Of a stretch of DNA of 64,000 bases, positions 1 through 64,000 are shown piece after piece; positions within the stretch are counted from its first letter, which is position 1, and each line of letters starts with the position of its first letter. Where the stretch lies: assembly GCF_004924335.1 (NCBI RefSeq), contig NZ_CP024633.1, forward strand, positions 2,976,001 to 3,040,000, in the 5' to 3' direction. The notes beneath the pieces were generated by a model. That model saw only the letters and a program-made list of their open reading frames with translations. It did no database searches and was not told where the DNA came from. The translations under genes and the position numbers were made by a program. The DNA is from Mycobacteroides salmoniphilum. Lineage in GTDB: Bacteria > Actinomycetota > Actinomycetes > Mycobacteriales > Mycobacteriaceae.

Positions 1-40
1 AGTTATTCTGCTGCGCAACCAGATTGAGCAGTCTAGGCCG

Positions 41-1396
41 CTACGTCGTCGCCCGTGACACAAATCTGGCAACCGCCTGAGGATGCGCTGCCGGATGCGT
101 ATGCAGGTACGAGGCGTGGATGCGGCCCTCCCCCGCCACCACGCCCTCACGACGGACACCGTCGGAGGTGCCCCAGGCCCAGGCGCGATACCCAGCGTCA
201 TCGCGATAGTCGACCGTGGTGCGATGAAACTCGTGTCCGCTCAACCGTTCCCCCTCATCGAACAACGCAGAGCCGGTGATCGCCACGGCGTCCCGGTACC
301 CGAGGGTGAGCGAATCGGTGAAGCGGGCATGCGCGTTAATCACCCCACACATCGGCGCGCCGTCGAGGTCGTGACACAGGTACGTGAGCCCCGCGCATTC
401 GGCATGGATCGGTCCCGACATGTCACGAACCTGTTGGCGTAGTGATTCATTGGACGACAGGTCGGCGGTGAACTGTTCTGGAAATCCGCCGGGCAGTACC
501 AAGGCAGCGGTCTCGTCGGGCAATGCGTCCCGGCGCGGGTCGAATTCGGCCACCACCGCACCCGCGGCGGCCAACAACTCGCGATGTTCGGCGTAGCCGA
601 AGGTAAACGCCGAACCAGCCGCCAGCGCCACCACGGGCTCCCCGACCACCGGGGCGCCGATGGCGTCCGCCGGATCCCACGGGGGGGCCGTCACCTCACT
701 GCGGGCGGCGGCGACAATCGCGGGTATGTCCACATGCGCGCCGACCAGCTGGGTCATCGCCTCGATCGCATCGAGTGCTGCCTGGCCATGCTCGATAGCC
801 GTCACCAGTCCCAAATGTCTTGATGGGACCGATATCTCCTCGATACGAGGCAACGCCCCGAGCACGGAAAGTCCGGCACGGTCGGCTGCTGCCGTGAGGA
901 TCTCGCGGTGCCGCGCCGACCCGACCCGGTTCAGAATCACGCCGGCGATCCTGATCCCCTCCTCGGCGGCATGTACCACAAAACCATGCAGGAGCGCAGC
1001 CATGCTCTGGCTGTATCCCTTGGCGTCGACCACCAGCACCACCGGTGCCCCGAGCAAGGCTGCGATCTGGGCCGTGGAACCCTCCGCATCACCGATCCGG
1101 CCGTCGAAGAGCCCCATCACTCCTTCGATTACGGCGATATCGGCGCCGCGGCAGCCGTGCCCGAACAGGGGTCCGATCAGATCGCTGCCCACGAGCACGC
1201 TGTCGAGATTGCGGCCCGGCCTGCCGGTCACCAGGCTGTGATATCCGGGATCGATGTAATCCGGCCCTACCTTGAACGGCGCCACGCGGTGACCCGCACG
1301 CCGCAGCGCGCCCATCAAGCCCGTGGCCACCGTGGTCTTTCCGCTGCCCGACGCGGGCGCGGCGATCACGATCGCGGGAACGCTAACGGACACCAC
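41..1396 (-). CDS. cobB: Cobyrinate a,c-diamide synthase (CobB)
   Basis: This cytosolic enzyme amidates the a and c carboxylates of (hydrogeno)byrinate using glutamine and ATP, a middle step of cobalamin synthesis. The 451-residue protein begins with a P-loop-like GSGKTT at residues 17-22 and a KVGPDYIDPGYH stretch typical of CobB/CbiA. The C-terminal half is a glutamine amidotransferase domain with the nucleophile cysteine in HAECAGL and a late SYLHTHPAA histidine segment. Translation starts at a GTG. It lies 14 nt downstream of cobO on the same strand, so the two are probably cotranscribed. Length and motif order are complete; identification is firm. Confidence 0.95.
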   Translation of the reverse strand: MVSVSVPAIVIAAPASGSGKTTVATGLMGALRRAGHRVAPFKVGPDYIDPGYHSLVTGRPGRNLDSVLVGSDLIGPLFGHGCRGADIAVIEGVMGLFDGRIGDAEGSTAQIAALLGAPVVLVVDAKGYSQSMAALLHGFVVHAAEEGIRIAGVILNRVGSARHREILTAAADRAGLSVLGALPRIEEISVPSRHLGLVTAIEHGQAALDAIEAMTQLVGAHVDIPAIVAAARSEVTAPPWDPADAIGAPVVGEPVVALAAGSAFTFGYAEHRELLAAAGAVVAEFDPRRDALPDETAALVLPGGFPEQFTADLSSNESLRQQVRDMSGPIHAECAGLTYLCHDLDGAPMCGVINAHARFTDSLTLGYRDAVAITGSALFDEGERLSGHEFHRTTVDYRDDAGYRAWAWGTSDGVRREGVVAGEGRIHASYLHTHPAAHPQAVARFVSRATT

Positions 1397-1410
1397 GCGC
1401 TACCGTCCGA

Positions 1411-2025
1411 TCACCATTCGATACCGCGTTGGCCCTTGCGGCCCTGGTCCATCGGATGTTTGACCTTAGTCATCTCGGTCACCAAGTCGGCAGCGTCCAA
1501 AAGCTGCTGTGGCGCATCGCGTCCGGTGATCACGACATGCTGCATGCCGGGGCGATTCCGCAGCACCGAGACCACCTCGTCGACGTCGACCCACCCCCAC
1601 TTGAGCGGGTAGGTGAATTCATCGAGCACATAGAAACCGTGTTCCTCCGCGGCCAGTCGCCGGGCAATCTCGGCCCAACCGGCGGCAGCATCGGCGGCGT
1701 GGTCGGTTTCGGTACCTGCCCGACGCGACCAGGACCAGCCCGACCCCATCTTGTGCCACTGCACCGAGCCGCCGATCCCGTGCTCATCATGCAGCTTGGC
1801 GAGCTCACCGAAGACCGATTCTTCCCCCACTCGCCACTTTGCACTCTTGACGAACTGGAACACCGCGACATCCGCACCGTGATGCCAGGCACGCAGTGCC
1901 ATGCCAAAGGCGGCGGTGGACTTGCCTTTTCCCGCGCCGGTGTGCACCGCGAGCACCGGGGCATTACGACGCGCCTTCGTGGTGAGCCCGTCCTCTGGCA
2001 CCACCAGCGGTTGTCCCTGTGGCAT
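1411..2025 (-). CDS. cobO: Cob(I)yrinic acid a,c-diamide adenosyltransferase (CobO)
   Basis: This CobO/CobA/BtuR-type enzyme transfers the 5'-deoxyadenosyl group of ATP to the cobalt of corrinoids. The 204-residue sequence has the P-loop GAGKGKST at residues 30-37 near the start, then WSWSRRAGTETDHA and LDEFTYPLKWGW, the usual family blocks. The ATG start is supported by a GGAGGAGG ribosome-binding site. It sits 18 nt downstream of the chelatase gene and 14 nt upstream of cobB. That placement makes a chelatase-cobO-cobB unit in which cobalt insertion, adenosylation and amidation functions are adjacent. Confidence 0.95.
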   Translation of the reverse strand: MPQGQPLVVPEDGLTTKARRNAPVLAVHTGAGKGKSTAAFGMALRAWHHGADVAVFQFVKSAKWRVGEESVFGELAKLHDEHGIGGSVQWHKMGSGWSWSRRAGTETDHAADAAAGWAEIARRLAAEEHGFYVLDEFTYPLKWGWVDVDEVVSVLRNRPGMQHVVITGRDAPQQLLDAADLVTEMTKVKHPMDQGRKGQRGIEW

Positions 2026-2043
2026 TGAGCCTCCTCCGCTATC

Positions 2044-3921
2044 TCACGCGGCGGTGGCACCGCGGACCACACCGGCAAGCCGGTCGGCATTAAGGTGGTC
2101 GAGCTGGATCACCGGTGCATCAAGCTGTTGAGCCAGCGTGACCGCCAGATCCATTCTCACGAAAGATGTCTCGCAATCGACCACCACGCAAGCGACCTGC
2201 TCGGCACGCAGCATTCCCGCAGCGCGACGAGTCCGCCCCAAGGGGTCAGGACCGCCGGTAGCGCGTCCGTCGGTGAGCACCACCACGAGGGCGCGGCGAT
2301 GCGGATCACGGCCATGCTCGCGGGAGACGAGATCGCGTGCCGCCAAAAGCCCTTGTGCCAGCGGCGTTTTACCACCGGTATCGAACTGTTGCAGCTTGCG
2401 TCCCGCGATATGGGTAGAACTTGTCGGTGCCAATAGCATCGCCGCTTCCTGACCGCGGAAGGTGATAACCGCAACCTTGTCGCGTCGCTGATAAGCATCT
2501 CGCAGCAGCGACAAGGTGGCTCCGCTGACCGCCGACATCTTCTGGCGGGCCGCCATCGACCCCGAGGCGTCGACCACGAAAATCACCAGATTGCCTTCGC
2601 GCCCTTCCCTGATTGCCCACTGCACATCGGAGAGCACCGGTTTGGGTAGCCTGCCGGGTTCAGTCACCCGGCTCGCTGCGGACATCAGCGTGCCGATCAC
2701 GTGCACCCCGAATCCCTCATCGGGGTGCGGCGCGATCACCTTGCCGGTGCGGTTGCGCGCCGCGGAACGTCGTCCCGGGGCGCCCATGCCAACACCCGGC
2801 ACCCGGAACGTCTTGGCGCGAAAAGTCGCCGAGGGCGCCGGGCTGGGCCGAGACGGCGCCGGCGTAGACGCTGAATCCTTCTCCGAATCATCGGCTTTGG
2901 CTGGATCCGAAGAAGGCTCGGGTGCGCCACCACCGGGACCATCCGGATCGGGGTCTGGGTCATCCCCGCTGGGATCCTGATCCTGCGGCGGCGCGCTATC
3001 GCGCATCGCCTGGTCGAGCTGCTCCGGATCCAGGCCCGGCTCGTCGAACGGGTCTCGGCGCCGCCGGTGCGGCAGCGCCAACTCGGCGGCCACCCGGATA
3101 TCGGGCTCGCCGACCACCTCGGCACCACGCCATGCCGCATGGGCGATCGCGGCGCGTGCCACCACCAGATCGGCGCGCATACCATCCACATCGAAGGTCG
3201 CGCACAGGGCCGCAATACGCTGTAACTCCGCGTCGGGCAAGGTGACCCGGGGTAACAACTGCCGGGCATCGGCAATCCGTTCCGCCAGCTCAGCCTCCTC
3301 AGAGGCGTAACGCGAGACAAACCCGGCGGGATCTGCCTCATAAGCAAGTCGCCTACGGATGACCTCGGCCCGTACCGGCACCTCCCGGGAAGCGTGTACA
3401 TCCACCGCGAATCCGAAGCGGTCCAGCAGCTGTGGCCGCAGCTCCCCCTCCTCGGGATTCATCGTGCCGATCAGCACGAATCGCGCGTCGTAGGAATGGG
3501 ATACACCGTCACGCTCGACATGCACGCGACCCATCGCGGCCGCATCGAGGATCACGTCGACCAGATGGTCGTGCAGCAGGTTGACCTCGTCCACGTACAG
3601 CACGCCGCCGTTGGCCCGCGCCAAAAGCCCCGGGGAAAAAGCATGTTCACCGTCGCGCAGCACCTTCTGCAGGTCGAGGGAACCAACGACCCGATCTTCG
3701 GTGGCGCCGATCGGGAGTTCCACCAGACGTGCGCCGTCGACGGAACCCAGTACGGAGGTCAGAGCACGCACCGCCGTCGACTTGGCAGTGCCCTTCTCTC
3801 CGCGGATGAGCACTCCCCCGATATCGGGGCGCACCGCCGAGAGCACGAGCGCCAACCGCAGCTGGTCGTGCCCGACGATCGCACTGAGCGGGTATCCGGG
3901 AACGCCTGTGGTGCTGGTCAT
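2044..3921 (-). CDS. chlI: Fused ChlI/ChlD-type metal chelatase subunit
   Basis: The 625-residue protein joins an AAA+ ATPase domain (Walker A GEKGTAKS at 41-48, Walker [10 protein letters not shown] near 110) to a C-terminal von Willebrand A domain with a DASGS metal site near residue 445. A linker rich in Pro, Asp and Glu lies at about residues 305-365. In photosynthetic bacteria ChlI and ChlD drive magnesium insertion into protoporphyrin. Mycobacteria make no chlorophyll, and the gene is flanked by cobO and cobB, so it more likely powers cobalt insertion together with a CobN-type large subunit encoded elsewhere (inference). Its ATG overlaps the stop of the upstream acetyltransferase gene by 4 bp. 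Confidence 0.85.
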
Positions 3922-4361
3922 TTCCCGGCCATCCAGGTCATGGGCACGTGCGGTATCCCGTCCTCGAGAAATTCGTCACCGGAGACCACGAATCCCAGCT
4001 TGCCATACATGTCCCTCAGGTGAGCCTGCGCATTCAGTCGACACCGCGCACCGCCGAGCTCGGCCAGCACGGCGCGGACCAATCGCGCCGCGTGCCCGCG
4101 GCCACGTTCACCCGCCGCCGTACATACCCGGCCGATCCAGAAACCCGAGCCCTGCGGATCCGTGAGCACCCGCAGACCACTGACAACATCGTCGTTCTCG
4201 TTCTTGATCCAAAAGTGCCGGGTCTCTGGCTCGAGATCGCGGCCGTCGAGATCTTGGTAGGCGCAGTTCTGATCGACGATGAACGCCTCGGCGCGTAACC
4301 GCAGTAGTCCGTAGAGCGTCGCGGTGTCCAGGTCAGCGGACCGGGACCACCCGGCGGTCAC
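3918..4361 (-). CDS. GNAT N-acetyltransferase, ElaA-like
   Basis: This is a 147-residue GCN5-related acetyltransferase. The N-terminal part carries [21 protein letters not shown], resembling the ElaA subgroup, and the acetyl-CoA pyrophosphate loop is RGRGHA within an [18 protein letters not shown] helix. The reading frame extends 12 codons further upstream. I chose the GTG at 4361 because it forms a GTGA overlap with the mqo stop, matching the ATGA overlap at its own 3' end with the chelatase gene. Position matches the M. tuberculosis gene between mqo and the chelatase. The substrate is unknown. Confidence 0.8.
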
Positions 4362-5842
4362 TGCTCCAGGCCGAGAACCTGTGTGCCCCAGTCCCATACC
4401 TCACCGAACAGTGTGGGCTCATCCGACAGACTGATACCCAGCGACGGGATCATTTCCTTGAGTTTGGGCATCCAGTTGGCGAACCGGTCAGGGAAGCACC
4501 GCTGCATGACGTCGAGCATGGCCGGCACCGCGGTGGACGCACCCGGCGAGGCGCCGAGCAGGCCGGCAATGCTGCCGTCGGCCGAATTGAGCACCATGGT
4601 GCCGAATTCGAGCGCACCACCCTTGCCCTTGGCCGGCCGAATGACCTGCACGCGCTGGCCGGCGGTGATCAGCTCCCAATCGGAACGCTGTGCCTTGGGC
4701 GCGAATTCGCGCAGCATGTCGATCCGGTCATCCGGAGTGAGACGCAGCTGGCTCAATAGGAAAGTCGCGAGCTTGAACTCGGTGAGACCAACGCCGACCA
4801 TCGATGCAAGGTTGTTGGGCTTCACCGACGCGGGCAGGTCGGTGACCTTGCCCATCTTGAGGAATTTGGGCGACCATCCGGCGAACGGCCCGAACAACAG
4901 CCATTCCTTTCCGTTGATCACCCGGGTGTCCAAGTGCGGCGCCGACATCGGCGGTGCACCGAGTGGCGGGAAGCCGTAGACCTTGGCCTTGTGGCCCTCG
5001 GTGAGGTCGATGTTGTTGGTGCGCAGGAAGGCGCCGCTCACCGGGAACCCGCCGAAGCCCTTGGCTTCCGGGATTCCGGCCTTCTGCAGCAGACCCAGTG
5101 CCCCGCCACCGGCGCCGACGAACACAAACTTGGCTTTGAGCTTGCGCTTCTCGCCCGTGCGTCCGTTGACCAGCTTGAGGATCCATCCGCCGTCGCTTTC
5201 ACGGCTGATGTTGCGGACCTCGGTGCCGAAGATCGCGCTGGTGCCGCTGCGAACGCCGAAGCCGACCAACTGCTTTGACAGCTCACCGAAGTCGACGTCG
5301 GTACCGTCCTGGCTCCAGTTCAACCCCACCGGATCGGAGAAGTCGCGTCCGGCCGCCATCAACGGCAGGCGACGCGCGAACTCATCGTCGTCGTTGATGA
5401 ACTCCATCTTCGCGAACAGCGGGTTACCGGCCAGGGCATCGTGGCGCTTGCGCAGATACTCAACCTTGTCGGCTCCGTGCACGTAGCTCACATGTGGGAT
5501 GGGGTTGAGGAACCCGCGGACGTCGGGCAGCACACCGTTCTCCACGGCGTACGCCCAGAACTGGCGCGATACCTGGAACTGCTCGTTGACCGTGACGGCC
5601 TTGGTGATGTCAATCGAGCCGTCAGCCTTCTGCGGCGTGTAGTTGAGCTCGCAGAGTGCCGAGTGACCGGTACCCGCGTTGTTCCACGGGTCGCTGCTTT
5701 CGCTCGCGGCCGCATCGAGGCGTTCGATCAAGGTGATCGACAGGTCCGGTTCGACCAATCGCAGCAAGGCGCTGAGCGTCGCGCTCATGATCCCTGACCC
5801 AATCAGGGCAACGTCTGTCTGCTCCACCTGCGCTTTTGACAC
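4358..5842 (-). CDS. mqo: Malate:quinone oxidoreductase
   Basis: This membrane-associated FAD enzyme oxidises malate to oxaloacetate and passes electrons to the quinone pool, replacing or supplementing NAD-linked malate dehydrogenase. The 494-residue product has an N-terminal Rossmann FAD site ([16 protein letters not shown]) and the characteristic [18 protein letters not shown] block that follows it. The frame is open 21 codons further upstream. The GTG at 5842 is preferred because AAAGGA lies about 9 nt before it and because the FAD motif then sits close to the N-terminus. It heads the unit mqo - acetyltransferase - chelatase - cobO - cobB, with 4-bp overlaps at its first two junctions. Confidence 0.93.
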
Positions 5843-5955
5843 CGGTTCACTGTCCTTTTCGAATCTGATGTAGTGGCAACGCTTCGCCACTACTGGGAAG
5901 TACACACAGGTTATCGCGCGGGTAATTCAGTCATTCCTTCAACTAGGCTAAGCCA

Positions 5956-6942
5956 GTGACATGGGAATCCGATGTCCTCGATGGCTACCTTCGTCAGACC
6001 ATTGAACTGGGCATTGACCCTGACGGCGAAGGTGTAATTACCGCCACACTGGTGCGCCCTGAAATTCAGCCGGAGACCGGACGCGCGGTGCTCATGGTGC
6101 ACGGATATACCGACTACTTCTTCCACACCGAGCTTGCCGAACATTTCCTGGCCCGCGGCTATCGCTTCTTCGCGCTCGACTTGCGCAAATGCGGGCGTTC
6201 CCGGCGCGTTCACCAGACGCCGCACTACATCAGCGATCTGTCGCTCTACGACGCCGAACTCAACGCCGCGGTGAACATCATCACCGGGGAGGCCAGCGGG
6301 CAGAACACGGCCGCATCGCTGCTCATCTACGGACACTCCGCCGGCGGTCTGATCGTCTCGCTGTGGCTCAACCGCCTACGGGTGGCGGACGGCCTGGGCA
6401 ATATCGCGGGACTCATCCTCAACAGCCCCTGGCTGGATCTTCAGGGCCGACCCTTTCTCCGCAGCGGCGGCACCACCGCGGCCGTCAAGGCGATTTCGCG
6501 ATTCCGCGCCAAACAAGCGATTCCGCTACCGCACGAGGGCGCCTACGGTGCAAGCCTGCACAAGGACTTCCACGGAGAGTTCGACTACAACCTGGAGTGG
6601 AAGCCGGTCGGCGGGTTCCCGGTGCGGTTCGGGTGGATCAGTGCCATCCGGCATGGACATGCCGAGTTACACCGCGGCCTGGATGTCGGCGCGCCCAACC
6701 TGATCCTGCGCTCGGATCGCAGCCTCCCCGGAGACGTCGACCCCGCGGCGGCGCTACACGGCGATGCGGTCCTGGATGTTCAGCAGATTGCGCGCTGGGC
6801 GGGGTGCATCGGCAACTATCAACGCATCATCCCGATCCCCGATGCCAAACACGATGTGTTCCTGTCGGTGACGGAGCCACGCGAACGGGCGTACCAGGAA
6901 CTGAATTCCTGGCTGGACTGGTACGAGGCGGGCGGCAGCTAA
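5956..6942 (+). CDS. Alpha/beta hydrolase, lysophospholipase-like
   Basis: This 328-residue protein has an alpha/beta-hydrolase fold. The oxyanion region is LMVHGYTDYFFH, the nucleophile elbow is GHSAGG with Ser128, and a histidine sits in a C-terminal DAKHDVFLS segment. Together these look like the monoacylglycerol lipase/lysophospholipase (YtpA) group. Translation starts at a GTG 114 bp from the divergent mqo start. The equivalent position in M. tuberculosis (next to mqo) also holds an alpha/beta hydrolase. It has no signal peptide, so it is probably cytosolic. The natural substrate cannot be read from the sequence. Confidence 0.8.
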   Translation: MTWESDVLDGYLRQTIELGIDPDGEGVITATLVRPEIQPETGRAVLMVHGYTDYFFHTELAEHFLARGYRFFALDLRKCGRSRRVHQTPHYISDLSLYDAELNAAVNIITGEASGQNTAASLLIYGHSAGGLIVSLWLNRLRVADGLGNIAGLILNSPWLDLQGRPFLRSGGTTAAVKAISRFRAKQAIPLPHEGAYGASLHKDFHGEFDYNLEWKPVGGFPVRFGWISAIRHGHAELHRGLDVGAPNLILRSDRSLPGDVDPAAALHGDAVLDVQQIARWAGCIGNYQRIIPIPDAKHDVFLSVTEPRERAYQELNSWLDWYEAGGS

Positions 6943-6943
6943 C

Positions 6944-7570
6944 TCACCATGAGCTGCTGCGCAGCACCACCTCGGCGGCCAGCTCCGGGGTGAGGTCGCG
7001 AGTCGCCGACCGACGTCCCATCAGTTCGACAATCCGGTAGTCGCCGTACACGAAGCGCTGGCTGGCACGGGCGATGGCCCGGGTGGCATCCGAGGTCACC
7101 AATACCGTGGTGTTGATCTCCACCGGCGGGCAGTGCTTGTCGCGGATCAGCCCGGCACGGTCGGCCACGCGCGGGTGTCCACGGTCGATCGCCACCAGTC
7201 CGATAAACCTGTCAAGTTTGCTGGCTGCCAGATCCCAGGCCAGCTCACCGCCAGCACGGTCCCCCACCAAGAGCGCCACCTTGACGCCGATGTCGTCGAG
7301 CACTCCGGTGATGGCCTTGGCATGGAGATGCGGATCGTGTCCGATCACCGCGGTCCGTAGCCCCGCGGTGTGCAGCCGCTCGCACACCGAGCGATAACTG
7401 AGCGCGAAGTGCCCGGCCGCGGCCAGCATGACGACGGTGGTTCCCTTATCGGGCCCCGACACATTGACCTGCACCGTTCGGCCGTCAATCGTGACGACCT
7501 GATGCAACTCACCGTCGCGCGCAGGCAGGGGCCCCGGGCGCGGGCGGCGAAGCTCAGGCGTCGGACTCAT
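6944..7570 (-). CDS. Alpha/beta-hydrolase-fold protein lacking the nucleophile
   Basis: The 208-residue protein keeps the beginning of an alpha/beta-hydrolase fold: a strand VVMLAAAGHFALSYR, a second strand RTAVIGHDPH, and an elbow LLVGDRAGGELAW. At the elbow the usual G-x-S-x-G-G reads GDRAGG, so Arg105 stands where the catalytic Ser, Cys or Asp should be. It is shorter than typical hydrolases. It may be a non-catalytic binding protein or a decayed enzyme, though the frame is intact. Its stop lies 1 nt from the stop of the convergent hydrolase gene. Confidence 0.6.
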   Translation of the reverse strand: MSPTPELRRPRPGPLPARDGELHQVVTIDGRTVQVNVSGPDKGTTVVMLAAAGHFALSYRSVCERLHTAGLRTAVIGHDPHLHAKAITGVLDDIGVKVALLVGDRAGGELAWDLAASKLDRFIGLVAIDRGHPRVADRAGLIRDKHCPPVEINTTVLVTSDATRAIARASQRFVYGDYRIVELMGRRSATRDLTPELAAEVVLRSSSW

Positions 7571-7679
7571 GGATGAGCCGCTTGCGCGAAGACCTTGGGC
7601 ATGGGCGCACGGTACCTGAGTACGGCCGATCCGGTTGGGCTTTTAACCAGCCCTTTCAGGAAACTTTCGCCCGGACCCG

Positions 7680-8360
7680 TTACGTGCGTTCGATCTTGTC
7701 GACCTGTTTCGCCACGATATCCAGGAATGTCTGGGGCATGGTGGCCGTGGCCTTGACCGACGGATCACGCAGGTCGAAGGATGTCGCCACCATGGCCACC
7801 CCCTGGACATTCGCGAACGCCATGTACCGGGACGTGCTGCCCTTGGGCATGATCATTGTTTGCTTGTAGGTGAGGACGCCGACCGGCCCGCCCTGTACCG
7901 GCTCGGTGACCATCCGCGTTCCGGGCGAATTCTTGTCGAAGAACACCTCGTATGTCGCGCAGCGGGTCGCGACGTCCTTGACGTTGGCCAGGTCGATGGT
8001 GTCGCGCAACAGGCTGACGATGATGTTCGCACCGTTGAACCGGGCGATGTACCGCGCGGTGTTCTCGGGACCCGCTCGTCCCGCGTTGGCCAACCGGGGC
8101 GACAAGCCGTCCGCGCACCCCTGCGGATTCGAGGGCATCGCACCGACGACCCGCTGGTTGTTGACGGTCACCGGACCCAGATCGGCGACAACCCTGTCGT
8201 ACTTGGCGCCCTGCGGCAACTCATCGGCGGTGAGCAACGATTGCGCGATGCGCGCCCCCGGCCACGTGGCAGTACCCGGCACCGTCTGGGTGCACGCCGC
8301 AAGCGCCAGTGCGGATGCTGCGATAGCTGTGATGTTCCTGAGGGCCCGACGCACCCGCAC
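7680..8360 (-). CDS. Secreted lipoprotein, function unknown
   Basis: The 226-residue precursor starts with a positively charged n-region (MRVRRALR), a hydrophobic stretch and a lipobox ending LALAAC, so it is predicted to be exported and lipid-anchored at the outer face of the membrane. The mature part has two further cysteines (PQGCADG and ATRCATYEV) that may form a disulfide. The overall pattern resembles mycobacterial DUF5642-type lipoproteins; that family call is tentative. It begins 3 nt after the cobQ stop on the same strand and may ride on the map-cobQ transcript. Confidence 0.7.
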   Translation of the reverse strand: MRVRRALRNITAIAASALALAACTQTVPGTATWPGARIAQSLLTADELPQGAKYDRVVADLGPVTVNNQRVVGAMPSNPQGCADGLSPRLANAGRAGPENTARYIARFNGANIIVSLLRDTIDLANVKDVATRCATYEVFFDKNSPGTRMVTEPVQGGPVGVLTYKQTMIMPKGSTSRYMAFANVQGVAMVATSFDLRDPSVKATATMPQTFLDIVAKQVDKIERT

Positions 8361-8363
8361 AGG

Positions 8364-9875
8364 CTATTCGACCCGCGCCGCAATTACCGGGTATGACGGG
8401 CCAGAATGCGGCCGACCGGATTCTTCCCACACGGCCTGCAGGGCATCGACGTCGACATGGGTGTCGATGAGATCGGCCAGTCTGTCCAGTTGAGCCGCAC
8501 GGCAGTCTCCGACATTGGTGCCGGTAGCGACGATGAATCCCGAACGTCCAGCCGCGGCCGCCGCCTCGGTGAGCCATGCGCGCCGGAACTCGTCGTTGTC
8601 CAGTACCCCATGCCAATGGGTGCCCCGGACCGCGCCCTCGGCGGCACCCTCGTGGTAGTCGGTGAGCCACGGCGCCACTGCCGAGCGGGTAACGGTGCCA
8701 TGGTGAATCTCGTATCCGGTCAGGCCCGGTGGCTGCCAGCGGCGCAGAGTCTTGATCGGTTCGAACGCGATATCGACATCGAGCAGGCCCAGCCCCTCGA
8801 CGGTTCCGGCCCCGGACTCGACGCGATCCTCGATTGTGGTGGCCAGCATCTGGAATCCGCCACAAATACCCAGCACCGGCGACCCCGAACGGGCGTGTGC
8901 GACAACCGCATCGGCAATGCCGTTGCTCCGCATCCAGGCAAGATCGGCGACAGTGGCCTTAGTGCCCGGGACCACCACCACATCGGCGTCGGCGATATCA
9001 GCGGGATGCGCCGCCCACCGGACTATCACTCCCGGCTCGCAGGCGATGGCCTCGATATCGGTCGAATTCGAGATTCGGGGCAGGCGCACCGCGGCCACCC
9101 GGAGCCATTCCCGCCCGACCGGCGTGGCCGGGCGCCCCACCTGAGCCGAGGCCACTACAGACACTGAATCCTCTGCATCGAGCCATAATTGGTCGTCGTA
9201 GGGCAGCACACCGTAGGTGGTTCTGCCGGTCAGTACGGCGAGCTGCTCCAGCCCCGGCTCCAACAGCGTGGGATCACCGCGGAACTTGTTGACGATGAAT
9301 CCGGCGACGAGTCGTTGATCCGCGGGCTCGAGCACGGCCACCGACCCGAACAGGTGCGCCAGCACACCACCTCGGTCGATATCACCGACCAGCACCACCG
9401 GCAGACCCGCAGTCTGTGCCAGACCCATGTTGGCGATGTCGGTGGCTCGTAGGTTGATCTCGGCGACCGAGCCGGCGCCCTCGCAGATCACGACGTCGAA
9501 TTCCGCACGCAGCGCGCGCAACTCCTCGGCGACCACCTGCCGCAATTCCTCGCGATGCTCGATATAGGAACGAGCACTGACGTTTCCTGTGGCCTGCCCG
9601 CGTACCACCAGCTGTGAGGTGCGGTCGCTGCCGGGCTTGAGGAGTACCGGATTGAACCGGACCGATGGTTCCAGCCCGCACGCGCGGGCCTGCAATGCCT
9701 GCGCGCGACCGATCTCTCCGCCGTCCATCGTCACCACGGAGTTGTTGGACATGTTCTGCGCCTTGAACGGCGCGACGCGAATCCCCTTGCGAGCCAGTAA
9801 CCGGCACAGACCGGTAACAACCAGACTCTTACCGGCGTCGGAGCTGACGCCCCCCACCAGCAGCGCCCCGGTCAT
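8364..9875 (-). CDS. cobQ: Cobyric acid synthase (CobQ)
   Basis: CobQ amidates carboxylates b, d, e and g of adenosyl-cobyrinate a,c-diamide using glutamine and ATP. The 503-residue protein has the dethiobiotin-synthase-like loop [10 protein letters not shown] near its N-terminus, [21 protein letters not shown], and a glutamine amidotransferase domain with Cys338 in [10 protein letters not shown]. The frame is open 22 codons upstream. The ATG at 9875 is chosen because it overlaps the map stop as ATGA. In M. tuberculosis cobQ lies elsewhere, so its place beside map is a lineage feature (from memory of that genome). Confidence 0.94.
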
Positions 9876-10732
9876 GGCACGGTCAGGATCTCTACTCCGT
9901 CGTCGGTGACCACCATGGTGTGCTCGAACTGCGCGGTCCATTGCTTGTCGGTGGTCGCCACTGTCCAGGTGTCATCCCAGATCTCGTAGTCCAGCGATCC
10001 GAGGTTGATCATCGGCTCGATGGTGAAGGTCATGCCCGGCTCGATGACGATGTCCAGGTTGGGGTCGTCATAATGCGGCACGATGAGCCCGTTGTGGAAC
10101 GTCGGGCCCACGCCGTGTCCGGTGAAGGAGCGAACCACGTTGTAACCGAACCGCTTTGCGTAGGCCTCGATCACCCGGCCAACGACACTCAGGGCCCGGC
10201 CCGGCTTGACGGCATTGATGGCCCGCATCGTGGCCTCCCGGGTTCGCTCCACCAGGAGTCGGTGTTCCTCGGAGACATCCCCGGCCAGGAACGTGGCGTT
10301 GGTATCGCCGTGCACACCGTCGATATAGGCGGTGACATCGATGTTGACGATGTCTCCGTCCTCGATCACGGTCGAATCCGGTATCCCATGGCAGATGATC
10401 TCGTTGAGCGATGTGCAGCACGACTTGGGAAATCCCTTGTACCCCAGCGTCGACGGGTAGGCACCCTGGGAAACCATGTAATCGTGCGCAATTCGGTCCA
10501 GTTCGTCGGTGGTGACGCCGGGCGCGACGGCCTCACCGGCGAGCGCCAGTGCCCGCGCCGCGATCCTGCCCGCGACGCGCATCTTCTCGATCACCTCGGG
10601 TGTCTGGACATACGGCTCCCCGATGGCTTCCGCGACCTTGGACTTGCCCACGTACTCGGGGCGGCCGATCGACACGGGAACCTGGCGCTCGGGGGACAGT
10701 GTTCCCGGACGCAGTGCGGCACGAACAGTCAT
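9872..10732 (-). CDS. map: Methionine aminopeptidase type I
   Basis: This enzyme removes the initiator methionine from nascent proteins. The 286 residues include all metal-binding elements: [13 protein letters not shown] and HGDTNATF (two Asp), [11 protein letters not shown] (His), TFTIEPMI (Glu) and FEHTMVV (Glu). The N-terminal extension with [11 protein letters not shown] resembles the proline-rich linker of the MetAP1c form found in mycobacteria. The gene overlaps cobQ by 4 bp downstream and follows the L,D-transpeptidase gene by about 31 nt. Confidence 0.95.
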
Positions 10733-10763
10733 GAAGGCAGCGTAGCCGGGCCCGTCGAGACCA

Positions 10764-11531
10764 CTATCCGTTGATGACGATGGGGTCGCCGATGCCGACG
10801 GTGTTGTAGTACCAGGCCGCGTTGTCGGGGCTCAGGTTGATGCACCCATGGCTGACGTTGGAATTACCCTGCGCTCCCGTCGACCACGGGGCGCTGTGCA
10901 CGTAGACGCCACCCCAGGTGACCCGGACCGCGTAGTAGACGGTCAGCTTGTATCCCTCTGGATCGTTCAGCGGAATGCCGATGGTCCGGGAATCCATGAC
11001 CACAGGACTCTGCTTCTCCAAGGCGGTAAACGAGCCGATCGGCGTGGGGTGTTTGGGCTTTCCCATCGATGCGGGCATCTCGCGCATAACCGTGCCGTCG
11101 ATCTTGACCGTAAAGGTATGGGCGCTGATGCTGGCGATGCCCAGCACCTCCGAGCCGGTCTGGAACTTGTACTTCATGCCACTGACACCGTTCACGGACA
11201 CGGCGATGGTGGAGTGCGCGGGCCAGTATTCGCTGGGGGTGAAACGGACCGTCGCATCGTCGACCCAGCTGAACACCCCTGCGGGAACCTTCGACGCGGA
11301 GAAATTGATGGTTCGCTCGGCCGATGGCCGATCGGTGACAGGGGAAGCGAAATGAATCGTCACGGGCATGGCCACCCCGACCGTCTGCCCCGGCGTGGGC
11401 GAGACGGACGCCACCCCGCTGGAGGAGGCGGCCGCTGCGTGGCCGAGGGTCGCTGGTGCGGTGATGGCCATGTTCATCAGGAGGCCGGCGAGCCCGGTCA
11501 CCACAAGCACACTCCGAAATGCTCTGCGCAA
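10764..11531 (-). CDS. L,D-transpeptidase (LdtMab1/LdtMt1-like)
   Basis: This exported enzyme forms 3-3 cross-links between meso-diaminopimelate residues of peptidoglycan and is targeted by carbapenems. After a signal segment ([20 protein letters not shown]) come one Ig-like domain and a YkuD domain with HSAPW and the catalytic SHGCINLS, whose cysteine is near residue 230. There is only one Ig-like domain, as in LdtMt1. The frame runs upstream to 11612. I prefer the TTG at 11531 because GGGAGGA lies just upstream and the signal peptide then starts normally. Its neighbour two genes away is PBP-lipo, which makes a local peptidoglycan group. Confidence 0.88.
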
Positions 11532-11620
11532 GCTCTCGATCCTCCCTGGATGCTGTTTTACTACATGGTAGTTCGTAATCTTCTGGCCGAACGTTAGCGA
11601 CAGCGCGCACAATCGGCTTC

Positions 11621-11986
11621 ATGGGCATGTCCGCCGGACTCACACTAGAAGCGATTGTGATCGACTGCCATGATGCAGCCACATTGGGCCGCTGGTGGGC
11701 CGACGCGCTGGAATGGCCGTACTCCATCGATCACGACGGAGACGTCGAGGTCTTCCAGCCCGACCGCCACCCACCCTCATTGTTCTTCCTGGCCAACCCC
11801 GATCCGAAGGTGGCCAAGAACCGATTGCACCTGGACTTTCGGGGTGACGACCAGCACGCCGTAGTGGATCGGTTTCTCGCGCACGGCGCTACCACGGTTG
11901 ATATCGGTCAGGGCGATTCGAGCTGGATCGTGCTCGCCGATCCCGAGGGCAACGAGTTCTGCGTGCTGGCGTCGAGTCCCGGCTAG
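11621..11986 (+). CDS. Glyoxalase/VOC-fold protein
   Basis: The 121-residue protein matches the small vicinal-oxygen-chelate fold used by glyoxalase-like proteins: an opening strand LEAIVIDCHDAATLGRWWAD, a central LHLDF strand and a closing VLADPEGNEFCVL. Such proteins are metal-dependent enzymes or antibiotic- or metabolite-binding proteins; the substrate cannot be told. It lies alone on the plus strand between two peptidoglycan genes. Its stop overlaps that of the convergent PBP-lipo gene by 4 bp. Confidence 0.78.
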   Translation: MGMSAGLTLEAIVIDCHDAATLGRWWADALEWPYSIDHDGDVEVFQPDRHPPSLFFLANPDPKVAKNRLHLDFRGDDQHAVVDRFLAHGATTVDIGQGDSSWIVLADPEGNEFCVLASSPG

Positions 11987-13800
11987 GCCAGGTAATCCGG
12001 CGGTAGCGACTGGAACATGACCCGGGTGGCGCGCACCGCGGCTTCTGAGCCGCCGCCCCCGACGATCAGTGTGGCGAACGCCATATCACCGCGATATCCG
12101 GCAAACCAGGCGTGTGATCCGCCCGGGAACTCGGCCTCACCGGTCTTTCCATAGACCGAGCCCTCGCCCTTGAGATCCATCGCGGTACCGCTGAGCACGG
12201 TCTCGCGCATCATCCCGCGCAGCCCGTCGATCATTGTCGGGGTCACCGCCGGCCGCTCACCGGTTATTCCCGTGGTCTGACCCGAAATCAGCTGCGGTAC
12301 AGGCGTTTTACCGTTGGCCACAGTGGCCGCGGCCAGCGCCATACCGAACGGCGTGACCAGCACCTTGCCCTGACCGAAACCGTCCTCGGTGCGTTCAGCC
12401 AGATTGACCGTGGGCGGGACATCTCCGGAGATGGTGGGGATGCCCGCAACGTCATAGTCGGGGCCGATGCCGAATTGCGAAGCGGCAACGGTCAAACCGT
12501 CCAATGGCATCTCGCTGGCGAGTTTGGCGAAGGTGGTGTTACACGAGTTCGCGAAGGCGCGCCACATGGGCACCGTGCCGAGATCGAACTCGTTGTAGTT
12601 GGGGATGCTGCGATCTCCGATGGTGACTCGCTTCGGGCAGCCCAGCATGGTGTCGGGGGTCGCCATCCCGCGCTCGAGTGCGGCACCCGCGGTGATGATC
12701 TTGAATGTCGATCCGGGCGGGAACAGCCCCGTGGTGGCCAGCGGTCCATCTGCGTTGGCGGCGGCGTTCTGCGCGACCGCCAAGATCTCCCCCGTCGACG
12801 GCTTGATCACCACCATCATGGCCTTCTGGCCGCGCGTGTTGACAGCGTTCTGCGCGGCGTTCTGCACGGCACGGTCCAAGCTGATCGTCTTCGACGGCGC
12901 CGGAGTGGGTTTCACCTCATTGAGCACCGCGGTGTCAACACCGTTCTGATTGACACTGACCACTCGCCAGCCGGCCTCGCCGTCCAACTCGTCGAGCACT
13001 GCCTTCTTGACTTGCGCGACGATGTCGGGCGCAAAGGTGTCATCGGTGGGCAGAATGTCGGCGATCGGTGTCATCACAACGCCCGGTCGCAATGCTCCCG
13101 GCCGGGTCTCCAGCGCGATGGACACTTTGTCCCAATCGTCCTTGCGCAACGTGATGATGTTCATCGGCGAGGTTTGCGCGCTCGCCTGCTCGGCGAGGGA
13201 CGCGGCGTTCATCTGGTCGTCGTAGGGCCGAATGGCATCGGCCAGCGCGGTGGCGGTGCTCATCAGCGATTTACCGGCCTGCGACGCGTCAAAGGAAATC
13301 TTGTACAGGTTGGCCGGTGCCAGTACGGTCGTACCGCCCGCCTCGTTGACTGTTGCCCGCTTGGCCGGATCGGTGCGCAACGAGAGCGATTGGCGTTCAC
13401 CAAGTTTGGGATGCAGATCACTCGGGGCCCACCGGACCTGCCAGCTGCCGCCGGTGCGCAGCATTTCCAGGCGCCCGCTATAGGTCCAGGTGCGCTTCTT
13501 GGGCAGTTGCCAGACATACGTCGCGTCGGCGCTGCCGGTGTCCTGGGTGTATTGAGATCCGTTCACGGCGGCCTTGAACGACGCCGCCTGCAGGCCCGAG
13601 AACGCTTGATCCAGACCCACTTTCGCGCCATCGGGGTCGTCGGTGAGCTTCGCGGCAGTGGCGGTGTCGCCGCTGGCCAGTGCCTCGAAAAACTTCTCTG
13701 CCACCGGCGCCGGCCCATCGGGGCGCGGAGTGCACGCAACCGCCCCGGCCACCAGCAGCGCGGTGCCGAACAAGGGCAGGGACCAAACACGTCTGAACAT
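11983..13800 (-). CDS. pbp-lipo: Penicillin-binding lipoprotein (PBP-lipo, class B)
   Basis: This is a D,D-transpeptidase for 4-3 cross-linking of peptidoglycan. The 605-residue precursor has a hydrophobic leader ending AGAVAC, a lipobox-like site, then an NTF2-like MecA-N domain (about 30-145), a dimerisation region and a transpeptidase domain. The active-site motifs are GSTFK (Ser364), SCN (Ser419) and KTG (Lys552). It closely matches M. tuberculosis Rv2864c in layout. In M. abscessus the orthologous PBP-lipo is reported to be needed for septum formation (recalled knowledge). The start at 13800 puts the leader first; ten more codons are open upstream. Confidence 0.92.
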   Translation of the reverse strand: MFRRVWSLPLFGTALLVAGAVACTPRPDGPAPVAEKFFEALASGDTATAAKLTDDPDGAKVGLDQAFSGLQAASFKAAVNGSQYTQDTGSADATYVWQLPKKRTWTYSGRLEMLRTGGSWQVRWAPSDLHPKLGERQSLSLRTDPAKRATVNEAGGTTVLAPANLYKISFDASQAGKSLMSTATALADAIRPYDDQMNAASLAEQASAQTSPMNIITLRKDDWDKVSIALETRPGALRPGVVMTPIADILPTDDTFAPDIVAQVKKAVLDELDGEAGWRVVSVNQNGVDTAVLNEVKPTPAPSKTISLDRAVQNAAQNAVNTRGQKAMMVVIKPSTGEILAVAQNAAANADGPLATTGLFPPGSTFKIITAGAALERGMATPDTMLGCPKRVTIGDRSIPNYNEFDLGTVPMWRAFANSCNTTFAKLASEMPLDGLTVAASQFGIGPDYDVAGIPTISGDVPPTVNLAERTEDGFGQGKVLVTPFGMALAAATVANGKTPVPQLISGQTTGITGERPAVTPTMIDGLRGMMRETVLSGTAMDLKGEGSVYGKTGEAEFPGGSHAWFAGYRGDMAFATLIVGGGGSEAAVRATRVMFQSLPPDYLA

Positions 13801-13860
13801 CGGCTCGATGCTAAGACCGTGAGCCCGCAAAACCCGGCAGGCACACGGGCGTACCGGGGA

Positions 13861-14733
13861 CTAGCTAACGAGAACCGTCGCGAATGTGCCGATACGGGTG
13901 AATCCCGCCCTGGCATAGGACGCGCGGGCCACCTCGTTGAAGCCGTTCACGTACAGGCTGGGGATGCGCCCGCTGCGATGAACCGCCGCCGCCACAGCGG
14001 CCACGCCCGCGGTGCCGAGCCCGCGGCCACGGAACTCTGGGTCAACCCACACACCCTGAATCTGGCTGACGGACAGCGATTGCGATCCGATCTCGGCCTT
14101 GAAGATGACCCGCCCATCCTCGAAACGTGCCCACGCCCTGCCTGCTTCGATGAGACCGGCCACCCGCCGTCGGTATCCGCGGCCTCCGTCACCGTTACGC
14201 GGGTCGACGCCCATCTCACCGATGAACATCTGGATCGACGCGTTCAAATACTGGTCGAGCTCCTCGGCACGCACCTGCCGCACCGCGGGGTCAACGGCAC
14301 ATGTGGGCGCATCAAGCATCGCCAGCAGCGGCTGGCAGGCGCGAACCTCGCGCGCGGGGCCCCAGACCGGATCGAGATGGCACCACATGTCGAGAACCAC
14401 ATCAGCCGGACCGACCAGGGAAGGGCAGATCCGGTGCTGCTCGATCGCACGTTCGGCGAACAGCCGAGTGGCCTCGGGCCCGCCCGCCAACGGAATGATC
14501 GTGGTCCCGACGAAGCACAGGGAGTCGGCCAACGCTCCCGCCGACCAGATCTCGCCGCCGATGGCCGTGGGATCGGCACCGCGGGCCTCCACGCGAGCGG
14601 CGAGCATGCAGGATGCCACCGGGTCTACGTCCAGGACAGCGCGTACCGCCTCGGTATCCGATAACCCGAGCACACGAACGGCGTCAGACGACGATGCTCC
14701 GGGCGCTCCAGGCGCCGGCAGTGTTGTCGTCAT
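13861..14733 (-). CDS. GNAT acetyltransferase (Rv2867c-like)
   Basis: The 290-residue protein has a C-terminal GCN5-related acetyltransferase fold with the acetyl-CoA loop FRGRGLGTAGVAAVAAAV and a following SLYVNGFNEVARASYARAGF helix. The N-terminal half is a poorly conserved domain (about 1-140). ATG 14733 is preferred over an in-frame TTG two codons earlier because GGGAG lies about 9 nt before it. The gene occupies the slot between ispG and PBP-lipo that Rv2867c holds in M. tuberculosis. The acceptor substrate is not predictable. Confidence 0.82.
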   Translation of the reverse strand: MTTTLPAPGAPGASSSDAVRVLGLSDTEAVRAVLDVDPVASCMLAARVEARGADPTAIGGEIWSAGALADSLCFVGTTIIPLAGGPEATRLFAERAIEQHRICPSLVGPADVVLDMWCHLDPVWGPAREVRACQPLLAMLDAPTCAVDPAVRQVRAEELDQYLNASIQMFIGEMGVDPRNGDGGRGYRRRVAGLIEAGRAWARFEDGRVIFKAEIGSQSLSVSQIQGVWVDPEFRGRGLGTAGVAAVAAAVHRSGRIPSLYVNGFNEVARASYARAGFTRIGTFATVLVS

Positions 14734-14773
14734 CGGCAATCGCTCCCGTGTGTCCCGTTACGCCGAGCTTCGT

Positions 14774-15937
14774 TCAGCTTACGGTGACGACCGGCTGGCC
14801 TGTAGGAGTTCCGTCGGTTCCGATCTCCGTGCCCATCTCTTCAGCCAACCGCATGGCCTCGTCGATGAGCGTCTCCACGATCAGCGCCTCCGGCACGGTC
14901 TTGATGACCTCGCCCTTCACGAAGATCTGCCCCTTGCCGTTGCCGGATGCCACGCCCAGGTCGGCCTCACGGGCCTCCCCCGGCCCATTGACGACGCAGC
15001 CCATGACCGCGACACGCAGCGGTACGTCCAGGCCCTCCAAGCCTGCACTGACCGCGTTGGCCAGGGTGTAGACGTCTACCTGCGCACGACCGCAGGACGG
15101 GCAGGACACGATTTCCAGCCCACGAGGCCGCAGGTTGAGGGACTCCAGAATCTGGTTGCCGACCTTGACCTCCTCAACCGGCGGCGCAGAAAGGGATACC
15201 CGGATGGTGTCGCCTATGCCCTTGGACAACAGCGCCCCGAACGCCACGGCCGACTTGATGGTGCCCTGGAATGCTGGGCCCGCCTCGGTAACACCCAGGT
15301 GCAGCGGGTAATCACACTGCGAGGCCAGCAGTTCATAGGCGGCGACCATGATCACCGGGTCGTTGTGCTTGACGCTGATCTTGATGTCACCGAAGCCATG
15401 CTCCTCGAACAGGCCGGCCTCCCACAGCGCCGATTCGACGAGCGCTTCCGGCGTGGCCTTGCCGTACTTGCCCAGAATGCGCGGATCGAGCGAACCCGCG
15501 TTCACGCCGATGCGGATCGGTATCCCGGCCTCACCGGCGGCCTTGGCGACCTCCTTGACGCGGCCGTCGAACTCCTTGATGTTCCCCGGATTCACGCGCA
15601 CCGCGGCGCAACCGGCGTCAATCGCGGCGAAGATGTACTTGGGCTGAAAATGGATATCGGCGATCACCGGGATCTTGCTCTTGCGGGCGATCTCGGCGAG
15701 CGCGTCGGCGTCCTCCTGTCGCGGGCAGGCGACACGCACCATGTCACAGCCGGAGGTGGTCAGCTCGGCGATCTGCTGCAGGGTCGAGTTCACGTCGTGG
15801 GTCTTGGTGGTGCACATCGACTGCACCGAGACCAGCGAGTCGCTGCCCACCCCGACGTCTCCGACCATGAGCTGACGTGTCTTGCGCCGCGGCGACAGGG
15901 TCGGCGGCGGTGCACTCGGAATGCCCAGGCTGGTCAT
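14774..15937 (-). CDS. ispG: 4-hydroxy-3-methylbut-2-enyl diphosphate synthase (IspG/GcpE)
   Basis: IspG converts methylerythritol cyclodiphosphate to HMBPP in the MEP isoprenoid pathway, using a [4Fe-4S] cluster. The 387 residues contain the N-terminal TIM-barrel core ([18 protein letters not shown]) and the cluster cysteines in [13 protein letters not shown] and [18 protein letters not shown] precedes the ATG. It lies 20 nt downstream of rip1, which follows dxr, so two MEP-pathway enzymes flank the protease in one probable operon. Confidence 0.96.
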
Positions 15938-15957
15938 GTGATCCTCCGTTTGGATCG

Positions 15958-17193
15958 CTATTGAAAAAGTCTGATCGGATTGACGATGTCGGCGGTGATC
16001 GTCAGCAGCATGTAACCGACAACCACCACCAGGACGAGGTAGGTCGCCGGCATCAACTTCATGTAGTTGACGGGCGCGCCCGCTGTGAGGCCGCGCGCCG
16101 ACCGGATCATGTTGCGGATCTTCTCGTAGGTAGCCACCGCGATGTGTCCACCATCAAAAGGCAACAGCGGCAGCAGGTTGATAGCGCCGAGCGCAAAGTT
16201 GAGCTGCGCCAACAGTATCCAGAACATGATCCACATGTCGTGCTCTACTGTCTCGCCACCCATGCGGCTCGCGCCGACGATGCTCATCGGAGTGTCCATC
16301 GCCCGCTCGCTGCCGGTGATTGAGTCCCACAGGGCACCGACCTTGGTGGGGATCTTCCCGATGGCCTTGACGGTTTCGACGGCGACGGTCCCGATGAGGT
16401 TCCCGGTGGCGGGGACCGCGGTCAGCGGGTTGTAGTGCTTCTGCGGCACATAGGTACCCAGTGAGGCACCGACGGCACCCACCGAAATGAGCTTGCCTGC
16501 CTTCTCATCCCAGCGCTGGGTCTCGGTGACGGTCACGAGCAGCGATTGCTGCTTACCGTCACGGACGATCTCGAACACCTGCGGACCGCGCAGCTCTCGA
16601 ATGGCGGTAACCATGTCGCTGGATGTGCTGAGCGGCTTGCCTGCGACGGCGAGCACTTGGTCGCCCTCGCGCAGGCCCCCGAGCGCCGCCGGCCCCTCCC
16701 CGGTGCACAGCGCCATGTCCTTGGGATCCGCACTCTTTTGCGGTGCCACACAGCTCGTTTGCTTGATCTCCGGATGTGTAGGCGCGTTGTTGTCGGGCAG
16801 GCCCCAGAACAGGACGACGCCGTAGAAGACCACCATGCCGAGGAGGAAGTTCATGGCCGGTCCGGCGAACAGCACCGCGACACGCTTCCAGACCTTCTGC
16901 TTGTACATGGCGCGGTCGGATTCCTCGGGAGTGAGCGGTTCCACCGAGGTCATGCCCGCGATATCACAGAAGCCGCCCAACGGGACCGCCTTGAAGCCGT
17001 ACTCGATGACGTCGTTTGCGCCGCGGTTGCTCTTACGTTTGGTCGACCACAGCGTCGGACCGAATCCCACGAAGTAGCGGCGCACCTTCATGCCGGTGGC
17101 CTGCGCCACCCACATGTGCCCGCACTCGTGCAACGCCACCGACACCAAGATCGCCAGCGCGAAGAGCGCGATTCCGATCACGTACGCAACCAT
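15958..17193 (-). CDS. rip1: Site-2 intramembrane metalloprotease Rip1
   Basis: Rip1 (RseP family) cleaves transmembrane substrates such as anti-sigma factors inside the membrane. The 411-residue protein has HECGH at residues 22-26 in the first helix, a PDZ domain around 165-250 containing [18 protein letters not shown], and the second zinc site [11 protein letters not shown] near the C-terminus. The last helices end the protein. The dxr stop and this ATG overlap by one base (TGATG). Placement between dxr and ispG is conserved in mycobacteria. Confidence 0.95.
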
Positions 17194-18368
17194 CAGGTTC
17201 GATTTTCCTCCGCGGAGATGAATTGCGCAGCCTGCTGGTCAGCCCAGTTCTGCGCATCAAGTACATCGTCAACGGTAGCGGGTTCCGCAGAGGTTCCCTC
17301 CCATTGGCTTGCGGCATCGAGCACATCGGCAATTGTTCGCACGATGGACCTGAATCCGATACGTCCGTCCAGGAAGGCGGCGGCCGCGGTTTCGTTGGCG
17401 GCGTTGTAGACGGCGGTCATGCATCCCCCCGCTTCTCCGGCACTCCGGGCCAGGTCGACGGCGGGAAAAACCTGGGCATCCAGCGGCTCGAATTCCCAGG
17501 TAGAGGCGGTACTGAAGTCACAGGCCACGGCCGCGGCGGGCACCCGGTCCGGCCATCCCAGCGCCAGGGCGATGGGCAGTTTCATATCGGGTGGGCTGGC
17601 CTGTGCCAGCGTCGACCCATCGGTGAATGTCACCATCGAGTGCACGATCGACTGCGGGTGCACCACCACACCGATCTGCCGGTACGGCACATCGAACAGC
17701 AGGTGCGTCTCGATGAGTTCGAGCCCCTTGTTGACCAGGGAGGCCGAATTGAGGGTGTTCATCGGTCCCATCGACCAGGTCGGATGCGCACCGGCCTGGT
17801 CAGGGGTGACGTCCTGGAGCTGTTGTGCGGTCCAGCCCCGAAACGGCCCGCCCGACGCGGTCAGGATCAGTTGTGCCACCTCGCCGCGGGTCCCGCCCCG
17901 CAGACATTGCGCGAGCGCGGAATGTTCGGAGTCGACGGGGACGATCTGGCCGGGGGCGGCGGCCTTGGTGACCAGCGGTCCTCCGGCCACCAGGGACTCC
18001 TTGTTGGCCAGCGCCAGTCGTGCCCCTGTCTTCAGCGCGGCCAGGGTGGGACGCAGACCCAGGGCACCGACAAGCGCATTGAGCACCACGTCGGCCTCGG
18101 TGTTCTCCACCAGCTCGGTGACGGCACCTGGCCCGCTCAGTACGGGTATGCCGAGCCGTTGGGCGGCACTCACATCCGCCACCGCGACGTTGGTGACTCC
18201 GGTGTCGGCGATCTGCTGCCTCAGCAGGTCGATGTTCCCGCCGCCGGCCGCCAGGCCCACCACCTCAAAGCGATCGGGGTTGGCGGCGATGACCTCGAGC
18301 GCCTGGGTCCCGATGGACCCGGTGCTGCCCAGTAGCAGCACCCGACAGACCTCTGAACTACGTGTCAC
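17193..18368 (-). CDS. dxr: 1-deoxy-D-xylulose 5-phosphate reductoisomerase
   Basis: Dxr makes 2-C-methyl-D-erythritol 4-phosphate, the first committed MEP-pathway step and the target of fosmidomycin. The 391 residues show the NADPH-binding [13 protein letters not shown], the conserved [21 protein letters not shown] and [22 protein letters not shown] blocks. Translation begins with GTG. It is the first gene of the dxr-rip1-ispG series and starts 21 bp from the 3' end of the DUF4097 gene upstream. Confidence 0.96.
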
Positions 18369-18389
18369 CTAGATATTGTGCGGCCTACG

Positions 18390-19142
18390 CTAGCCAGAGA
18401 CTCCCACCGGACGGTGCAGTTCGACATCACCGGAGGCTGAGCGCACCTTCACGAGGAACTTCTCGTCCCCAGCCAACGGTCCTTCCACCGAGTCCAGCGA
18501 GTTGGTGACGACACCGCTGGCGGTGTCGATCTGTAGCCGGGCGGCGGTGCCCGCCGCGATACCGATGGAGGTATCACCGCTGGCGGTGTCAAAGATCAGT
18601 CCGCCAACGACCGCGGATCCTATGGTCACCGATCCCGAGGACGACGCGGCCTTGATGTTGCCGCGCAGTTCCTTCACGGCGAGCTCCCCGCGAGCGGTGT
18701 TGAAGCCGGCATCGCCGGCGAGCTCACGGATCGATACCCCACCCGAGGCGGTGTTCATCCGGGCATCCCCGGTAATGGTGTCGATCAACAAATCACCGCT
18801 TGCCGATTGGAACTGCACATCGCCGAACGCGCCGTCGGCGCGCACGTCGGCCGAGGCCACCGCGATGTCCAGGATCGACTGGGTGGGCAGCTCGATGACG
18901 ATGTCGATGGTGCCGGTACGGAAGGTCAGCCCTTGCGAAGACAACACCGACAGCACGCCCTTGGAGAAGGTGACCTTGGCACGCTCGGCGGTCTTGACGT
19001 CCAACGCTTTGGCGGCATCACGTGGCCGGACATCCACGACGGTGTTGGTGCGCTGGCTCGCAACGATCTGAAGGGTGCCGCGGGCGAGTTCAACCTTGGC
19101 GGCGATGGGGTCGAGAGTTTCGAATTCCGGCAGAGCAGTCAT
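18390..19142 (-). CDS. DUF4097 beta-strand repeat protein
   Basis: The 250-residue protein is made of short repeated beta-strand units such as SADVRADGAFGDVQFQSASGDLLIDTITGDARMNT in overlapping form, with the recurrent SASGD/TASGD signature of DUF4097 (putative adhesin-like beta-helix). It has no signal peptide or membrane segment. It follows a ribbon-helix-helix protein gene by 17 nt on the same strand, and the pair probably forms one regulated unit. AAAGGGAA precedes the ATG. Its biochemical role is unknown; a toxin-antitoxin role has been suggested for such pairs but is not shown by the sequence. Confidence 0.8.
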   Translation of the reverse strand: MTALPEFETLDPIAAKVELARGTLQIVASQRTNTVVDVRPRDAAKALDVKTAERAKVTFSKGVLSVLSSQGLTFRTGTIDIVIELPTQSILDIAVASADVRADGAFGDVQFQSASGDLLIDTITGDARMNTASGGVSIRELAGDAGFNTARGELAVKELRGNIKAASSSGSVTIGSAVVGGLIFDTASGDTSIGIAAGTAARLQIDTASGVVTNSLDSVEGPLAGDEKFLVKVRSASGDVELHRPVGVSG

Positions 19143-19159
19143 AGTGTTCCCTTTCCTTG

Positions 19160-19630
19160 TTAGCGGACCCAGCCGCTGATGGTGCGACCTGTACTGAATG
19201 TTGTTGAACTGGAGGGCTTTGCGGCGGCAGAGGCCGCGGCGCGCACCAACCAGGCGTTGAGCGAGATCCCCTCGCTTCCGGCCGCGGCCTCGACGATGGC
19301 ACGCAGGCTTTCCGGGAGTCGCAGTGTCACTCGCCAGGTGCCGGCACTCTCGTCGAACGCCACGGCGGGTTCGGCCTGCTGCTGATCCATCGGCCGGCTC
19401 ACCACGAATTCCGGCTCGCGGCCACGCAGCCGCAGATCGACGGAAGCGGGTGCGAGCTCTCGGGTGATCTGCTCGGCCGCCGCCGACAGCGCGTCAAGCA
19501 GGGCGAGTCGGAACGCCGATTCCAACGGGGCAGTCAACCGATCGGCGAGCTCCTCGGCGTCCGGCCCTCCGGCGCGAGCGGCCACCACGAGTTCCTGACG
19601 CACCGCGTCGACATAGGGTTGCAAATCCAT
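19160..19630 (-). CDS. Ribbon-helix-helix (HicB/Arc-like) regulator
   Basis: The 156-residue protein ends in a ribbon-helix-helix DNA-binding motif: the strand TWRVTLRLPESL followed by two helices around IVEAAAGSEGISLNAWLVRA. The N-terminal part is helical and unassigned. The ATG at 19630 is chosen over 27 further open codons because the frame upstream runs through repeated operator-like DNA. The start codon abuts a perfect 8-bp inverted repeat, so autoregulation is likely. It is upstream of the DUF4097 gene with a 17-nt gap. Confidence 0.75.
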   Translation of the reverse strand: MDLQPYVDAVRQELVVAARAGGPDAEELADRLTAPLESAFRLALLDALSAAAEQITRELAPASVDLRLRGREPEFVVSRPMDQQQAEPAVAFDESAGTWRVTLRLPESLRAIVEAAAGSEGISLNAWLVRAAASAAAKPSSSTTFSTGRTISGWVR

Positions 19631-19671
19631 GGTGTCATGGTGACACCATTTCAGTGTCATAGCAAGTGTCA
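19630..19671. promoter_or_regulatory. GTGTCA repeat operator, probable autoregulatory site
   Basis: A perfect inverted repeat, TGGTGTCA-TGG-TGACACCA, covers 19630-19648. Two more GTGTCA copies follow at 19654-19659 and 19666-19671, about 12 bp apart. Four copies of one hexamer in 42 bp, placed exactly at the start of the ribbon-helix-helix gene, fit cooperative binding of Arc-like dimers. Binding by that protein is an inference. Confidence 0.6.
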
Positions 19672-19775
19672 TTTCCCGAGACTCCCCGCCGGGCGGGGGT
19701 GCCGCCTTCACCCAAGAGCGGGTGGGCGTGGCACACTATGGGCTGTAGTAGACGTCTGAGATTGGAGGGCTGGCG

Positions 19776-20036
19776 GTGGCCACGACTGAGGTTGTCAAGC
19801 ACGACGGAGTCGACGTCGAGGACGTGCCGTCCGCAGCGTTCGGGCGCGGGCTCTCGGGCCAGAACCCCCGCATCTTCCACATCCTGGGCCTCGCCATCGC
19901 TGCCTTCTTGCTGCTGCTGCTCAAGGGCAATCACGCCGGCAAGGTTGAGGACATCTTCTGCGTCGGTTTCGCCGTCATCGTGCTGGCTTTCACCGTGAAC
20001 GACTACCTCGGCCGCCGCTCGGGCCGCATCCGCTAG
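19776..20036 (+). CDS. DUF2631 small membrane protein
   Basis: The 86-residue protein has two predicted transmembrane helices (IFHILGLAIAAFLLLLL and a second at DIFCVGFAVIVLAFTV) and a basic tail LGRRSGRIR. It resembles the small mycobacterial membrane proteins of DUF2631 found near rlmN in M. tuberculosis. It begins with a GTG preceded by GGAGGG. Its stop is immediately next to the stop of the convergent rlmN gene. Function is unknown. Confidence 0.8.
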   Translation: MATTEVVKHDGVDVEDVPSAAFGRGLSGQNPRIFHILGLAIAAFLLLLLKGNHAGKVEDIFCVGFAVIVLAFTVNDYLGRRSGRIR

Positions 20037-21158
20037 CTAGCGCTCGGACGCCGCCAATTGGCCGCATGCGGCGGCAATCTCCCGACCACGGGTATCACGC
20101 ACCGTGCAGGAGACTCCCTGCTCGCGCACGCGACGCACAAACTCCCGCTCGACGGGCTTCGGGCTGGCATCCCATTGACTGCCCGGCGTCGGGTTCAGTG
20201 GAATCAGATTGACATGAACCAACTGGCCCAACGCTTTTCGCAGTTTCTTGGCCAGCAGGTCGGCACGCCACGGCTGGTCGTTCACATCGCGGATAAGCGC
20301 GTACTCAATGGACACCCGCCGTCCGGTGACATCGGCGAAGTAGCGCGCGGCATCGAGCACCTCGCCGATCGACCACCGGGTGTTGACCGGCACCAGGGTG
20401 TCGCGCAGCTCGTCATCCGGGCAGTGCAGCGACACCGCGAGCGTGACCCCCAACCCCTCGTCGGCAAGTTTGCGAATGGCCGGTGCCAGTCCCACGGTCG
20501 ACACCGTGACACCGCGCTGCGATATGCCGAAACCGTCGGGGGGCGGCGCGGTGATCTTGCGCAGCACCGTGAGCACCCGGCTGTAGTTGGCCAGGGGCTC
20601 ACCCATACCCATAAAGACGATGTTCGACAACCGGCCGGGCCCGCCCGGCAGCTCGCCGTCGCGCAATGATGCCGCGGCGTCACGGACCTGTTCCAAAATC
20701 TCGGCGGCCGACAGGTTGCGCGTGAGTCCGCCCTGACCGGTGGCGCAGAACGGGCAGGCCATACCGCACCCGGCCTGAGAAGAGATGCACAGTGTGTTGC
20801 GGTCCGAATAGCGCATGAGCACAGACTCGACGGTGCTGCCGTCATGTAAGCGCCACAAGGTCTTTCGAGTGTCGCCGGAATCACAGGCCACCTGGCGCAG
20901 CGGGTTGAGCAGTGGGGGAAACAGCTCCGCACCGACACCCTCGCGCGCACCCGCCGGCAGGTCCGTCATCGCCGCCGGGTCGCCCACCAGCCGTCCGTAG
21001 TACTGGTTCGCGATCTGCTTGGCACGAAACGCCGGAAGCCCCAGGGCCAACACAGCGTCACGACAATCGGCAGCGGTCATATCGGCCAGGTGGCGCGGCG
21101 GCATGGCCCGACGCGGAGCGTCGAACACCAGCGGTAGGGACCCTTTGTCAGCAGACAT
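20037..21158 (-). CDS. rlmN: Dual-specificity RNA methyltransferase RlmN
   Basis: RlmN is a radical-SAM enzyme that methylates C2 of A2503 in 23S rRNA and of A37 in some tRNAs. The 373-residue sequence has the cluster motif CGMACPFC within [15 protein letters not shown], followed by the SAM-binding [11 protein letters not shown] and the conserved [14 protein letters not shown] cysteine in [11 protein letters not shown] near the C-terminus is the expected methyl-carrier residue. The gene is convergent with the DUF2631 gene. Confidence 0.95.
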
Positions 21159-21184
21159 AACCCACTCAGTATCCCAGGCCCGCG

Positions 21185-21781
21185 CTAGTTCCCCGAACCA
21201 GAACGTGCCCGCACATGCATCCGCTCCCCTTGCGGGCCGAAAATATGCAACACCTCGACGGGCTTATCGGTCGGATTTCCGAACCAATGCGGGATATGCG
21301 TATCGAACTCGGCGGCCTCGCCGGCGGGCAGGATCAGGTCCAGCTCGCCGAGCAGCAAACGGACTTTCCCGGAAAGCACATACATCCACTCATAGCCGTC
21401 ATGGACCTTCAGGTTCGGTTCCCCCTTCGGCGAATGCGGCGGGATGATCTGCTTGTAGCACTGCACTCCGCCGGGTCGCCGTGACAGCGGCAGGTACACC
21501 GATCCGTGCCGCGTGAACGGTTTGGGATGGATGCGCGGGTCCCCCGTGGCGGGCGCATTCACCAGCTCGTCGAGCGGCACCTGGTGTGCCTCGGCCAGAA
21601 GCAGAAGAAGCTCCAGGGTGGGTCGGCGCTGACCGGATTCCAGGCGAGACAACGTGCTTTCGGAAATACCCGTCGTCTCGGACAACTGCGCCAGGGTGAC
21701 CTGACGATGCAGGCGCAAGGCCCGTAGCCGCGGCCCCAGGGCATCGAGCACGGCCTCCAACCGCTGATTCTGATCGTCCAT
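21185..21781 (-). CDS. XRE-family regulator with C-terminal cupin
   Basis: The 198-residue protein has an N-terminal helix-turn-helix of the Cro/C1 type ([20 protein letters not shown]) and a C-terminal cupin barrel with conserved [19 protein letters not shown] and [12 protein letters not shown]-cupin proteins sense small molecules and usually repress neighbouring genes. Start ATG 21781 is chosen because upstream codons run into the intergenic region. It is divergent from the flavoprotein/methyltransferase pair 79 bp away, the most likely target. Confidence 0.88.
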
Positions 21782-21860
21782 ACCGACCATAGTGACAACC
21801 AAATTGCTACTTTGGCAAGAAAGCTTGCGCTTTTCGCAGGGTCGCCCCAATAGTGGTGTC

Positions 21861-22811
21861 ATGAACAAACTCTGGGATGTAGCCATCATCGGTGGCGGTG
21901 CCGCGGGCCTATCGGCGGCGATCACCCTCTCTCGATCTCGGCGGTCGGTCGTCGTCATAGACGATCACCACCCGCGTAACGCGCCGGCGGATCGGGTTCA
22001 CAACTACCTCGGGCGCGAGTCGACGCCTCCGGCCGAGCTGTTCGGCATCGGGCGCGGTGAAGCCGCGCACTACGGCGCGACCTTCCGTGACGCGCGTGTC
22101 ACGTCGGTAACTCACGCGGACAAGCATTTCGACGTGGCGGTCGATGTGCCAGACAGCACGACCTCGACGATTCATGCCCGCCGGGTCCTGGTGGCCACGG
22201 GAGCAGTGGATGAACTACCCGACGTCGAGGGACTGGCGGAGCGCTGGGGCCGTGACGTGCTGCACTGTGCCTACTGCCACGGTTGGGAAGTGCGCGATCG
22301 CACCATTGTGGTGCTAGGCACCGGCCCCCTGGCTGTGCACCATGCCCTCATCTTCCGTCAGCTCAGCGATAACGTCACCCTGGTGCGACACAACGATTTT
22401 CCGCTTTCACCCGATGATGCGGCACAGCTGGTCCGCCGGGACATCGGCGTCGTCGACGGACCGGTGACACGACTGCAGATCACCAAGGACGCACTGACCG
22501 GGGTGGAGCTGGAAACCGGCGCCACGGTGCCGTGTGATGCGTTGGTCGTCGCGACGGTGGTGTCGGCGCGCATCGACATGCTTGCGCCGTCGCGACTGAC
22601 GGCGCAGGAGATGCGGCTCGGGGACCACCTACTGGGGACGTACCTGCCGGTCACCAGGGGTGCCACCGCAGTGCCGGGGATCTACGCCGCAGGGAACGTC
22701 ACCGATATCAAGGCGCAGGTCATCACCGCGGCGGCGGCCGGAACCGAGGTCGCCGCCATCATCAACGCCGACCTCGCGGTCGCCGACGCTCAGGAGCTAC
22801 AACATGTGTGA
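21861..22811 (+). CDS. Thioredoxin-reductase-like FAD oxidoreductase with CxxC
   Basis: The 316-residue flavoprotein has an N-terminal FAD site IIGGGAAGLSAAITL, a redox pair in HCAYCHGWEVRD, an NAD(P) site VVLGTGPLAVHH and a closing AAGNVTD motif. The CxYCHGWE form of the CxxC differs from the CATCDG of true thioredoxin reductases. As far as I recall it resembles the dithiol oxidase group that includes HlmI, GliT and DepH. The gene overlaps the next, a methyltransferase, by 8 bp and is divergent from an XRE-cupin regulator. Confidence 0.82.
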   Translation: MNKLWDVAIIGGGAAGLSAAITLSRSRRSVVVIDDHHPRNAPADRVHNYLGRESTPPAELFGIGRGEAAHYGATFRDARVTSVTHADKHFDVAVDVPDSTTSTIHARRVLVATGAVDELPDVEGLAERWGRDVLHCAYCHGWEVRDRTIVVLGTGPLAVHHALIFRQLSDNVTLVRHNDFPLSPDDAAQLVRRDIGVVDGPVTRLQITKDALTGVELETGATVPCDALVVATVVSARIDMLAPSRLTAQEMRLGDHLLGTYLPVTRGATAVPGIYAAGNVTDIKAQVITAAAAGTEVAAIINADLAVADAQELQHV

Positions 22812-23457
22812 TCACCACAACCCGCCCTCCGACGAGAAATCGTGGGATGAGTTCTACCGGTCGCACGACGCGCTATGGAGTGGCAATGCTAATCCGCAAC
22901 TGGTGAAAGAGATTTCGACATTGCCGCCACGCACCGCACTCGATGCCGGTTGCGGCGAGGGCGGTGACGCGATTTGGCTGGCCCAGAAGGGTTGGCAGGT
23001 CACCGGAATGGATTTCGCGGAGACCGCCCTGCGCCGTGCCGCTGACAATGCCACCCGGGCAGACCCCGAGCTCGCCACCAGGATCACCTGGATGCAAGCC
23101 GACCTAACCGCCTGGCAGCCGAGTCGTCGATTCGATTTGGTGACATCACATTTCATGCATCTGCCGACAAAGCTTCGCGAGCCCGTGTTCACGGCACTGG
23201 CCGCAGCGGTGGCCCCGGGGGGCACCTTGCTGATCGTCGGGCACCATCCCTCGGACATGCAAGCGGCGATCGGGCGGCCGGACCTGCCCGACTGGTACTT
23301 CACCGCCGAGGATATCGCCGATGCCCTCGACCCGAACCAGTGGAACGTCGTCGTCGCCGAGTCGCGCAATCGCACCTTCACGCGGGACGACGAAGAGTTC
23401 GATATCGCCGATACGGTGCTGCGTGCCGAGCGCAAGCCAGCCGGGGAATCTACCTAG
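22804..23457 (+). CDS. Class I SAM-dependent methyltransferase
   Basis: The 217-residue protein has the SAM-binding motif I ALDAGCGEGGDAIWLA, an acidic motif II GMDFAETALRRA and motif III-like WMQADLTAW. Its layout with WDEFYRSHDALWSGNANPQLV at the start is typical of the thiol/tellurite (TehB, TPMT-like) methyltransferase branch. It overlaps the upstream flavoprotein by 8 bp, suggesting coupled translation and a shared pathway. The stop overlaps the LysR gene stop by 4 bp. The substrate is unknown; a small thiol is possible. Confidence 0.82.
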   Translation: MCDHHNPPSDEKSWDEFYRSHDALWSGNANPQLVKEISTLPPRTALDAGCGEGGDAIWLAQKGWQVTGMDFAETALRRAADNATRADPELATRITWMQADLTAWQPSRRFDLVTSHFMHLPTKLREPVFTALAAAVAPGGTLLIVGHHPSDMQAAIGRPDLPDWYFTAEDIADALDPNQWNVVVAESRNRTFTRDDEEFDIADTVLRAERKPAGEST

Positions 23458-24320
23458 GCGATAGCCGCGGATTCTCCCGAAAGAGATTCGCGCGCAGCCC
23501 CTTCCACGGCCGCATACACAGCGGGGTCGAGCCCGCGGCGACCGACGACCGATAGCGTCGCCAGGTTCGCCGCGGGCATGGACTCCACCGGAGCGATGCC
23601 GTCGGGCAGCCACCCGATGATGGGCAGCAGCGCCATTCCCAGACCCGATCGCAAGCCCGCGTACAGCCCCGACAAATCCGGCGATTCACCGACAATCTGG
23701 TACTGACGGCCCAGTGTGTGCAGCGCGCTGAACATGGGTGAGCGCAAGGTACACGGTTCGGTGAAGGTCATGACCTGCAGAGGCTCAGCGGAACTCGCCT
23801 TGTAGCCACGGGCCGCCACCCACTGCAGGCGAACCGTGCCCACCGCGTTGGCACGATCCAGGCCCGACCCGTCGAGAATGACGGCCAGGTCCATGCTCCC
23901 CCGATCGACGGATTCGGCGAGATAGACATTGCGATCGAACCGCACCCGTACCGACCAATCCGGGAGATGACTACGCAGTGCCGTGGTGATGCTCGGCAGT
24001 ATCAAGTCCGCGCCATGCTCGGTGACCCCGAGAATCACCATGCGCTCCTGGCCGGCCACCAGATCGTCTACCGCGTCATCATGCGCGGCGAGGATGCGCC
24101 GGGCATGCGCCAGCAGCTGCGCACCCTTATCGGTGAACACCACGCCGCGCCCCGCACGCCGGACCACCGGCTCCCCGATCGCGACCTCGAGCTTGCGCAC
24201 ATGTTGACTCACCGCGGATTGGGTCAGATGCAGCACGGCCGCGGCCCGATGGAATCCCCCGCAGTCCGCGACCGCGACCAGTGACCGCAGCGGCGCGATA
24301 TCGAGCGTCGAACTCGCCAT
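23454..24320 (-). CDS. LysR-family transcriptional regulator
   Basis: The 288-residue protein has a LysR winged helix-turn-helix at the N-terminus (AAAVLHLTQSAVSQHVRKLE) and an effector-binding domain typical of the family. It is divergent from an EamA-family transporter gene. The intergenic DNA has two inverted repeats, one close to its own start. LysR proteins usually bind such shared regions and regulate both themselves and the divergent gene. Confidence 0.9.
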   Translation of the reverse strand: MASSTLDIAPLRSLVAVADCGGFHRAAAVLHLTQSAVSQHVRKLEVAIGEPVVRRAGRGVVFTDKGAQLLAHARRILAAHDDAVDDLVAGQERMVILGVTEHGADLILPSITTALRSHLPDWSVRVRFDRNVYLAESVDRGSMDLAVILDGSGLDRANAVGTVRLQWVAARGYKASSAEPLQVMTFTEPCTLRSPMFSALHTLGRQYQIVGESPDLSGLYAGLRSGLGMALLPIIGWLPDGIAPVESMPAANLATLSVVGRRGLDPAVYAAVEGAARESLSGESAAIA

Positions 24321-24342
24321 ATCGCCACCGTAGTCCGATCAC

Positions 24343-24359
24343 AATATTTGATCAATATT
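24343..24359. promoter_or_regulatory. Putative LysR binding site
   Basis: AATATT arms separated by TGATC lie 23 bp upstream of the LysR start. The AT-rich inverted repeat stands out in GC-rich surroundings and fits the family T-N11-A pattern. Binding is an inference. Confidence 0.45.
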
Positions 24360-24417
24360 TCCTCAGGTGCGCGTGAGGCACTGTGCTGGCACGCACTTTG
24401 AACATCAATCGATCACG

Positions 24418-24443
24418 ATTACTGATTGATTCTGATCAGTAAT
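24418..24443. promoter_or_regulatory. Inverted repeat upstream of the EamA transporter gene
   Basis: The arms ATTACTGAT and ATCAGTAAT are perfect complements separated by 8 bp. The repeat ends 34 bp before the transporter start. Together with the site at 24343 it may bracket the divergent promoters for LysR control. Confidence 0.5.
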
Positions 24444-24477
24444 TATCGTTGGACATCAACTGCCCGGACCGGCAACG

Positions 24478-25422
24478 ATGGCTGTCATGCAGAAGATGCC
24501 GGCGTCGTATGCGGTCGCACTGACATTTCTGTACGCACTCGGGTACCCGATTGGCGCGCTCTCGGTATCGGCCATGACACCCATGCTGGTCCTGGTCGCC
24601 CGGTTCACCCTCGCCGGAGCAATCCTTGCCATCTGGGCGCTCTTCGCGAAGGCCGCCTGGCCGACGGGCCGCAAGCTCGGCCACGTCATCGTTACCGGGC
24701 TGCTGATGCAGGCCGTGCAGTTCTGCGCGCTGTACGAGGCGCTCGAACACGGGGCTCCTGCCGTCCTGGGCGCCGTCGTCATCTCCATGAATCCCGTGGT
24801 CACTGCCGTGTTGGCTGCCCTGTTCCTGAATGAACGCCTCAATGGTTGGCGGATTGTCGCCCTTGGCCTGGGAGTGCTGGCGGTGTTGGCCGCATGCGCC
24901 AATCGACTGCTCGCCACGGGCGGTATTGACACCGTGCTGGTGCTGCTTCTGGTCGCGTTGTTGGGCCTGGCCGCGGGCGGGGTGTATCAGCAGCGCTTCT
25001 GTGCCGATGTCGACTTCCGGGTCAACAGCGCCATCCAGAATCTCGCCGGGCTGCTGCCCGCCGGGGCGTTGGCGTTACTGACGCCCAGTGCCGTGCACGA
25101 CCCCTGGAAGGCCGCGGGAGCCGTCGCGGCGGTGGTGCTGTTCAACGCCACCCTGTGCACCTCGCTCTATGTTCGGTCGGTCAGCACGTTCGGCGCGGCA
25201 GCAGTGGCCATGCTGTTCTGCGTCATCCCCGCGGTGGCGGGGCTGTTGTCCTGGATCCTGCTGGGCCAGCGCGTGGATATCGGCATGGGAATCGGCTTGG
25301 TGATCGGCGCGCTGGCCTGCTGGCTCAACGCGCGGGCAAGCCGACCCGCTCAGGCTCGCGAGAAGTCCGCAATCGAGGTGGTGGCCGCCGCGCCTACCCA
25401 TCAGCCGGTGGCGGCCAGCTAG
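24478..25422 (+). CDS. EamA/DMT-family exporter
   Basis: The 314-residue protein consists of about ten hydrophobic helices in two EamA repeats, for example VALTFLYALGYPIGALSVSAMTPMLVL and AVAMLFCVIPAVAGLLSWILL. Members export amino acids, nucleobases or drugs; the substrate is unknown. It faces a LysR regulator, a common arrangement in which the regulator senses the exported compound. A short hydrophilic tail follows the last helix. Confidence 0.85.
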   Translation: MAVMQKMPASYAVALTFLYALGYPIGALSVSAMTPMLVLVARFTLAGAILAIWALFAKAAWPTGRKLGHVIVTGLLMQAVQFCALYEALEHGAPAVLGAVVISMNPVVTAVLAALFLNERLNGWRIVALGLGVLAVLAACANRLLATGGIDTVLVLLLVALLGLAAGGVYQQRFCADVDFRVNSAIQNLAGLLPAGALALLTPSAVHDPWKAAGAVAAVVLFNATLCTSLYVRSVSTFGAAAVAMLFCVIPAVAGLLSWILLGQRVDIGMGIGLVIGALACWLNARASRPAQAREKSAIEVVAAAPTHQPVAAS

Positions 25423-25431
25423 CCTGGCTGC

Positions 25432-26136
25432 ATGCGTGCCCTGTTGCTCGGTGGTCTGACCATGCTGGGAGCGCTGCTCCTGGTCACCGGATGCTCGAAG
25501 GGAGCATCGGTCTCTCCGACCACTCCCTCATCGAGTACTCCGCCATCAAGCAGCACCACAAGCAAGGCTCCCGCCTCGACCACCACCAAGACTCCCATCG
25601 AACTGCCAGAGCCCGCCGCCGGTGCGCCATACGACGCTGTGGCGCAGTGGATTTCCCAGGGAGCCCCGGTGGACGCCGCCAACTTTCACTCGGCCACCAG
25701 CCAGGACGGACAGAAGACCGACCTCGGTGGCAATGTCGCGTTCAAGACTCCGTCGGGCAAGACGCGATGCATGACGAGCAATATCGAGCCGGATACGCTG
25801 TCTTGCCTGGTCAACCTCGCAAATCCGCCGAAACGGCCCGCCGATACCGAGGGCAACTGGGTCGGCGGATGGACCGATTTCACTGGCCACCAGGTCACGG
25901 TGGGCGGATTGCACGGCGACCCGGGCCCGTTCCAGAGCGGTGACGGAAACCCGCTGGACTACGGCGGCCGCCTGACGTTCGGAGATTTCGGTTGCCGCAG
26001 TGAGACGTCCGGATTGTTCTGCGAGAACACCAAGACACGATCCGCCATTCGGATCAGCGACGCCGGGATTGAACCATTCGGTTGCCTGAAAGAGGTCACC
26101 CCGACCGACGGCAGTGGTCGGGAATTCAGCTGCTAG
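25432..26136 (+). CDS. Lipoprotein with Ser/Thr-rich stalk
   Basis: The 234-residue precursor has a leader ending LVTGC, a clear lipobox, followed by a stalk of Ser, Thr and Pro (about residues 25-60) and a globular part with several cysteines (KTRCMTSN, LSCLVN, FGCRSE, LFCEN, FGCLKE, EFSC), likely disulfide-bonded outside the cell. It begins 9 bp after the exporter gene and ends in a 4-bp stop overlap with the convergent ASCH gene. I do not recognise a functional family. Confidence 0.75.
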   Translation: MRALLLGGLTMLGALLLVTGCSKGASVSPTTPSSSTPPSSSTTSKAPASTTTKTPIELPEPAAGAPYDAVAQWISQGAPVDAANFHSATSQDGQKTDLGGNVAFKTPSGKTRCMTSNIEPDTLSCLVNLANPPKRPADTEGNWVGGWTDFTGHQVTVGGLHGDPGPFQSGDGNPLDYGGRLTFGDFGCRSETSGLFCENTKTRSAIRISDAGIEPFGCLKEVTPTDGSGREFSC

Positions 26137-26747
26137 TCCAGTACACGGGCTAGATACTCCGCACCGCGTGGCGAGAGCCGGTAGCCCACCGGCAGGCTCA
26201 GGGTCAGACCCAAGTTCTTGAGCTTGCGCACGTGCACCTTGAACGTCGCCACATCGGCCCAACACGAACAGGATTCGAGGTCTTTGGCCCGCACCTCCGG
26301 GCGCCGGGCTATCTCCCGCAGCACCTCACGGGTCCAGGGGCCCGCCGTGGCGCTGCGGTCCATCCGATCCAGTCGCGCGTCGATATCGGCAAGGTCGTCG
26401 GCCGAGAGCACCGCCGACGAGGCCAGCGCCGCACGTGGATCGGCCATCGCGATCTTGCGAAATACCAAGCGGTACAACGGGTCGGCTCCGCTCGCACCGA
26501 CATCGCTTCGCGCCGCCGCAGCCGAGGGATACCCGGCCAATAGGGCGTCGGCATCGTCGATATCCCGTGCGGTGATCTCGTCGATGGCATCAACCTCGAT
26601 GAAATCGAATTCGGTCATGGAACGAATGCGGTCCGAGCCGACACGGTAGCGGCCACCCACCTTCACCTGCGGGCGCTTCCAGCGCCGGTAGGCCACCGAG
26701 ATGGTGCCGTCGTGGATTCCGGCCCGCAGCCTCGGCTCGAAGAGCAT
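26133..26747 (-). CDS. ASCH-domain protein
   Basis: The 204-residue protein starts with MLFEPRLRAGIHDGTISVAYRRWKRPQVKVGGRYRVG in segments typical of the ASCH fold (RNA-binding or RNA-linked beta-barrel), then IEVDAIDEI. The C-terminal part FKVHVRKLKNLGLTLSLPVGYRLSPRGAEYL looks like a winged helix. The frame is open far upstream, but ATG 26747 overlaps the stop of the dienelactone hydrolase gene as TAATG, so I take it as the true start. Function is unknown. Confidence 0.72.
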   Translation of the reverse strand: MLFEPRLRAGIHDGTISVAYRRWKRPQVKVGGRYRVGSDRIRSMTEFDFIEVDAIDEITARDIDDADALLAGYPSAAAARSDVGASGADPLYRLVFRKIAMADPRAALASSAVLSADDLADIDARLDRMDRSATAGPWTREVLREIARRPEVRAKDLESCSCWADVATFKVHVRKLKNLGLTLSLPVGYRLSPRGAEYLARVLD

Positions 26748-27484
26748 TAGATGCCCAGGTGCGAACCGTAGAGCTCTTCGAGGGCTCGCCAGTGGCGCTC
26801 GGCCGCCGCCTTCTCGTAGGTGGCGTTGTCGGTGACTGCGAACCCGTGCTTGGCGGGATATGTCTCGATGGTGTGCCGCACCCCGGCATCGGTCAGCACC
26901 TGCGCCAGCAGCTGCTCCTGCGCGGGCGGGAAGGATGCGTCCTCTTCCGCGGCGGCGACCAGCACGACGCCGGTGATCATGTCGGCGATGTGGTGTGGAC
27001 TGTTGGGATCGTCGGCGTTGGCGAGATTGCCGCCGTGAAATGACGCCACCGCACCCACTCTGGGCGCGCGAGTCGCCGCTACCCGTAACGAGATCCGCCC
27101 TCCCATGCAATAGCCGGTCAGGCCCACCGTGTCGCCCGTCACCTCGGGCTGTTGGGCGAGGAACTCCAGGAAGGCACTCGCATCGGCATCGATCCGGGCA
27201 GGGGTAAGCGTCCCCATCGTCGCGAAGAGACGGCCGCGCTCTTCCGGGTCTGCAAATGCTGTCGCCAGATCGAATGGCTGCCAATCACCTTCGCGGTAGT
27301 AGACATCGGGCACCAGGGCCACGTATCCCAACGCCGCGAGCCGGTCCCCCATCTCCCGCATGACCTCACGGGCACCGCCGGCGTCGGGGTAGACAATGAC
27401 GGCGGATCCGGGCTTGTCCGGAACGTGCAGGGTTGCGGGGCATTGCCCGTCGGGCGTGGGGATCTGAACATCGCGGCGAGACAT
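26747..27484 (-). CDS. Dienelactone hydrolase family protein
   Basis: The 245-residue alpha/beta hydrolase has the dienelactone-hydrolase triad: Cys in GYCMGGRIS, Asp in AAEEDASF, and His in PAKHGFAV. Family members hydrolyse dienelactone in aromatic degradation or related esters and lactones; no degradation genes are nearby. The ATG at 27484 is chosen because it places the first strand DVQIPTPDG normally; 39 further codons are open upstream. It is translationally linked to the ASCH gene. Confidence 0.85.
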   Translation of the reverse strand: MSRRDVQIPTPDGQCPATLHVPDKPGSAVIVYPDAGGAREVMREMGDRLAALGYVALVPDVYYREGDWQPFDLATAFADPEERGRLFATMGTLTPARIDADASAFLEFLAQQPEVTGDTVGLTGYCMGGRISLRVAATRAPRVGAVASFHGGNLANADDPNSPHHIADMITGVVLVAAAEEDASFPPAQEQLLAQVLTDAGVRHTIETYPAKHGFAVTDNATYEKAAAERHWRALEELYGSHLGI

Positions 27485-27573
27485 GTTTCCATCAAACCAG
27501 CCACCAGGCTGAGCAACTAGCGCACTGATATCTTGGGCCTCACTATCATCCGTCAATGACCAGGGGGAATCTG

Positions 27574-28392
27574 ATGGCCTTCGCCAGCACGCTGTCCACA
27601 TCGTGGCAAATCTTCAAGACGTCCGCAAAGGTGCTCAGCTCCCGCAAGGAACTCGTCGTTTTCCCGATCCTGTCCGGGCTTACCGCATTGCTCGTGCTGA
27701 TCGGGATGATCACCCTCGGAGTCCTGCTCCTGCCCGCGACGACCGGAGATTCGGTACCGCCGCTCTTTTACCCTGTCTTCACCCTCGGGTACTTCGTGCT
27801 GATGTACATCACGACCTTCTGGCAGGCGGCGCTCATTTCGCAGGCGAACATCGCGTTGGAGGGTGGAGATCCGAGCGTGGCCGCGGGCATCTCGACGGCG
27901 GCCCAGCACGGCGGTCGTCTCCTGCCCTGGGTTCTCATCACCGGCGTCGTCTCCTGGATCATCAGCGCCATCGAGGAGCGGGTGCCGTTCGTCGGGCGAT
28001 TGCTCGACGTCGCGTGGCGTGTGGTCTCTTTCCAGGTGCTGCCCACGATCGTGCTGGAGAACCTCGGTGCCATCGACGCCATCAAGAAGACCAAGGAAAC
28101 ACTCAAGAACGCCTGGGGCCAGAACGTCGTCGGCGTTGTGGGGCTGAGCTTCTTCACCGCAATGTTGACGCTGCCCGGAGTCGGATTGGTCTACCTGGGG
28201 ATCGCGGCGAATGTGAGCGCTGTGACGGGTGTGTTCGCGGCGCTCGGTGTGCTGTGGATCCTGGCGGCGTCCATCATCGGGGCCGCGCTGACCGGGATTT
28301 TCCAGACCGCCCTGTATCGGTTCACGGTTGACGGCCAGGTGCCGGGACCGTTCGCCGGAGTGGACCTGCGTCAGGCACTCAAGACTCGCTAA
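27574..28392 (+). CDS. DUF6159-like membrane protein
   Basis: The 272-residue protein has about six transmembrane helices, including VVFPILSGLTALLVLIGMI, LGYFVLMYITTFW and FAALGVLWILAASIIGAAL. The start at 27574 is preferred over an ATG at 27556 because AGGGGGAA lies 5 nt before it. It is divergent from the dienelactone hydrolase gene and ends 47 bp from the cdsA stop. The family match to DUF6159 is tentative, and the role is unknown. Confidence 0.75.
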   Translation: MAFASTLSTSWQIFKTSAKVLSSRKELVVFPILSGLTALLVLIGMITLGVLLLPATTGDSVPPLFYPVFTLGYFVLMYITTFWQAALISQANIALEGGDPSVAAGISTAAQHGGRLLPWVLITGVVSWIISAIEERVPFVGRLLDVAWRVVSFQVLPTIVLENLGAIDAIKKTKETLKNAWGQNVVGVVGLSFFTAMLTLPGVGLVYLGIAANVSAVTGVFAALGVLWILAASIIGAALTGIFQTALYRFTVDGQVPGPFAGVDLRQALKTR

Positions 28393-28438
28393 ACGTCGTC
28401 TTCACCCTCGTGCTGGTACCGACGTGCCAGCGCGCGGC

Positions 28439-29317
28439 CTAGATAAACAGGGTCAACACAATCCAGGTGGCGACGGCCGAGGGCAGCAGGGAATCGAGCC
28501 GGTCCATGATGCCGCCGTGTCCCGGCAGCAGAGTGCCCATGTCCTTGATACCCAAGTCGCGCTTGACCTGGGACTCGACCAAGTCGCCGAGCGTTCCGGT
28601 GAGGACAAGCATGATGCCCAGGGCAACACCGACGAATGGGTGATGCCCGAGCAGGAATGTCACCGCAAGGGTCGACGCGGTCGTCCCCACCAGTAGGGAG
28701 CCTGCCAAGCCCTCCCAGGATTTCTTGGGACTGATCGCGGGCGCCATCGGATGCTTGCCGAACAAGACGCCCGCCGCGTAACCGCCGATATCGGAGAATG
28801 TGACACCGAGCATCAGACAGAACACCTGCTCCGCACCGTTTTCCGGGTAGACCAGCAGCGCGCCGAACGACGCGAACAGCGGGATCCACGCGGCAACGAA
28901 CACCGTGATGGCGACATCGCGCAAATAGTTCACCGGCTGCTCGTTCAAGCCGTGCCCAACCAGACGCCAGATCATGCAGACCACGACGGTGGCGCCAAAC
29001 GCACCAAGCGCACCGGCGGTGCCCCACGGCCACGTCAGCCAGATCATCGCCTGCCCGCCCAAGAACAGCGGGATGAACGGCACCGAGATATCGGCCTGGC
29101 GCAGCCGCTTGGTCACCTCCCACATCGCGATCCCGAGGAAGACCGAGATGATCCCGACCCAGATCTCCTTCTGGTACAGCAGCGCGAAAATGATCATGGC
29201 GGCGAGGACAACGCCGACGCCGATGGCGGCAGGCAGGTTGCGTCCGGCTCGGGACTTCGCCCCCGAAGGGGGCGCGTCGGGCGCCGGAGCGGCGTCGGTA
29301 TCTCCCATGGTCGTCAT
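28439..29317 (-). CDS. cdsA: Phosphatidate cytidylyltransferase (CdsA)
   Basis: CdsA makes CDP-diacylglycerol from phosphatidate and CTP, the precursor of phosphatidylinositol and cardiolipin. The 292-residue membrane protein begins with a hydrophilic stretch and has about eight helices. The signature runs SWEGLAGSLLVG and continues to GDLVESQVKRDLGIKD and HGGIMDRLDSLL near the C-terminus. It is 11 nt downstream of frr and completes the pyrH-frr-cdsA order that is conserved in bacteria. Confidence 0.95.
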   Translation of the reverse strand: MTTMGDTDAAPAPDAPPSGAKSRAGRNLPAAIGVGVVLAAMIIFALLYQKEIWVGIISVFLGIAMWEVTKRLRQADISVPFIPLFLGGQAMIWLTWPWGTAGALGAFGATVVVCMIWRLVGHGLNEQPVNYLRDVAITVFVAAWIPLFASFGALLVYPENGAEQVFCLMLGVTFSDIGGYAAGVLFGKHPMAPAISPKKSWEGLAGSLLVGTTASTLAVTFLLGHHPFVGVALGIMLVLTGTLGDLVESQVKRDLGIKDMGTLLPGHGGIMDRLDSLLPSAVATWIVLTLFI

Positions 29318-29328
29318 TACCGGGGCCC

Positions 29329-29886
29329 CTAGACCTCCAGTAACTCGCCTTCTTTGTGCTTCACCAACTCGTCGATCTGGGTCACGTACTGGGACGTGGT
29401 CTTGTCCAGATCCTTTTCCGCGCGGCCCACTTCGTCCTCACCGGCCTCGCCGTCCTTCTTGATCCGGTTGAGCTCGTCATTGGCTTTACGACGGATGCTG
29501 CGCAAGGTCACCTTGGCGTCCTCGCCCTTGCCCTTGGCCTGCTTGACGAGCTCACGGCGACGTTCCTCGGTGAGCTGCGGGACGGCGACGCGAATGATGC
29601 TGCCGTCATTGCTCGGGTTCAACCCCAGGTCCGAATTGCGAATCGCCTCCTCGATGGCCTTGAGCTGATTGGCCTCGTAGGGCTTGATGACCACCAGGCG
29701 GGCCTCGGGCACGTTGATGCCGGCAACCTGCGTGATGGGCGTGATTGTGCCGTAGTAGTCGATGACTACCCGCTGGAACATGCTCGGATTGGCACGCCCG
29801 GTGCGAATCGTCGCGAAGTCATCGCGGGCAACCGCCACGGCCTTTTCCATTTTCTCCTCGGCATCGAGAAGAACCTCGTCGATCAC
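29329..29886 (-). CDS. frr: Ribosome recycling factor
   Basis: Frr releases the post-termination ribosome together with EF-G. The 185 residues form the usual length and include [19 protein letters not shown], the hinge region and the C-terminal helix [22 protein letters not shown]. Translation starts at a GTG. It lies 13 nt after pyrH and 11 nt before cdsA. Confidence 0.97.
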
Positions 29887-29899
29887 GATTGATCTCCCA

Positions 29900-30625
29900 T
29901 CATGGTGTTACCAGCGTTCCGATCTTCTCACCTGCGACCGCCCTGGCGATATTGCCTTCGGTAAGCAGGTTGAACACCAGGATCGGCATCCGGTTGTCCA
30001 TACACAGACTGAATGCGGTGGCATCGGCGACCTGCAAGCCACGGTCGATGACCTCGCGATGGGTAATCTCCGGCAGGAACTCGGCGTCGGGATTGGCGCG
30101 CGGATCATCGGTGAAGATGCCGTCGACCGCCTTGGCCATCAGCACCACCTCGGCGCCGATCTCCAGGGCCCGCTGCGCAGCGGTGGTGTCGGTGGAGAAG
30201 TACGGCAGTCCCATGCCGGCGCCAAAGATGACGACGCGCCCCTTCTCAAGATGCCTTCTGGCCCGCAACGGAATGTACGGCTCGGCCACCTGCCCCATGG
30301 TGATGGCGGTCTGCACGCGCGTGACAATGCCTTCCTTTTCCAGGAAGTCTTGGAGCGCAAGGCTGTTCATGACGGTGCCCAGCATGCCCATGTAGTCCGA
30401 GCGCGTCCGCTCCATGCCGCGCTGCTGCAGCTGCGCGCCGCGGAAGAAGTTGCCGCCGCCAATCACGACCGCGACCTCGGCACCGCTGCGGACCACCTCA
30501 GCAATCTGGCTGGCCACCCTGTGGACCACATCGGGGTCAAGACCGACAGCTCCCCCGCCGAACATCTCGCCGCCGAGCTTGAGCAGCACCCGCTTATATC
30601 CGGTGCGGCTCACATCGCGAGTCAT
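29900..30625 (-). CDS. pyrH: UMP kinase
   Basis: PyrH phosphorylates UMP to UDP in pyrimidine biosynthesis and forms a hexamer in bacteria. The 241 residues show [26 protein letters not shown] and a C-terminal [10 protein letters not shown] stretch, all family signatures. The ATG at 30625 has GAGGAGG just upstream; 20 further codons are open beyond it. It is the first gene of the pyrH-frr-cdsA unit. Confidence 0.96.
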
Positions 30626-30746
30626 CACGCCTCCTCGGTACGGGTTCGACAAAGCCGGTGCGCAAAACACAGCCATCGGGCCCACTGCTTCCGCTCTTCA
30701 CGCAAGCGGCTCATCGTAAGGCCGCGACGGCGGTGTCTATCCTGCC

Positions 30747-32993
30747 CTATTGGGCGACGCTCGTTGGCACGACCCGGCGAACCGAGCCTGGGTCGGCTGT
30801 GGTTTCGGTGAGGCCGACGAGCGCGTGCGGCAAGGGCGCCACGTGCAGCACCCCGAGACGTTGGGTGGCTCGAGTGAGCGCCACATAGAGCTCGGCCGCA
30901 CCTCGTGGGCCGTCGGCCAGGATCCGTTCCGGTGCCACCACCAGGACGGCGTCGAACTCCAGGCCCTTGGTCTCCGAAGCGGGCACCGTGCCCGGCACAC
31001 CCGGCGGCCCGATCACCACACTCGTACCCTCCCGGGACTCCTCATCATGTGTGAATTCCTCAATGGCTTTGGGCAATTCGTCCTCGGCGAGATGCCTGGA
31101 CCAGGGTAAGACGCCACATGAACGAACGGATTCGGGCGGCTGGGTACCCGGCGCGAACTCGGCCAGCAGCGCCGAGGCGACTGCCATGATCTCGGCGGGA
31201 GTGCGATAGTTCACCGACAACGGCCGGTACAGCCAGCGTCCGGGTACGTACTGCGACAGGATCGCGTCCCAGGAGGTGGCGCCGGCCACCGATCGGCGCT
31301 GAGCCAGATCCCCGACCACGGTGAACGAACGACTCGGGCAGCGGCGCATCAACACCCGCCAGTCCATTTCGGACAGTTCCTGCGCCTCGTCGATCACGAT
31401 GTGCCCGTATGTCCAGTCCCGGTCGGCTGACGCACGTTCGACGAGGTCGCGGGTGTCGCGTTCGGTGAAGCGTTCCGCCAGGTCTTCAGCACCGAGTAGA
31501 TCGGTGGCGAAGAGGTGGTCCTCGTCGTCCATCATGTCTTCGCGACCGGTCATCATGTCGAGTACACCGGAGGCGTACTCGGCCTCGGCCCTGCGTTCAC
31601 GCTCGGCGGCGTCTTCCGCCGCCTTGTCGCGGCCCACCAGATCGATCAGCTCATCGAGCAGAGGTACGTCTGAGATCGTCCACGCGTCACCGGCGGCGCG
31701 TGCCAGCGCCGGATCCGCACCGGCAGCACGTAGCCGCTCTGGTGAGGTGTACAGCTCCGACAACAGCGTCTCCGGTGTCAGTGTCGGCCACAGGTCGTCG
31801 AGCGCGGCGGCGAATCCCTCGTGATCCCCGAGTTCGTCCAGCAGCTCCGCACGCAGGTGCTCCCAGGCCTTGCGGTCCTCACGCGTGAGCCACCCCTTGC
31901 CGATGCGCGGGATCGCCCGCTCGGTGAGCGCCCATGTCAGAACGTCGGTGAAGACAGTCCGCGCGTCGTTGTGCGGGAGTCTGCTCGCACGCGCCTCGTC
32001 GATCGCCCATTGCGCGATATCGGCATCGATGCGCACCGAGACATCGGTGAGCTGGATCCGTATTGGCTCCGCGGGGGTCCGCTGCCGATCGGCGACCGCC
32101 GCTGCGAGCACGTCGAGAATCTGCAACGAGCCCTTAAGCCGCGCCGCATCTGCGCCATCCTCTGCCGTGGCCTTCAGACCCGGCAACAGATCTCCCGCCG
32201 TCGTGAACACCACATTGGTCTCGCCCAGCGATGGCAGCACCCGCGAAATATGGCTCAGGAAGGCCGCATTCGGGCCGACAACCAACACGCCGTGGCGTTC
32301 CATGCGCTGGCGCTGGGTGTACAGCAGGTAAGCGACGCGGTGCAATGCCACAACGGTTTTGCCCGTACCAGGCCCGCCCTCGATGACTAGCACACCGGGA
32401 TGATCGAGCCGAATGATCCGGTCTTGTTCGGCCTGGATGGTCGCCACGATGTCGCGCATTCCGTTGCCGCGCGGTGCGTTGACGGCCGCGAGTAGCGCCG
32501 CGTCACTCATGCTCCCGCGTTCACCGTCGTGGTCGTCGCTGTCCGGACGTCCGAGAAGCTCGTCGGCGAAGGCATCGACATGACGTCCCCGAGTCCGGAA
32601 TTGACGTCGCCGTCGGGTGTTTTCCGGATTGGCCCCCGTCGCGGTGTAGAAAGCCTGCGCCACCGGAGCCCGCCAATCGATCAGCAGTGGCTCGTAGTCG
32701 TTCGTCTTGTCGAGCAGGCCAATGCGCCCGACGTAGCAGTGCTCACCCGTGAGGGCGTCCAACCGGCCGAAGCACAGCCCGTCATCGGCGACATCCAAGC
32801 GCTGTGCCTGCCGGGCCAACGCGCGCACCTCGTCATCTCGCTCGACCATCGCCGCGCCGTTCTGCTGATCGACCGGGCCGCGCAGGGCGCTGCGGTATCG
32901 CCCCTTGACGCGTGCACGTTCGGCGTCCAGCAGCTCGTAAAGTCCGGCGATGTACTCCCGCTCGGATTCCAGTTCTTCTTCATATGTCGTCAA
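30747..32993 (-). CDS. helR: HelR-type helicase-like RNA polymerase factor
   Basis: This 748-residue UvrD/Rep-like protein has an N-terminal coiled region rich in Glu and Arg, a Q-motif-like IQAEQDRIIRL, Walker A GGPGTGKT at 206-213, and VIDEAQELSEMDW near 540. It resembles HelD/HelR proteins, which bind RNA polymerase rather than unwind DNA. Mycobacterial HelR displaces rifamycins from RNA polymerase and contributes to tolerance (recalled knowledge from M. abscessus). The TTG start has GGGGAA upstream. A rifamycin-associated element lies about 84 bp before the start, which strongly supports the HelR call. Confidence 0.9.
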   Translation of the reverse strand: MTTYEEELESEREYIAGLYELLDAERARVKGRYRSALRGPVDQQNGAAMVERDDEVRALARQAQRLDVADDGLCFGRLDALTGEHCYVGRIGLLDKTNDYEPLLIDWRAPVAQAFYTATGANPENTRRRRQFRTRGRHVDAFADELLGRPDSDDHDGERGSMSDAALLAAVNAPRGNGMRDIVATIQAEQDRIIRLDHPGVLVIEGGPGTGKTVVALHRVAYLLYTQRQRMERHGVLVVGPNAAFLSHISRVLPSLGETNVVFTTAGDLLPGLKATAEDGADAARLKGSLQILDVLAAAVADRQRTPAEPIRIQLTDVSVRIDADIAQWAIDEARASRLPHNDARTVFTDVLTWALTERAIPRIGKGWLTREDRKAWEHLRAELLDELGDHEGFAAALDDLWPTLTPETLLSELYTSPERLRAAGADPALARAAGDAWTISDVPLLDELIDLVGRDKAAEDAAERERRAEAEYASGVLDMMTGREDMMDDEDHLFATDLLGAEDLAERFTERDTRDLVERASADRDWTYGHIVIDEAQELSEMDWRVLMRRCPSRSFTVVGDLAQRRSVAGATSWDAILSQYVPGRWLYRPLSVNYRTPAEIMAVASALLAEFAPGTQPPESVRSCGVLPWSRHLAEDELPKAIEEFTHDEESREGTSVVIGPPGVPGTVPASETKGLEFDAVLVVAPERILADGPRGAAELYVALTRATQRLGVLHVAPLPHALVGLTETTADPGSVRRVVPTSVAQ

Positions 32994-33076
32994 CCGGATG
33001 TTCCCCGTTTTCGTTCTAGTTCATGGCATCTGACATTCAGCCTGTGATATTCAGCCTGCGATTGTGCGGTATGACC

Positions 33077-33096
33077 GGGGTCTTGCCGCAAGCCCC
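33077..33096 (-). promoter_or_regulatory. Rifamycin-associated element upstream of helR
   Basis: Read on the minus strand, the 20 bp are GGGGCTTGCGGCAAGACCCC, an imperfect inverted repeat close to the actinobacterial rifamycin-associated element as I recall it. It sits between the pnuC stop and the helR start, upstream of helR. Such elements mark genes induced by rifampicin. Confidence 0.85.
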
Positions 33097-33129
33097 CCTG
33101 TCCGATATATGTTGAAAGGGGCGGGTTAT

Positions 33130-33708
33130 TCATATCGAGTGGGCGGCTGCCACCGTGCGCAGCTCTTTTCTCCAGCTCCACAGGCCGACAGCGGCCATGA
33201 CGGTGAGGAACACGTAGAAGCCCGCCGTGAGATTGAGTCCCTTGAACAGGTAAACACCCACAGAAAACGCGTCGGTGACGATCCACAGGGCCCAATTCTC
33301 GATCCATTTCCGGTTCATCATGAATTGGGATACGACGCTGAACCCAGTGATTACCGAATCAAGCTGAGGGGCATTGGAATCGGTGAAGGTGACCAGGAAT
33401 GCATAGAGCCCTGCCACCAGGACGGCCAAAGACACTGCCAACGGCAGCCACGCCCACGACGGCGTCCGCCGCACCGCGACGCCGTGCCGACTCTGACTCC
33501 CCCAGCGCCACAGATACCAACCCTGCACGGCCAGCGCGATAAACATGATCTGCAGGGCAGCATCGGCGTACAGGGTCTGCCGGGCGAAAACCACGATGTA
33601 GAACAGGGAGCTGACGATCGCTACCGGGAAGGTCCAAATATTCTGGCGGACAGCCAGGACGACGAACAGCACACCGGCCATGCTGCCGATTAGCTCAGTC
33701 CAGTCCAC
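33130..33708 (-). CDS. pnuC: Nicotinamide riboside/NMN transporter PnuC
   Basis: The 192-residue membrane protein shows the PnuC layout: hydrophobic helices such as IGSMAGVLFVVLAVRQNIWTFPVAI in segments, the conserved NIWTFPVAIVSS, YADAALQIMFIALAVQGWYLWRWG, and a late RKWIENWALWIVTDAFSVGVYL. PnuC takes up the NAD precursor nicotinamide riboside by facilitated diffusion, driven by intracellular phosphorylation. Start is a GTG. It is divergent from a small P-loop kinase whose role could be related, though that is not demonstrated. Confidence 0.9.
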   Translation of the reverse strand: MDWTELIGSMAGVLFVVLAVRQNIWTFPVAIVSSLFYIVVFARQTLYADAALQIMFIALAVQGWYLWRWGSQSRHGVAVRRTPSWAWLPLAVSLAVLVAGLYAFLVTFTDSNAPQLDSVITGFSVVSQFMMNRKWIENWALWIVTDAFSVGVYLFKGLNLTAGFYVFLTVMAAVGLWSWRKELRTVAAAHSI

Positions 33709-33744
33709 CGGAACAGGTTAGCCGAGCACCAGTAAGCTCGCGCC

Positions 33745-34359
33745 ATGGCGACACCGGCCCGACTGCGGAGCTTCTCGTGGCTGGCCGGGCTCATCAACGA
33801 GAGCCGGCCACAGTGCGGTGACGTGCGCGTCGTCGCCATCGACGGCAGGGGCGCCGCTGGCAAGAGCACCTTTGCTGCGCGATTACACACCGCACTGTCG
33901 GCGACAACCCCGGCGGTGGTCCTGCACACCGATGACTTCGCATCCTGGGACACGTTCTTCGGTTGGTGGCCCCGGTTCGAGGAACAGGTACTGACGCCCT
34001 GGGCGCACGGCAAGCCGGCCCAGTATCGACGTTACGACTGGGAGACCCGTGAGTTCGGCCCGCAGGAGCAATGCCCACCACCATCGGTGCTGATCCTCGA
34101 GGGCGTCGGGTCCGGCCGCTCGGCCGCCGCCGGCCAGTTGAGTTCGCTGATCTGGGTACAGACCGACCAGGCAACCCGCCGTCACCGCGCCGAGGTTCGC
34201 GATGGCGCGGAGCTGCGCGACTTCTGGCGCCTGTGGATTGACGCCGAAGACGAGCACTTCCGCCAGGATCCCACCGCGGAACGCGCCGACATCACCGTCG
34301 ACGGTAACCCCGAGGTGGTCCTGGACGACCCGGACCGCTACTTCCTGCTCAGCGGTTAA
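33745..34359 (+). CDS. Uridine-kinase-like P-loop protein
   Basis: The 204-residue protein has a Walker A loop in VAIDGRGAAGKSTFAARL and an acidic segment VVLHTDDFASWDTF resembling nucleoside kinases of the uridine kinase family. A likely Walker B/base is LILEGVGSGR. It is divergent from pnuC (36 bp apart) and convergent with the GH1 gene, overlapping its stop by 4 bp. A role in phosphorylating a nucleoside such as nicotinamide riboside brought in by PnuC is speculative. Confidence 0.75.
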   Translation: MATPARLRSFSWLAGLINESRPQCGDVRVVAIDGRGAAGKSTFAARLHTALSATTPAVVLHTDDFASWDTFFGWWPRFEEQVLTPWAHGKPAQYRRYDWETREFGPQEQCPPPSVLILEGVGSGRSAAAGQLSSLIWVQTDQATRRHRAEVRDGAELRDFWRLWIDAEDEHFRQDPTAERADITVDGNPEVVLDDPDRYFLLSG

Positions 34360-35741
34360 CGCAGCGGAACCGTCGGCCCCTTCGGATCCAGTGGCGCACA
34401 GCTGTCCTGCCCCACCGTCGTGGAGCATTTCGCCACCGGGATCACCGGGCGATAGCCGGGTGCGGTGCCCGCGTCCCGGGTGATCTGCGTATAGGCCTGG
34501 ACGGCATCGGTGGGCACGCGCTTCAGCGCCGGATCACCCAGCGCGTCGACGGTGTACAGACCGAAACGTGGCCGGTAGCTTCCCCATTCGTAGTTGTCGA
34601 CCAAGGACCAGTAGTTGTACCCGATGATCGGAATACCGTCGGCCTTGGCCCGCTGCAGCCAGAAGACGGTGTCGCTGAGGTACTGCGACCGGGTCACGCC
34701 ATCTGACCGCGGTTTTCCGTTATCGGTGACCATGCCGTTCTCGACGACGTAGATCGGCAGCCCGGGATATCGCTGCGCGTAGTGCCGCGATACGTAGTAG
34801 ATGTCTTCGGGCTGCAGTTTGATGTTCCAGCGCGCAGCCATGCTTTGCCCCGATGCGGGGTTATCCGCCGCGGTGCCGGTGTAATAGTCGAACCCCAGGT
34901 AATCCAGACTGCCGGCGACCCGGTCGAAGAACGATCCCTCGATCCCCTTCACCCCGAAACCTGCGAACTGCGCCAACACATCCGGCGGGATGTAGGCCTC
35001 GTTGGTCGTCACTTTCGCCTTGGGGTCGGCCTCGTGTGCGGCCCGGTACACGGCGCGGTGGGCCTCGGCGACCCTGTCCAGAAACCCCTCGAACTGGTCG
35101 GGCTTGATCGCGCCGGTACGTACCTCCATCGCCCCGAAGGCCAGCGGTTCGTTGATGCTGACCCACAGCACCCCTTGCCCGGCATAGCGTTTGGTGATCG
35201 CCTTGGCGAAGTCTTCGAATGCCGCGACGTTGTTCATAAACCCGCCGCTGTCGGCAACCCAGCCCGGGTACACCCAGTGCATGAGCGTGATCATCGGCGT
35301 CATGCCGTTCTCGCGCAGCGTGGCGACGATGGAGTCGTAGTACGCAAGTTCCTTCTCGTCCCACTTGCCCGGCTCGGGCATGACCCGCGACCACTCCAGT
35401 CCGAACCGAAATGTATTGACGCCCATGGCATGTGCATTGGCGATGTCCTCGGCGTATCGGTGGCGAAAGTCGTCTGCCTGCCGGTACGGATCGACGGGCC
35501 CGTCCCCGAGGGGGTTGGATTGATCAGCCACCGCGGGCATGCCCGCGGCGCGGTCGACGTAGCGGCGCCAGTTGCTGTCCGGGGCACTCCCCTCCACCTG
35601 GTAGCCCGCGGTGGCAGTGCCCCAATAGAACCCACGGTCCCACGCCGAATCGTCCCCTGCGCCCTCCTGCCGGGGGCTGCAGGCGGTCAACCCCACCGCG
35701 AACACGACTGCCGATGCCATGACGGCGCTCATCCACTTCAT
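34356..35741 (-). CDS. Glycoside hydrolase family 1 lipoprotein
   Basis: The 461-residue precursor has a lipobox ending GLTAC (Cys21), so the enzyme is predicted to be anchored outside the membrane. The GH1 catalytic pair is present: acid/base Glu198 in SINEPLAFG and nucleophile Glu334 in YVVENGM. GH1 enzymes cleave beta-glycosides; the natural substrate is unknown. GH1 proteins are mostly cytosolic, so an exported lipoprotein form is unusual. The ATG directly follows a 29-bp palindrome, without a Shine-Dalgarno sequence, so translation may be leaderless. A TetR gene lies just upstream. Confidence 0.85.
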   Translation of the reverse strand: MKWMSAVMASAVVFAVGLTACSPRQEGAGDDSAWDRGFYWGTATAGYQVEGSAPDSNWRRYVDRAAGMPAVADQSNPLGDGPVDPYRQADDFRHRYAEDIANAHAMGVNTFRFGLEWSRVMPEPGKWDEKELAYYDSIVATLRENGMTPMITLMHWVYPGWVADSGGFMNNVAAFEDFAKAITKRYAGQGVLWVSINEPLAFGAMEVRTGAIKPDQFEGFLDRVAEAHRAVYRAAHEADPKAKVTTNEAYIPPDVLAQFAGFGVKGIEGSFFDRVAGSLDYLGFDYYTGTAADNPASGQSMAARWNIKLQPEDIYYVSRHYAQRYPGLPIYVVENGMVTDNGKPRSDGVTRSQYLSDTVFWLQRAKADGIPIIGYNYWSLVDNYEWGSYRPRFGLYTVDALGDPALKRVPTDAVQAYTQITRDAGTAPGYRPVIPVAKCSTTVGQDSCAPLDPKGPTVPLR

Positions 35742-35770
35742 GCTAAAACCATACACTGTATGGTTTTAGC
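35742..35770. promoter_or_regulatory. 29-bp perfect palindrome, probable TetR operator
   Basis: Two 14-bp arms, GCTAAAACCATACA and its exact complement, flank a single central base at 35756. The site includes the stop codon of the tetR gene and touches the GH1 start codon. On the minus strand TATGGT lies 6 bp before the ATG, a plausible -10 for a leaderless transcript. Bound TetR would cover it (inference). Confidence 0.7.
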
Positions 35771-36347
35771 GGAGCAGCTGCTCCCACACCCGGCGCATGT
35801 GCTCACCCATATCAATGGACGGGTCCGACATCCATTGGATCTGAATGCCGTCGGCGGCGGCTATCAACGCGGTGGCGGCAAAATCGGCATCGACATGCGC
35901 GGGCACCCTGCCGTCGGCCTGACGTCCCCGCACATAATCGGCGACGCGGGCACGCATCCTTTCGTACCGGTCACGCAAATACGCCCCGGCGGGATGCCCC
36001 GGATCGACCGCCGCGGCGGCGGCCAACGACAGATAGACCGTCCCCGAGCCGGGCTTACTCGCCTTGTCCAGCATGGCCTGCGCCAGCACCTCACCCGGAT
36101 CGATCTCTGCGGTCGAGTTCCGATACCGCTCTTCGAATGTGGCATCGGCGCCGCGTTGGATCTCGGTGAGAATCACGTCCCGCGCCGGGAAGTAGTGCAT
36201 GAGTCCGGCCAAACTGATGTTGGCCTCCTTGGCGATGACGCGCATCGAAGCGCCCGCCTCCCCGTCGCGCTCCAACACCGTCAACGCGGCGGCGAGGATT
36301 TCCCGGCGCTTGGCCTCCCCTTTGGCGTATCGCCCGACAGCTGGCAT
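35766..36347 (-). CDS. TetR-family regulator of the GH1 gene
   Basis: The 193-residue protein has the TetR N-terminal helix-turn-helix ASMRVIAKEANISLAGLMHYF and a helical ligand domain. Its stop codon lies inside the 29-bp palindrome in front of the GH1 lipoprotein gene on the same strand. The likely arrangement is that this regulator represses the GH1 promoter and releases it in response to a sugar or glycoside-derived signal; the ligand is unknown. It lies downstream of the tsf terminator and so probably has its own promoter. Confidence 0.88.
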   Translation of the reverse strand: MPAVGRYAKGEAKRREILAAALTVLERDGEAGASMRVIAKEANISLAGLMHYFPARDVILTEIQRGADATFEERYRNSTAEIDPGEVLAQAMLDKASKPGSGTVYLSLAAAAAVDPGHPAGAYLRDRYERMRARVADYVRGRQADGRVPAHVDADFAATALIAAADGIQIQWMSDPSIDMGEHMRRVWEQLLR

Positions 36348-36369
36348 GGCCGAAGGCTAGCGCACAAAC

Positions 36370-36411
36370 AACTCGGCCCCGCACAGGAACGAATCCTGGC
36401 GGGGCCGAGTT
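36370..36411 (-). terminator. Intrinsic-type terminator after tsf
   Basis: Perfect arms AACTCGGCCCCGC (36370-36382) and GCGGGGCCGAGTT (36399-36411) enclose an inner CAGGA/TCCTG stem. The hairpin starts 12 nt after the tsf stop. It is followed on the minus strand by a moderately T-rich TGTTTGTG run. It is long and GC-rich, as expected of mycobacterial terminators. Confidence 0.8.
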
Positions 36412-36423
36412 ATTTTAAGCGAG

Positions 36424-37242
36424 TTAGGCCTGTCCAACCTCGAACCGCGCGAAGCGGGTCACGGTGACACCGGCCTCGTCGAGAAGGGCCTTGACGGTCT
36501 TCTTGCTATCGGACACCGACGCCTGATCCAGCAGCACGACATCCTTGTAGTAACCGTTGACGCGACCCTCGACAATCTTGGGCAGCGCCTGCTCGGGCTT
36601 GCCTTCCGACTTCGCGGTCTCCTCGGCGATGCGACGCTCGTTCTCGACCACATCGGCCGGAACGTCCTCACGCGTCAGGTACTTGGCCTTGAGCGCGGCG
36701 ATCTGCAGTGCGACCGAGTGCGCGGCCTCGGTGCCAGATCCCGTGTACTCGACCAGCACGCCTACCGCGGGCGGCAGGTCAGCAGCACGCTTGTGCAGGT
36801 AGGTCTCCACGGTGCCGTCGAAGTACGCCACCCGGCGCAGCTCCAGCTTCTCGCCGATCTTGGCGGAAAGGTCGGCGATGGCCTGCTCGACCGTCCGGCC
36901 GTCCTCGACCTTGGCGGCCTTGAGGGCGTCCAGATCACCGATCTTGCCGGCCGCGGCCGCACCGACGATGATGTCGGCGAGCCCCTGGAACTCGGCGTTC
37001 TTGGCGACGAAGTCGGTCTCTGCGTTCAGCTCGACCAGCACACCGTCACGCGCGGCAACGAGGCCCTCGGCGGTCGCACGCTCAGCGCGCTTGCCAACGT
37101 CCTTGGCACCCTTGATGCGCAGCACCTCGACGGCCTTGTCGAAATCACCATCGGACTCGGCCAGGGCGTTCTTGCAGTCGAGCATTCCGGCACCGGTCAG
37201 TTCCCGGAGCCGCTTCACATCGGCAGCAGTGAAATTCGCCAT
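36424..37242 (-). CDS. tsf: Elongation factor Ts
   Basis: EF-Ts exchanges GDP for GTP on EF-Tu. The 272-residue protein has the N-terminal signature [16 protein letters not shown] and [17 protein letters not shown] of the core domain. Its ATG is at 37242 and the rpsB stop is at 37243, so the two genes abut and are expressed together. A strong hairpin follows the stop. Confidence 0.97.
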
Positions 37243-38124
37243 TTAGCCTTCCTCGGTTGTGGTTTCGGTAGCAGCAGCTTCGGCGGCCGGAGCCTCTGCA
37301 GCCTCAGCGGCCGGAGCCTCTGTGGCATCGGCAGCCTCAGCGGCCGGAGCCTCTGCGACGGCGGAGGCAAGCAATTCCTGCTCCCACTCGGCGAGCGGCT
37401 CGGCGGCCTCTGGCTTCTCGTCGCCACCGGCCAGACCGGAGCGGGCCTGGAGGCCCTCGGCGATCGCGGAAGCAACGACCTTGGTGAGCAGCGCAGCGCT
37501 GCGGATCGCATCGTCGTTGCCCGGGATCGGGTAGTCGACGACATCGGGATCGCAGTTGGTGTCCAGGATCGCAATGATCGGGATGTTCAGCTTGCGGGCC
37601 TCGGCAACAGCGAGGTGCTCCTTGTTGGTATCCACCACGAAGATCGCCGAAGGCACCTTCTGCATATCCCGGATACCGCCGAGGCTGCGCTCAAGCTTGT
37701 TCTTCTCACGCGTGAGCATGAGGATTTCCTTCTTGGTGCGTCCCTCGAAGCCACCGGTCTGCTCCATGGCCTCCAGCTCCTTGAGGCGCTGCAGACGCTT
37801 GTGGACGGTGGAGAAGTTGGTGAGCATGCCGCCCAGCCAGCGCTGGTTCACGTAGGGCATGCCGACGCGGGTCGCCTCTTCGGCGATCGGCTCCTGAGCC
37901 TGCTTCTTGGTGCCGACGAACATGACCGAACCACCGTGGGCGACGGTCTCTTTGACGAACTCGTACGCCTTGTCGATGTAGGTCAGCGTCTGCTGCAAGT
38001 CGATGATGTAAATGCCGTTGCGGTCGGTGAAGATGAACCGCTTCATCTTGGGGTTCCAACGACGGGTCTGATGCCCGAAGTGCGCGCCGCTGTCAAGCAG
38101 CTGCTTCATTGTTACGACGGCCAT
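37243..38124 (-). CDS. rpsB: 30S ribosomal protein S2
   Basis: S2 binds the body of the 30S subunit. The 293 residues start [20 protein letters not shown], include [11 protein letters not shown], and end in a long Ala/Glu/Pro-rich extension (from about residue 225) with repeated APAAEAA units that is typical of mycobacterial S2. The ATG at 38124 follows AAGGAA; 47 spurious codons are open upstream. The gene is followed directly by tsf. Confidence 0.97.
37298..37355. repeat. 25-bp direct repeats in the S2 C-terminal tail
   Basis: Two identical 25-bp units, beginning GCAGCCTCAGCGG, lie at 37298-37322 and 37331-37355. They encode the Ala/Glu-rich tail of S2, and a related shorter copy precedes them. 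Repeat-driven length changes in this disordered tail would be tolerated. Confidence 0.8.
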
Positions 38125-38193
38125 GGTGAGCCATTCCTTTATGTTGTCGGTTGCCGCCCGGGATCGGGTGATCCTGGGCCCTAGCGTCTGCTG

Positions 38194-38228
38194 ATGCCGG
38201 GACCCACCTGGATGGGACCGCCCGGCAT
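38194..38228 (-). promoter_or_regulatory. Hairpin in the rpsB leader
   Basis: Arms ATGCCGGG (38194-38201) and CCCGGCAT (38221-38228) enclose an inner CCCA/TGGG stem. The hairpin lies about 70 bp before the rpsB start and could be part of a 5' leader structure. A 12-bp palindrome, CACGAGCTCGTG, lies just upstream at 38235-38246. No known S2 leader family is recognised. Confidence 0.4.
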
Positions 38229-38413
38229 GCTGGTCACGAGCTCGTGGGCAGACGCGCGAAGTCAACCCGCTAGGCGAGTTGCGCTGATGAGTTTACATGC
38301 CGCGACGAGTGCTTTTCGCCACGTCTCGAAGGATTGCGCCAGAGCTCCGGCAGTTATCCACAGCGCCCTCATGGCTCTTTCCCGCACCGCCCTCGTCCGG
38401 TCACCATGACGTC

Positions 38414-38935
38414 GTGTGGTTCAGGGCGTATGGGTGTCCCGTACTGATTCTCGTCCTGGTGCTGGCCTTCTCCCCCACGACAGCCGCCGCCCCCGGGGAT
38501 GCGGAGGACCGTTTCGACTGGCCGCTACGTCCCCGAGCTGCGATAACTCGATATTTCGACGCGCCGCGGGAACGCTGGAACCGGGGTCATCGCGGGGTAG
38601 ATATGGCCGGCACCCCTGGTCAGCGTGTGGTCGCGGCCGGGGCGGGAATTGTGGTGTACGCCGGATCGCTCGCGGGTAGGCCGCTGATCTCGATCGAGCA
38701 CGCGGGCGGCCTGCGTACCAGCTACGAACCGGTCACACCGCTGGTCAAACCGGGTCAACGGGTGTCGGAAGGATCGGTCATCGGGACATTGCTCACGGGG
38801 CATCCGGGATGCCCCGCCGCGGCCTGCCTGCACTGGGGCGCCCTGCGCGGGCCCGCGTCGGCCGCGGATTACCTGGATCCGCTGGGACTATTGGCCTCGA
38901 CGCCGCTGCGACTGAAGCCGCTTCAGGCGGGCTGA
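38414..38935 (+). CDS. Secreted M23-family peptidase-like protein (Rv2891-like)
   Basis: The protein has a signal segment (CPVLILVLVLAFSPTTAA) and a LytM/M23 domain with GHRGVDMAGTPGQ and LHWGALRG, the usual zinc-binding HxxxD and HxH-like motifs, here with the second motif as HWG. M23 proteins cleave peptidoglycan stem peptides or act as amidase activators. The frame is open to 38297; the GTG at 38414 is chosen because the signal peptide then begins normally (173 residues), but the start is uncertain. It is divergent from rpsB, as in M. tuberculosis. Confidence 0.82.
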   Translation: MWFRAYGCPVLILVLVLAFSPTTAAAPGDAEDRFDWPLRPRAAITRYFDAPRERWNRGHRGVDMAGTPGQRVVAAGAGIVVYAGSLAGRPLISIEHAGGLRTSYEPVTPLVKPGQRVSEGSVIGTLLTGHPGCPAAACLHWGALRGPASAADYLDPLGLLASTPLRLKPLQAG

Positions 38936-39186
38936 CATATATCGACGTGCGCGGGTTTTCCGGTGGACTGCGACAGCCTGGACACCGCGTCATGAAAACG
39001 GTCGAGCGCGTCCTGTTCGGTCACCACTTGGTAGAAGGCGCGCATCTCACCGCCGTTGGCCATGCACACCCACCACGGCGGATACACATCGGCGAGGGCC
39101 GTTCCCGGTGCCACGATTCCGAGGCTCAACACAGCGGCCGTGGCCGCCACCAGAATTCCGGCGCGCATGCTTGGCACTGTAGTCAT
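38923..39186 (-). CDS. Small secreted protein, 87 residues
   Basis: This short gene lies inside a longer frame whose upper part is noise. Its ATG at 39186 overlaps the TetR-HxlR stop as ATGA. The precursor has a signal peptide (MRAGILVAATAAVLSLGIVA to LADV) and a mature part of about 55 residues with two cysteines, Cys41 and Cys84, probably disulfide-bonded. The mature part includes YPPWWVCMANGG and a helical VVTEQDALDRFHDAVSRL. No family is recognised. Its stop overlaps the M23 gene end. Confidence 0.65.
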   Translation of the reverse strand: MTTVPSMRAGILVAATAAVLSLGIVAPGTALADVYPPWWVCMANGGEMRAFYQVVTEQDALDRFHDAVSRLSQSTGKPAHVDICQPA

Positions 39187-40148
39187 CGGACCGATACCGA
39201 CCAGGCTCTTGCCCACAATTCCAGCGGGGCCAGCGCGACGAGTAGCGCCTTGCCCACCGCCGTCAGCGAGTACTCCCCATCCCGGCTCCGCACGATATGC
39301 GCGGCGGTCAACTCGTCCAGACGTGTGGTGAGCACGCCACTCGACACCTCCCCCGTTCCGCCCATGGCCCGCCGCAGCTCCGAGAAAGTCTTTGTTCCGG
39401 AGCGCAATTCCCACAGTGCCAGGATTGCCCAACGTCGACCGAACAGGTCGAATGCCGCGTTGAGTGGCTGCCCGGAACCGGACCCTCGCACGGGCCTGCC
39501 GGGCCGTGGCGTGGCAGCCCCGTCGGGCGACTCCGCCTCGGATATCCCGGCACTGGCGATGATGGTGATCAGCCGACTCGCGCGCTCGGCCATCTGCTCC
39601 GCGCTCTGCTCGGGGTGCCGGATCCACCAGGTGATCATGGCGCCGACCATCCCCATCCAGCCCTGGGTAAGCACACCGATGTCCTGCGGATCGCGCAGCT
39701 GCGTGGCCGCGCTCCCGACCGCGGCCACGCCCTGACCGGCCAGGGCGGCGAGCCGCATTCTGGCGACCCGGGCCGCGGCAAGTGCTTCGCTGTCCTCGGG
39801 CAGGGTCTGATCCCAGATGACCAGCCAGTCCGACGGACGCGGCGCGAGGGCCTGAAAGACAGCCTGCAGCACAGCTCGCGGCAACGCGAGTGTGGGCGGG
39901 GCGGCCTCCATTGCCGCCTCGATGTGATCGCCCACGATTGCTCCCGCGCGCTGTACACACGCGACATAGAGCTGCTCCTTGGACCCGAAATACGCCAGCA
40001 CCATGGGCTTGGACACTCCGACGGCCGACGCCACCGCGGCCAGGGACATGCCCGCATACCCACTGCGGCCGAACTCCTGACATGCGGCATCCAGGATCTG
40101 TTGCTCCCGCTCGGCGCGGGGCATGCCCTTGGTACCTGCCCGTGTCAC
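39183..40148 (-). CDS. TetR-HxlR fusion regulator
   Basis: The 321-residue protein has a TetR N-terminal helix-turn-helix (AGMSLAAVASAVGVSKPMVLAYFG in segments) and helical domain up to about residue 205. A linker (PDGAATPRPGRP) leads to a second DNA-binding domain, an HxlR-type winged helix (FDLFGRRWAILALWELRSG to LSLTAVGKAL). Two DNA-binding domains in one regulator are rare. It is divergent from mmpS/mmpL and probably controls them. It shares a 4-bp overlap with a small secreted-protein gene downstream. Confidence 0.82.
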   Translation of the reverse strand: MTRAGTKGMPRAEREQQILDAACQEFGRSGYAGMSLAAVASAVGVSKPMVLAYFGSKEQLYVACVQRAGAIVGDHIEAAMEAAPPTLALPRAVLQAVFQALAPRPSDWLVIWDQTLPEDSEALAAARVARMRLAALAGQGVAAVGSAATQLRDPQDIGVLTQGWMGMVGAMITWWIRHPEQSAEQMAERASRLITIIASAGISEAESPDGAATPRPGRPVRGSGSGQPLNAAFDLFGRRWAILALWELRSGTKTFSELRRAMGGTGEVSSGVLTTRLDELTAAHIVRSRDGEYSLTAVGKALLVALAPLELWARAWSVSVR

Positions 40149-40212
40149 CAGTCCCTTCTACCAGTTTCGAGCCACCCAGGGCCAAGTATGAGTGTGCCCC
40201 GCATCATAGTAG

Positions 40213-40260
40213 ACCGATCGGTGTGATGTTGATATGACCGACTGTTAAATTAACGATCGG
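40213..40260. promoter_or_regulatory. Palindromic operator sites before mmpS
   Basis: A perfect 10-bp palindrome, ACCGATCGGT, lies at 40213-40222. A 23-bp imperfect palindrome with arms CCGACTGTTAA and TTAACGATCGG lies at 40238-40260. Both sit between the TetR-HxlR gene and mmpS and share the CGATCGG core. They are candidate binding sites for the fused regulator. Confidence 0.55.
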
Positions 40261-40305
40261 CCAGTTAACGTCAACGCTCACCAACCGGATCAATGAGGAG
40301 CTGGA

Positions 40306-40713
40306 ATGCGTGGCGCGTGGGTGTATCTGGTATCTATTGCGATCCTCTGTATCGCCGGGGGCTACATAGCCCATCTACGGCTCAGCGACATCCCAGACCC
40401 TGCGATCGGCCATTCGTTCAAGCCGCCGTCGATCGGCAAGCCACGCGAAAAGGTTGTCGAGTACCGACTTAACGGACCGATCGGTGCCACCGTCGCCGCG
40501 TCCTATCTCGATACCGACGGCACCGTGCGCGAGGTATCGGGCACCCTCCCCTGGCAAACCACCCTGCGCACGGGGCAGCTCACCATCCCCACCGGCGTGG
40601 TCGCCCAGGCCACCGCTGGCCAGATGTCCTGCAGCATCACGATCAACGGCGAGGTCCGTGACGAAAAGTCTTCCGACTCATCGGCCGTCTCCTGCCAGGT
40701 GGTAGTGGCGTGA
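40306..40713 (+). CDS. MmpS-family membrane protein
   Basis: The 135-residue protein has one N-terminal transmembrane helix (WVYLVSIAILCIAGGYIAHL) and an external beta-rich domain with VVEYRLNGPIGATVAASYLDTDG and a C-terminal SCSITINGE. MmpS proteins are accessory to MmpL transporters in lipid, siderophore or drug export. GAGGAGC precedes the ATG. The stop overlaps the mmpL GTG by 4 bp. Confidence 0.92.
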   Translation: MRGAWVYLVSIAILCIAGGYIAHLRLSDIPDPAIGHSFKPPSIGKPREKVVEYRLNGPIGATVAASYLDTDGTVREVSGTLPWQTTLRTGQLTIPTGVVAQATAGQMSCSITINGEVRDEKSSDSSAVSCQVVVA

Positions 40714-43592
40714 ACATCCACAACAACCGGCGCCCCCTGCTCGCCCGCCTGATGTACAGGTTCTCCCTGCCCGTCATCGTGCTGTGGCTCGCCGCAGCCG
40801 GAGCACTCAACCTCGCTGTCCCCCAGCTGGAGACGGTGATCAAGGGGCACGCCCGCTCGTTCCTACCCGATGATGCCGCCTCCGTTCAGGCGATCGTCAA
40901 GATGGGCAACTACTTCGGCGGAGCCGGCACCAACAACTTCGTCTACCTGCTCCTCGAGGGCGATGCCCCGTTGGGAACCGAAGCGCACCAGTATTACTCG
41001 TCGATCCTGAGCCGGATCAACCAAGACAAGAAGCACGTCAACTCCTCCATGGACCTGTGGTCCAACCCGCAGTTCGCCCCGGCCAACGAGAGCGCGGACG
41101 GCAAGGCCGCCTATGTCCTGATTAACCTGTCCGGCAACATGGGGACGGCGCTGGCCATGGAATCCACCCAGGCCATTCGCGACATCATCGCCGAATATCC
41201 TCCACCCAAAGGAATTACCGCACACCTCACCGGGCCGTCCGCGGTAGTCAACGACGAGCTGGTCTCGATCAACGATTCGATCCTGCTGTTGCTGATCTCG
41301 TGCGGCTTGTTGGTTGGCGCCATCTTGCTCCTGGTGTACCGCAACCCGATAACCATCGCCATGCCGCTGCTGGTCGCGGGCGCGGGGCTCGGCGTCGGAC
41401 GGCCCATCGTCGCGTTCCTCGGCGAACACCAAGTCATCGGGGTGTCGATCTTCGCCTCCGCACTCCTGGCGGTGATCGTGCTGGGGGCCGGAATCGATTA
41501 CGGCATATTTCTGCTCGGCAGATATCAGGAAGCTCGCCGCGCCGGAGAAGATCCGGAATCGGCCTACTACACGGCCCTGGCCGGGGTCCAGCACATCATC
41601 ATTGCCTCGGGGCTCACCGTTGCCGGCGCCACCGCGTGCATGGTCTTCACCCGCCTGGCGATCTTCAGCACCTCGGGACTGCCGTGCACCATCGCGGTCA
41701 TTGTCACGCTGGCCGCCGCGCTGACCCTCGGCCCCGCACTCCTTGGCCTGGGCAGCCGGCTCGGTTACTTCGAGCCGCGCCAAGAGAAGTCACAGCGCCG
41801 GTGGCGACGCATCGCCACCTACGTGGTGCGCTGGCCGGGCCCGGTGCTCGCGGGCAGCTTGGCCGTGCTCGCGCTGGCACTGTTGGTCATTCCAGGATTT
41901 CGGCCTAGCTTTAACGAGCAGGCCGCACAGCCCAGTGACTCTCCCGCGAATCTGGGCTTCGCCGCGTCGGACCGCCACCTGCCGCCAAACATCATGGCCC
42001 CCAGTCTTTTCCTGATCGAGTCTGACCATGACATGCGCAATTCAGGGGACATGATCGCGCTGGCGAAGCTGTCCAATGCGGTGCTGAACATCCCTGGTAT
42101 CAACAATGTGCAGGGCATCACGCGCCCGCTCGGCGCCCCGTTGGACCAAGGGGCACTTACCTCGCAGGCCGGATACATCGGTGGGCGGCTGACCCAGATG
42201 ACCAATCTACTCAGCCAGCGCATCACCGATCTCACTGCACTCAGTGGCCGGGTCGGGCAGCTTTCGCTCACCGTCAAGGGCCTGGAGCAGGCGCTGCAGA
42301 ACGGGACCCGCGGTGCGACCCAGATCCAGGCGGGCGCGACCGAATTGCGCACCAGCCTGGCCGCCGTGGTCCAGAAGGTGGACACGCTGCGCGAGACCGC
42401 CAGACCCGCCGAGGACTTCGTGGGCTCGATTCCGAACTGCCGGGACAACGAGTATTGCCAGGCCGCACTCACCGGGTTCTCGCTGTTCGATGACTTGCAC
42501 CGTTTTGACAGCCTCGTTGGCAATCTCGTGAACGGAACCGGGGCCCTGGCGCAGACGTTGCCTCAACTCGGCGCTCAGCTTTCGGGATTGAAGGCGTTCA
42601 TCGCTCAGGTCAATGCGGTTACCGTCCCGCTGCAGAGCACATTGCAGGTCCTGGTCCCTCAGGTCACCGAAATCACACAATTCACCGACGAGCTCAGCAA
42701 GAGCTTCGCGGCGGGTGACCCGGGGTCGTCGTTCTTCCTGCCCAGTCAGGCATTCGACAACCCGCTCTTCAAGAACGCGATGCCGTTCTTCTTCTCCACC
42801 GACGGCAAGGTGACCCGGATGATCGTCACACCGGATATGGAGGGATTCAGCCGCGAGGCAATGGACCTGAGCGCCAAGATCATTCCGACCGCACTACAGG
42901 CGATGAAGAACACCTCCCTGGCTGGCAGCACGGTGAGTATCGGGGGCCCGGGCGGCACCCTGCTCAACATCGAGGCATTCACGCGAGAGGACTTCATCAC
43001 CAGCGTGGTGGCGGCATTCGCGTTCGTGTTCTGCGTGGTGCTGATCCTGCTGCGCAGCCTCGTTGCCGCGATCGCGGTCATCGGCACGGTGGCGCTGTCC
43101 TACCTGTCCGCGTTGGGCCTAGCCATATTCGTCTGGCAGGACATCATCGGCAATCCGCTGCACTGGTCAGTGGCTCCGCTGTCGTTTGTCTTCCTTGTCG
43201 CGGTGGGTGCCGACTACAACATGCTGTTGGTGGCCAGGTTCCGCGAGGAGATGTACGCCGGTATCAAGACAGGCATCATCCGCTCGATGGCCAACACCGG
43301 AGGTGTGGTCACCATCGCGGGATTGGTGTTCGGATTCACCATGTTCGCGATGATCGCCGGCTATGCGCACAACATCGCCCAGCTCGGCACGACCGTCGGT
43401 CTGGGTCTGCTGCTGGATACATTGATCGTGCGATCGTTCGTAATCCCCTCCATCGCAACACTGCTGGGTCGCTGGTTCTGGTGGCCCGTGGTGGTGCACG
43501 ACAGAGCCACCTGTCGCGACGCGATCCCACACAGCGCTCACTCCGCGGACGCGCCTGATCGTGGTCGGCTCGTGACCACCGGAGGCAGGTAA
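40710..43592 (+). CDS. MmpL-family RND transporter
   Basis: The 960-residue RND transporter has twelve predicted helices in two halves, with the conserved proton-relay Asp-Tyr pairs in GAGIDYGIFLLGRYQEA (TM4) and VGADYNMLLVARFREE (TM10). A large external loop (about residues 400-740) contains two cysteines (PNCRDNEYC). MmpL proteins export lipids, siderophores or drugs. It starts at GTG 40710, overlapping mmpS. Control by the divergent TetR-HxlR protein is likely. The substrate is unknown. Confidence 0.93.
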   Translation: MNIHNNRRPLLARLMYRFSLPVIVLWLAAAGALNLAVPQLETVIKGHARSFLPDDAASVQAIVKMGNYFGGAGTNNFVYLLLEGDAPLGTEAHQYYSSILSRINQDKKHVNSSMDLWSNPQFAPANESADGKAAYVLINLSGNMGTALAMESTQAIRDIIAEYPPPKGITAHLTGPSAVVNDELVSINDSILLLLISCGLLVGAILLLVYRNPITIAMPLLVAGAGLGVGRPIVAFLGEHQVIGVSIFASALLAVIVLGAGIDYGIFLLGRYQEARRAGEDPESAYYTALAGVQHIIIASGLTVAGATACMVFTRLAIFSTSGLPCTIAVIVTLAAALTLGPALLGLGSRLGYFEPRQEKSQRRWRRIATYVVRWPGPVLAGSLAVLALALLVIPGFRPSFNEQAAQPSDSPANLGFAASDRHLPPNIMAPSLFLIESDHDMRNSGDMIALAKLSNAVLNIPGINNVQGITRPLGAPLDQGALTSQAGYIGGRLTQMTNLLSQRITDLTALSGRVGQLSLTVKGLEQALQNGTRGATQIQAGATELRTSLAAVVQKVDTLRETARPAEDFVGSIPNCRDNEYCQAALTGFSLFDDLHRFDSLVGNLVNGTGALAQTLPQLGAQLSGLKAFIAQVNAVTVPLQSTLQVLVPQVTEITQFTDELSKSFAAGDPGSSFFLPSQAFDNPLFKNAMPFFFSTDGKVTRMIVTPDMEGFSREAMDLSAKIIPTALQAMKNTSLAGSTVSIGGPGGTLLNIEAFTREDFITSVVAAFAFVFCVVLILLRSLVAAIAVIGTVALSYLSALGLAIFVWQDIIGNPLHWSVAPLSFVFLVAVGADYNMLLVARFREEMYAGIKTGIIRSMANTGGVVTIAGLVFGFTMFAMIAGYAHNIAQLGTTVGLGLLLDTLIVRSFVIPSIATLLGRWFWWPVVVHDRATCRDAIPHSAHSADAPDRGRLVTTGGR

Positions 43593-43757
43593 GCCATAAA
43601 TGTGCAGCTGCGACATATCGACAACCGTTGGGCCTCATACATCACTGGAGATGCACCTCGGCACAGGACGTCTCATACGTGGCAGATATGAGCTGAACCT
43701 TGGCCCCCTGAGGGTTCGCGTCGTCACACCGCACGCTTCGAATCACGGATAAGTGCC
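43593..43757. other. Intergenic region after mmpL
   Basis: These 165 bp between mmpL and a small putative gene show no clear hairpin or frame with mycobacterial coding character. An antisense frame at 43642-43887 lacks a start context or recognisable domain. Confidence 0.4.
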
Positions 43758-44006
43758 ATGCACACGGGAGCCGGGTTCGCCGCAGTGCTTCTGTTATTGG
43801 TGGTGGTAGCGCTGTGGGCGACGGGTGGTGGCGGATCGATGAGCTACTACCAGCGCGAAGTGGACCGCATGATGCGCAAGCAATCACGACAAGAGAAGGC
43901 GGATAGGGCAGCCAGGACCCACCGTACGCGGTTGCGTCGCTGGGCAGGGCGCGTCAATCCCACCCGGATGTGCCGGTGGAGAAAGAAGCCACGCGATACC
44001 GCGTGA
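43758..44006 (+). CDS. Small basic membrane protein, 82 residues
   Basis: The product has one hydrophobic helix (GFAAVLLLLVVVALWATGG) and a highly basic cytoplasmic tail (RTHRTRLRRWAGRVNPTRM). It lies in the gap between mmpL and xerC. It ends inside a perfect hairpin that also holds the xerC stop, consistent with two convergent genes. There is no strong ribosome-binding site, and no family is recognised, so whether it is expressed is uncertain. Confidence 0.4.
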   Translation: MHTGAGFAAVLLLLVVVALWATGGGGSMSYYQREVDRMMRKQSRQEKADRAARTHRTRLRRWAGRVNPTRMCRWRKKPRDTA

Positions 44007-44017
44007 CGCCGTCACGC
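44001..44017. terminator. Short hairpin across convergent stops
   Basis: Arms GCGTGAC and GTCACGC separated by 3 bp contain the stop codon of the small plus-strand gene and that of xerC. The hairpin may act as a weak bidirectional terminator, although no T-run follows. Confidence 0.35.
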
Positions 44018-44926
44018 CCGCGGGTGTGCCTGATCGTGGACGGCCCGGAGGCGCGCCACGGTGACATGGGTGTATAGCTGAGTGGTGGCCAGTGTGGAGT
44101 GCCCGAGCAGCTCCTGAACCACACGCAGGTCCGCGCCGCCCTCGAGTAGATGCGTTGCGGCGCTGTGCCGTAACCCGTGCGGGCCGATATCGGGGGCACC
44201 GGGCACGGCGGACATGGTCTGATGCACCACGGTGCGGACCTGGCGCGGATCGATGCGCCGCCCACGCGCGCCGAGGAGCACCGCCGCACCAGAACCAGCG
44301 TTGACAAGATGTGGTCGACCGCGGTCCAGCCAGGCGGTCAGAGCATCAGCGGCAGGACCGCCGAATGGCACAGTGCGCTCCTTGTCGCCCTTACCCAAGA
44401 CGCGCAATACTTTTCGCGACCTGTCGATATCGTCGATATCCAGCCCGCACAGCTCGCTGACGCGGATCCCGGTGGCGTAGAGCATCTCGACGATCAACTG
44501 ATCCCTCAATGCCATCGGATCGTCTTGTTCCGCACCCGAATGCGCTGCTTCCATCGCCGCGACGGCCTGGTCTTGTCGCAGCACCGCGGGCAACGTACGG
44601 CGAGACTTAGGCTGTTGCAGGCGAATCGCGGGATCTGTTTTCAGCAGCCCGCGGCGGGTCGCCCATGCGGTGAAGATTTTCACCGCCGAGGTACGCCGCG
44701 CGACGGTGGAACGTGCCGCACCCTGCCGGGCCTGAGCGCCAAGCCATGACCGCAACACCGGAAGCGACAGGTCAGCCAGGGTGGCGTCCGGATTGGCCGC
44801 CGAGAGGTGATCGAACAGCGAGGTGAGATCGCCGCGATAGGCGCGCTGCGTGTGCGCCGACCGCCCGCGCTCTAGCGCCAGATGCTCGGCGAACTCGTCG
44901 AGAATCGCGGTCAGCTGCGGTGTCAC
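44012..44926 (-). CDS. xerC: Tyrosine recombinase XerC
   Basis: XerC, with XerD, resolves chromosome dimers at dif. The 304-residue protein has an N-terminal SAM-like domain and a catalytic domain with the Arg in [25 protein letters not shown] (His-x-x-Arg) and [15 protein letters not shown] with the nucleophile tyrosine. The GTG at 44926 overlaps the stop of the siderophore-interacting protein gene as GTGA; the frame extends about 68 noise codons further upstream. Confidence 0.94.
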
Positions 44927-45753
44927 TCCCTCACGGTAGCTTCGGCGGACGCCAGCTCCTGTTTCCACACGCGAAAAGACTCCTCCGTGCGGCCGCGACG
45001 CCAATACCCCGAAATCGAGGCGGCCCATTGTGGTGCGACCCCACGCTCCTTCCGGATGTATGGCCGCAGACTGTGCATGACGGTCTGTGCCTCGCCGTGG
45101 ATGAACACATGCACCTGCCCGGGCAGCCACTCCGCGGAGCGCACCGCCTCGACCAACGGAGCGTTATCTCCCGCCAGGTTGTCGTCGACCTCATCGGCAC
45201 CGGCGCCGCGGTGGACCCAGATGACCTCGACATCGCCGCGGGTATCGAAGGCGATCTCGTCCTGCGGACCGGCCACCTCGATGAACACCTTGGCGCGGGC
45301 ACCCTTCGCAAGTGCTTGCAGCGCGACGGTAATCGCCGGGATGGCCGACTCGTCACCTGCCAGCAGGTGCCAGTCGGCAGCGGGATCGGGTGAGTACGCG
45401 CCGTGCGAGTCGGTGACGTACAGCCTGTCTCCGGGCCTGGCGCGCGCTGCCCACGGACCGGCCACACCGGTGTCACCGTGCACGACGAAGTCGATGGCGA
45501 TCTCGCGACGGTCGGCATCCACGGAGCGGATCGTGTAGGTGCGGACGGTGGCCTGCATATCGCGCGCCTGGTCGATATCCCGTGGACCTGGTCCTTCGTG
45601 GCCCTCCGGAAGGAATATCAGCTTGGCATAACTGTCGGTGTCTGGGGTGGCCTCGAAACCGTCAAATCCGTTACCGCCAAGCACCACCCGGGTGATATGC
45701 GGAGTCACCTGCTCGGTCCGAACTACCTGCAACTCATGTAGCGGGCGTGCCAT
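44923..45753 (-). CDS. Siderophore-interacting protein (ViuB-like)
   Basis: The 276-residue flavoprotein has an FAD-binding barrel ([25 protein letters not shown]) and a C-terminal SIP domain ending in [13 protein letters not shown]. Such proteins reduce ferric siderophores after uptake to free iron. It is co-oriented with xerC, overlapping by 4 bp, as in M. tuberculosis (Rv2895c-Rv2894c). CAGGAGGCG precedes the ATG. A TetR-type inverted repeat lies upstream. Confidence 0.9.
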
Positions 45754-45779
45754 ATCGCCTCCTGCGTCGAATCCTCTAT

Positions 45780-45794
45780 GTCAATTCCCTTGAC
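45780..45794. promoter_or_regulatory. TetR-type inverted repeat before viuB-like gene
   Basis: Arms GTCAA and TTGAC lie 5 bp apart between the TetR stop and the siderophore-interacting gene start. On the minus strand TATAGT overlaps the left half, a plausible -10. The upstream TetR may bind here (inference). Confidence 0.45.
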
Positions 45795-45828
45795 TATACG
45801 GAGGAACAACCGCGAATGGGCGCCCCCG

Positions 45829-46506
45829 TCACGGCAGGATGCCCCTGACGATCAGCTCGGCAGCGGCCTCAGCGTGAGCCTGAACTTGCTCCGGATCGAA
45901 CACGGCGTCCCCGAACACGGTCCGTGCCAGCGCTTCGCTGCTGAACAGGGCGGCGGTGCCGGACGTGATGAGGAAGAAGGTGGTCTGGAGCGGTACATCA
46001 CGCAGCTCTCCTGCCTTGACCGCCTCCTCGTAGACCGGGCCAAGCCGTTCTTGCATAGGGATGACGTAGGCCTGACAGATGTGCTGCAGCCGGTCGCTGC
46101 CCTGGCCCGCCTCGATGTCCATGATGCGGATCAACTCGGGGTGTTCAGCGGCGAAGATGACAAACATCTTGATGAATCGTTTGATCCGCTCGGAGGAACT
46201 CAAGCTCTCGTCGTCGTCTGCCAGAACCTTGTCGACGATCGCCTGGAATCCCCAGTCTATGGCGGCGTACCAGAGCTGTTCCTTGGACGAAAACCGTTGA
46301 TGCAGCAGGTTGTGGCTCACTCCCAGCTCGCGATTGAGAGTCCGCATCGACATGCCCTGATAGCCATGAGTGGCGAAGGCCCGCAGCGCCGCGGTGAAGA
46401 TAGCGTCGGCCGACACTCCTTCCCCGCCCTTGCGCGGCCTGCCACGAGGGCGCCGCGTCAGCTCACCGGCATCAGTCACGAAATCCGCCACATCCTTCCT
46501 CCACAA
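45829..46506 (-). CDS. TetR-family regulator
   Basis: The 225-residue protein has a basic N-terminal stretch (RRPRGRPRKGGE) and a TetR helix-turn-helix around MSMRTLNRELGVSHNLLHQRF, followed by a helical ligand domain. It lies upstream of and co-oriented with the siderophore-interacting protein gene, and also divergent from DoxX. The start could be ATG 46506 or GTG 46479; both give the same domains. The ligand is unknown. Confidence 0.87.
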   Translation of the reverse strand: MWRKDVADFVTDAGELTRRPRGRPRKGGEGVSADAIFTAALRAFATHGYQGMSMRTLNRELGVSHNLLHQRFSSKEQLWYAAIDWGFQAIVDKVLADDDESLSSSERIKRFIKMFVIFAAEHPELIRIMDIEAGQGSDRLQHICQAYVIPMQERLGPVYEEAVKAGELRDVPLQTTFFLITSGTAALFSSEALARTVFGDAVFDPEQVQAHAEAAAELIVRGILP

Positions 46507-46614
46507 CCATCATCCCCCCACCCACCGGCAATCGCGTTGAGGACCTCCGCACAGCGGTCATGATCTTTATCGGGATGGCCGAACACCTCCGTTACGGCCG
46601 GGCATACTGACGCG

Positions 46615-46980
46615 ATGGATACCTGGTTGTGGATCTGTGCCGGCGTGCTCGCCGTGGTGCACCTCGGCGCGGGTGTGTTCAAACTGATCACCCCGTACGA
46701 GAAGATCACGGCAAATCCCAACCTCGCCTGGGCGACCGACTTCACCCCCAACGTCGTCAAGGCGATCGGCGGACTGGAAATGCTCGGCGCGATCGGCATA
46801 GTGCTCCCCCACGCGACGGGAATCGCCCCGGTGCTGAGCCCGCTTGCCGCGGCCGGACTAGCTGTGTTGCAGGCCGGGGCCTTCGGTGTTCATGTCCGCC
46901 GCAACGAATGGAAGCTGGCCCCCGTCAACGTGATCCTAATTGTGCTTGCAGTATTCGTCGCGTTCGAGTGGTACGGCTGA
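46615..46980 (+). CDS. DoxX-family membrane protein
   Basis: The 121-residue protein has four helices, starting LWICAGVLAVVHLGAGVFKL and including MLGAIGIVLPHATGIAPVLSPLAAAGLAVLQAGAF in two segments, as in DoxX proteins. Mycobacterial DoxX takes part in membrane redox complexes that resist oxidative stress in some cases. It is divergent from the TetR gene. Confidence 0.8.
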   Translation: MDTWLWICAGVLAVVHLGAGVFKLITPYEKITANPNLAWATDFTPNVVKAIGGLEMLGAIGIVLPHATGIAPVLSPLAAAGLAVLQAGAFGVHVRRNEWKLAPVNVILIVLAVFVAFEWYG

Positions 46981-47039
46981 TCCACCGCAGAGGAGCCACT
47001 GGGCGTGCTCACGAGACGAAAATTGTGTCCTTGCGACAG

Positions 47040-47195
47040 TCAGTAGTTGATGAGCCAGAGGGGTCCGAATTTGGCCATCCCCAGAGCGATGAACAGGACC
47101 GCAATGATCATCGCCGTCGCGAGGTCGTTCATGCGCTCGATGGGGCTGTCCGGCTGAGCTTTCCGGACTTCGTATATCTGAAATCCAGGCTCCAT
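47040..47195 (-). CDS. Short membrane protein, 51 residues
   Basis: This 51-residue frame encodes a hydrophilic start (MEPGFQIYEVRKAQPDSPIE) and a single helix (DLATAMIIAVLFIALGMAKF) ending in PLWLINY. AAAGGA lies 8 nt before the ATG at 47195, good support for such a short gene. It is 80 bp from the YoaK gene end on the same strand. No family is recognised. Confidence 0.55.
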   Translation of the reverse strand: MEPGFQIYEVRKAQPDSPIERMNDLATAMIIAVLFIALGMAKFGPLWLINY

Positions 47196-47275
47196 GACGT
47201 GCATCCTTTCTCTAACTTGATGGAAGAACCGTTCCGGCTATCGCCAGACCGAACTGGCAAGAATCGCCGCACCAC

Positions 47276-48100
47276 TCAACCGAGAATGGTTTTTCGGTCG
47301 GAGTGAAAAAAGGTGATCAGAGTTGTTGCACCGCATATCAATCCGACGGTGAGTATCACCTTGGACCCGCTATAGAGCGAGGCTATGCCGCCGCCTATGG
47401 CGGCGCCCAGAATGAAGGACAGGTAAAGCATGGCGTACCCGAGCCATTCAAAGACAGAACCCTTGCCAAAGAGATGCCGCTCGATACCTTGTCCCAGTTT
47501 GACGACCGTCCCCGTGACATAGCTCAACGGAATGGCCGTTTCACCCTTCTTGACGAACGATGTGTTCAAGGCCCCGATCGCAAAGGCCAACAAGAGAATT
47601 GGCGTAAAATGCACGTCAACATTCGCGTTGAAGCCCCGGTCCTGGAAGAAGTCGACGGCAGCTGCCGCGAGAAGACCGAAGGTGGTGAGAACAGTTGCCC
47701 CGTGAGGGTGATTCTTCCAGAATTTTCGCCGGCAATAGGACGCCACGATGACCCCGAATAGGAAGGCACCGATCATCGAGATGGCGGCAATCGGACCCGC
47801 ACCCGCCACTTGCTGTTTATCCGTGACCTTGAACCACGTCAGCACGGCACGCTCAGTGTTACCGGTCATAAACGTCACGAAGTAGCCCGCGCTATGCAAG
47901 AAGGCCACTGCCCCAACCATTCCGGCCAGCCCGGAAAGCAGCCAGGAAAGCCGGGCCTCGCCACCGATGGCAGCCTCACGGGTAATGACCGCGTCGGCAG
48001 ATGTGGACGCCGCGGCATCACCGTTGCGATTGTCGAGTTCGATGTCGTCCTGGGATCTGTTCTGTACAGCTGCGGAACCGCTCCCGCTCTTCTTGTTCAT
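47276..48100 (-). CDS. YoaK/DUF1275 membrane protein
   Basis: The 274-residue protein has a hydrophilic start and about six helices, with the family segments HSAGYFVTFMTGNTERA and IPLSYVTGTVVKLGQ. DUF1275 proteins are integral membrane proteins of unknown function. The ATG at 48100 is chosen because the next possible start, at 48109, is TTG. The 10-bp gap to carbonic anhydrase suggests a shared transcript. Confidence 0.85.
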   Translation of the reverse strand: MNKKSGSGSAAVQNRSQDDIELDNRNGDAAASTSADAVITREAAIGGEARLSWLLSGLAGMVGAVAFLHSAGYFVTFMTGNTERAVLTWFKVTDKQQVAGAGPIAAISMIGAFLFGVIVASYCRRKFWKNHPHGATVLTTFGLLAAAAVDFFQDRGFNANVDVHFTPILLLAFAIGALNTSFVKKGETAIPLSYVTGTVVKLGQGIERHLFGKGSVFEWLGYAMLYLSFILGAAIGGGIASLYSGSKVILTVGLICGATTLITFFHSDRKTILG

Positions 48101-48110
48101 GACGGCCAAC

Positions 48111-48728
48111 TCAGGACTTACCGATGTCGCCGACGTGGCCGTGCAAAACGACGCGTCCGTCGGCGAGTTTGTAGGTCAGATACACCAGCGCGAGCTTTTT
48201 GGCCTTGACCGCATCGGCCACCACCTGCGAGCGCTGCAGCAGCTTGATGCCGGTCTCCTCGACATGGCGGGCCTCGAACTCATCAATGCGGGTCAGCCCG
48301 TCCTTGCGGCCACCCAGAATGGACGGCATCACCCGCACCACCAGATCCCGGATATGCCCGCCCGGCACCTCACCGGTGTCCAGGGACTGCACTGTCGCGC
48401 CCACCGCGCCACAGGAGTCATGCCCCAGGATCGCGATCAGCGGCACGCCCAACACCGCCACCGCGTACTCGATCGAACCCAGCACCGCCGAGTCGATCAC
48501 CTGCCCCGCGGTGCGCACGATGAACATGTCGCCCAGGCCCTGATCAAAAATGATCTCCGCAGCCACCCGGCTATCCGAGCAGCCGAACAACATCACCTGC
48601 GGGTTCTGACCGTTAGCCAGCTCGGCGCGACGCGTCACGCTCTGACTCGGATGCTCCGGACAACCGCCGACAAAACGCTGGTTACCCTCTTCGAGCGCCT
48701 TCCAGGCGGACTTCGGATCAGATCTCAT
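48111..48728 (-). CDS. Beta-carbonic anhydrase
   Basis: The 205-residue protein carries the zinc ligands of the beta class: Cys50 in FGCSDSRV, His103 and Cys106 in LGHDSCGAVG. It interconverts CO2 and bicarbonate, supplying bicarbonate to carboxylases. GAAGGAAAT precedes the ATG. A CsoR-like palindrome and a second palindrome lie directly upstream. It is followed by the YoaK gene, a pairing that may couple bicarbonate to transport (inference). Confidence 0.92.
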   Translation of the reverse strand: MRSDPKSAWKALEEGNQRFVGGCPEHPSQSVTRRAELANGQNPQVMLFGCSDSRVAAEIIFDQGLGDMFIVRTAGQVIDSAVLGSIEYAVAVLGVPLIAILGHDSCGAVGATVQSLDTGEVPGGHIRDLVVRVMPSILGGRKDGLTRIDEFEARHVEETGIKLLQRSQVVADAVKAKKLALVYLTYKLADGRVVLHGHVGDIGKS

Positions 48729-48737
48729 ATTTCCTTC

Positions 48738-48755
48738 ATACCCTACCGGGGTATA
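48738..48755. promoter_or_regulatory. CsoR/CstR-type operator before carbonic anhydrase
   Basis: ATACCC and GGGTAT arms separated by 5 bp, running on to TATA, match the ATACCC..GGGTAT pattern of CsoR-, RcnR- and CstR-family repressors. The site is 10 bp before the carbonic anhydrase start. No CsoR-family gene lies in this window, so the regulator would be encoded elsewhere. Confidence 0.5.
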
Positions 48756-48780
48756 GCATGCATGTGATCTTCAACACGTA

Positions 48781-48796
48781 GTTGAATTAATTCAAC
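48781..48796. promoter_or_regulatory. 16-bp perfect palindrome
   Basis: GTTGAATTAATTCAAC is a perfect palindrome, AT-rich in a GC-rich genome, 53 bp before the carbonic anhydrase start and next to the CsoR-type site. The cognate regulator is unknown. Confidence 0.5.
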
Positions 48797-49482
48797 CAAA
48801 GGTTGACTCCCGAAAAGATCGGAGCACTTCCCCACGGCGCATCGGGATACACACTGCTGGAAGCGAATTCGTCGGCTTGCAGACCCTACCGCCGACAGTG
48901 ACAGCCCTGGCAGATCTCTCCGATGGGCGTCGCAGCCATTGAAAGCACCCGGATCCAATATGCCTGGAATCTATGGATACCGCAACGCCAATCCGTAATC
49001 AGTTGGCAATCATCCACCGCCACAACAAACTCGAACACCCCCACCTCGTCGAAATGCCAGTACTGCCCATTGCCGAAAGCTAGAGCAGGGGAAGATATTT
49101 CGCCTGCTGGGCGATGCGTCTGCGTACGTGACCCCGCATGCCCTGCTATTCACAGGAACTATTCAGGTTGCGCCGCTTCATAATAAATCGTGCGCAACTA
49201 GTCAGACCTGTACACCTGCGCTGCCGAGCAGTACCTCAACTCCGACATCGTCTGCTCCATGGATCGTGCGCGGGATACCACCGCCAATGCGCACACTCTC
49301 TTTGCCCGCCATCCGGCCAGCCCAGCGTGGACACGGACGACCAACCGATTGAGGCGATTGTCGTGGCGGGGGTAGTTCAGGGCAGACTGGCGCGTAGTCG
49401 CAGACATGCGTGAAGCGCGAGGATGTGCCGTACGGAGGGCCTCCGGCCTTGATGCGACTCCTGAATGCGAAAGCGGACAACG
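48797..49482. other. Region without a supported gene
   Basis: This stretch of about 690 bp between the carbonic anhydrase promoter and the P450 gene has several frames of 70-110 codons on both strands, but none shows a domain, a signal peptide or a strong ribosome-binding site. At 49167-49198 a GTTGCGC/GCGCAAC inverted repeat, 18 bp apart, may be a regulator site for the P450. The region could hold eroded gene remnants. Confidence 0.4.
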
Positions 49483-50898
49483 ATGACTGAAACTCGTACA
49501 GGCACACGGCCCGCTCGACCGTTGCCTCACGCGAAGGGCAGGCTTTGGGGCGTAGGGGATCTACTCAGTGTTGACTTCACCAGACCTGTGCAGGGTCTCA
49601 CCCATGAGGGGCGCCGCCACAACGGCATTTTCGAGCAGCGTATCGGCGACTTCCCTGTGGTGGTGGTCTCCAGCCCGGAATTAATCGAGGAGATCAACAA
49701 CGAGCAGCACTGGGAGAAGAACGTTGGCCCAACACTGCACAAGCTACGCAGCCTTGCCGGCGACGGGATGTTCACGGCCTACAACACCGAGGAGAACTGG
49801 CGCAAAGCCCACGACATCCTCGTCCCCGCCTTCACCAAAGAGGCGATGACCAACTACCACGCCAGTATCGTCGACACCGTTCACGAACTCGTCACCGCAT
49901 GGGGCACCCACGCCGACAACAACACCTGGATCAATATCCCCGCCGACACCAACCGGCTCACCATCGAAATCATCAGCCGCGCCGGATTCGGCTACACGTT
50001 CAACAACCTGAGCGACTCCAGCGAAAACCCCTTTATCACAGCGGTTCTGCGCGAGTTGCAGTACGCCAACCGGCGTACCGACTCCATCCCCTTCTACGAA
50101 CAGCTCTTCGGCGGTCGACGCCGCCGGGTGCACGACGTCGACAAGAAGTTCATCCGTGCAGAAGTCGACAAGATCATCGACGCACGCCGCGACCAGCCAA
50201 GCACAGGCCAAACTCCCGACATGCTCGACATCATGCTCACCTCCGTCGAGCCTGTCAGCGGTCAGACACTCGACAACAACAACATCGGCAACCAGATCAT
50301 CACCTTCCTAGTGGCCGGTAGCGAAACCTCAGCCAACGCAATCGCATTCGCATTGCACTTCCTGTCCGTCCACCCCGACATTGCCGACAAGGTCCGCACT
50401 GAGGTCGACCAGGAGTGGTCCGGGCGCGCGTTTCCTGACTTCCAGTTCGACCAGATCGCCAAGCTGCGATACCTGCGTCTAGTCGTCGACGAGACTCTGC
50501 GCCTGTGGCCGGTCGCCCCGGGGTACTTCCGGCAGGCTAAGCAGGACACCACCATCGGCGGCGGTCAGTACGCCTTCAAGAAGGAAGGATGGGTGTTCGT
50601 AAATCTGGTGGCCGCACACACTGATCCGTCGTGGGGACCCGATGCTGACCAGTTCGACCCCGACCGAATGACCACCGAGAACCGCCGCAAGCTGGGTGCG
50701 CATATCTATCGGCCATTCGGGGTCGGAGTGCGTCAATGCATCGGACGCCAATTCGCCCAGCACGAGATCGTGACCACGCTCGCCGCGATCCTGCATCAGT
50801 TCGATCTTGAACCACGCCCCGGCTACAAGCTGCAGGTCGATGAAACGCTCACCCTAAAGCCCTCGGATCTGCAGCTACGCCTCACCAAACGCAACTAA
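49483..50898 (+). CDS. Cytochrome P450, CYP102-like heme domain
   Basis: The 471-residue P450 has the oxygen-binding helix FLVAGSETSANAIAFALHFL, the DETLRLWP ExxR motif and the heme-ligand FGVGVRQCIGRQFA with Cys419. The sequence PADTNRLTIEIISRAGFGYTFN and the overall layout resemble the heme domain of P450 BM3 (CYP102) without its fused reductase, so a separate redox partner is needed. CYP102 members hydroxylate fatty acids near the omega end. It is followed, in a 4-bp stop overlap, by dprA on the other strand. The start at 49483 gives the normal N-terminus. Confidence 0.85.
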   Translation: MTETRTGTRPARPLPHAKGRLWGVGDLLSVDFTRPVQGLTHEGRRHNGIFEQRIGDFPVVVVSSPELIEEINNEQHWEKNVGPTLHKLRSLAGDGMFTAYNTEENWRKAHDILVPAFTKEAMTNYHASIVDTVHELVTAWGTHADNNTWINIPADTNRLTIEIISRAGFGYTFNNLSDSSENPFITAVLRELQYANRRTDSIPFYEQLFGGRRRRVHDVDKKFIRAEVDKIIDARRDQPSTGQTPDMLDIMLTSVEPVSGQTLDNNNIGNQIITFLVAGSETSANAIAFALHFLSVHPDIADKVRTEVDQEWSGRAFPDFQFDQIAKLRYLRLVVDETLRLWPVAPGYFRQAKQDTTIGGGQYAFKKEGWVFVNLVAAHTDPSWGPDADQFDPDRMTTENRRKLGAHIYRPFGVGVRQCIGRQFAQHEIVTTLAAILHQFDLEPRPGYKLQVDETLTLKPSDLQLRLTKRN

Positions 50899-52043
50899 TC
50901 AGTGATGGCCCGCGCCCGGCCGCGGCGATTGACCTTCCAATCACCGTCAGCGTCGGCCACCAGCTGCTCAAGTTCCAGGATCGCCAACGCACCCTGTACT
51001 CGACTGGTGCCCAACCCCGATTCGACTACCAGCTGTTGGACTGAGGCGCTGCCCCTGCCGGGCAGCGCTTCGTAGACCCGCTTCTCGTCCGCCCCGAGCC
51101 CGTCGACGACGTTGGTAGGCCTTTCCGGATCTGGCGCGAACTCGCCCAATCGACCTGCCAACTCGATCACATCCTGGGCGCAGCCAATGAGCCGCGCGCC
51201 ACGCTCGGCTATCTCAACATGGGCACCCGCCGACGCAACTGAGGTGATCGGGCCGGGTACCGCACCAACAGGCCGGCCGAGCCCGCGCGCCCAGGCGGCG
51301 GTGTTGGCGGCTCCGCTGCGTATGCCGGCCTCCACTACCACGGTCGCGCCGGAGAGTGCTGCCACCAACCGATTTCGGGTGAGAAAGCGGTATCGTGCGG
51401 GCCGAACACCCGGCGGATACTCACTGATCACCAGTCCGTGGCGGGCGATTCGGTAGAGCAGTCCGGAGTGAGCCGCTGGGTAGGGTACGTCCACGCCTCC
51501 CGCGAGCACCGCGATCGTGATGCCCTCGCACGCAAGTGCCGCCCGATGCGCGACACCGTCGATCCCGTACGCGCCACCGGAGACCACTGCCACGTCACGG
51601 GCCACCAGACCCGTTGCGAGCTCGGCCGTGACATGTTCGCCATAGCCCGTACAGGCGCGCGTACCGACGAGTGCCGCCGCCCGGGACGTGACCTCTGACA
51701 GGGAGTGCTCACCAACCACCCAGAGTGCGAGCGGTGCTCGCCCACTCGGCATCCGCTTCGTGTCGACCATCGCGAAACTCTGAAACTGCCACCCCGGCCA
51801 TTCCGGATCATCCGGGGTCACCAGACGCCCACCAAGGCGACGCAATATCTGCAGATCCTCGCGACTGCGGTCAATATCGTGCCGGGACCGCACGATGGCG
51901 CTCACGCGGTCCGGCACATCCAAACGCCGGACGCGTTCGGCGGTCTCATGCGCGCCGAACACCGACACCATGGCCGCAAGTTCCGCACTGGGTGCCTCAG
52001 TCACGCGTGACAAGTAGGCCCAGTCGGCCGGTTCGCCGCTCAT
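50895..52043 (-). CDS. dprA: DNA processing protein DprA
   Basis: DprA protects incoming single-stranded DNA and loads RecA. The 382-residue protein shows a Rossmann-like core with ALVGTRACTGYGEHV, VSGGAYGIDGVAHRAAL and an N-terminal helical domain. The conserved order comM-dprA is kept here: the comM stop lies at 52040 and the dprA ATG at 52043 overlaps it by 4 bp. It is convergent with the P450 gene. Confidence 0.93.
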   Translation of the reverse strand: MSGEPADWAYLSRVTEAPSAELAAMVSVFGAHETAERVRRLDVPDRVSAIVRSRHDIDRSREDLQILRRLGGRLVTPDDPEWPGWQFQSFAMVDTKRMPSGRAPLALWVVGEHSLSEVTSRAAALVGTRACTGYGEHVTAELATGLVARDVAVVSGGAYGIDGVAHRAALACEGITIAVLAGGVDVPYPAAHSGLLYRIARHGLVISEYPPGVRPARYRFLTRNRLVAALSGATVVVEAGIRSGAANTAAWARGLGRPVGAVPGPITSVASAGAHVEIAERGARLIGCAQDVIELAGRLGEFAPDPERPTNVVDGLGADEKRVYEALPGRGSASVQQLVVESGLGTSRVQGALAILELEQLVADADGDWKVNRRGRARAITD

Positions 52044-53539
52044 CGTTTGTCGCGAAAGGTCAACGCGAGCTTCACATCCTCAACGCCTGGAAGATCACGC
52101 CCTGCGAGGTCTGCGAGAGTCCACGCGACACGTAGACAACGATCCAAAGCCCGAACACTAATGAGTCCGCGCTCCATGGCGTTACGCAGCGGCTCCATGA
52201 CCGTCCTCGACGGCCGGAACTCCTTGCGCAACAGCGGACCCGGAGCATCGGCGTTGACCCGAAATCCGTGCTCCGACCATCGGCTCGCTGCCCGTTCGCG
52301 CGCCAGCACCACACGCTCACGCACCAGCGCCGTGCACTCGGCGGCCTCGTTGAGGGCGGTTTGGCTGACCGGGTGCATCCTTACCCGAAGATCCACCCGA
52401 TCAAGAAGAGGCCCCGACAACTTGCCCAGGTACCGGCGACGCACCGACGACGGACACGTGCAATCCCGTGGATTCGCAGGTGCACACGGGCACGGATTAG
52501 CCGCCAGTACCAGCTGAAATCGGGCCGGGTAGGCCACGACACCGTCACGCCGCGCCAACCGAATCTCCCCATCCTCCAACGGCGTACGCAACGCCTCCAG
52601 TGCAGGAGTCGAGAGTTCGGCACATTCGTCGAGGAACAGCACCCCGCGATGGGCTCGGCTTACCGCGCCAGGTTTGGCCGTGCCGGAGCCGCCGCCGACG
52701 AGCGCGGCGACACTCGACGTGTGGTGCGGCGCGACGAATGGTGGTTGAGTGATCAACGGCTGCTCCGTCGTCAACAGCCCCGCCACCGAGTGGATGGCCG
52801 TCACTTCAAGCGCCTCGCCATCGGTCAGCGGTGGCAGCAGGCCCGGCAGACGTTGCGCCAGCATCGTTTTCCCGATTCCGGGTGGTCCGGTCAGCATGAG
52901 GTGATGTGCACCCGCCGCCGCCACCTCGACCGCGAATCGCGCATCGGCATGTCCGACCACATCCGCCATGTCCGGAAAATCGTCCTCGCATTGCACGTCC
53001 AACCGCACTACCGGGTCCAGCTCACCGTCGGCACACAGCCAAGCCGTCAGTTGCCGCAAGGTCCGGGCACCCAGCACCTCAATACCGTCGACCAGCCCCG
53101 CCTCCCCCAGATTCGCCTCGGGTACCACCACGGTCGGCCACCCGTCGCGTTTGGCCGTCAGCACCGCCGGGAGTACACCGCGGATCGGGCGCACCCGCCC
53201 ATCAAGCGCCAACTCCCCCAGTAGCAAGCTCTTTTCCAGCCTCGCCGGTGGGATCGCCTTGCTGGCCGACAACACGGCGGTGGCGAGAGCTAGGTCGTAC
53301 ACCGAGCCCATCTTCGGCAATGTCGCCGGCGACAGGGCCAAGGTCAGACGCGATGCCGGCCAGGTGAACCCACAGTTGGTGATTGCCGCACGTACACGAT
53401 CGCGGGACTCCTGTAGTGCGGCGTCGGGTAGCCCGACCAGGTGCACTCCGGGAAGCCCGGCGCTGATATCGGCCTCGATCTCCACCGTCTGGCCGGTTAC
53501 CGCCTTGGCCGCAACGGAATACGCTCTCCCCAGTGCCAT
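52040..53539 (-). CDS. comM: ComM/YifB-family AAA+ ATPase
   Basis: The 499-residue protein has an N-terminal Lon-like domain (MALGRAYSVAAKAVTGQTVEIEADIS in segments), an AAA+ Walker A LTGPPGIGKTMLAQRLPG and a Mg-chelatase-like domain with arginine finger region. In other bacteria ComM helps branch migration during transformation. Conserved cysteines near CPCAPANPRDCTC may bind a metal. ATG 53539 lies 2 nt from the yraN stop; a further 15 codons are open upstream. Confidence 0.92.
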   Translation of the reverse strand: MALGRAYSVAAKAVTGQTVEIEADISAGLPGVHLVGLPDAALQESRDRVRAAITNCGFTWPASRLTLALSPATLPKMGSVYDLALATAVLSASKAIPPARLEKSLLLGELALDGRVRPIRGVLPAVLTAKRDGWPTVVVPEANLGEAGLVDGIEVLGARTLRQLTAWLCADGELDPVVRLDVQCEDDFPDMADVVGHADARFAVEVAAAGAHHLMLTGPPGIGKTMLAQRLPGLLPPLTDGEALEVTAIHSVAGLLTTEQPLITQPPFVAPHHTSSVAALVGGGSGTAKPGAVSRAHRGVLFLDECAELSTPALEALRTPLEDGEIRLARRDGVVAYPARFQLVLAANPCPCAPANPRDCTCPSSVRRRYLGKLSGPLLDRVDLRVRMHPVSQTALNEAAECTALVRERVVLARERAASRWSEHGFRVNADAPGPLLRKEFRPSRTVMEPLRNAMERGLISVRALDRCLRVAWTLADLAGRDLPGVEDVKLALTFRDKR

Positions 53540-53540
53540 C

Positions 53541-53900
53541 TCAGCCGACCCCGTGAATGTGGGTGATCTCGGGAACGGAGCCACTCAAGCGGATTTCGAT
53601 GACATCGATACGCACGGCCGGCCACGAACCATCCTGGGCGGCCAGCCAGATGCCCGCAAGCCGTCGCAGCCTCCTCAACTTGGTGTGCGTCACCGCCTCC
53701 GCGGGCGTTCCGAACGCGCGGCCGGTGCGGGTCTTCACCTCGACAAAGACCAACACCTCACCGTCAGCCGCGACGATGTCGAGCTCTCCGTACCGGCACC
53801 GCCAATTGCGATCGAGGATCGTGAACCCGTCCCCCCTCAGGTAGTCAGCGGCGAGATCCTCTCCGCGGCTACCGATCTGTGCGCGTGTGGTGGTTGTCAT
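53541..53900 (-). CDS. yraN: YraN/UPF0102 family protein
   Basis: The 119-residue protein has the restriction-endonuclease-like core with GEDLAADYL, NWRCRYGELDIVAADGEVLVFVEVKTR (Glu and Lys of a PD-(D/E)xK pattern) and a helix rich in Arg (KLRRLRRLAG). Its function is unknown, though it is conserved next to dprA/comM in bacteria. ATG 53900 is chosen; 17 further codons are open upstream. In M. tuberculosis fdhD and fdhF follow here, but in this window a P450 island does. Confidence 0.88.
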   Translation of the reverse strand: MTTTTRAQIGSRGEDLAADYLRGDGFTILDRNWRCRYGELDIVAADGEVLVFVEVKTRTGRAFGTPAEAVTHTKLRRLRRLAGIWLAAQDGSWPAVRIDVIEIRLSGSVPEITHIHGVG

Positions 53901-54067
53901 GTCGTCACCATCCGCACGGGTACCGACACAGTCTGAGCCGAGATACCTCACGGATGAGGGTTATCCACATCCCGGCATTCATCCACAGCACCCGGGCGTG
54001 ACCGTTCCTACCGAGGTCCGGGCAGGCGCTTAAACACTGAGAAGGGCGAGCGGCCTGCGGGAGCCCA

Positions 54068-55450
54068 CTATCGCCGGCTGATTCTTGCGGGCAGCCCACC
54101 TTTCACACCCATGGACATTCGGTACTGGCGCCGAGGTTCATACCCTGCCGGGAGTTCGAATCGGTAGCGCTGGTACGCCGTTGCGATGGTCAGAACGGCC
54201 TCGATGTAGGCCATCCGCATCCCCAGACACAGGCGCTGTCCACGCCCGAAGGGTACGAACGCACGCAAGTCGGCTTCGTTGTTCAGGAACCTGTCCGGGT
54301 TGTACCGGTTGGGCTCTGGCCAGAACCGCGGATCTCGCTGCATCGCGAGCGAGGAATACAAAATCGTCGTCCCGGCCGCGATGCGATAGCCGCCCATCTC
54401 GTCATCGACCAATGCGGTCTTGGGATTGATGACCAATCCCCCTTGCAGGCGTTGAGCCTCGTCGAAGCACGCACGAACCAAGGGCAACTTGGCCATATCC
54501 CCGACCGTCACGGGGTTTCCACCCAGGGCATCCACTTCGTCGATAAGTCGTCGTTCGATCTCCGGATGGCCGGACACAAGGGCAAATGTCCACGCCAGCG
54601 CGGCCGCCGTCGTCTCGTGTCCGCCGACAATCATTCCGGCGATTTCTACGGCGATCTTGTCGTTCTCCAACGGACGGCCGTCGTCGTATATGGCGTTGAT
54701 GAGCAGATTCAGAATGTCGGTGCGCTCGGTGGGGTGGCGTCGCCTCATCTCGATGAGCTGGTCGGCGCCGCCCATGATCATGTCGAGCATGCCGTCCATG
54801 CGCCGCTGAAACGGCCGGGGAATCCATGCCGGGAATGAGTACATCGCGACGCGCACCGTGGTCGCCAACATCCCGAAGCTGATCGCGTTCTTGGTCACGG
54901 ATGCCTCGAGCATTCGCGGCGACAGGTACTCGTCGAACATGGCATTGAACAACACGATCAGCGCGAGCTTTCGAGTCTTCTCCTCGATATCGACGTAACC
55001 ATCGGCGTCACCGGAAGATTCTGCCCAGCTGTCAACCTGTTCCGTCACCGCCTTGGTGAACAGATCTCCCAGCTCGGCAAGATTCTTCTGGGTGAAACTC
55101 GGGCGGTAGAGGGAGCGTCCCCGTCTCCACTCCTGATCATCGGCAAATGCGAAGAAGTTGTGCCCGAGTTTGGGCGGCACCATCTGCTGGGCAACCATGT
55201 CCGAACGCCGGTAGCGATCCGGATGCTGCACCAGCACGTGGTCAACCCAGTCCGGATGACCAAGATAGACGGTCTTCACGAATGGCGTTGGGACCGAAAC
55301 GATATCCCCGTACTTCCTCGTCAGCTCCAGCGGGTAGAGCCATGGATCACGGGCCAGGCGCGCCAGCACACTCGCCCGTCCGCTTCCGGCAGGGCCGGGC
55401 GGAGTGGGCAGACCAGCCACCCCGGCGGGACCCAGAGTCTGTGAACTCAT
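54068..55450 (-). CDS. Cytochrome P450 overlapping a membrane protein gene
   Basis: The 460-residue P450 has the oxygen-binding helix AGMIVGGHETTAAALAW, ExxR-type FDEAQRLQG, and the heme-ligand FGRGQRLCLG with Cys408. A longer open frame upstream is noise; ATG 55450 overlaps the stop of the membrane protein gene as ATGA, showing coupled translation. The P450 belongs to no subgroup I can name with confidence. No ferredoxin gene is next to it, so the redox partner is elsewhere. Confidence 0.85.
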   Translation of the reverse strand: MSSQTLGPAGVAGLPTPPGPAGSGRASVLARLARDPWLYPLELTRKYGDIVSVPTPFVKTVYLGHPDWVDHVLVQHPDRYRRSDMVAQQMVPPKLGHNFFAFADDQEWRRGRSLYRPSFTQKNLAELGDLFTKAVTEQVDSWAESSGDADGYVDIEEKTRKLALIVLFNAMFDEYLSPRMLEASVTKNAISFGMLATTVRVAMYSFPAWIPRPFQRRMDGMLDMIMGGADQLIEMRRRHPTERTDILNLLINAIYDDGRPLENDKIAVEIAGMIVGGHETTAAALAWTFALVSGHPEIERRLIDEVDALGGNPVTVGDMAKLPLVRACFDEAQRLQGGLVINPKTALVDDEMGGYRIAAGTTILYSSLAMQRDPRFWPEPNRYNPDRFLNNEADLRAFVPFGRGQRLCLGMRMAYIEAVLTIATAYQRYRFELPAGYEPRRQYRMSMGVKGGLPARISRR

Positions 55451-56328
55451 GCCGTCACCACCGGGTGCTGTGTCCGCTGTCCACCCGAGGTCGCCGCAGC
55501 TGCCTCGTCGCGAATCTGGCGTAGTTCCGGTATCTGCAGCAGCAGATACGTCGACAGAATCGACGTGGCGATCACCGCGCTGGCGGCCAACCAGGTCACG
55601 AGAGTCGGCGCCGTGGACTGAACCGCTTGGTAGGCCGGCCAACTCACGCCCACGATGTAGCCGATGGTCGTCGCCGGGATCAAGAGAACCAACAGCCAGA
55701 TCCGAGAGCCCTTGAGATACTTCACCGCATAGAAAATCACGATGCCGTACACCGGCAGGAGCGTGGTGTTCTGCACAATCGAATACAGCGGAATCCCCCC
55801 GATCCGTGTCGGGTTGTCCCCGTAGTACGCGATGACTCCCGTGAAATGCCAGACCATTTCGATGATGATTTCCGGAATACCAACATAGATCGCGGACAAC
55901 AGGAAGATATCGCGCAGGGATTTTCCTTGAGATATGTACCGGTAGGCGATGTATCCGCCGATCGCCACATAGGACGACGCCCCAACCAGAATCCACGCCG
56001 GCATTCGTCGGCCCATCACCGTGTAGCCGAACCACGGGGTGTCGTTGGCGTAGACGATGGAACCCACCAGATCACCCAACGGCTCGATGTTGGCCGCGAC
56101 GAGTCCCGCGATAAAGAGCACCAGCGGAAGCACCTGCCGCTGTTTCGCCAGCTTCCACAGCACCCATGCCAACGCGACCGCCGCGCCCCCGTACGCCAGT
56201 GCAATCGATACCCACGCGACCAACTGGTTCGCATGAAGTTCCGGAGCAACCGGTACGCCGCCCTCGCCGGGGAGCAGCACGCCCGAACCGTTATAAGCCC
56301 AGGTTGAGGCCTGATCGAATACTGTCAT
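55447..56328 (-). CDS. Seven-helix membrane protein, function unknown
   Basis: The 293-residue protein has about seven hydrophobic helices, an early WVSIALAYGGAAVALAWVLWKL, and loops with acidic residues such as NIEPLGDLVG and MVWHFTG. Overall it could be an integral membrane enzyme, for example a terpene-cyclase-like (Pyr4-type) protein, but that is only a shape-based suggestion. It is translationally coupled to the P450 downstream and divergent from a TetR gene. A basic C-terminal tail follows the last helix. Confidence 0.7.
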   Translation of the reverse strand: MTVFDQASTWAYNGSGVLLPGEGGVPVAPELHANQLVAWVSIALAYGGAAVALAWVLWKLAKQRQVLPLVLFIAGLVAANIEPLGDLVGSIVYANDTPWFGYTVMGRRMPAWILVGASSYVAIGGYIAYRYISQGKSLRDIFLLSAIYVGIPEIIIEMVWHFTGVIAYYGDNPTRIGGIPLYSIVQNTTLLPVYGIVIFYAVKYLKGSRIWLLVLLIPATTIGYIVGVSWPAYQAVQSTAPTLVTWLAASAVIATSILSTYLLLQIPELRQIRDEAAAATSGGQRTQHPVVTA

Positions 56329-56331
56329 GTT

Positions 56332-56362
56332 ACTATAGTTATCATATTAGTCACATTAGTCA
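56332..56362. promoter_or_regulatory. Operator-like repeats in the P450/TetR gap
   Basis: The 8-bp palindrome ACTATAGT lies at 56332-56339. Two direct copies of ATTAGTCA lie at 56346-56353 and 56355-56362, 9 bp apart. All sit between the divergent membrane-protein and TetR genes and are candidates for TetR binding and the promoters. Confidence 0.45.
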
Positions 56363-56411
56363 ATACCCGACATGCGGCGGCTCAGCGAAGCGAGGTGGGA
56401 TCATCGAATCC

Positions 56412-57047
56412 ATGCCAGGCACCGGTGCGATCAACTGGCCGGATGTCGTCGCCACCGCGACCGCGGAAGACCCGGCCAACCTTCCTGCTTCTGACATCCG
56501 GATCCTCGATGCGACAGTCGAGGTCCTCGGGATATGTGGAGAGCAGCGGCTGACCGTCGACATGGTTGCCGATCGCGCGCACATGTCACGGATGACGGTC
56601 TTTCGCCGCTTCGGCTCCAAGCAGAACCTGATCGACACCGCATACCGCCGTGAAATCAGCAGAGCCCTCCGCGATATCACCGACTACGCCGGCAGGACGG
56701 ACACCGCTGCGCGGCGTGCGATCGCGGTAGCGACACGGATGGTGGAGAACGCCGCGCGAATTCCCGCCTTGCAGTGGATTATTCGAACTCAATCGGACGA
56801 AATTGTCAGGATGTGGCGCGATCTGGAGCCACCCGGACAAGAGCTCGGCCGCGCATACATATCCACGCAGCTTCAGGATCCACAGCTGCAAGATCCACTA
56901 CCGACTTCGGACGCGGACTTTGTCGCAGATGTCCTGATACGAACCGTGATGTCACTCGTCCTCGTGCCTGATCCGGCCTATCACAAAGCCAATCTCGCCG
57001 AGCTGGAGCAATACGTCCAGCGCGTCGTGGAGCGCCTACTGCGTTAG
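56412..57047 (+). CDS. TetR-family regulator of the P450 cluster
   Basis: The 211-residue protein has a TetR helix-turn-helix, TVDMVADRAHMSRMTVFRRF, at about residues 48-67 and a helical ligand domain. It is divergent from the membrane protein-P450 pair with 83 bp between the starts, the arrangement expected for a local repressor. ATG 56412 is used, with GAGGTGGG about 12 nt upstream; the frame stays open further upstream without any start better supported. Confidence 0.85.
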   Translation: MPGTGAINWPDVVATATAEDPANLPASDIRILDATVEVLGICGEQRLTVDMVADRAHMSRMTVFRRFGSKQNLIDTAYRREISRALRDITDYAGRTDTAARRAIAVATRMVENAARIPALQWIIRTQSDEIVRMWRDLEPPGQELGRAYISTQLQDPQLQDPLPTSDADFVADVLIRTVMSLVLVPDPAYHKANLAELEQYVQRVVERLLR

Positions 57048-57060
57048 CGCGGCCAGCGCA

Positions 57061-57318
57061 CTAGTTCCACATCTTGACCGGATGAACCACCGGCGCAACC
57101 TTGCCTATCGCACCCGACGCGGGCCCCGGCAGGTCCTTCGAGTTGGGAGCTGACTTGATCTCGACATCGTCCCTCGCGGTGCAGACAGCGCCACTCGACT
57201 TCGACGGCGCACAGTGCGCCTGCGGCTCGGCCACGGCTGCAGCTGGCGAGTCCACTGGCAGGGCAACGACAATCACCGGCGCGATCATCGCCACCGCCCT
57301 CATCAGCAAAATACCCAT
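57061..57318 (-). CDS. Small secreted protein, 85 residues
   Basis: The 85-residue precursor has a hydrophobic signal segment (LLMRAVAMIAPVIVVALP) followed by an AVAEPQ cleavage site, and a short mature part with two cysteines (Cys36, Cys46) and several prolines. A competing plus-strand frame (57101-57346) shows no such features. It lies between the two TetR genes and is convergent with the first. No family is recognised; the signal peptide is the main evidence for it. Confidence 0.5.
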   Translation of the reverse strand: MGILLMRAVAMIAPVIVVALPVDSPAAAVAEPQAHCAPSKSSGAVCTARDDVEIKSAPNSKDLPGPASGAIGKVAPVVHPVKMWN

Positions 57319-57446
57319 CGGCCGAGAATGGGGCACTCACACGTGATCCGCAACTCGAACGGCGTTCCACTGAACAGTAATTCCCATCACAGTGGCAACA
57401 ATCTGTCAGGTTCAGACAGGCAGCAGCAAGGAAATGCCTCCACTGC

Positions 57447-58199
57447 CTAGCGCGGTGCGTTGCCCTCAAGCCGATCGAGCAGCGATTCGAGTGCCTCTTC
57501 GAACTCTGTCGCGCCGTGGTCCTCGCTGAGCTGCTTCTGCATACGTTGCAGATTCGGATAGTTCGACAAACTCCGCAGAGTCTTCTCTGGCAGCTCGTCC
57601 TCCACCGGGCTCAACGAGACTCCGCGCGCTGACACCTCCAGCAGGAGCTGGCCCAGCAGGAATGTGGTGTACGCGCGATAGGCGGTCACCGCACTGCGAT
57701 CATCAAAACCGTAGGAGATCAGTGTGTCCAAGAAGGTCTCCATCCACTTCATGCTCCGCAGTGGCGGCCGGACCCACGGAGCTTCCGGTGGCCGTGTCGC
57801 CAACGTCGGGAACAGATGCGGATGCTCGATCGCAATCGCCCGCACTCCGTGCGCAAGTCTGACGAGATAGTCCTGCCAACCATCTTCCTGCCGACGCGCG
57901 GCGAGTTGGTCGTCGTAGAGCTTCTCGACCAAATGATCGACAATTCCGCCGAGCAGGTCCTGGCGACCGTGGACGTGGCGGTACAAGGCCATCGCCTCGA
58001 CACCACAGGCGGAACCTAGCCGCCTCATGGTCAGCTGATCCAACCCGTCGCGGTCCACCAGCCCGATCGCGGTATCGAGGATCTCAGCACGAGTCAGCGA
58101 TCGCGGCCGGCGGCCCTCGGGGTTACCTGCACTTGTTTGGTTTTCCGTCTCTTCCACTGCGTCCGTCACTCCCACTGTGCATTTCTGGGCTCGGGCCAT
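57447..58199 (-). CDS. TetR-family regulator (TetR_C_1-like)
   Basis: The 250-residue protein has an N-terminal tail of about 30 residues, the helix-turn-helix LTMRRLGSACGVEAMALYRHV and a helical domain in the TetR_C class. It is divergent from the CsbD-led stress cassette, with a 12-bp tandem repeat between them. Repression of that cassette is likely. The ligand is unknown. Confidence 0.87.
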   Translation of the reverse strand: MARAQKCTVGVTDAVEETENQTSAGNPEGRRPRSLTRAEILDTAIGLVDRDGLDQLTMRRLGSACGVEAMALYRHVHGRQDLLGGIVDHLVEKLYDDQLAARRQEDGWQDYLVRLAHGVRAIAIEHPHLFPTLATRPPEAPWVRPPLRSMKWMETFLDTLISYGFDDRSAVTAYRAYTTFLLGQLLLEVSARGVSLSPVEDELPEKTLRSLSNYPNLQRMQKQLSEDHGATEFEEALESLLDRLEGNAPR

Positions 58200-58275
58200 G
58201 ACGACGTCCCCGTGGCGGCTTCGCCGTCCACACGACGGTACCTCTGCCAGCTAAACACCTGGCCAGCACCTGTTT

Positions 58276-58299
58276 GTTTACGAGGTAGTTTACGTAGTA
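58276..58299. promoter_or_regulatory. Tandem 12-bp repeat before the stress cassette
   Basis: GTTTACGAGGTA and GTTTACGTAGTA are direct neighbours and match at 10 of 12 positions. They lie in the TetR/csbD divergent gap. TTGTTTAC and GTACACAA near the ends form an imperfect inverted repeat across the site. It is a candidate TetR operator. Confidence 0.55.
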
Positions 58300-58386
58300 C
58301 ACAACCCTTGCTACGGTGGATTCATCGCCTCACCACGAGGTGACATCGAGCGGTTGCACCGCACACGCACTGATAAGGAGCGACAC

Positions 58387-58629
58387 ATGAGCGATGACAA
58401 CAGGGACAGCGGTATCGAGGCCGGAATCAAGGGCGTCGTCGAGGACGTCAAGGGCAAGGCCAAGGAGGCCTTCGGCAAGCTCACCGACGATGAGTCGCTA
58501 GAGCGCGAAGGCCAGGCGCAGCAGGACAAGGCCGAAGCTCAGCGCGAGGTAGCCACCAAGGAAGCCGAGGCAGAAAAGGCTCGCGCCGAGGCTGCCGTGC
58601 ACCAGGCTCGCGAAGACGCCGAGAAGTAG
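58387..58629 (+). CDS. CsbD-family stress protein
   Basis: The 80-residue protein is acidic and helical, with IKGVVEDVKGKAKEAFGKLTDDESLE, the CsbD signature, and a Glu/Ala-rich helix after it. CsbD proteins are induced in general stress responses in other bacteria. AAGGAGCGACAC precedes the ATG. It is the first gene of a cassette with a GlsB/YeaQ-like protein and two lipoproteins. Confidence 0.9.
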   Translation: MSDDNRDSGIEAGIKGVVEDVKGKAKEAFGKLTDDESLEREGQAQQDKAEAQREVATKEAEAEKARAEAAVHQAREDAEK

Positions 58630-58682
58630 CGCGGACCGTCGCAGCAGCCCACCCCACTCCAACGAGAATCAGGAAACCACAA

Positions 58683-58988
58683 ATGATTTCACCTATGGCC
58701 GCCGATGTTGCGGCATCCCACCTTGGCTTTGGCATCGGCTGGATCGGATGGATCGTCATCGGCGGGATCGCCGGATGGGTGGCCAGCAAGATCATGGGCA
58801 CCGACGGCCAGCAAGGGCTCCTGCTCAATATCGTGGTCGGGATCGTGGGTGGGCTGCTGGGCGGATTCCTCCTGAACCTGCTCGACGTCGGCACCTATGG
58901 CTTCGGCTGGGTTCTGACATTCGTCACCGCGCTGGCGGGCGCATGCATTCTCTTGTTCCTCGTGCGCCTCGTCAGCGGCCGACGATGA
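58683..58988 (+). CDS. GlsB/YeaQ/YmgE-family membrane protein
   Basis: The 101-residue protein has three helices, including WIVIGGIAGWVASKIMG, the GlsB signature, and NIVVGIVGGLLGGFLLNLL. The family is linked to stress responses and envelope alkalisation. It is followed by an overlap (ATGA at 58985) with the HdeA-like lipoprotein gene. Confidence 0.88.
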   Translation: MISPMAADVAASHLGFGIGWIGWIVIGGIAGWVASKIMGTDGQQGLLLNIVVGIVGGLLGGFLLNLLDVGTYGFGWVLTFVTALAGACILLFLVRLVSGRR

Positions 58989-59317
58989 GTAACAACAGAT
59001 TCCAGCAGTTCGCAACAGAAGGGGCCCCAGTGATTCCGTCCATATCGAAGAAGCTCGCAGTAGCCGTCGGCATGGCCGCGGCCATCTCGTTGGCGGGCTG
59101 TTCCAGCGTGATCAATCAAGGTGGCGACACCACGTGCAAGGAGTACCTCACCCAGGACGAGGGCACTCAGAACGAGGCCGTCATCAAGATGCTGAAGGAC
59201 GAGAACCAACAAGACCCCAGCGGGCTGCAGACCATGGCAGCGCGTAACTCCGCCGCGGCCTATTGCAAGACGCTCGGCAACGAGAACAGCAAGATCAAAG
59301 AGGCCCCCCACATCTAG
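58985..59317 (+). CDS. HdeA-like lipoprotein
   Basis: The 110-residue precursor has a leader with lipobox ISLAGC (Cys39), then a short mature domain with TCKEYLTQDEGTQNEAV and AAYCKTL. The spacing and order of CxxxL..DE..Q and the later cysteine (Cys51 and Cys94) strongly resemble HdeA, the E. coli acid-stress chaperone that is locked by a single disulfide. A lipid-anchored form is unusual. A GTG at 59030, preceded by GAAGGGG, could also be the start. The family assignment is by sequence pattern only. Confidence 0.62.
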   Translation: MSNNRFQQFATEGAPVIPSISKKLAVAVGMAAAISLAGCSSVINQGGDTTCKEYLTQDEGTQNEAVIKMLKDENQQDPSGLQTMAARNSAAAYCKTLGNENSKIKEAPHI

Positions 59318-59331
59318 ATCGGAAGCATCAG

Positions 59332-59751
59332 ATGAAAACACGAATAGTTAAGCCCACCAAGGTCATTGCCGGATGTGCCATCGTGCTCGGCACAGCACTC
59401 GCCGGATGCGGCACCAGCACCGACAACGGTCCGACAACCACCAGTACGACCACCACCACGACAACAACCACCACGACGACCGTCCCCGCGCCCAGCGGTG
59501 CACCGGAAGGAACCCCGGCACCCGGCCCGACCGGTAGCGGCGGTCCCGAGGGCGGATCCGGCGCGATCCCCGGCGGCCCGACCGGAGGCGGCGGACCCGG
59601 CGGCGGGAGCGGCAGCATCCCGGGCGGTCCCACCGGCGGTGGCGGACCCGAGGGCGGCGGAGGCAACATCCCCGGCGTCGGCGGCGGTCACGGCGGCCCG
59701 GGTGGCGGCAGTGGGTGCGTCGACAACGTCGGTTGCGTCAGCATCCCGTAA
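59332..59751 (+). CDS. Gly/Thr-rich lipoprotein
   Basis: The 139-residue precursor has a leader ending ALAGC, a long threonine stretch (residues about 38-50), and a region of Gly-Pro-Thr repeats such as GGPTGGGGP with copies of IPGGPT. The C-terminal CVDNVGC has two cysteines. It looks like a cell-wall-associated linker lipoprotein rather than an enzyme. It is the last gene of the stress cassette and is followed by a strong terminator hairpin. Confidence 0.7.
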   Translation: MKTRIVKPTKVIAGCAIVLGTALAGCGTSTDNGPTTTSTTTTTTTTTTTTVPAPSGAPEGTPAPGPTGSGGPEGGSGAIPGGPTGGGGPGGGSGSIPGGPTGGGGPEGGGGNIPGVGGGHGGPGGGSGCVDNVGCVSIP

Positions 59752-59764
59752 ACCACGTTCGGCC

Positions 59765-59805
59765 GAGCTGCGTCTACCGGAGATCTACTCCGGTAGACGC
59801 AGCTC
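59765..59805. terminator. Bidirectional terminator after the cassette
   Basis: Perfect 18-bp arms, GAGCTGCGTCTACCGGAG and its complement, enclose a 5-bp loop. The right arm encodes the last residues of the DUF2469 gene, whose stop codon lies in the loop. It probably terminates the plus-strand cassette and the minus-strand DUF2469 transcript. Confidence 0.8.
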
Positions 59806-60090
59806 TGGCTTGTCGACCTCTTCGATATTGACGTCCTTGAAGGTGATCACGCGCACGTGTTTGACGAAGCGCGCCGGCCGGAACAAGTCCCACACCCAGG
59901 CATCGGAAAGCCGCAGCTCGAAGTACACCTCGGAGTCGGTGTTCCGCGGAATCACCTCGACGCTATTGGCCAGGTAAAACCGTCGCTCGGTCTCCACCAC
60001 GTAGCTGAACTGCCCGACGATGTCCTTGTACTCGCGATACAGCGAGAGTTCCATCTCGGTTTCGTACTTTTCGAGGTCTTCAGCGCTCAT
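59785..60090 (-). CDS. DUF2469 protein (Rv2901c-like)
   Basis: The 101-residue protein MSAEDLEKYETEMELSLYREY, with DAWVWDLFRPARFVKHVRVITF, is a conserved actinobacterial protein of unknown function found beside rnhB. It has the same length as Rv2901c. ATG 60090 is used; 14 further codons are open upstream into the rnhB end. It overlaps a strong terminator hairpin at its 3' end. Confidence 0.92.
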   Translation of the reverse strand: MSAEDLEKYETEMELSLYREYKDIVGQFSYVVETERRFYLANSVEVIPRNTDSEVYFELRLSDAWVWDLFRPARFVKHVRVITFKDVNIEEVDKPELRLPE

Positions 60091-60100
60091 AGACTTTCCA

Positions 60101-60772
60101 TTATCCCCCCTGTGAACTTCCTTGCGCCGCATTGCGCACGTTCACAAACGACTGTCGATGCTGAACTGACGGTCCCAGACGCCGCAACGCCTCGGTATGG
60201 ACGGCCGTGCTGTATCCCTTGTGCACCGCGAATCCGTACCCGGGGTGATCGGAGTCCATGGCCACCATCACCCGGTCCCGGCTCACCTTCGCCAACACAC
60301 TGGCCGCCGCGATGCACGCCGCCGAGGCATCACCGCCGATGACGGGCAGAGAGGGCACCGGCAATCCCGGCACCCGGAATCCGTCGGTCAGCACGTATCC
60401 CGGCTTGCGGCCCAGACCCGCGACCGCGCGGCGCATTCCCTCAATGTTGGCCACATGCACACCGATGCGGTCCACCTCTTCTGCGGGCACCGACACCACG
60501 TGATACGCCTCGGCATACCGGCAGATGAGGGGAAACAACGTCTCGCGCATCTTCTCGCTGAGTTTCTTCGAGTCATTGAGCGCGGCAAGGCTTTTTCGTT
60601 GGTTTGAGCCCAGCACGCAGGCGGCGATCACCAACGGTCCCGCACAGGCCCCGCGTCCTGCCTCGTCGACACCGGCGACCGGCCCCAAACCCACTCTGTC
60701 GAGCGTCAATTCGAGGGTGCGCAATCCGGATGCCTTGCGAATCACCGTGCGTGGCGGCCAGCTGGTAGTCAT
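60101..60772 (-). CDS. rnhB: Ribonuclease HII
   Basis: RnhB cleaves RNA in RNA-DNA hybrids and removes misincorporated ribonucleotides. The 223-residue protein has the active-site [25 protein letters not shown] and a later conserved [13 protein letters not shown] with the active-site Asp. Its stop lies 10 nt from the DUF2469 start, and lepB follows upstream. Confidence 0.95.
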
Positions 60773-60782
60773 ACCGCTAGGG

Positions 60783-61661
60783 CTACGTCTGGGGATTCAC
60801 CGATGTGACGCCGCCCCACCGTCCGGGCGGCCAGGCGATGAATCGCGCCTTGCCGATGACGTTATCCACGGGCACGGTGCCGATGTTCGGGTCTCCGGTG
60901 CAGTAGACCCGCTGACGCTCATCCATCCCTGGCCTGGCATCGCGTTCGAGGCTCTGGCAGTGCGCGCGCGAGTCGCCACTGTGCGTCCGGTTGTCCCCCA
61001 TCATCCACAGCTTGCCTTCCGGCACCTTGACGGGGCCGAACTGGAAACTCCAGCAGGCGTTGGTGGGGTCGATGTCGCTCCCGGGACCAATGGTCTCCGG
61101 ATCCAGATACGGCTCGCTGAGCTTCTTGCCATCGACCGTCAGGCCCGTGTCCCAGCGGCATTCCACGGTCTGCCCACCGGTAGCGATGACCCGTTTCACC
61201 AGGTCGTTCTCGTCGGGGGGGACCACGCCGACGAAGGACAGGGCGTTCTGCAGGTATCGGACGGCGGTGTTGTCTGACCGGATCGAACGGTAATTGCCGT
61301 TCCACTCGGACGGGCCCTTGAACACCACAACGTCACCGGGCTCTGGATCCGAGAATCGGAAAACCACCTTGTCGACCATGATCCGGTCGCCGGTGCAACC
61401 ACGGCAGCCGTGCAAGGTCGGCTCCATCGACTCCGACGGAATGAGGTACGGACGGGCGATGAAGTTCTGCGTGATGCAGTAGAGCACCAGGGCGATCAGC
61501 AGCAGAACGCCGACCTCTTTGAGCATGCCCGAACCGCTGTCTTCGTCCTTCGACGATGCTGCGGATGACGCCTCAACGGCTGATTCGGCTTCGGGAGTGT
61601 CGGCGGTGGTCTGCGCGGACGATTCGGACGAGCCTGATTCCCCTGACACCGGTGCTGTCAC
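60783..61661 (-). CDS. lepB: Type I signal peptidase
   Basis: LepB cleaves signal peptides at the outer membrane face. The 292-residue protein begins with a Ser/Glu-rich cytoplasmic stretch (from GTG 61661), then one helix [20 protein letters not shown], and has the catalytic serine in PSESMEPTL and lysine in [12 protein letters not shown]. The reading frame goes on upstream into the rplS gene, so the GTG at 61661 is preferred. A linker of disulfide-forming cysteines (CRGCTGD) follows the catalytic serine. Confidence 0.93.
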
Positions 61662-61677
61662 GAAAGCGCCGACTCGG

Positions 61678-62019
61678 TCAGCGCTTCTCCTTGATCTTGG
61701 CCTTCTTGCCGCGCAGCTCACGCAGGTAGTACAGCTTGGCGCGACGAACCGCACCACGGGTGACGATCTCGACGTGGTCGATGTTCGGGGAGTGCACCGG
61801 GAAGGTGCGCTCGACGCCGACGCCGTAGCTCTCCTTGCGGACAGTGAAGGTGGCACCCACGCCACCACCGGTGCGGCGGAGCACGGCACCCTTGAAGACC
61901 TGGATGCGCTCCTTGGAGCCCTCGATCACCTTGACGTGCACGTTGACGGTGTCACCGGGACGGAAGTCAGGCACATCCTGGCGCAGCGACGCCTGATCGA
62001 CAAAGTCCAACGTGTTCAT
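61678..62019 (-). CDS. rplS: 50S ribosomal protein L19
   Basis: L19 lies at the 30S-50S interface. The 113 residues start [19 protein letters not shown] and contain [21 protein letters not shown], the L19 core, ending in a Lys/Arg-rich tail ([11 protein letters not shown]). ATG 62019 is used; 17 upstream codons are noise. It lies upstream of lepB in the order rplS-lepB-rnhB, as in other mycobacteria. Confidence 0.97.
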
Positions 62020-62302
62020 CGGTGTACTTCCCTCTTGGTCTCTCGACTCAATCGCGCGGCCGGGTCGCATACGGGGTATGCACCTCGGCCGATCAGTAGT
62101 TGCTTGGTTCTGTCTGGTTTGTGGCCAAGCGCCAGCAGACAGCTAGTCAATTGTGCCAGACAGGGGCCCTTCCAGTGAAATCGCCCACCCGGGCACCCCT
62201 TGGGCAGCGACTACCCAGACACTACTAGTAAGCTACCGAGACCGGAACACCTGCCACATAGGTAACAAAAATCAGAGTCTGACCGCAGAGGGGGTCTATG
62301 TG
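62020..62302. other. Divergent rplS/lipoprotein promoter region
   Basis: This region of about 280 bp holds the promoters of rplS and the LppW-like gene. AGAGGGGG precedes the lipoprotein start. I see no clear hairpin or known regulator site. Confidence 0.4.
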
Positions 62303-63208
62303 ATGCGCGGCCAGCACCTGTTCATGGGTTTGACACTCACTGCGGTGACCACGCTGACCTCGGGGTGTGTGGCATCGGTGCGCAGCGATCCAGCAACCCC
62401 AGTGCTGGCAGTCGTGAGCGCCCCCGCCGAACCAGCACCGGTCTTCGAGGTGGAAAGCCCCCCCTCCTTCGAGACCCTGCCCGAGCGCACCACCGCGGCA
62501 ACCGCCCAGGCCAAGAGTGCCGGCGCCGTGCTCACCGCGGTGATCAAGGACCGCGCTTCCGGCGCCGTGGTCTCCAACGGCAATAACAGCACCATTGCCA
62601 TCGCCTCGGTGGCCAAGCTGTTCATCGCCGACGACCTGCTGATGAGGGAATCGACCGGCGACGTCACCCTGACACCCGCAGATCGCATCTCCTTTGACCG
62701 GATGCTGCAGTCCTCTGATGACAGCGCCGCCGAGATCTTCTGGCAACGCGGCGGCGGCAACTCGATCATCACCCGCGTTGCCGCGCGATACGGGCTCACC
62801 TCCACCAACGTGCCCTCCGACGGCATGTGGTGGAACACCATCAGCACCGCCAACGACCTGGTCCAGTACTACGACATGCTGCTCTCCGGCGCGGGGGGCT
62901 TGCCTCCCGAGCGCGCGAACATCATCATGGACGACCTTGCCCGCTCAACGCCCAACGGAATCGACGGCTATCCCCAGCGTTTCGGGATTCCGGACGGCAT
63001 CCCCGGCGAGCCCGTCGCGGTGAAGCAGGGCTGGATGTGCTGTGTCGGGTCCGCATGGATGCACCTTTCGACAGGGGTGGTGGGCCCCGATCGGCGATTC
63101 ATCGTGGTGGTGTCATCCCTGCAGACCGCCAACGATGCGACGGCGCGCAACACGCTAACTCAGGCCGTCGCCGCCATGTTCCCCGGCGGACGAATCGAAG
63201 CCGAGTAG
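62303..63208 (+). CDS. lppW: LppW-like lipoprotein with beta-lactamase-like motifs
   Basis: The 301-residue lipoprotein has a leader ending TLTSGC and a domain that resembles serine beta-lactamases: [10 protein letters not shown] (SxxK), [10 protein letters not shown] (near SDN), and VKQGWMCC near the KTG position. The M. tuberculosis counterpart is LppW (Rv2905), next to rplS and trmD. Whether it is catalytic is unknown, since SDN reads SDD and KTG reads KQG. The last 54 bp lie antisense to trmD. The start may also be GTG at 62300. Confidence 0.85.
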
Positions 63209-63874
63209 GTCAGGGCGGCGCTGCGCCGTCCGCTGACGTGACTGTTCAGCCCGCCAGGCCGCAATCTTGGCGTGGTCACCAGAGAGCAGCACCTGCGGTA
63301 CATCGATCCCCCGCCAACTCGGCGGCCGGGTGTATGACGGCCCTTCCAAAAGCCCGTCTGAGTGTGAATCTTCTTGCGCGGAAAGCGCATTGCCCAGCAC
63401 ACCGGGAACCAGCCGCAGTACCGCCTCGATGATCACCAGTGCCGCGGACTCCCCGCCATTGAGCACGTAATCCCCGATCGACACCTCGCGCACCCGCATC
63501 CGGGTTGCGGCGTCGTCGGCAACCCGCTGATCGATTCCCTCGTAGCGTCCACACGCGATCACCAGATGCTCTTCGGTGGACCAGTGCCGGGCTATCTCCT
63601 GCGTGAAGGGATATCCGGCCGGCGTCGGCACCACCAGAAGCGTTTCCGGGGTGCAGATTTCATCCAGGGCATCACCCCAGACCGTCGGCTTCATCACCAT
63701 GCCGGGTCCACCGCCGTAGGGCGAATCATCGACCGACTTGTGCACGTCGTGTGTCCAGCGCCGCAGATCGTGCACGGCGACATCAACCAGGCCTGCGTCA
63801 ATGGCCCTGCCCGGCAAGGACTGCCGCACTGGCTGCAGATAGTCCGGGAAGATCGTGATGACGTCTATCTTCAT
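63155..63874 (-). CDS. trmD: tRNA (guanine-N1)-methyltransferase
   Basis: TrmD methylates G37 of tRNAs that read CNN codons, preventing frameshifts. The 239-residue protein shows the SPOUT fold signatures [23 protein letters not shown], and [21 protein letters not shown]. Its ATG starts 11 nt after the rimM stop, the usual rimM-trmD order. The 3' end overlaps the LppW-like gene on the other strand by 54 bp. Confidence 0.96.
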
Positions 63875-63884
63875 GCCGGGGCTC

Positions 63885-64000
63885 TCACGACAGGTCCAAC
63901 AGGCCTTCTGGCGGATCGATCTCGATCACTTTGTCCGCCAGGGAGATCGACGTCACGATGGCGGAGACAAACGGCACGAGAATCTCGGCCTGCTGGTCAC
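63885..64000 (-). CDS. rimM: Ribosome maturation factor RimM (3' end only)
   Basis: The window holds only the C-terminal end of this gene. The translated minus-strand codons end [20 protein letters not shown] and DPPEGLLDL, with the DPPEGL block typical of RimM ends, and a TGA stop at 63885-63887. It precedes trmD on the same strand, 10 nt from the TrmD start. The N-terminal part lies outside the window. RimM helps mature the 30S subunit. Confidence 0.9.

What the first reader, a model, noticed from the sequence alone, without database searches (positions are those of the whole stretch)
33077..33096. Rifamycin-associated element drives a HelR-type RNA polymerase rescue gene
The minus-strand 20-bp repeat matches the actinobacterial rifamycin-associated element as I recall it, and the gene behind it is a HelD/HelR-like protein. 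Together they predict rifampicin-induced removal of rifamycin from RNA polymerase. This sits in an otherwise housekeeping stretch (pyrH-frr-cdsA), so it is easy to overlook in resistance gene lists.
Basis: partly seen in the sequence, partly recalled or inferred. Interest (0 to 1): 0.7.

Follow-up and report, generated by a model that had tools for sequence, protein, structure and literature searches.

The report
Two-way rifampicin switch beside helR
A known 19-base DNA tag in front of a known rifampicin-protection gene is really there, and its surroundings look like two back-to-back promoters sharing that tag, one of them pointing away from the gene, which gives the open question of how these bacteria sense rifampicin a concrete test.

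Summary
The finding is real. The minus strand at 33096-33078 carries the rifamycin-associated element (RAE), one of two copies in this Mycobacteroides-like genome; the other lies 53 nt before arr. The gene behind it, 30747-32993, is a full-length class II HelD/HelR with the E-D loop tip. That much is published biology.

In RAE loci of Actinomycetota next to arr, rox, helR, rgt or rph, conservation runs about 75 bp. The RAE's TTGCGG lies 19 nt from a gene-ward -10 (NANNNT in 178 of 179 sites, first base C or G, never T). On the other strand, at the mirror position, sits an outward-facing TANNNT (177 of 179); shifted positions give at most 2 of 95. Of loci fetched by protein alone, 82 of 83 with an RAE have the outward -10, and 0 of 59 without one. 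Outside the genus the outward promoter often runs straight into a T-tailed hairpin. So the RAE looks like the shared -35 core of a divergent promoter pair whose outward arm would make a tiny, terminated RNA. I propose that this arm belongs to the rifampicin sensor. The pair is well supported by sequence; how it switches is inferred, and one published experiment argues against the simplest form.

The parts
33078..33096 (-). RAE, 19-bp palindrome GGGGCTTG-CGG-CAAGACCC
33086..33091 (-). gene-ward -35 (TTGCGG), inside the RAE
   Evidence: read; spacing tested
33061..33066 (-). gene-ward -10 (CACAAT), 19-nt spacer; start expected near 33054
   Evidence: read
33083..33088 (+). outward -35 (TTGCCG), inside the RAE, other strand
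   Evidence: read
33108..33113 (+). outward -10 (TATGTT), 19-nt spacer; start expected near 33120
   Evidence: read
33145..33164 (+). weak terminator-like hairpin (6 pairs) with CTTTTCTCC tail, 25 nt behind the expected outward start
   Evidence: 1 found, shuffles mean 0.3; the hairpin is not conserved by eye in six relatives
30747..32993 (-). helR, 748 aa, TTG start
33130..33708 (-). pnuC (nicotinamide riboside transporter), upstream neighbour in the same direction; an outward RNA would be antisense to its end

Best explanation
The gene is helR: its protein binds RNA polymerase stalled by a rifamycin and pushes the drug out with its primary-channel loop (shown elsewhere for close homologues; here inferred from sequence). 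It is switched on by rifampicin through the RAE (shown elsewhere for M. abscessus and S. venezuelae; here inferred). New here: the RAE is the middle of a mirror-image pair of back-to-back promoters of the housekeeping type that share the palindrome as overlapping -35 elements, each with a 19-nt spacer. The gene-ward arm has a weak -10 (CANNNT), the outward arm the preferred one (TANNNT), and in many genomes outside the genus the outward RNA would end at once at a hairpin. I propose that the outward arm belongs to the rifampicin sensor: without drug, polymerase traffic on the strong outward arm keeps the weak gene-ward arm quiet; rifampicin, which stops polymerase after 2-3 nt, ends that traffic and lets drug-free polymerase fire toward the resistance gene. 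Shown by sequence: the geometry, its conservation, the terminators. Inferred: that both arms are used, that the outward arm silences the other, and the switching step itself.
For: Outward TANNNT exactly at the mirror position in 177 of 179 distinct sites, gene-ward NANNNT in 178 of 179, gene-ward first base C 167, G 12, T 0. Outward TANNNT at any other offset from 14 to 32: at most 2 of 95, 1 of 47 and 0 of 27. Loci fetched by protein alone: 82 of 83 with an RAE have the outward -10, 0 of 59 without. Same unit before five unrelated gene families. Hairpin at the predicted outward start in 26 of 41 sites of the phylum set (shuffles 5.2; gene-ward arm 2), with a T-rich tail in the outward direction in 20 of those 26 and in the other direction in 0 of 26. 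Stem halves fit their own partner better than swapped ones (0 of 200 swaps reach it in three sets, 3 of 200 in the fourth). In M. smegmatis TANNNT promoters give more transcript than VANNNT ones (PMC6448022, passages). In B. subtilis a pair of opposed promoters does sense rifampicin (PMC12802891, abstract and sections).
Against: No RNA data: neither arm is shown to be used here. In B. subtilis, bringing the two promoters so close that polymerases clash abolished induction; here the two -35 elements overlap, so polymerase arrested on the outward arm could block the gene-ward arm too. In E. coli, basal activity of five tested bidirectional promoters was too low for competition (PMC12825309, abstract). 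Rifampicin does not explain why the outer GGGG and CCC of the RAE are nearly invariant, which suggests a bound protein. The published view for M. smegmatis is two sense promoters (review). A consensus promoter scan of the window stretch, which asks for 16-18 nt spacers, finds none. Hairpins are weak evidence within the genus (18 of 95, shuffles 9.9, gene-ward arm 12), and at helR in the window only a weak one is seen.
Confidence: 0.5

Rival explanations
1. The RAE is the operator of an unknown dimeric regulator that senses rifamycins or stalled polymerase. It controls the flanking promoters; the outward promoter is real but only a by-product or a second target.
For: The palindrome is nearly invariant over bases that a -35 element does not need. 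The review and the 2026 paper both suggest an unknown factor. Loss of half the RAE abolishes induction (review).
Against: No regulator is named in the papers seen. A mere by-product would not need the outward -10 kept in 177 of 179 sites or a terminator right behind it. Position 6 of the RAE is G or A on the gene side where a perfect palindrome would have C.
Confidence: 0.3
2. The upstream box is the -10 of a second sense promoter (P1), so the RAE lies between two tandem promoters, and rifampicin shifts initiation from P1 to P2 as proposed for rpoBC.
For: The review reports two sense start sites for M. smegmatis helD, P1 about 20 bp upstream of the RAE.
Against: Read forward the box is CANNNTA: it would start transcription about 6 bp before the RAE, not 20, and its first base varies (complement of G 18, C 8, A 1 in the order set) while the invariant bases are those of an outward TANNNT. 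No -10-like conservation is seen where a P1 starting 20 bp upstream would need it. The T-rich tails of the hairpins face outward.
Confidence: 0.12
3. The flanking boxes are conserved only because whole RAE promoters were spread by gene transfer and have had little time to diverge.
For: The RAE sits before mobile-looking resistance genes, and many sites come from related genomes.
Against: Bases next to the boxes vary freely while the mirror bases do not; the geometry is kept before five gene families and in several families of the phylum.
Confidence: 0.05

Closest known systems
HelR / class II HelD (M. abscessus MAB_3189c, M. smegmatis MSMEG_2174, S. venezuelae SVEN_6029)
   Same: Full-length similarity, ATPase core, primary-channel loop with E-D tip, RAE upstream (PMC8655204 and PMC10719064, passages)
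   Different: One loop contact differs (Q490 of M. smegmatis is T here); in this lineage the gene lies next to pyrH
Rifamycin-associated element (RAE)
   Same: 19-bp sequence, before a rifamycin-resistance gene, overlapping the -35 of the gene-ward promoter
   Different: Here described as part of a mirror-image unit of about 75 bp with an outward promoter and, in many genomes, its terminator
B. subtilis helD/pps dual-promoter rifampicin alarm (PMC12802891)
   Same: A stronger promoter pointing away from the gene opposes a weaker one toward a rifampicin-defence gene
   Different: There the promoters face each other 39 bp apart; here they stand back to back and share the -35; rifampicin sensing is not shown here
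Bidirectional promoters of E. coli (PMC12825309, abstract)
   Same: Near-symmetrical DNA that could engage polymerase in either of two mutually exclusive orientations
   Different: Here the shared part is a -35 palindrome, and the unit is tied to one drug response

Membership tests
HelR (class II HelD) | Similarity over the whole protein, beyond the ATPase core | tested here: met
   NCBIfam HelD_MYCSM and HelR_2 above cut-off; residues 3-733 aligned to 6yxu, 1116 bits. The other HelR model, motor_HelR, scores 463, below its cut-off of 750
HelR (class II HelD) | Primary-channel loop with acidic E-D tip | tested here: met
   E491-D492 match M. smegmatis E484-D485
HelR (class II HelD) | Displaces rifamycin from polymerase and confers resistance | not testable with these tools
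   needs purified protein or a gene removal
RAE | 19-bp consensus palindrome | tested here: met
   no mismatch to GGGGCTTGCGGCAAGNCCC; the consensus itself is recalled and then borne out by the sites
RAE | Lies before a rifamycin-defence gene and overlaps the -35 of its promoter | tested here: met
   84 nt before the helR start, TTGCGG 19 nt from CACAAT
RAE | Rifampicin induces the gene | not testable with these tools
   no expression data
B. subtilis-type dual-promoter alarm | Two promoters facing each other upstream of the gene | tested here: not met
   the two -10 elements point away from each other
Bidirectional promoter | Two opposed promoters sharing recognition DNA | tested here: met
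   sequence only: mirror -10 elements around a shared -35 palindrome
Bidirectional promoter | RNA made in both directions | not testable with these tools
   no start-site tables could be opened

The most novel reading that the evidence does not exclude
The RAE is not a regulator's operator but a two-way promoter by which RNA polymerase itself senses rifampicin: the outward arm, making a tiny terminated RNA, is a gauge of polymerase traffic, and loss of that traffic turns on arr, rox, rgt, rph and helR across Actinomycetota without any dedicated regulator.
Probability: 0.33. Interest if true: 0.85.

Novelty: new variant of a known kind. Interest (0 to 1): 0.6.

Why it matters
A January 2026 paper still calls the mechanism of the RAE unresolved (PMC12802891, passage). 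The mirror arrangement gives a concrete test on natural templates, and if it holds, the rifampicin responses of Actinobacteria and Bacillus would be two layouts of one idea. It would also sharpen RAE annotation, since the full unit says much more than 19 bp, and it asks for the outward RNA to be looked for in existing data.

Tried and rejected
Tandem P1/P2 reading of the left box: disfavoured by its register and by the direction of the terminators; kept as a rival. Rfam on four loci (L256, L269, L027, L002): one match, far below its gathering score, to a microRNA family. New target genes for the RAE: none found among 181 classified sites; six of 187 stayed unclassified (L164, L183, L196, L204, L267, L278). 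Control by a MerR-type protein (for which 19-nt spacers are typical, from recall) was considered from the sequences by eye and not pursued. Joint decay of RAE and outward arm is only suggestive: among loci with the gene-ward -10 intact the outward -10 is kept in 82 of 83 with a good RAE and in 5 of 7 with 2-4 mismatches (Fisher p 0.015). One search was a first version in which loci L282-L311 were not turned to the strand of the gene; its counts are not used.

What was left out of counts. Palindromic double hits count once; identical +-40 bp count once (181 to 179 sites). Sites were oriented by their gene, so sites without a recognised gene are out. From only the 30 loci returned were used (its list is longer and was cut); and its follow-ups 55 loci, not every listed place, and the Mycobacterium repeats L227-L235 were left out. 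Exceptions to the outward -10 in the sets: L136, L144 (genus), L012, L047, L085 (named). The loose gene-ward pattern NANNNT also occurs at other offsets, up to 22 of 95 at offset 24 in the genus set. The sites come from related genomes and are not independent, and the swap test does not correct for that. The 40 arr loci were picked because they were not in the first RAE set.

Full report
What was claimed.

The element. The minus strand reads GGGGCTTGCGGCAAGACCCC from 33096 to 33077. In the whole genome (4,776,697 bases, one contig) the 18 specified bases occur with at most one mismatch at two places, against none for the pattern read backwards. The second copy, C1:502391-502409, lies 53 nt before a 141-aa protein that matches Pfam Arr-ms and NCBIfam rifampin ADP-ribosyltransferase. 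So this genome has one RAE at helR and one at arr, the two genes reported as most induced by rifampicin in M. abscessus (PMC10719064, passages). The nearest named relatives of the protein, at 89-97% identity, are three Mycobacterium sp. isolates (D16R12, D16Q13, D16Q14) and three Mycobacteroides, one of them M. chelonae.

The gene. 30747-32993 (748 aa, TTG start) passes the NCBIfam cut-offs for HelD_MYCSM and HelR_2; a third model, motor_HelR, is below its cut-off. It aligns to M. smegmatis HelD (6yxu) over residues 3-733 and keeps the E-D pair at the tip of the primary-channel loop, whose mutation spoils resistance according to the review. A nearby contact residue differs (Q490 of M. smegmatis is T here). 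This is an ordinary HelR.

Looking outside the 19 bp. RAE sites with at most one mismatch occur in 72 of 98 genomes of the genus (the control pattern in 3 of 98), 199 of 298 of the order and 57 of 398 of the phylum. I used 102, 30 and 55 loci from these. 181 of the 187 sites lie before arr (38), a rox-like monooxygenase (48), helR (66), an rgt-like glycosyltransferase (16) or rph (13); six stayed unclassified. These names rest on similarity to one reference each. One member of each class was scanned: the arr reference passes its NCBIfam cut-off; the monooxygenase (L141) passes a 'hypothetical protein' subfamily cut-off, with the rifampin monooxygenase model second and below its cut-off; the glycosyltransferase (L088) and the incomplete phosphotransferase (L194) have the Rgt and Rph models as best hit, below cut-off.

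Conservation around the RAE, with sites oriented only by their gene, runs from about -39 to +34 of the centre (96 unique genus sites). On the gene side bases 21-26 from the centre read C-A-n-A-A-T, a -10 element 19 nt behind TTGCGG. On the other side, read outward on the opposite strand, positions 21-26 read T-A-n-n-n-T, 19 nt behind TTGCCG (TTGCGG where the centre is C). Over 179 distinct sites the outward TANNNT is present in 177 and the gene-ward NANNNT in 178; the gene-ward first base is C in 167 and G in 12, never T. Moving the outward test to any other offset from 14 to 32 gives at most 2 of 95 (genus), 1 of 47 (named helR loci) and 0 of 27 (order). In 41 sites of the phylum set, mostly from other families, both elements are there in 41.

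A test not conditioned on the RAE. 150 arr and helR loci had been fetched by protein similarity. Where an RAE with at most one mismatch was found (83 loci), the outward -10 is present in 82 and the gene-ward one in 83. Where none was found (59 loci, 5 or more mismatches), they are present in 0 and 1. Of eight in between, seven keep the gene-ward -10 and five of those the outward one. 40 of the arr loci were picked because they were not in my first RAE set, so the share of loci with an RAE means nothing; the association does.

Which way does the left box face? Read forward it would be CANNNT with an invariant A behind it and a first base that varies between families; read outward it is TANNNT with exactly T, A and T invariant. 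In M. smegmatis 79% of mapped promoters have ANNNT, and TANNNT ones give more transcript than VANNNT ones (PMC6448022, passages). So the outward arm carries the better -10. In many loci outside the genus the outward RNA would run straight into a hairpin whose first base is near the predicted start, for example in L256 GGCAAGGAGCGGGCAGCTCCTTGCC-TTTTGTTTTT. A stem beginning 30-38 nt from the centre occurs in 26 of 41 (phylum), 19 of 47 (named), 8 of 27 (order) and 18 of 95 (genus) sites; shuffles give 5.2, 4.4, 4.5 and 9.9, and the gene-ward arm 2, 4, 2 and 12. At least 4 T in the 8 nt behind the stem, outward against the other direction: 20 against 0 of 26, 9 against 4 of 19, 2 against 0 of 8, 5 against 2 of 18. 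The halves of the stem fit their own partner better than partners swapped between sites (reached by 0, 0, 3 and 0 of 200 swaps for genus, named, order, phylum; on the gene-ward arm by 38, 18, 188 and 155). This is what the terminator of an outward transcript looks like. Within the genus the evidence is thin, and at helR in the window only a weak hairpin at 33145-33164 is found, not conserved by eye in six relatives.

In the window itself: gene-ward -35 33091-33086, -10 33066-33061, start expected near 33054; outward -35 33083-33088, -10 TATGTT 33108-33113, start expected near 33120, antisense to the end of pnuC (read; pnuC).

How it may work. From the papers: rifampicin stops polymerase after 2-3 nt (PMC12802891, passage); HelR frees the enzyme, and deleting half the RAE abolishes induction (review); in M. 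smegmatis helD, rox and arr are among the most induced genes, and losing helD raises rifampicin sensitivity (PMC6529629, passages). In B. subtilis a strong antisense promoter silences helD until rifampicin arrests polymerase on it (PMC12802891). The RAE unit has the same ingredients in another layout: a strong promoter pointing away and a weak one toward the gene, sharing the -35. I propose that traffic on the outward arm holds the gene-ward arm down and that rifampicin lifts this. The weak point is plain: in B. subtilis bringing the promoters so close that polymerases clash destroyed induction, and here they overlap, so an arrested polymerase could block both. In E. coli, basal activity of five bidirectional promoters was too low for competition (PMC12825309, abstract). 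Either arrested polymerase leaves this DNA quickly, or a protein bound to the palindrome takes part; the nearly invariant outer GGGG and CCC speak for the latter. I hold the two-way promoter as likely, its part in sensing as about even, and polymerase as the only sensor as a minority view.

Novelty. RAE and HelR are published. My full-text searches (PubMed Central papers under CC0, CC BY and CC BY-SA only, listings capped) showed no description of an outward promoter or terminator at the RAE. Of the primary RAE and HelR papers, two look-ups failed and the S. venezuelae one was not looked up, so they may mention it. PMC12802891 calls the RAE mechanism unresolved and speaks of two sense-oriented promoters (passage).

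Noticed in passing
28439-38265: In this lineage pnuC and helR stand within the rpsB-tsf ... pyrH-frr-cdsA region, all on the minus strand; helR ends 61 bp before pyrH. pyrH and pnuC flank helR in 6 of 80 named helR loci, L008-L013. Read-through from a rifampicin-induced helR could raise pyrH and frr.
   Followed up: partly
L018, L037, L064, L071: Where no RAE is found close to helR, the sequence upstream often resembles the end of an rgt-like glycosyltransferase gene, which suggests an rgt-helR operon under one RAE further up (by eye).
   Followed up: no
L007:3047-4318 (-) and 4392-4410 (+): At arr in the window's genome the outward arm of the RAE points at a divergent gene of unknown family (423 aa, no NCBIfam match), so there it could also serve as that gene's promoter.
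   Followed up: no
L012: M. chelonae helR has a degenerate RAE (2 mismatches, TTTCGG in place of TTGCGG) and has lost the outward -10 but keeps the gene-ward one.
   Followed up: partly
arr loci: 30 of 70 arr loci have no recognisable RAE within 420 nt upstream; in the genus-wide search many weaker Arr matches have only 48-58% identity, perhaps the Arr-X group of PMC13246000 (passages).
   Followed up: no
L256, L263, L269 and similar loci, outward strand: The 3' half of the outward hairpin in the Streptomyces-like loci (CTCCTTGCC) resembles the anti-Shine-Dalgarno end of 16S rRNA (from recall); probably a chance result of a purine-rich start.
   Followed up: no
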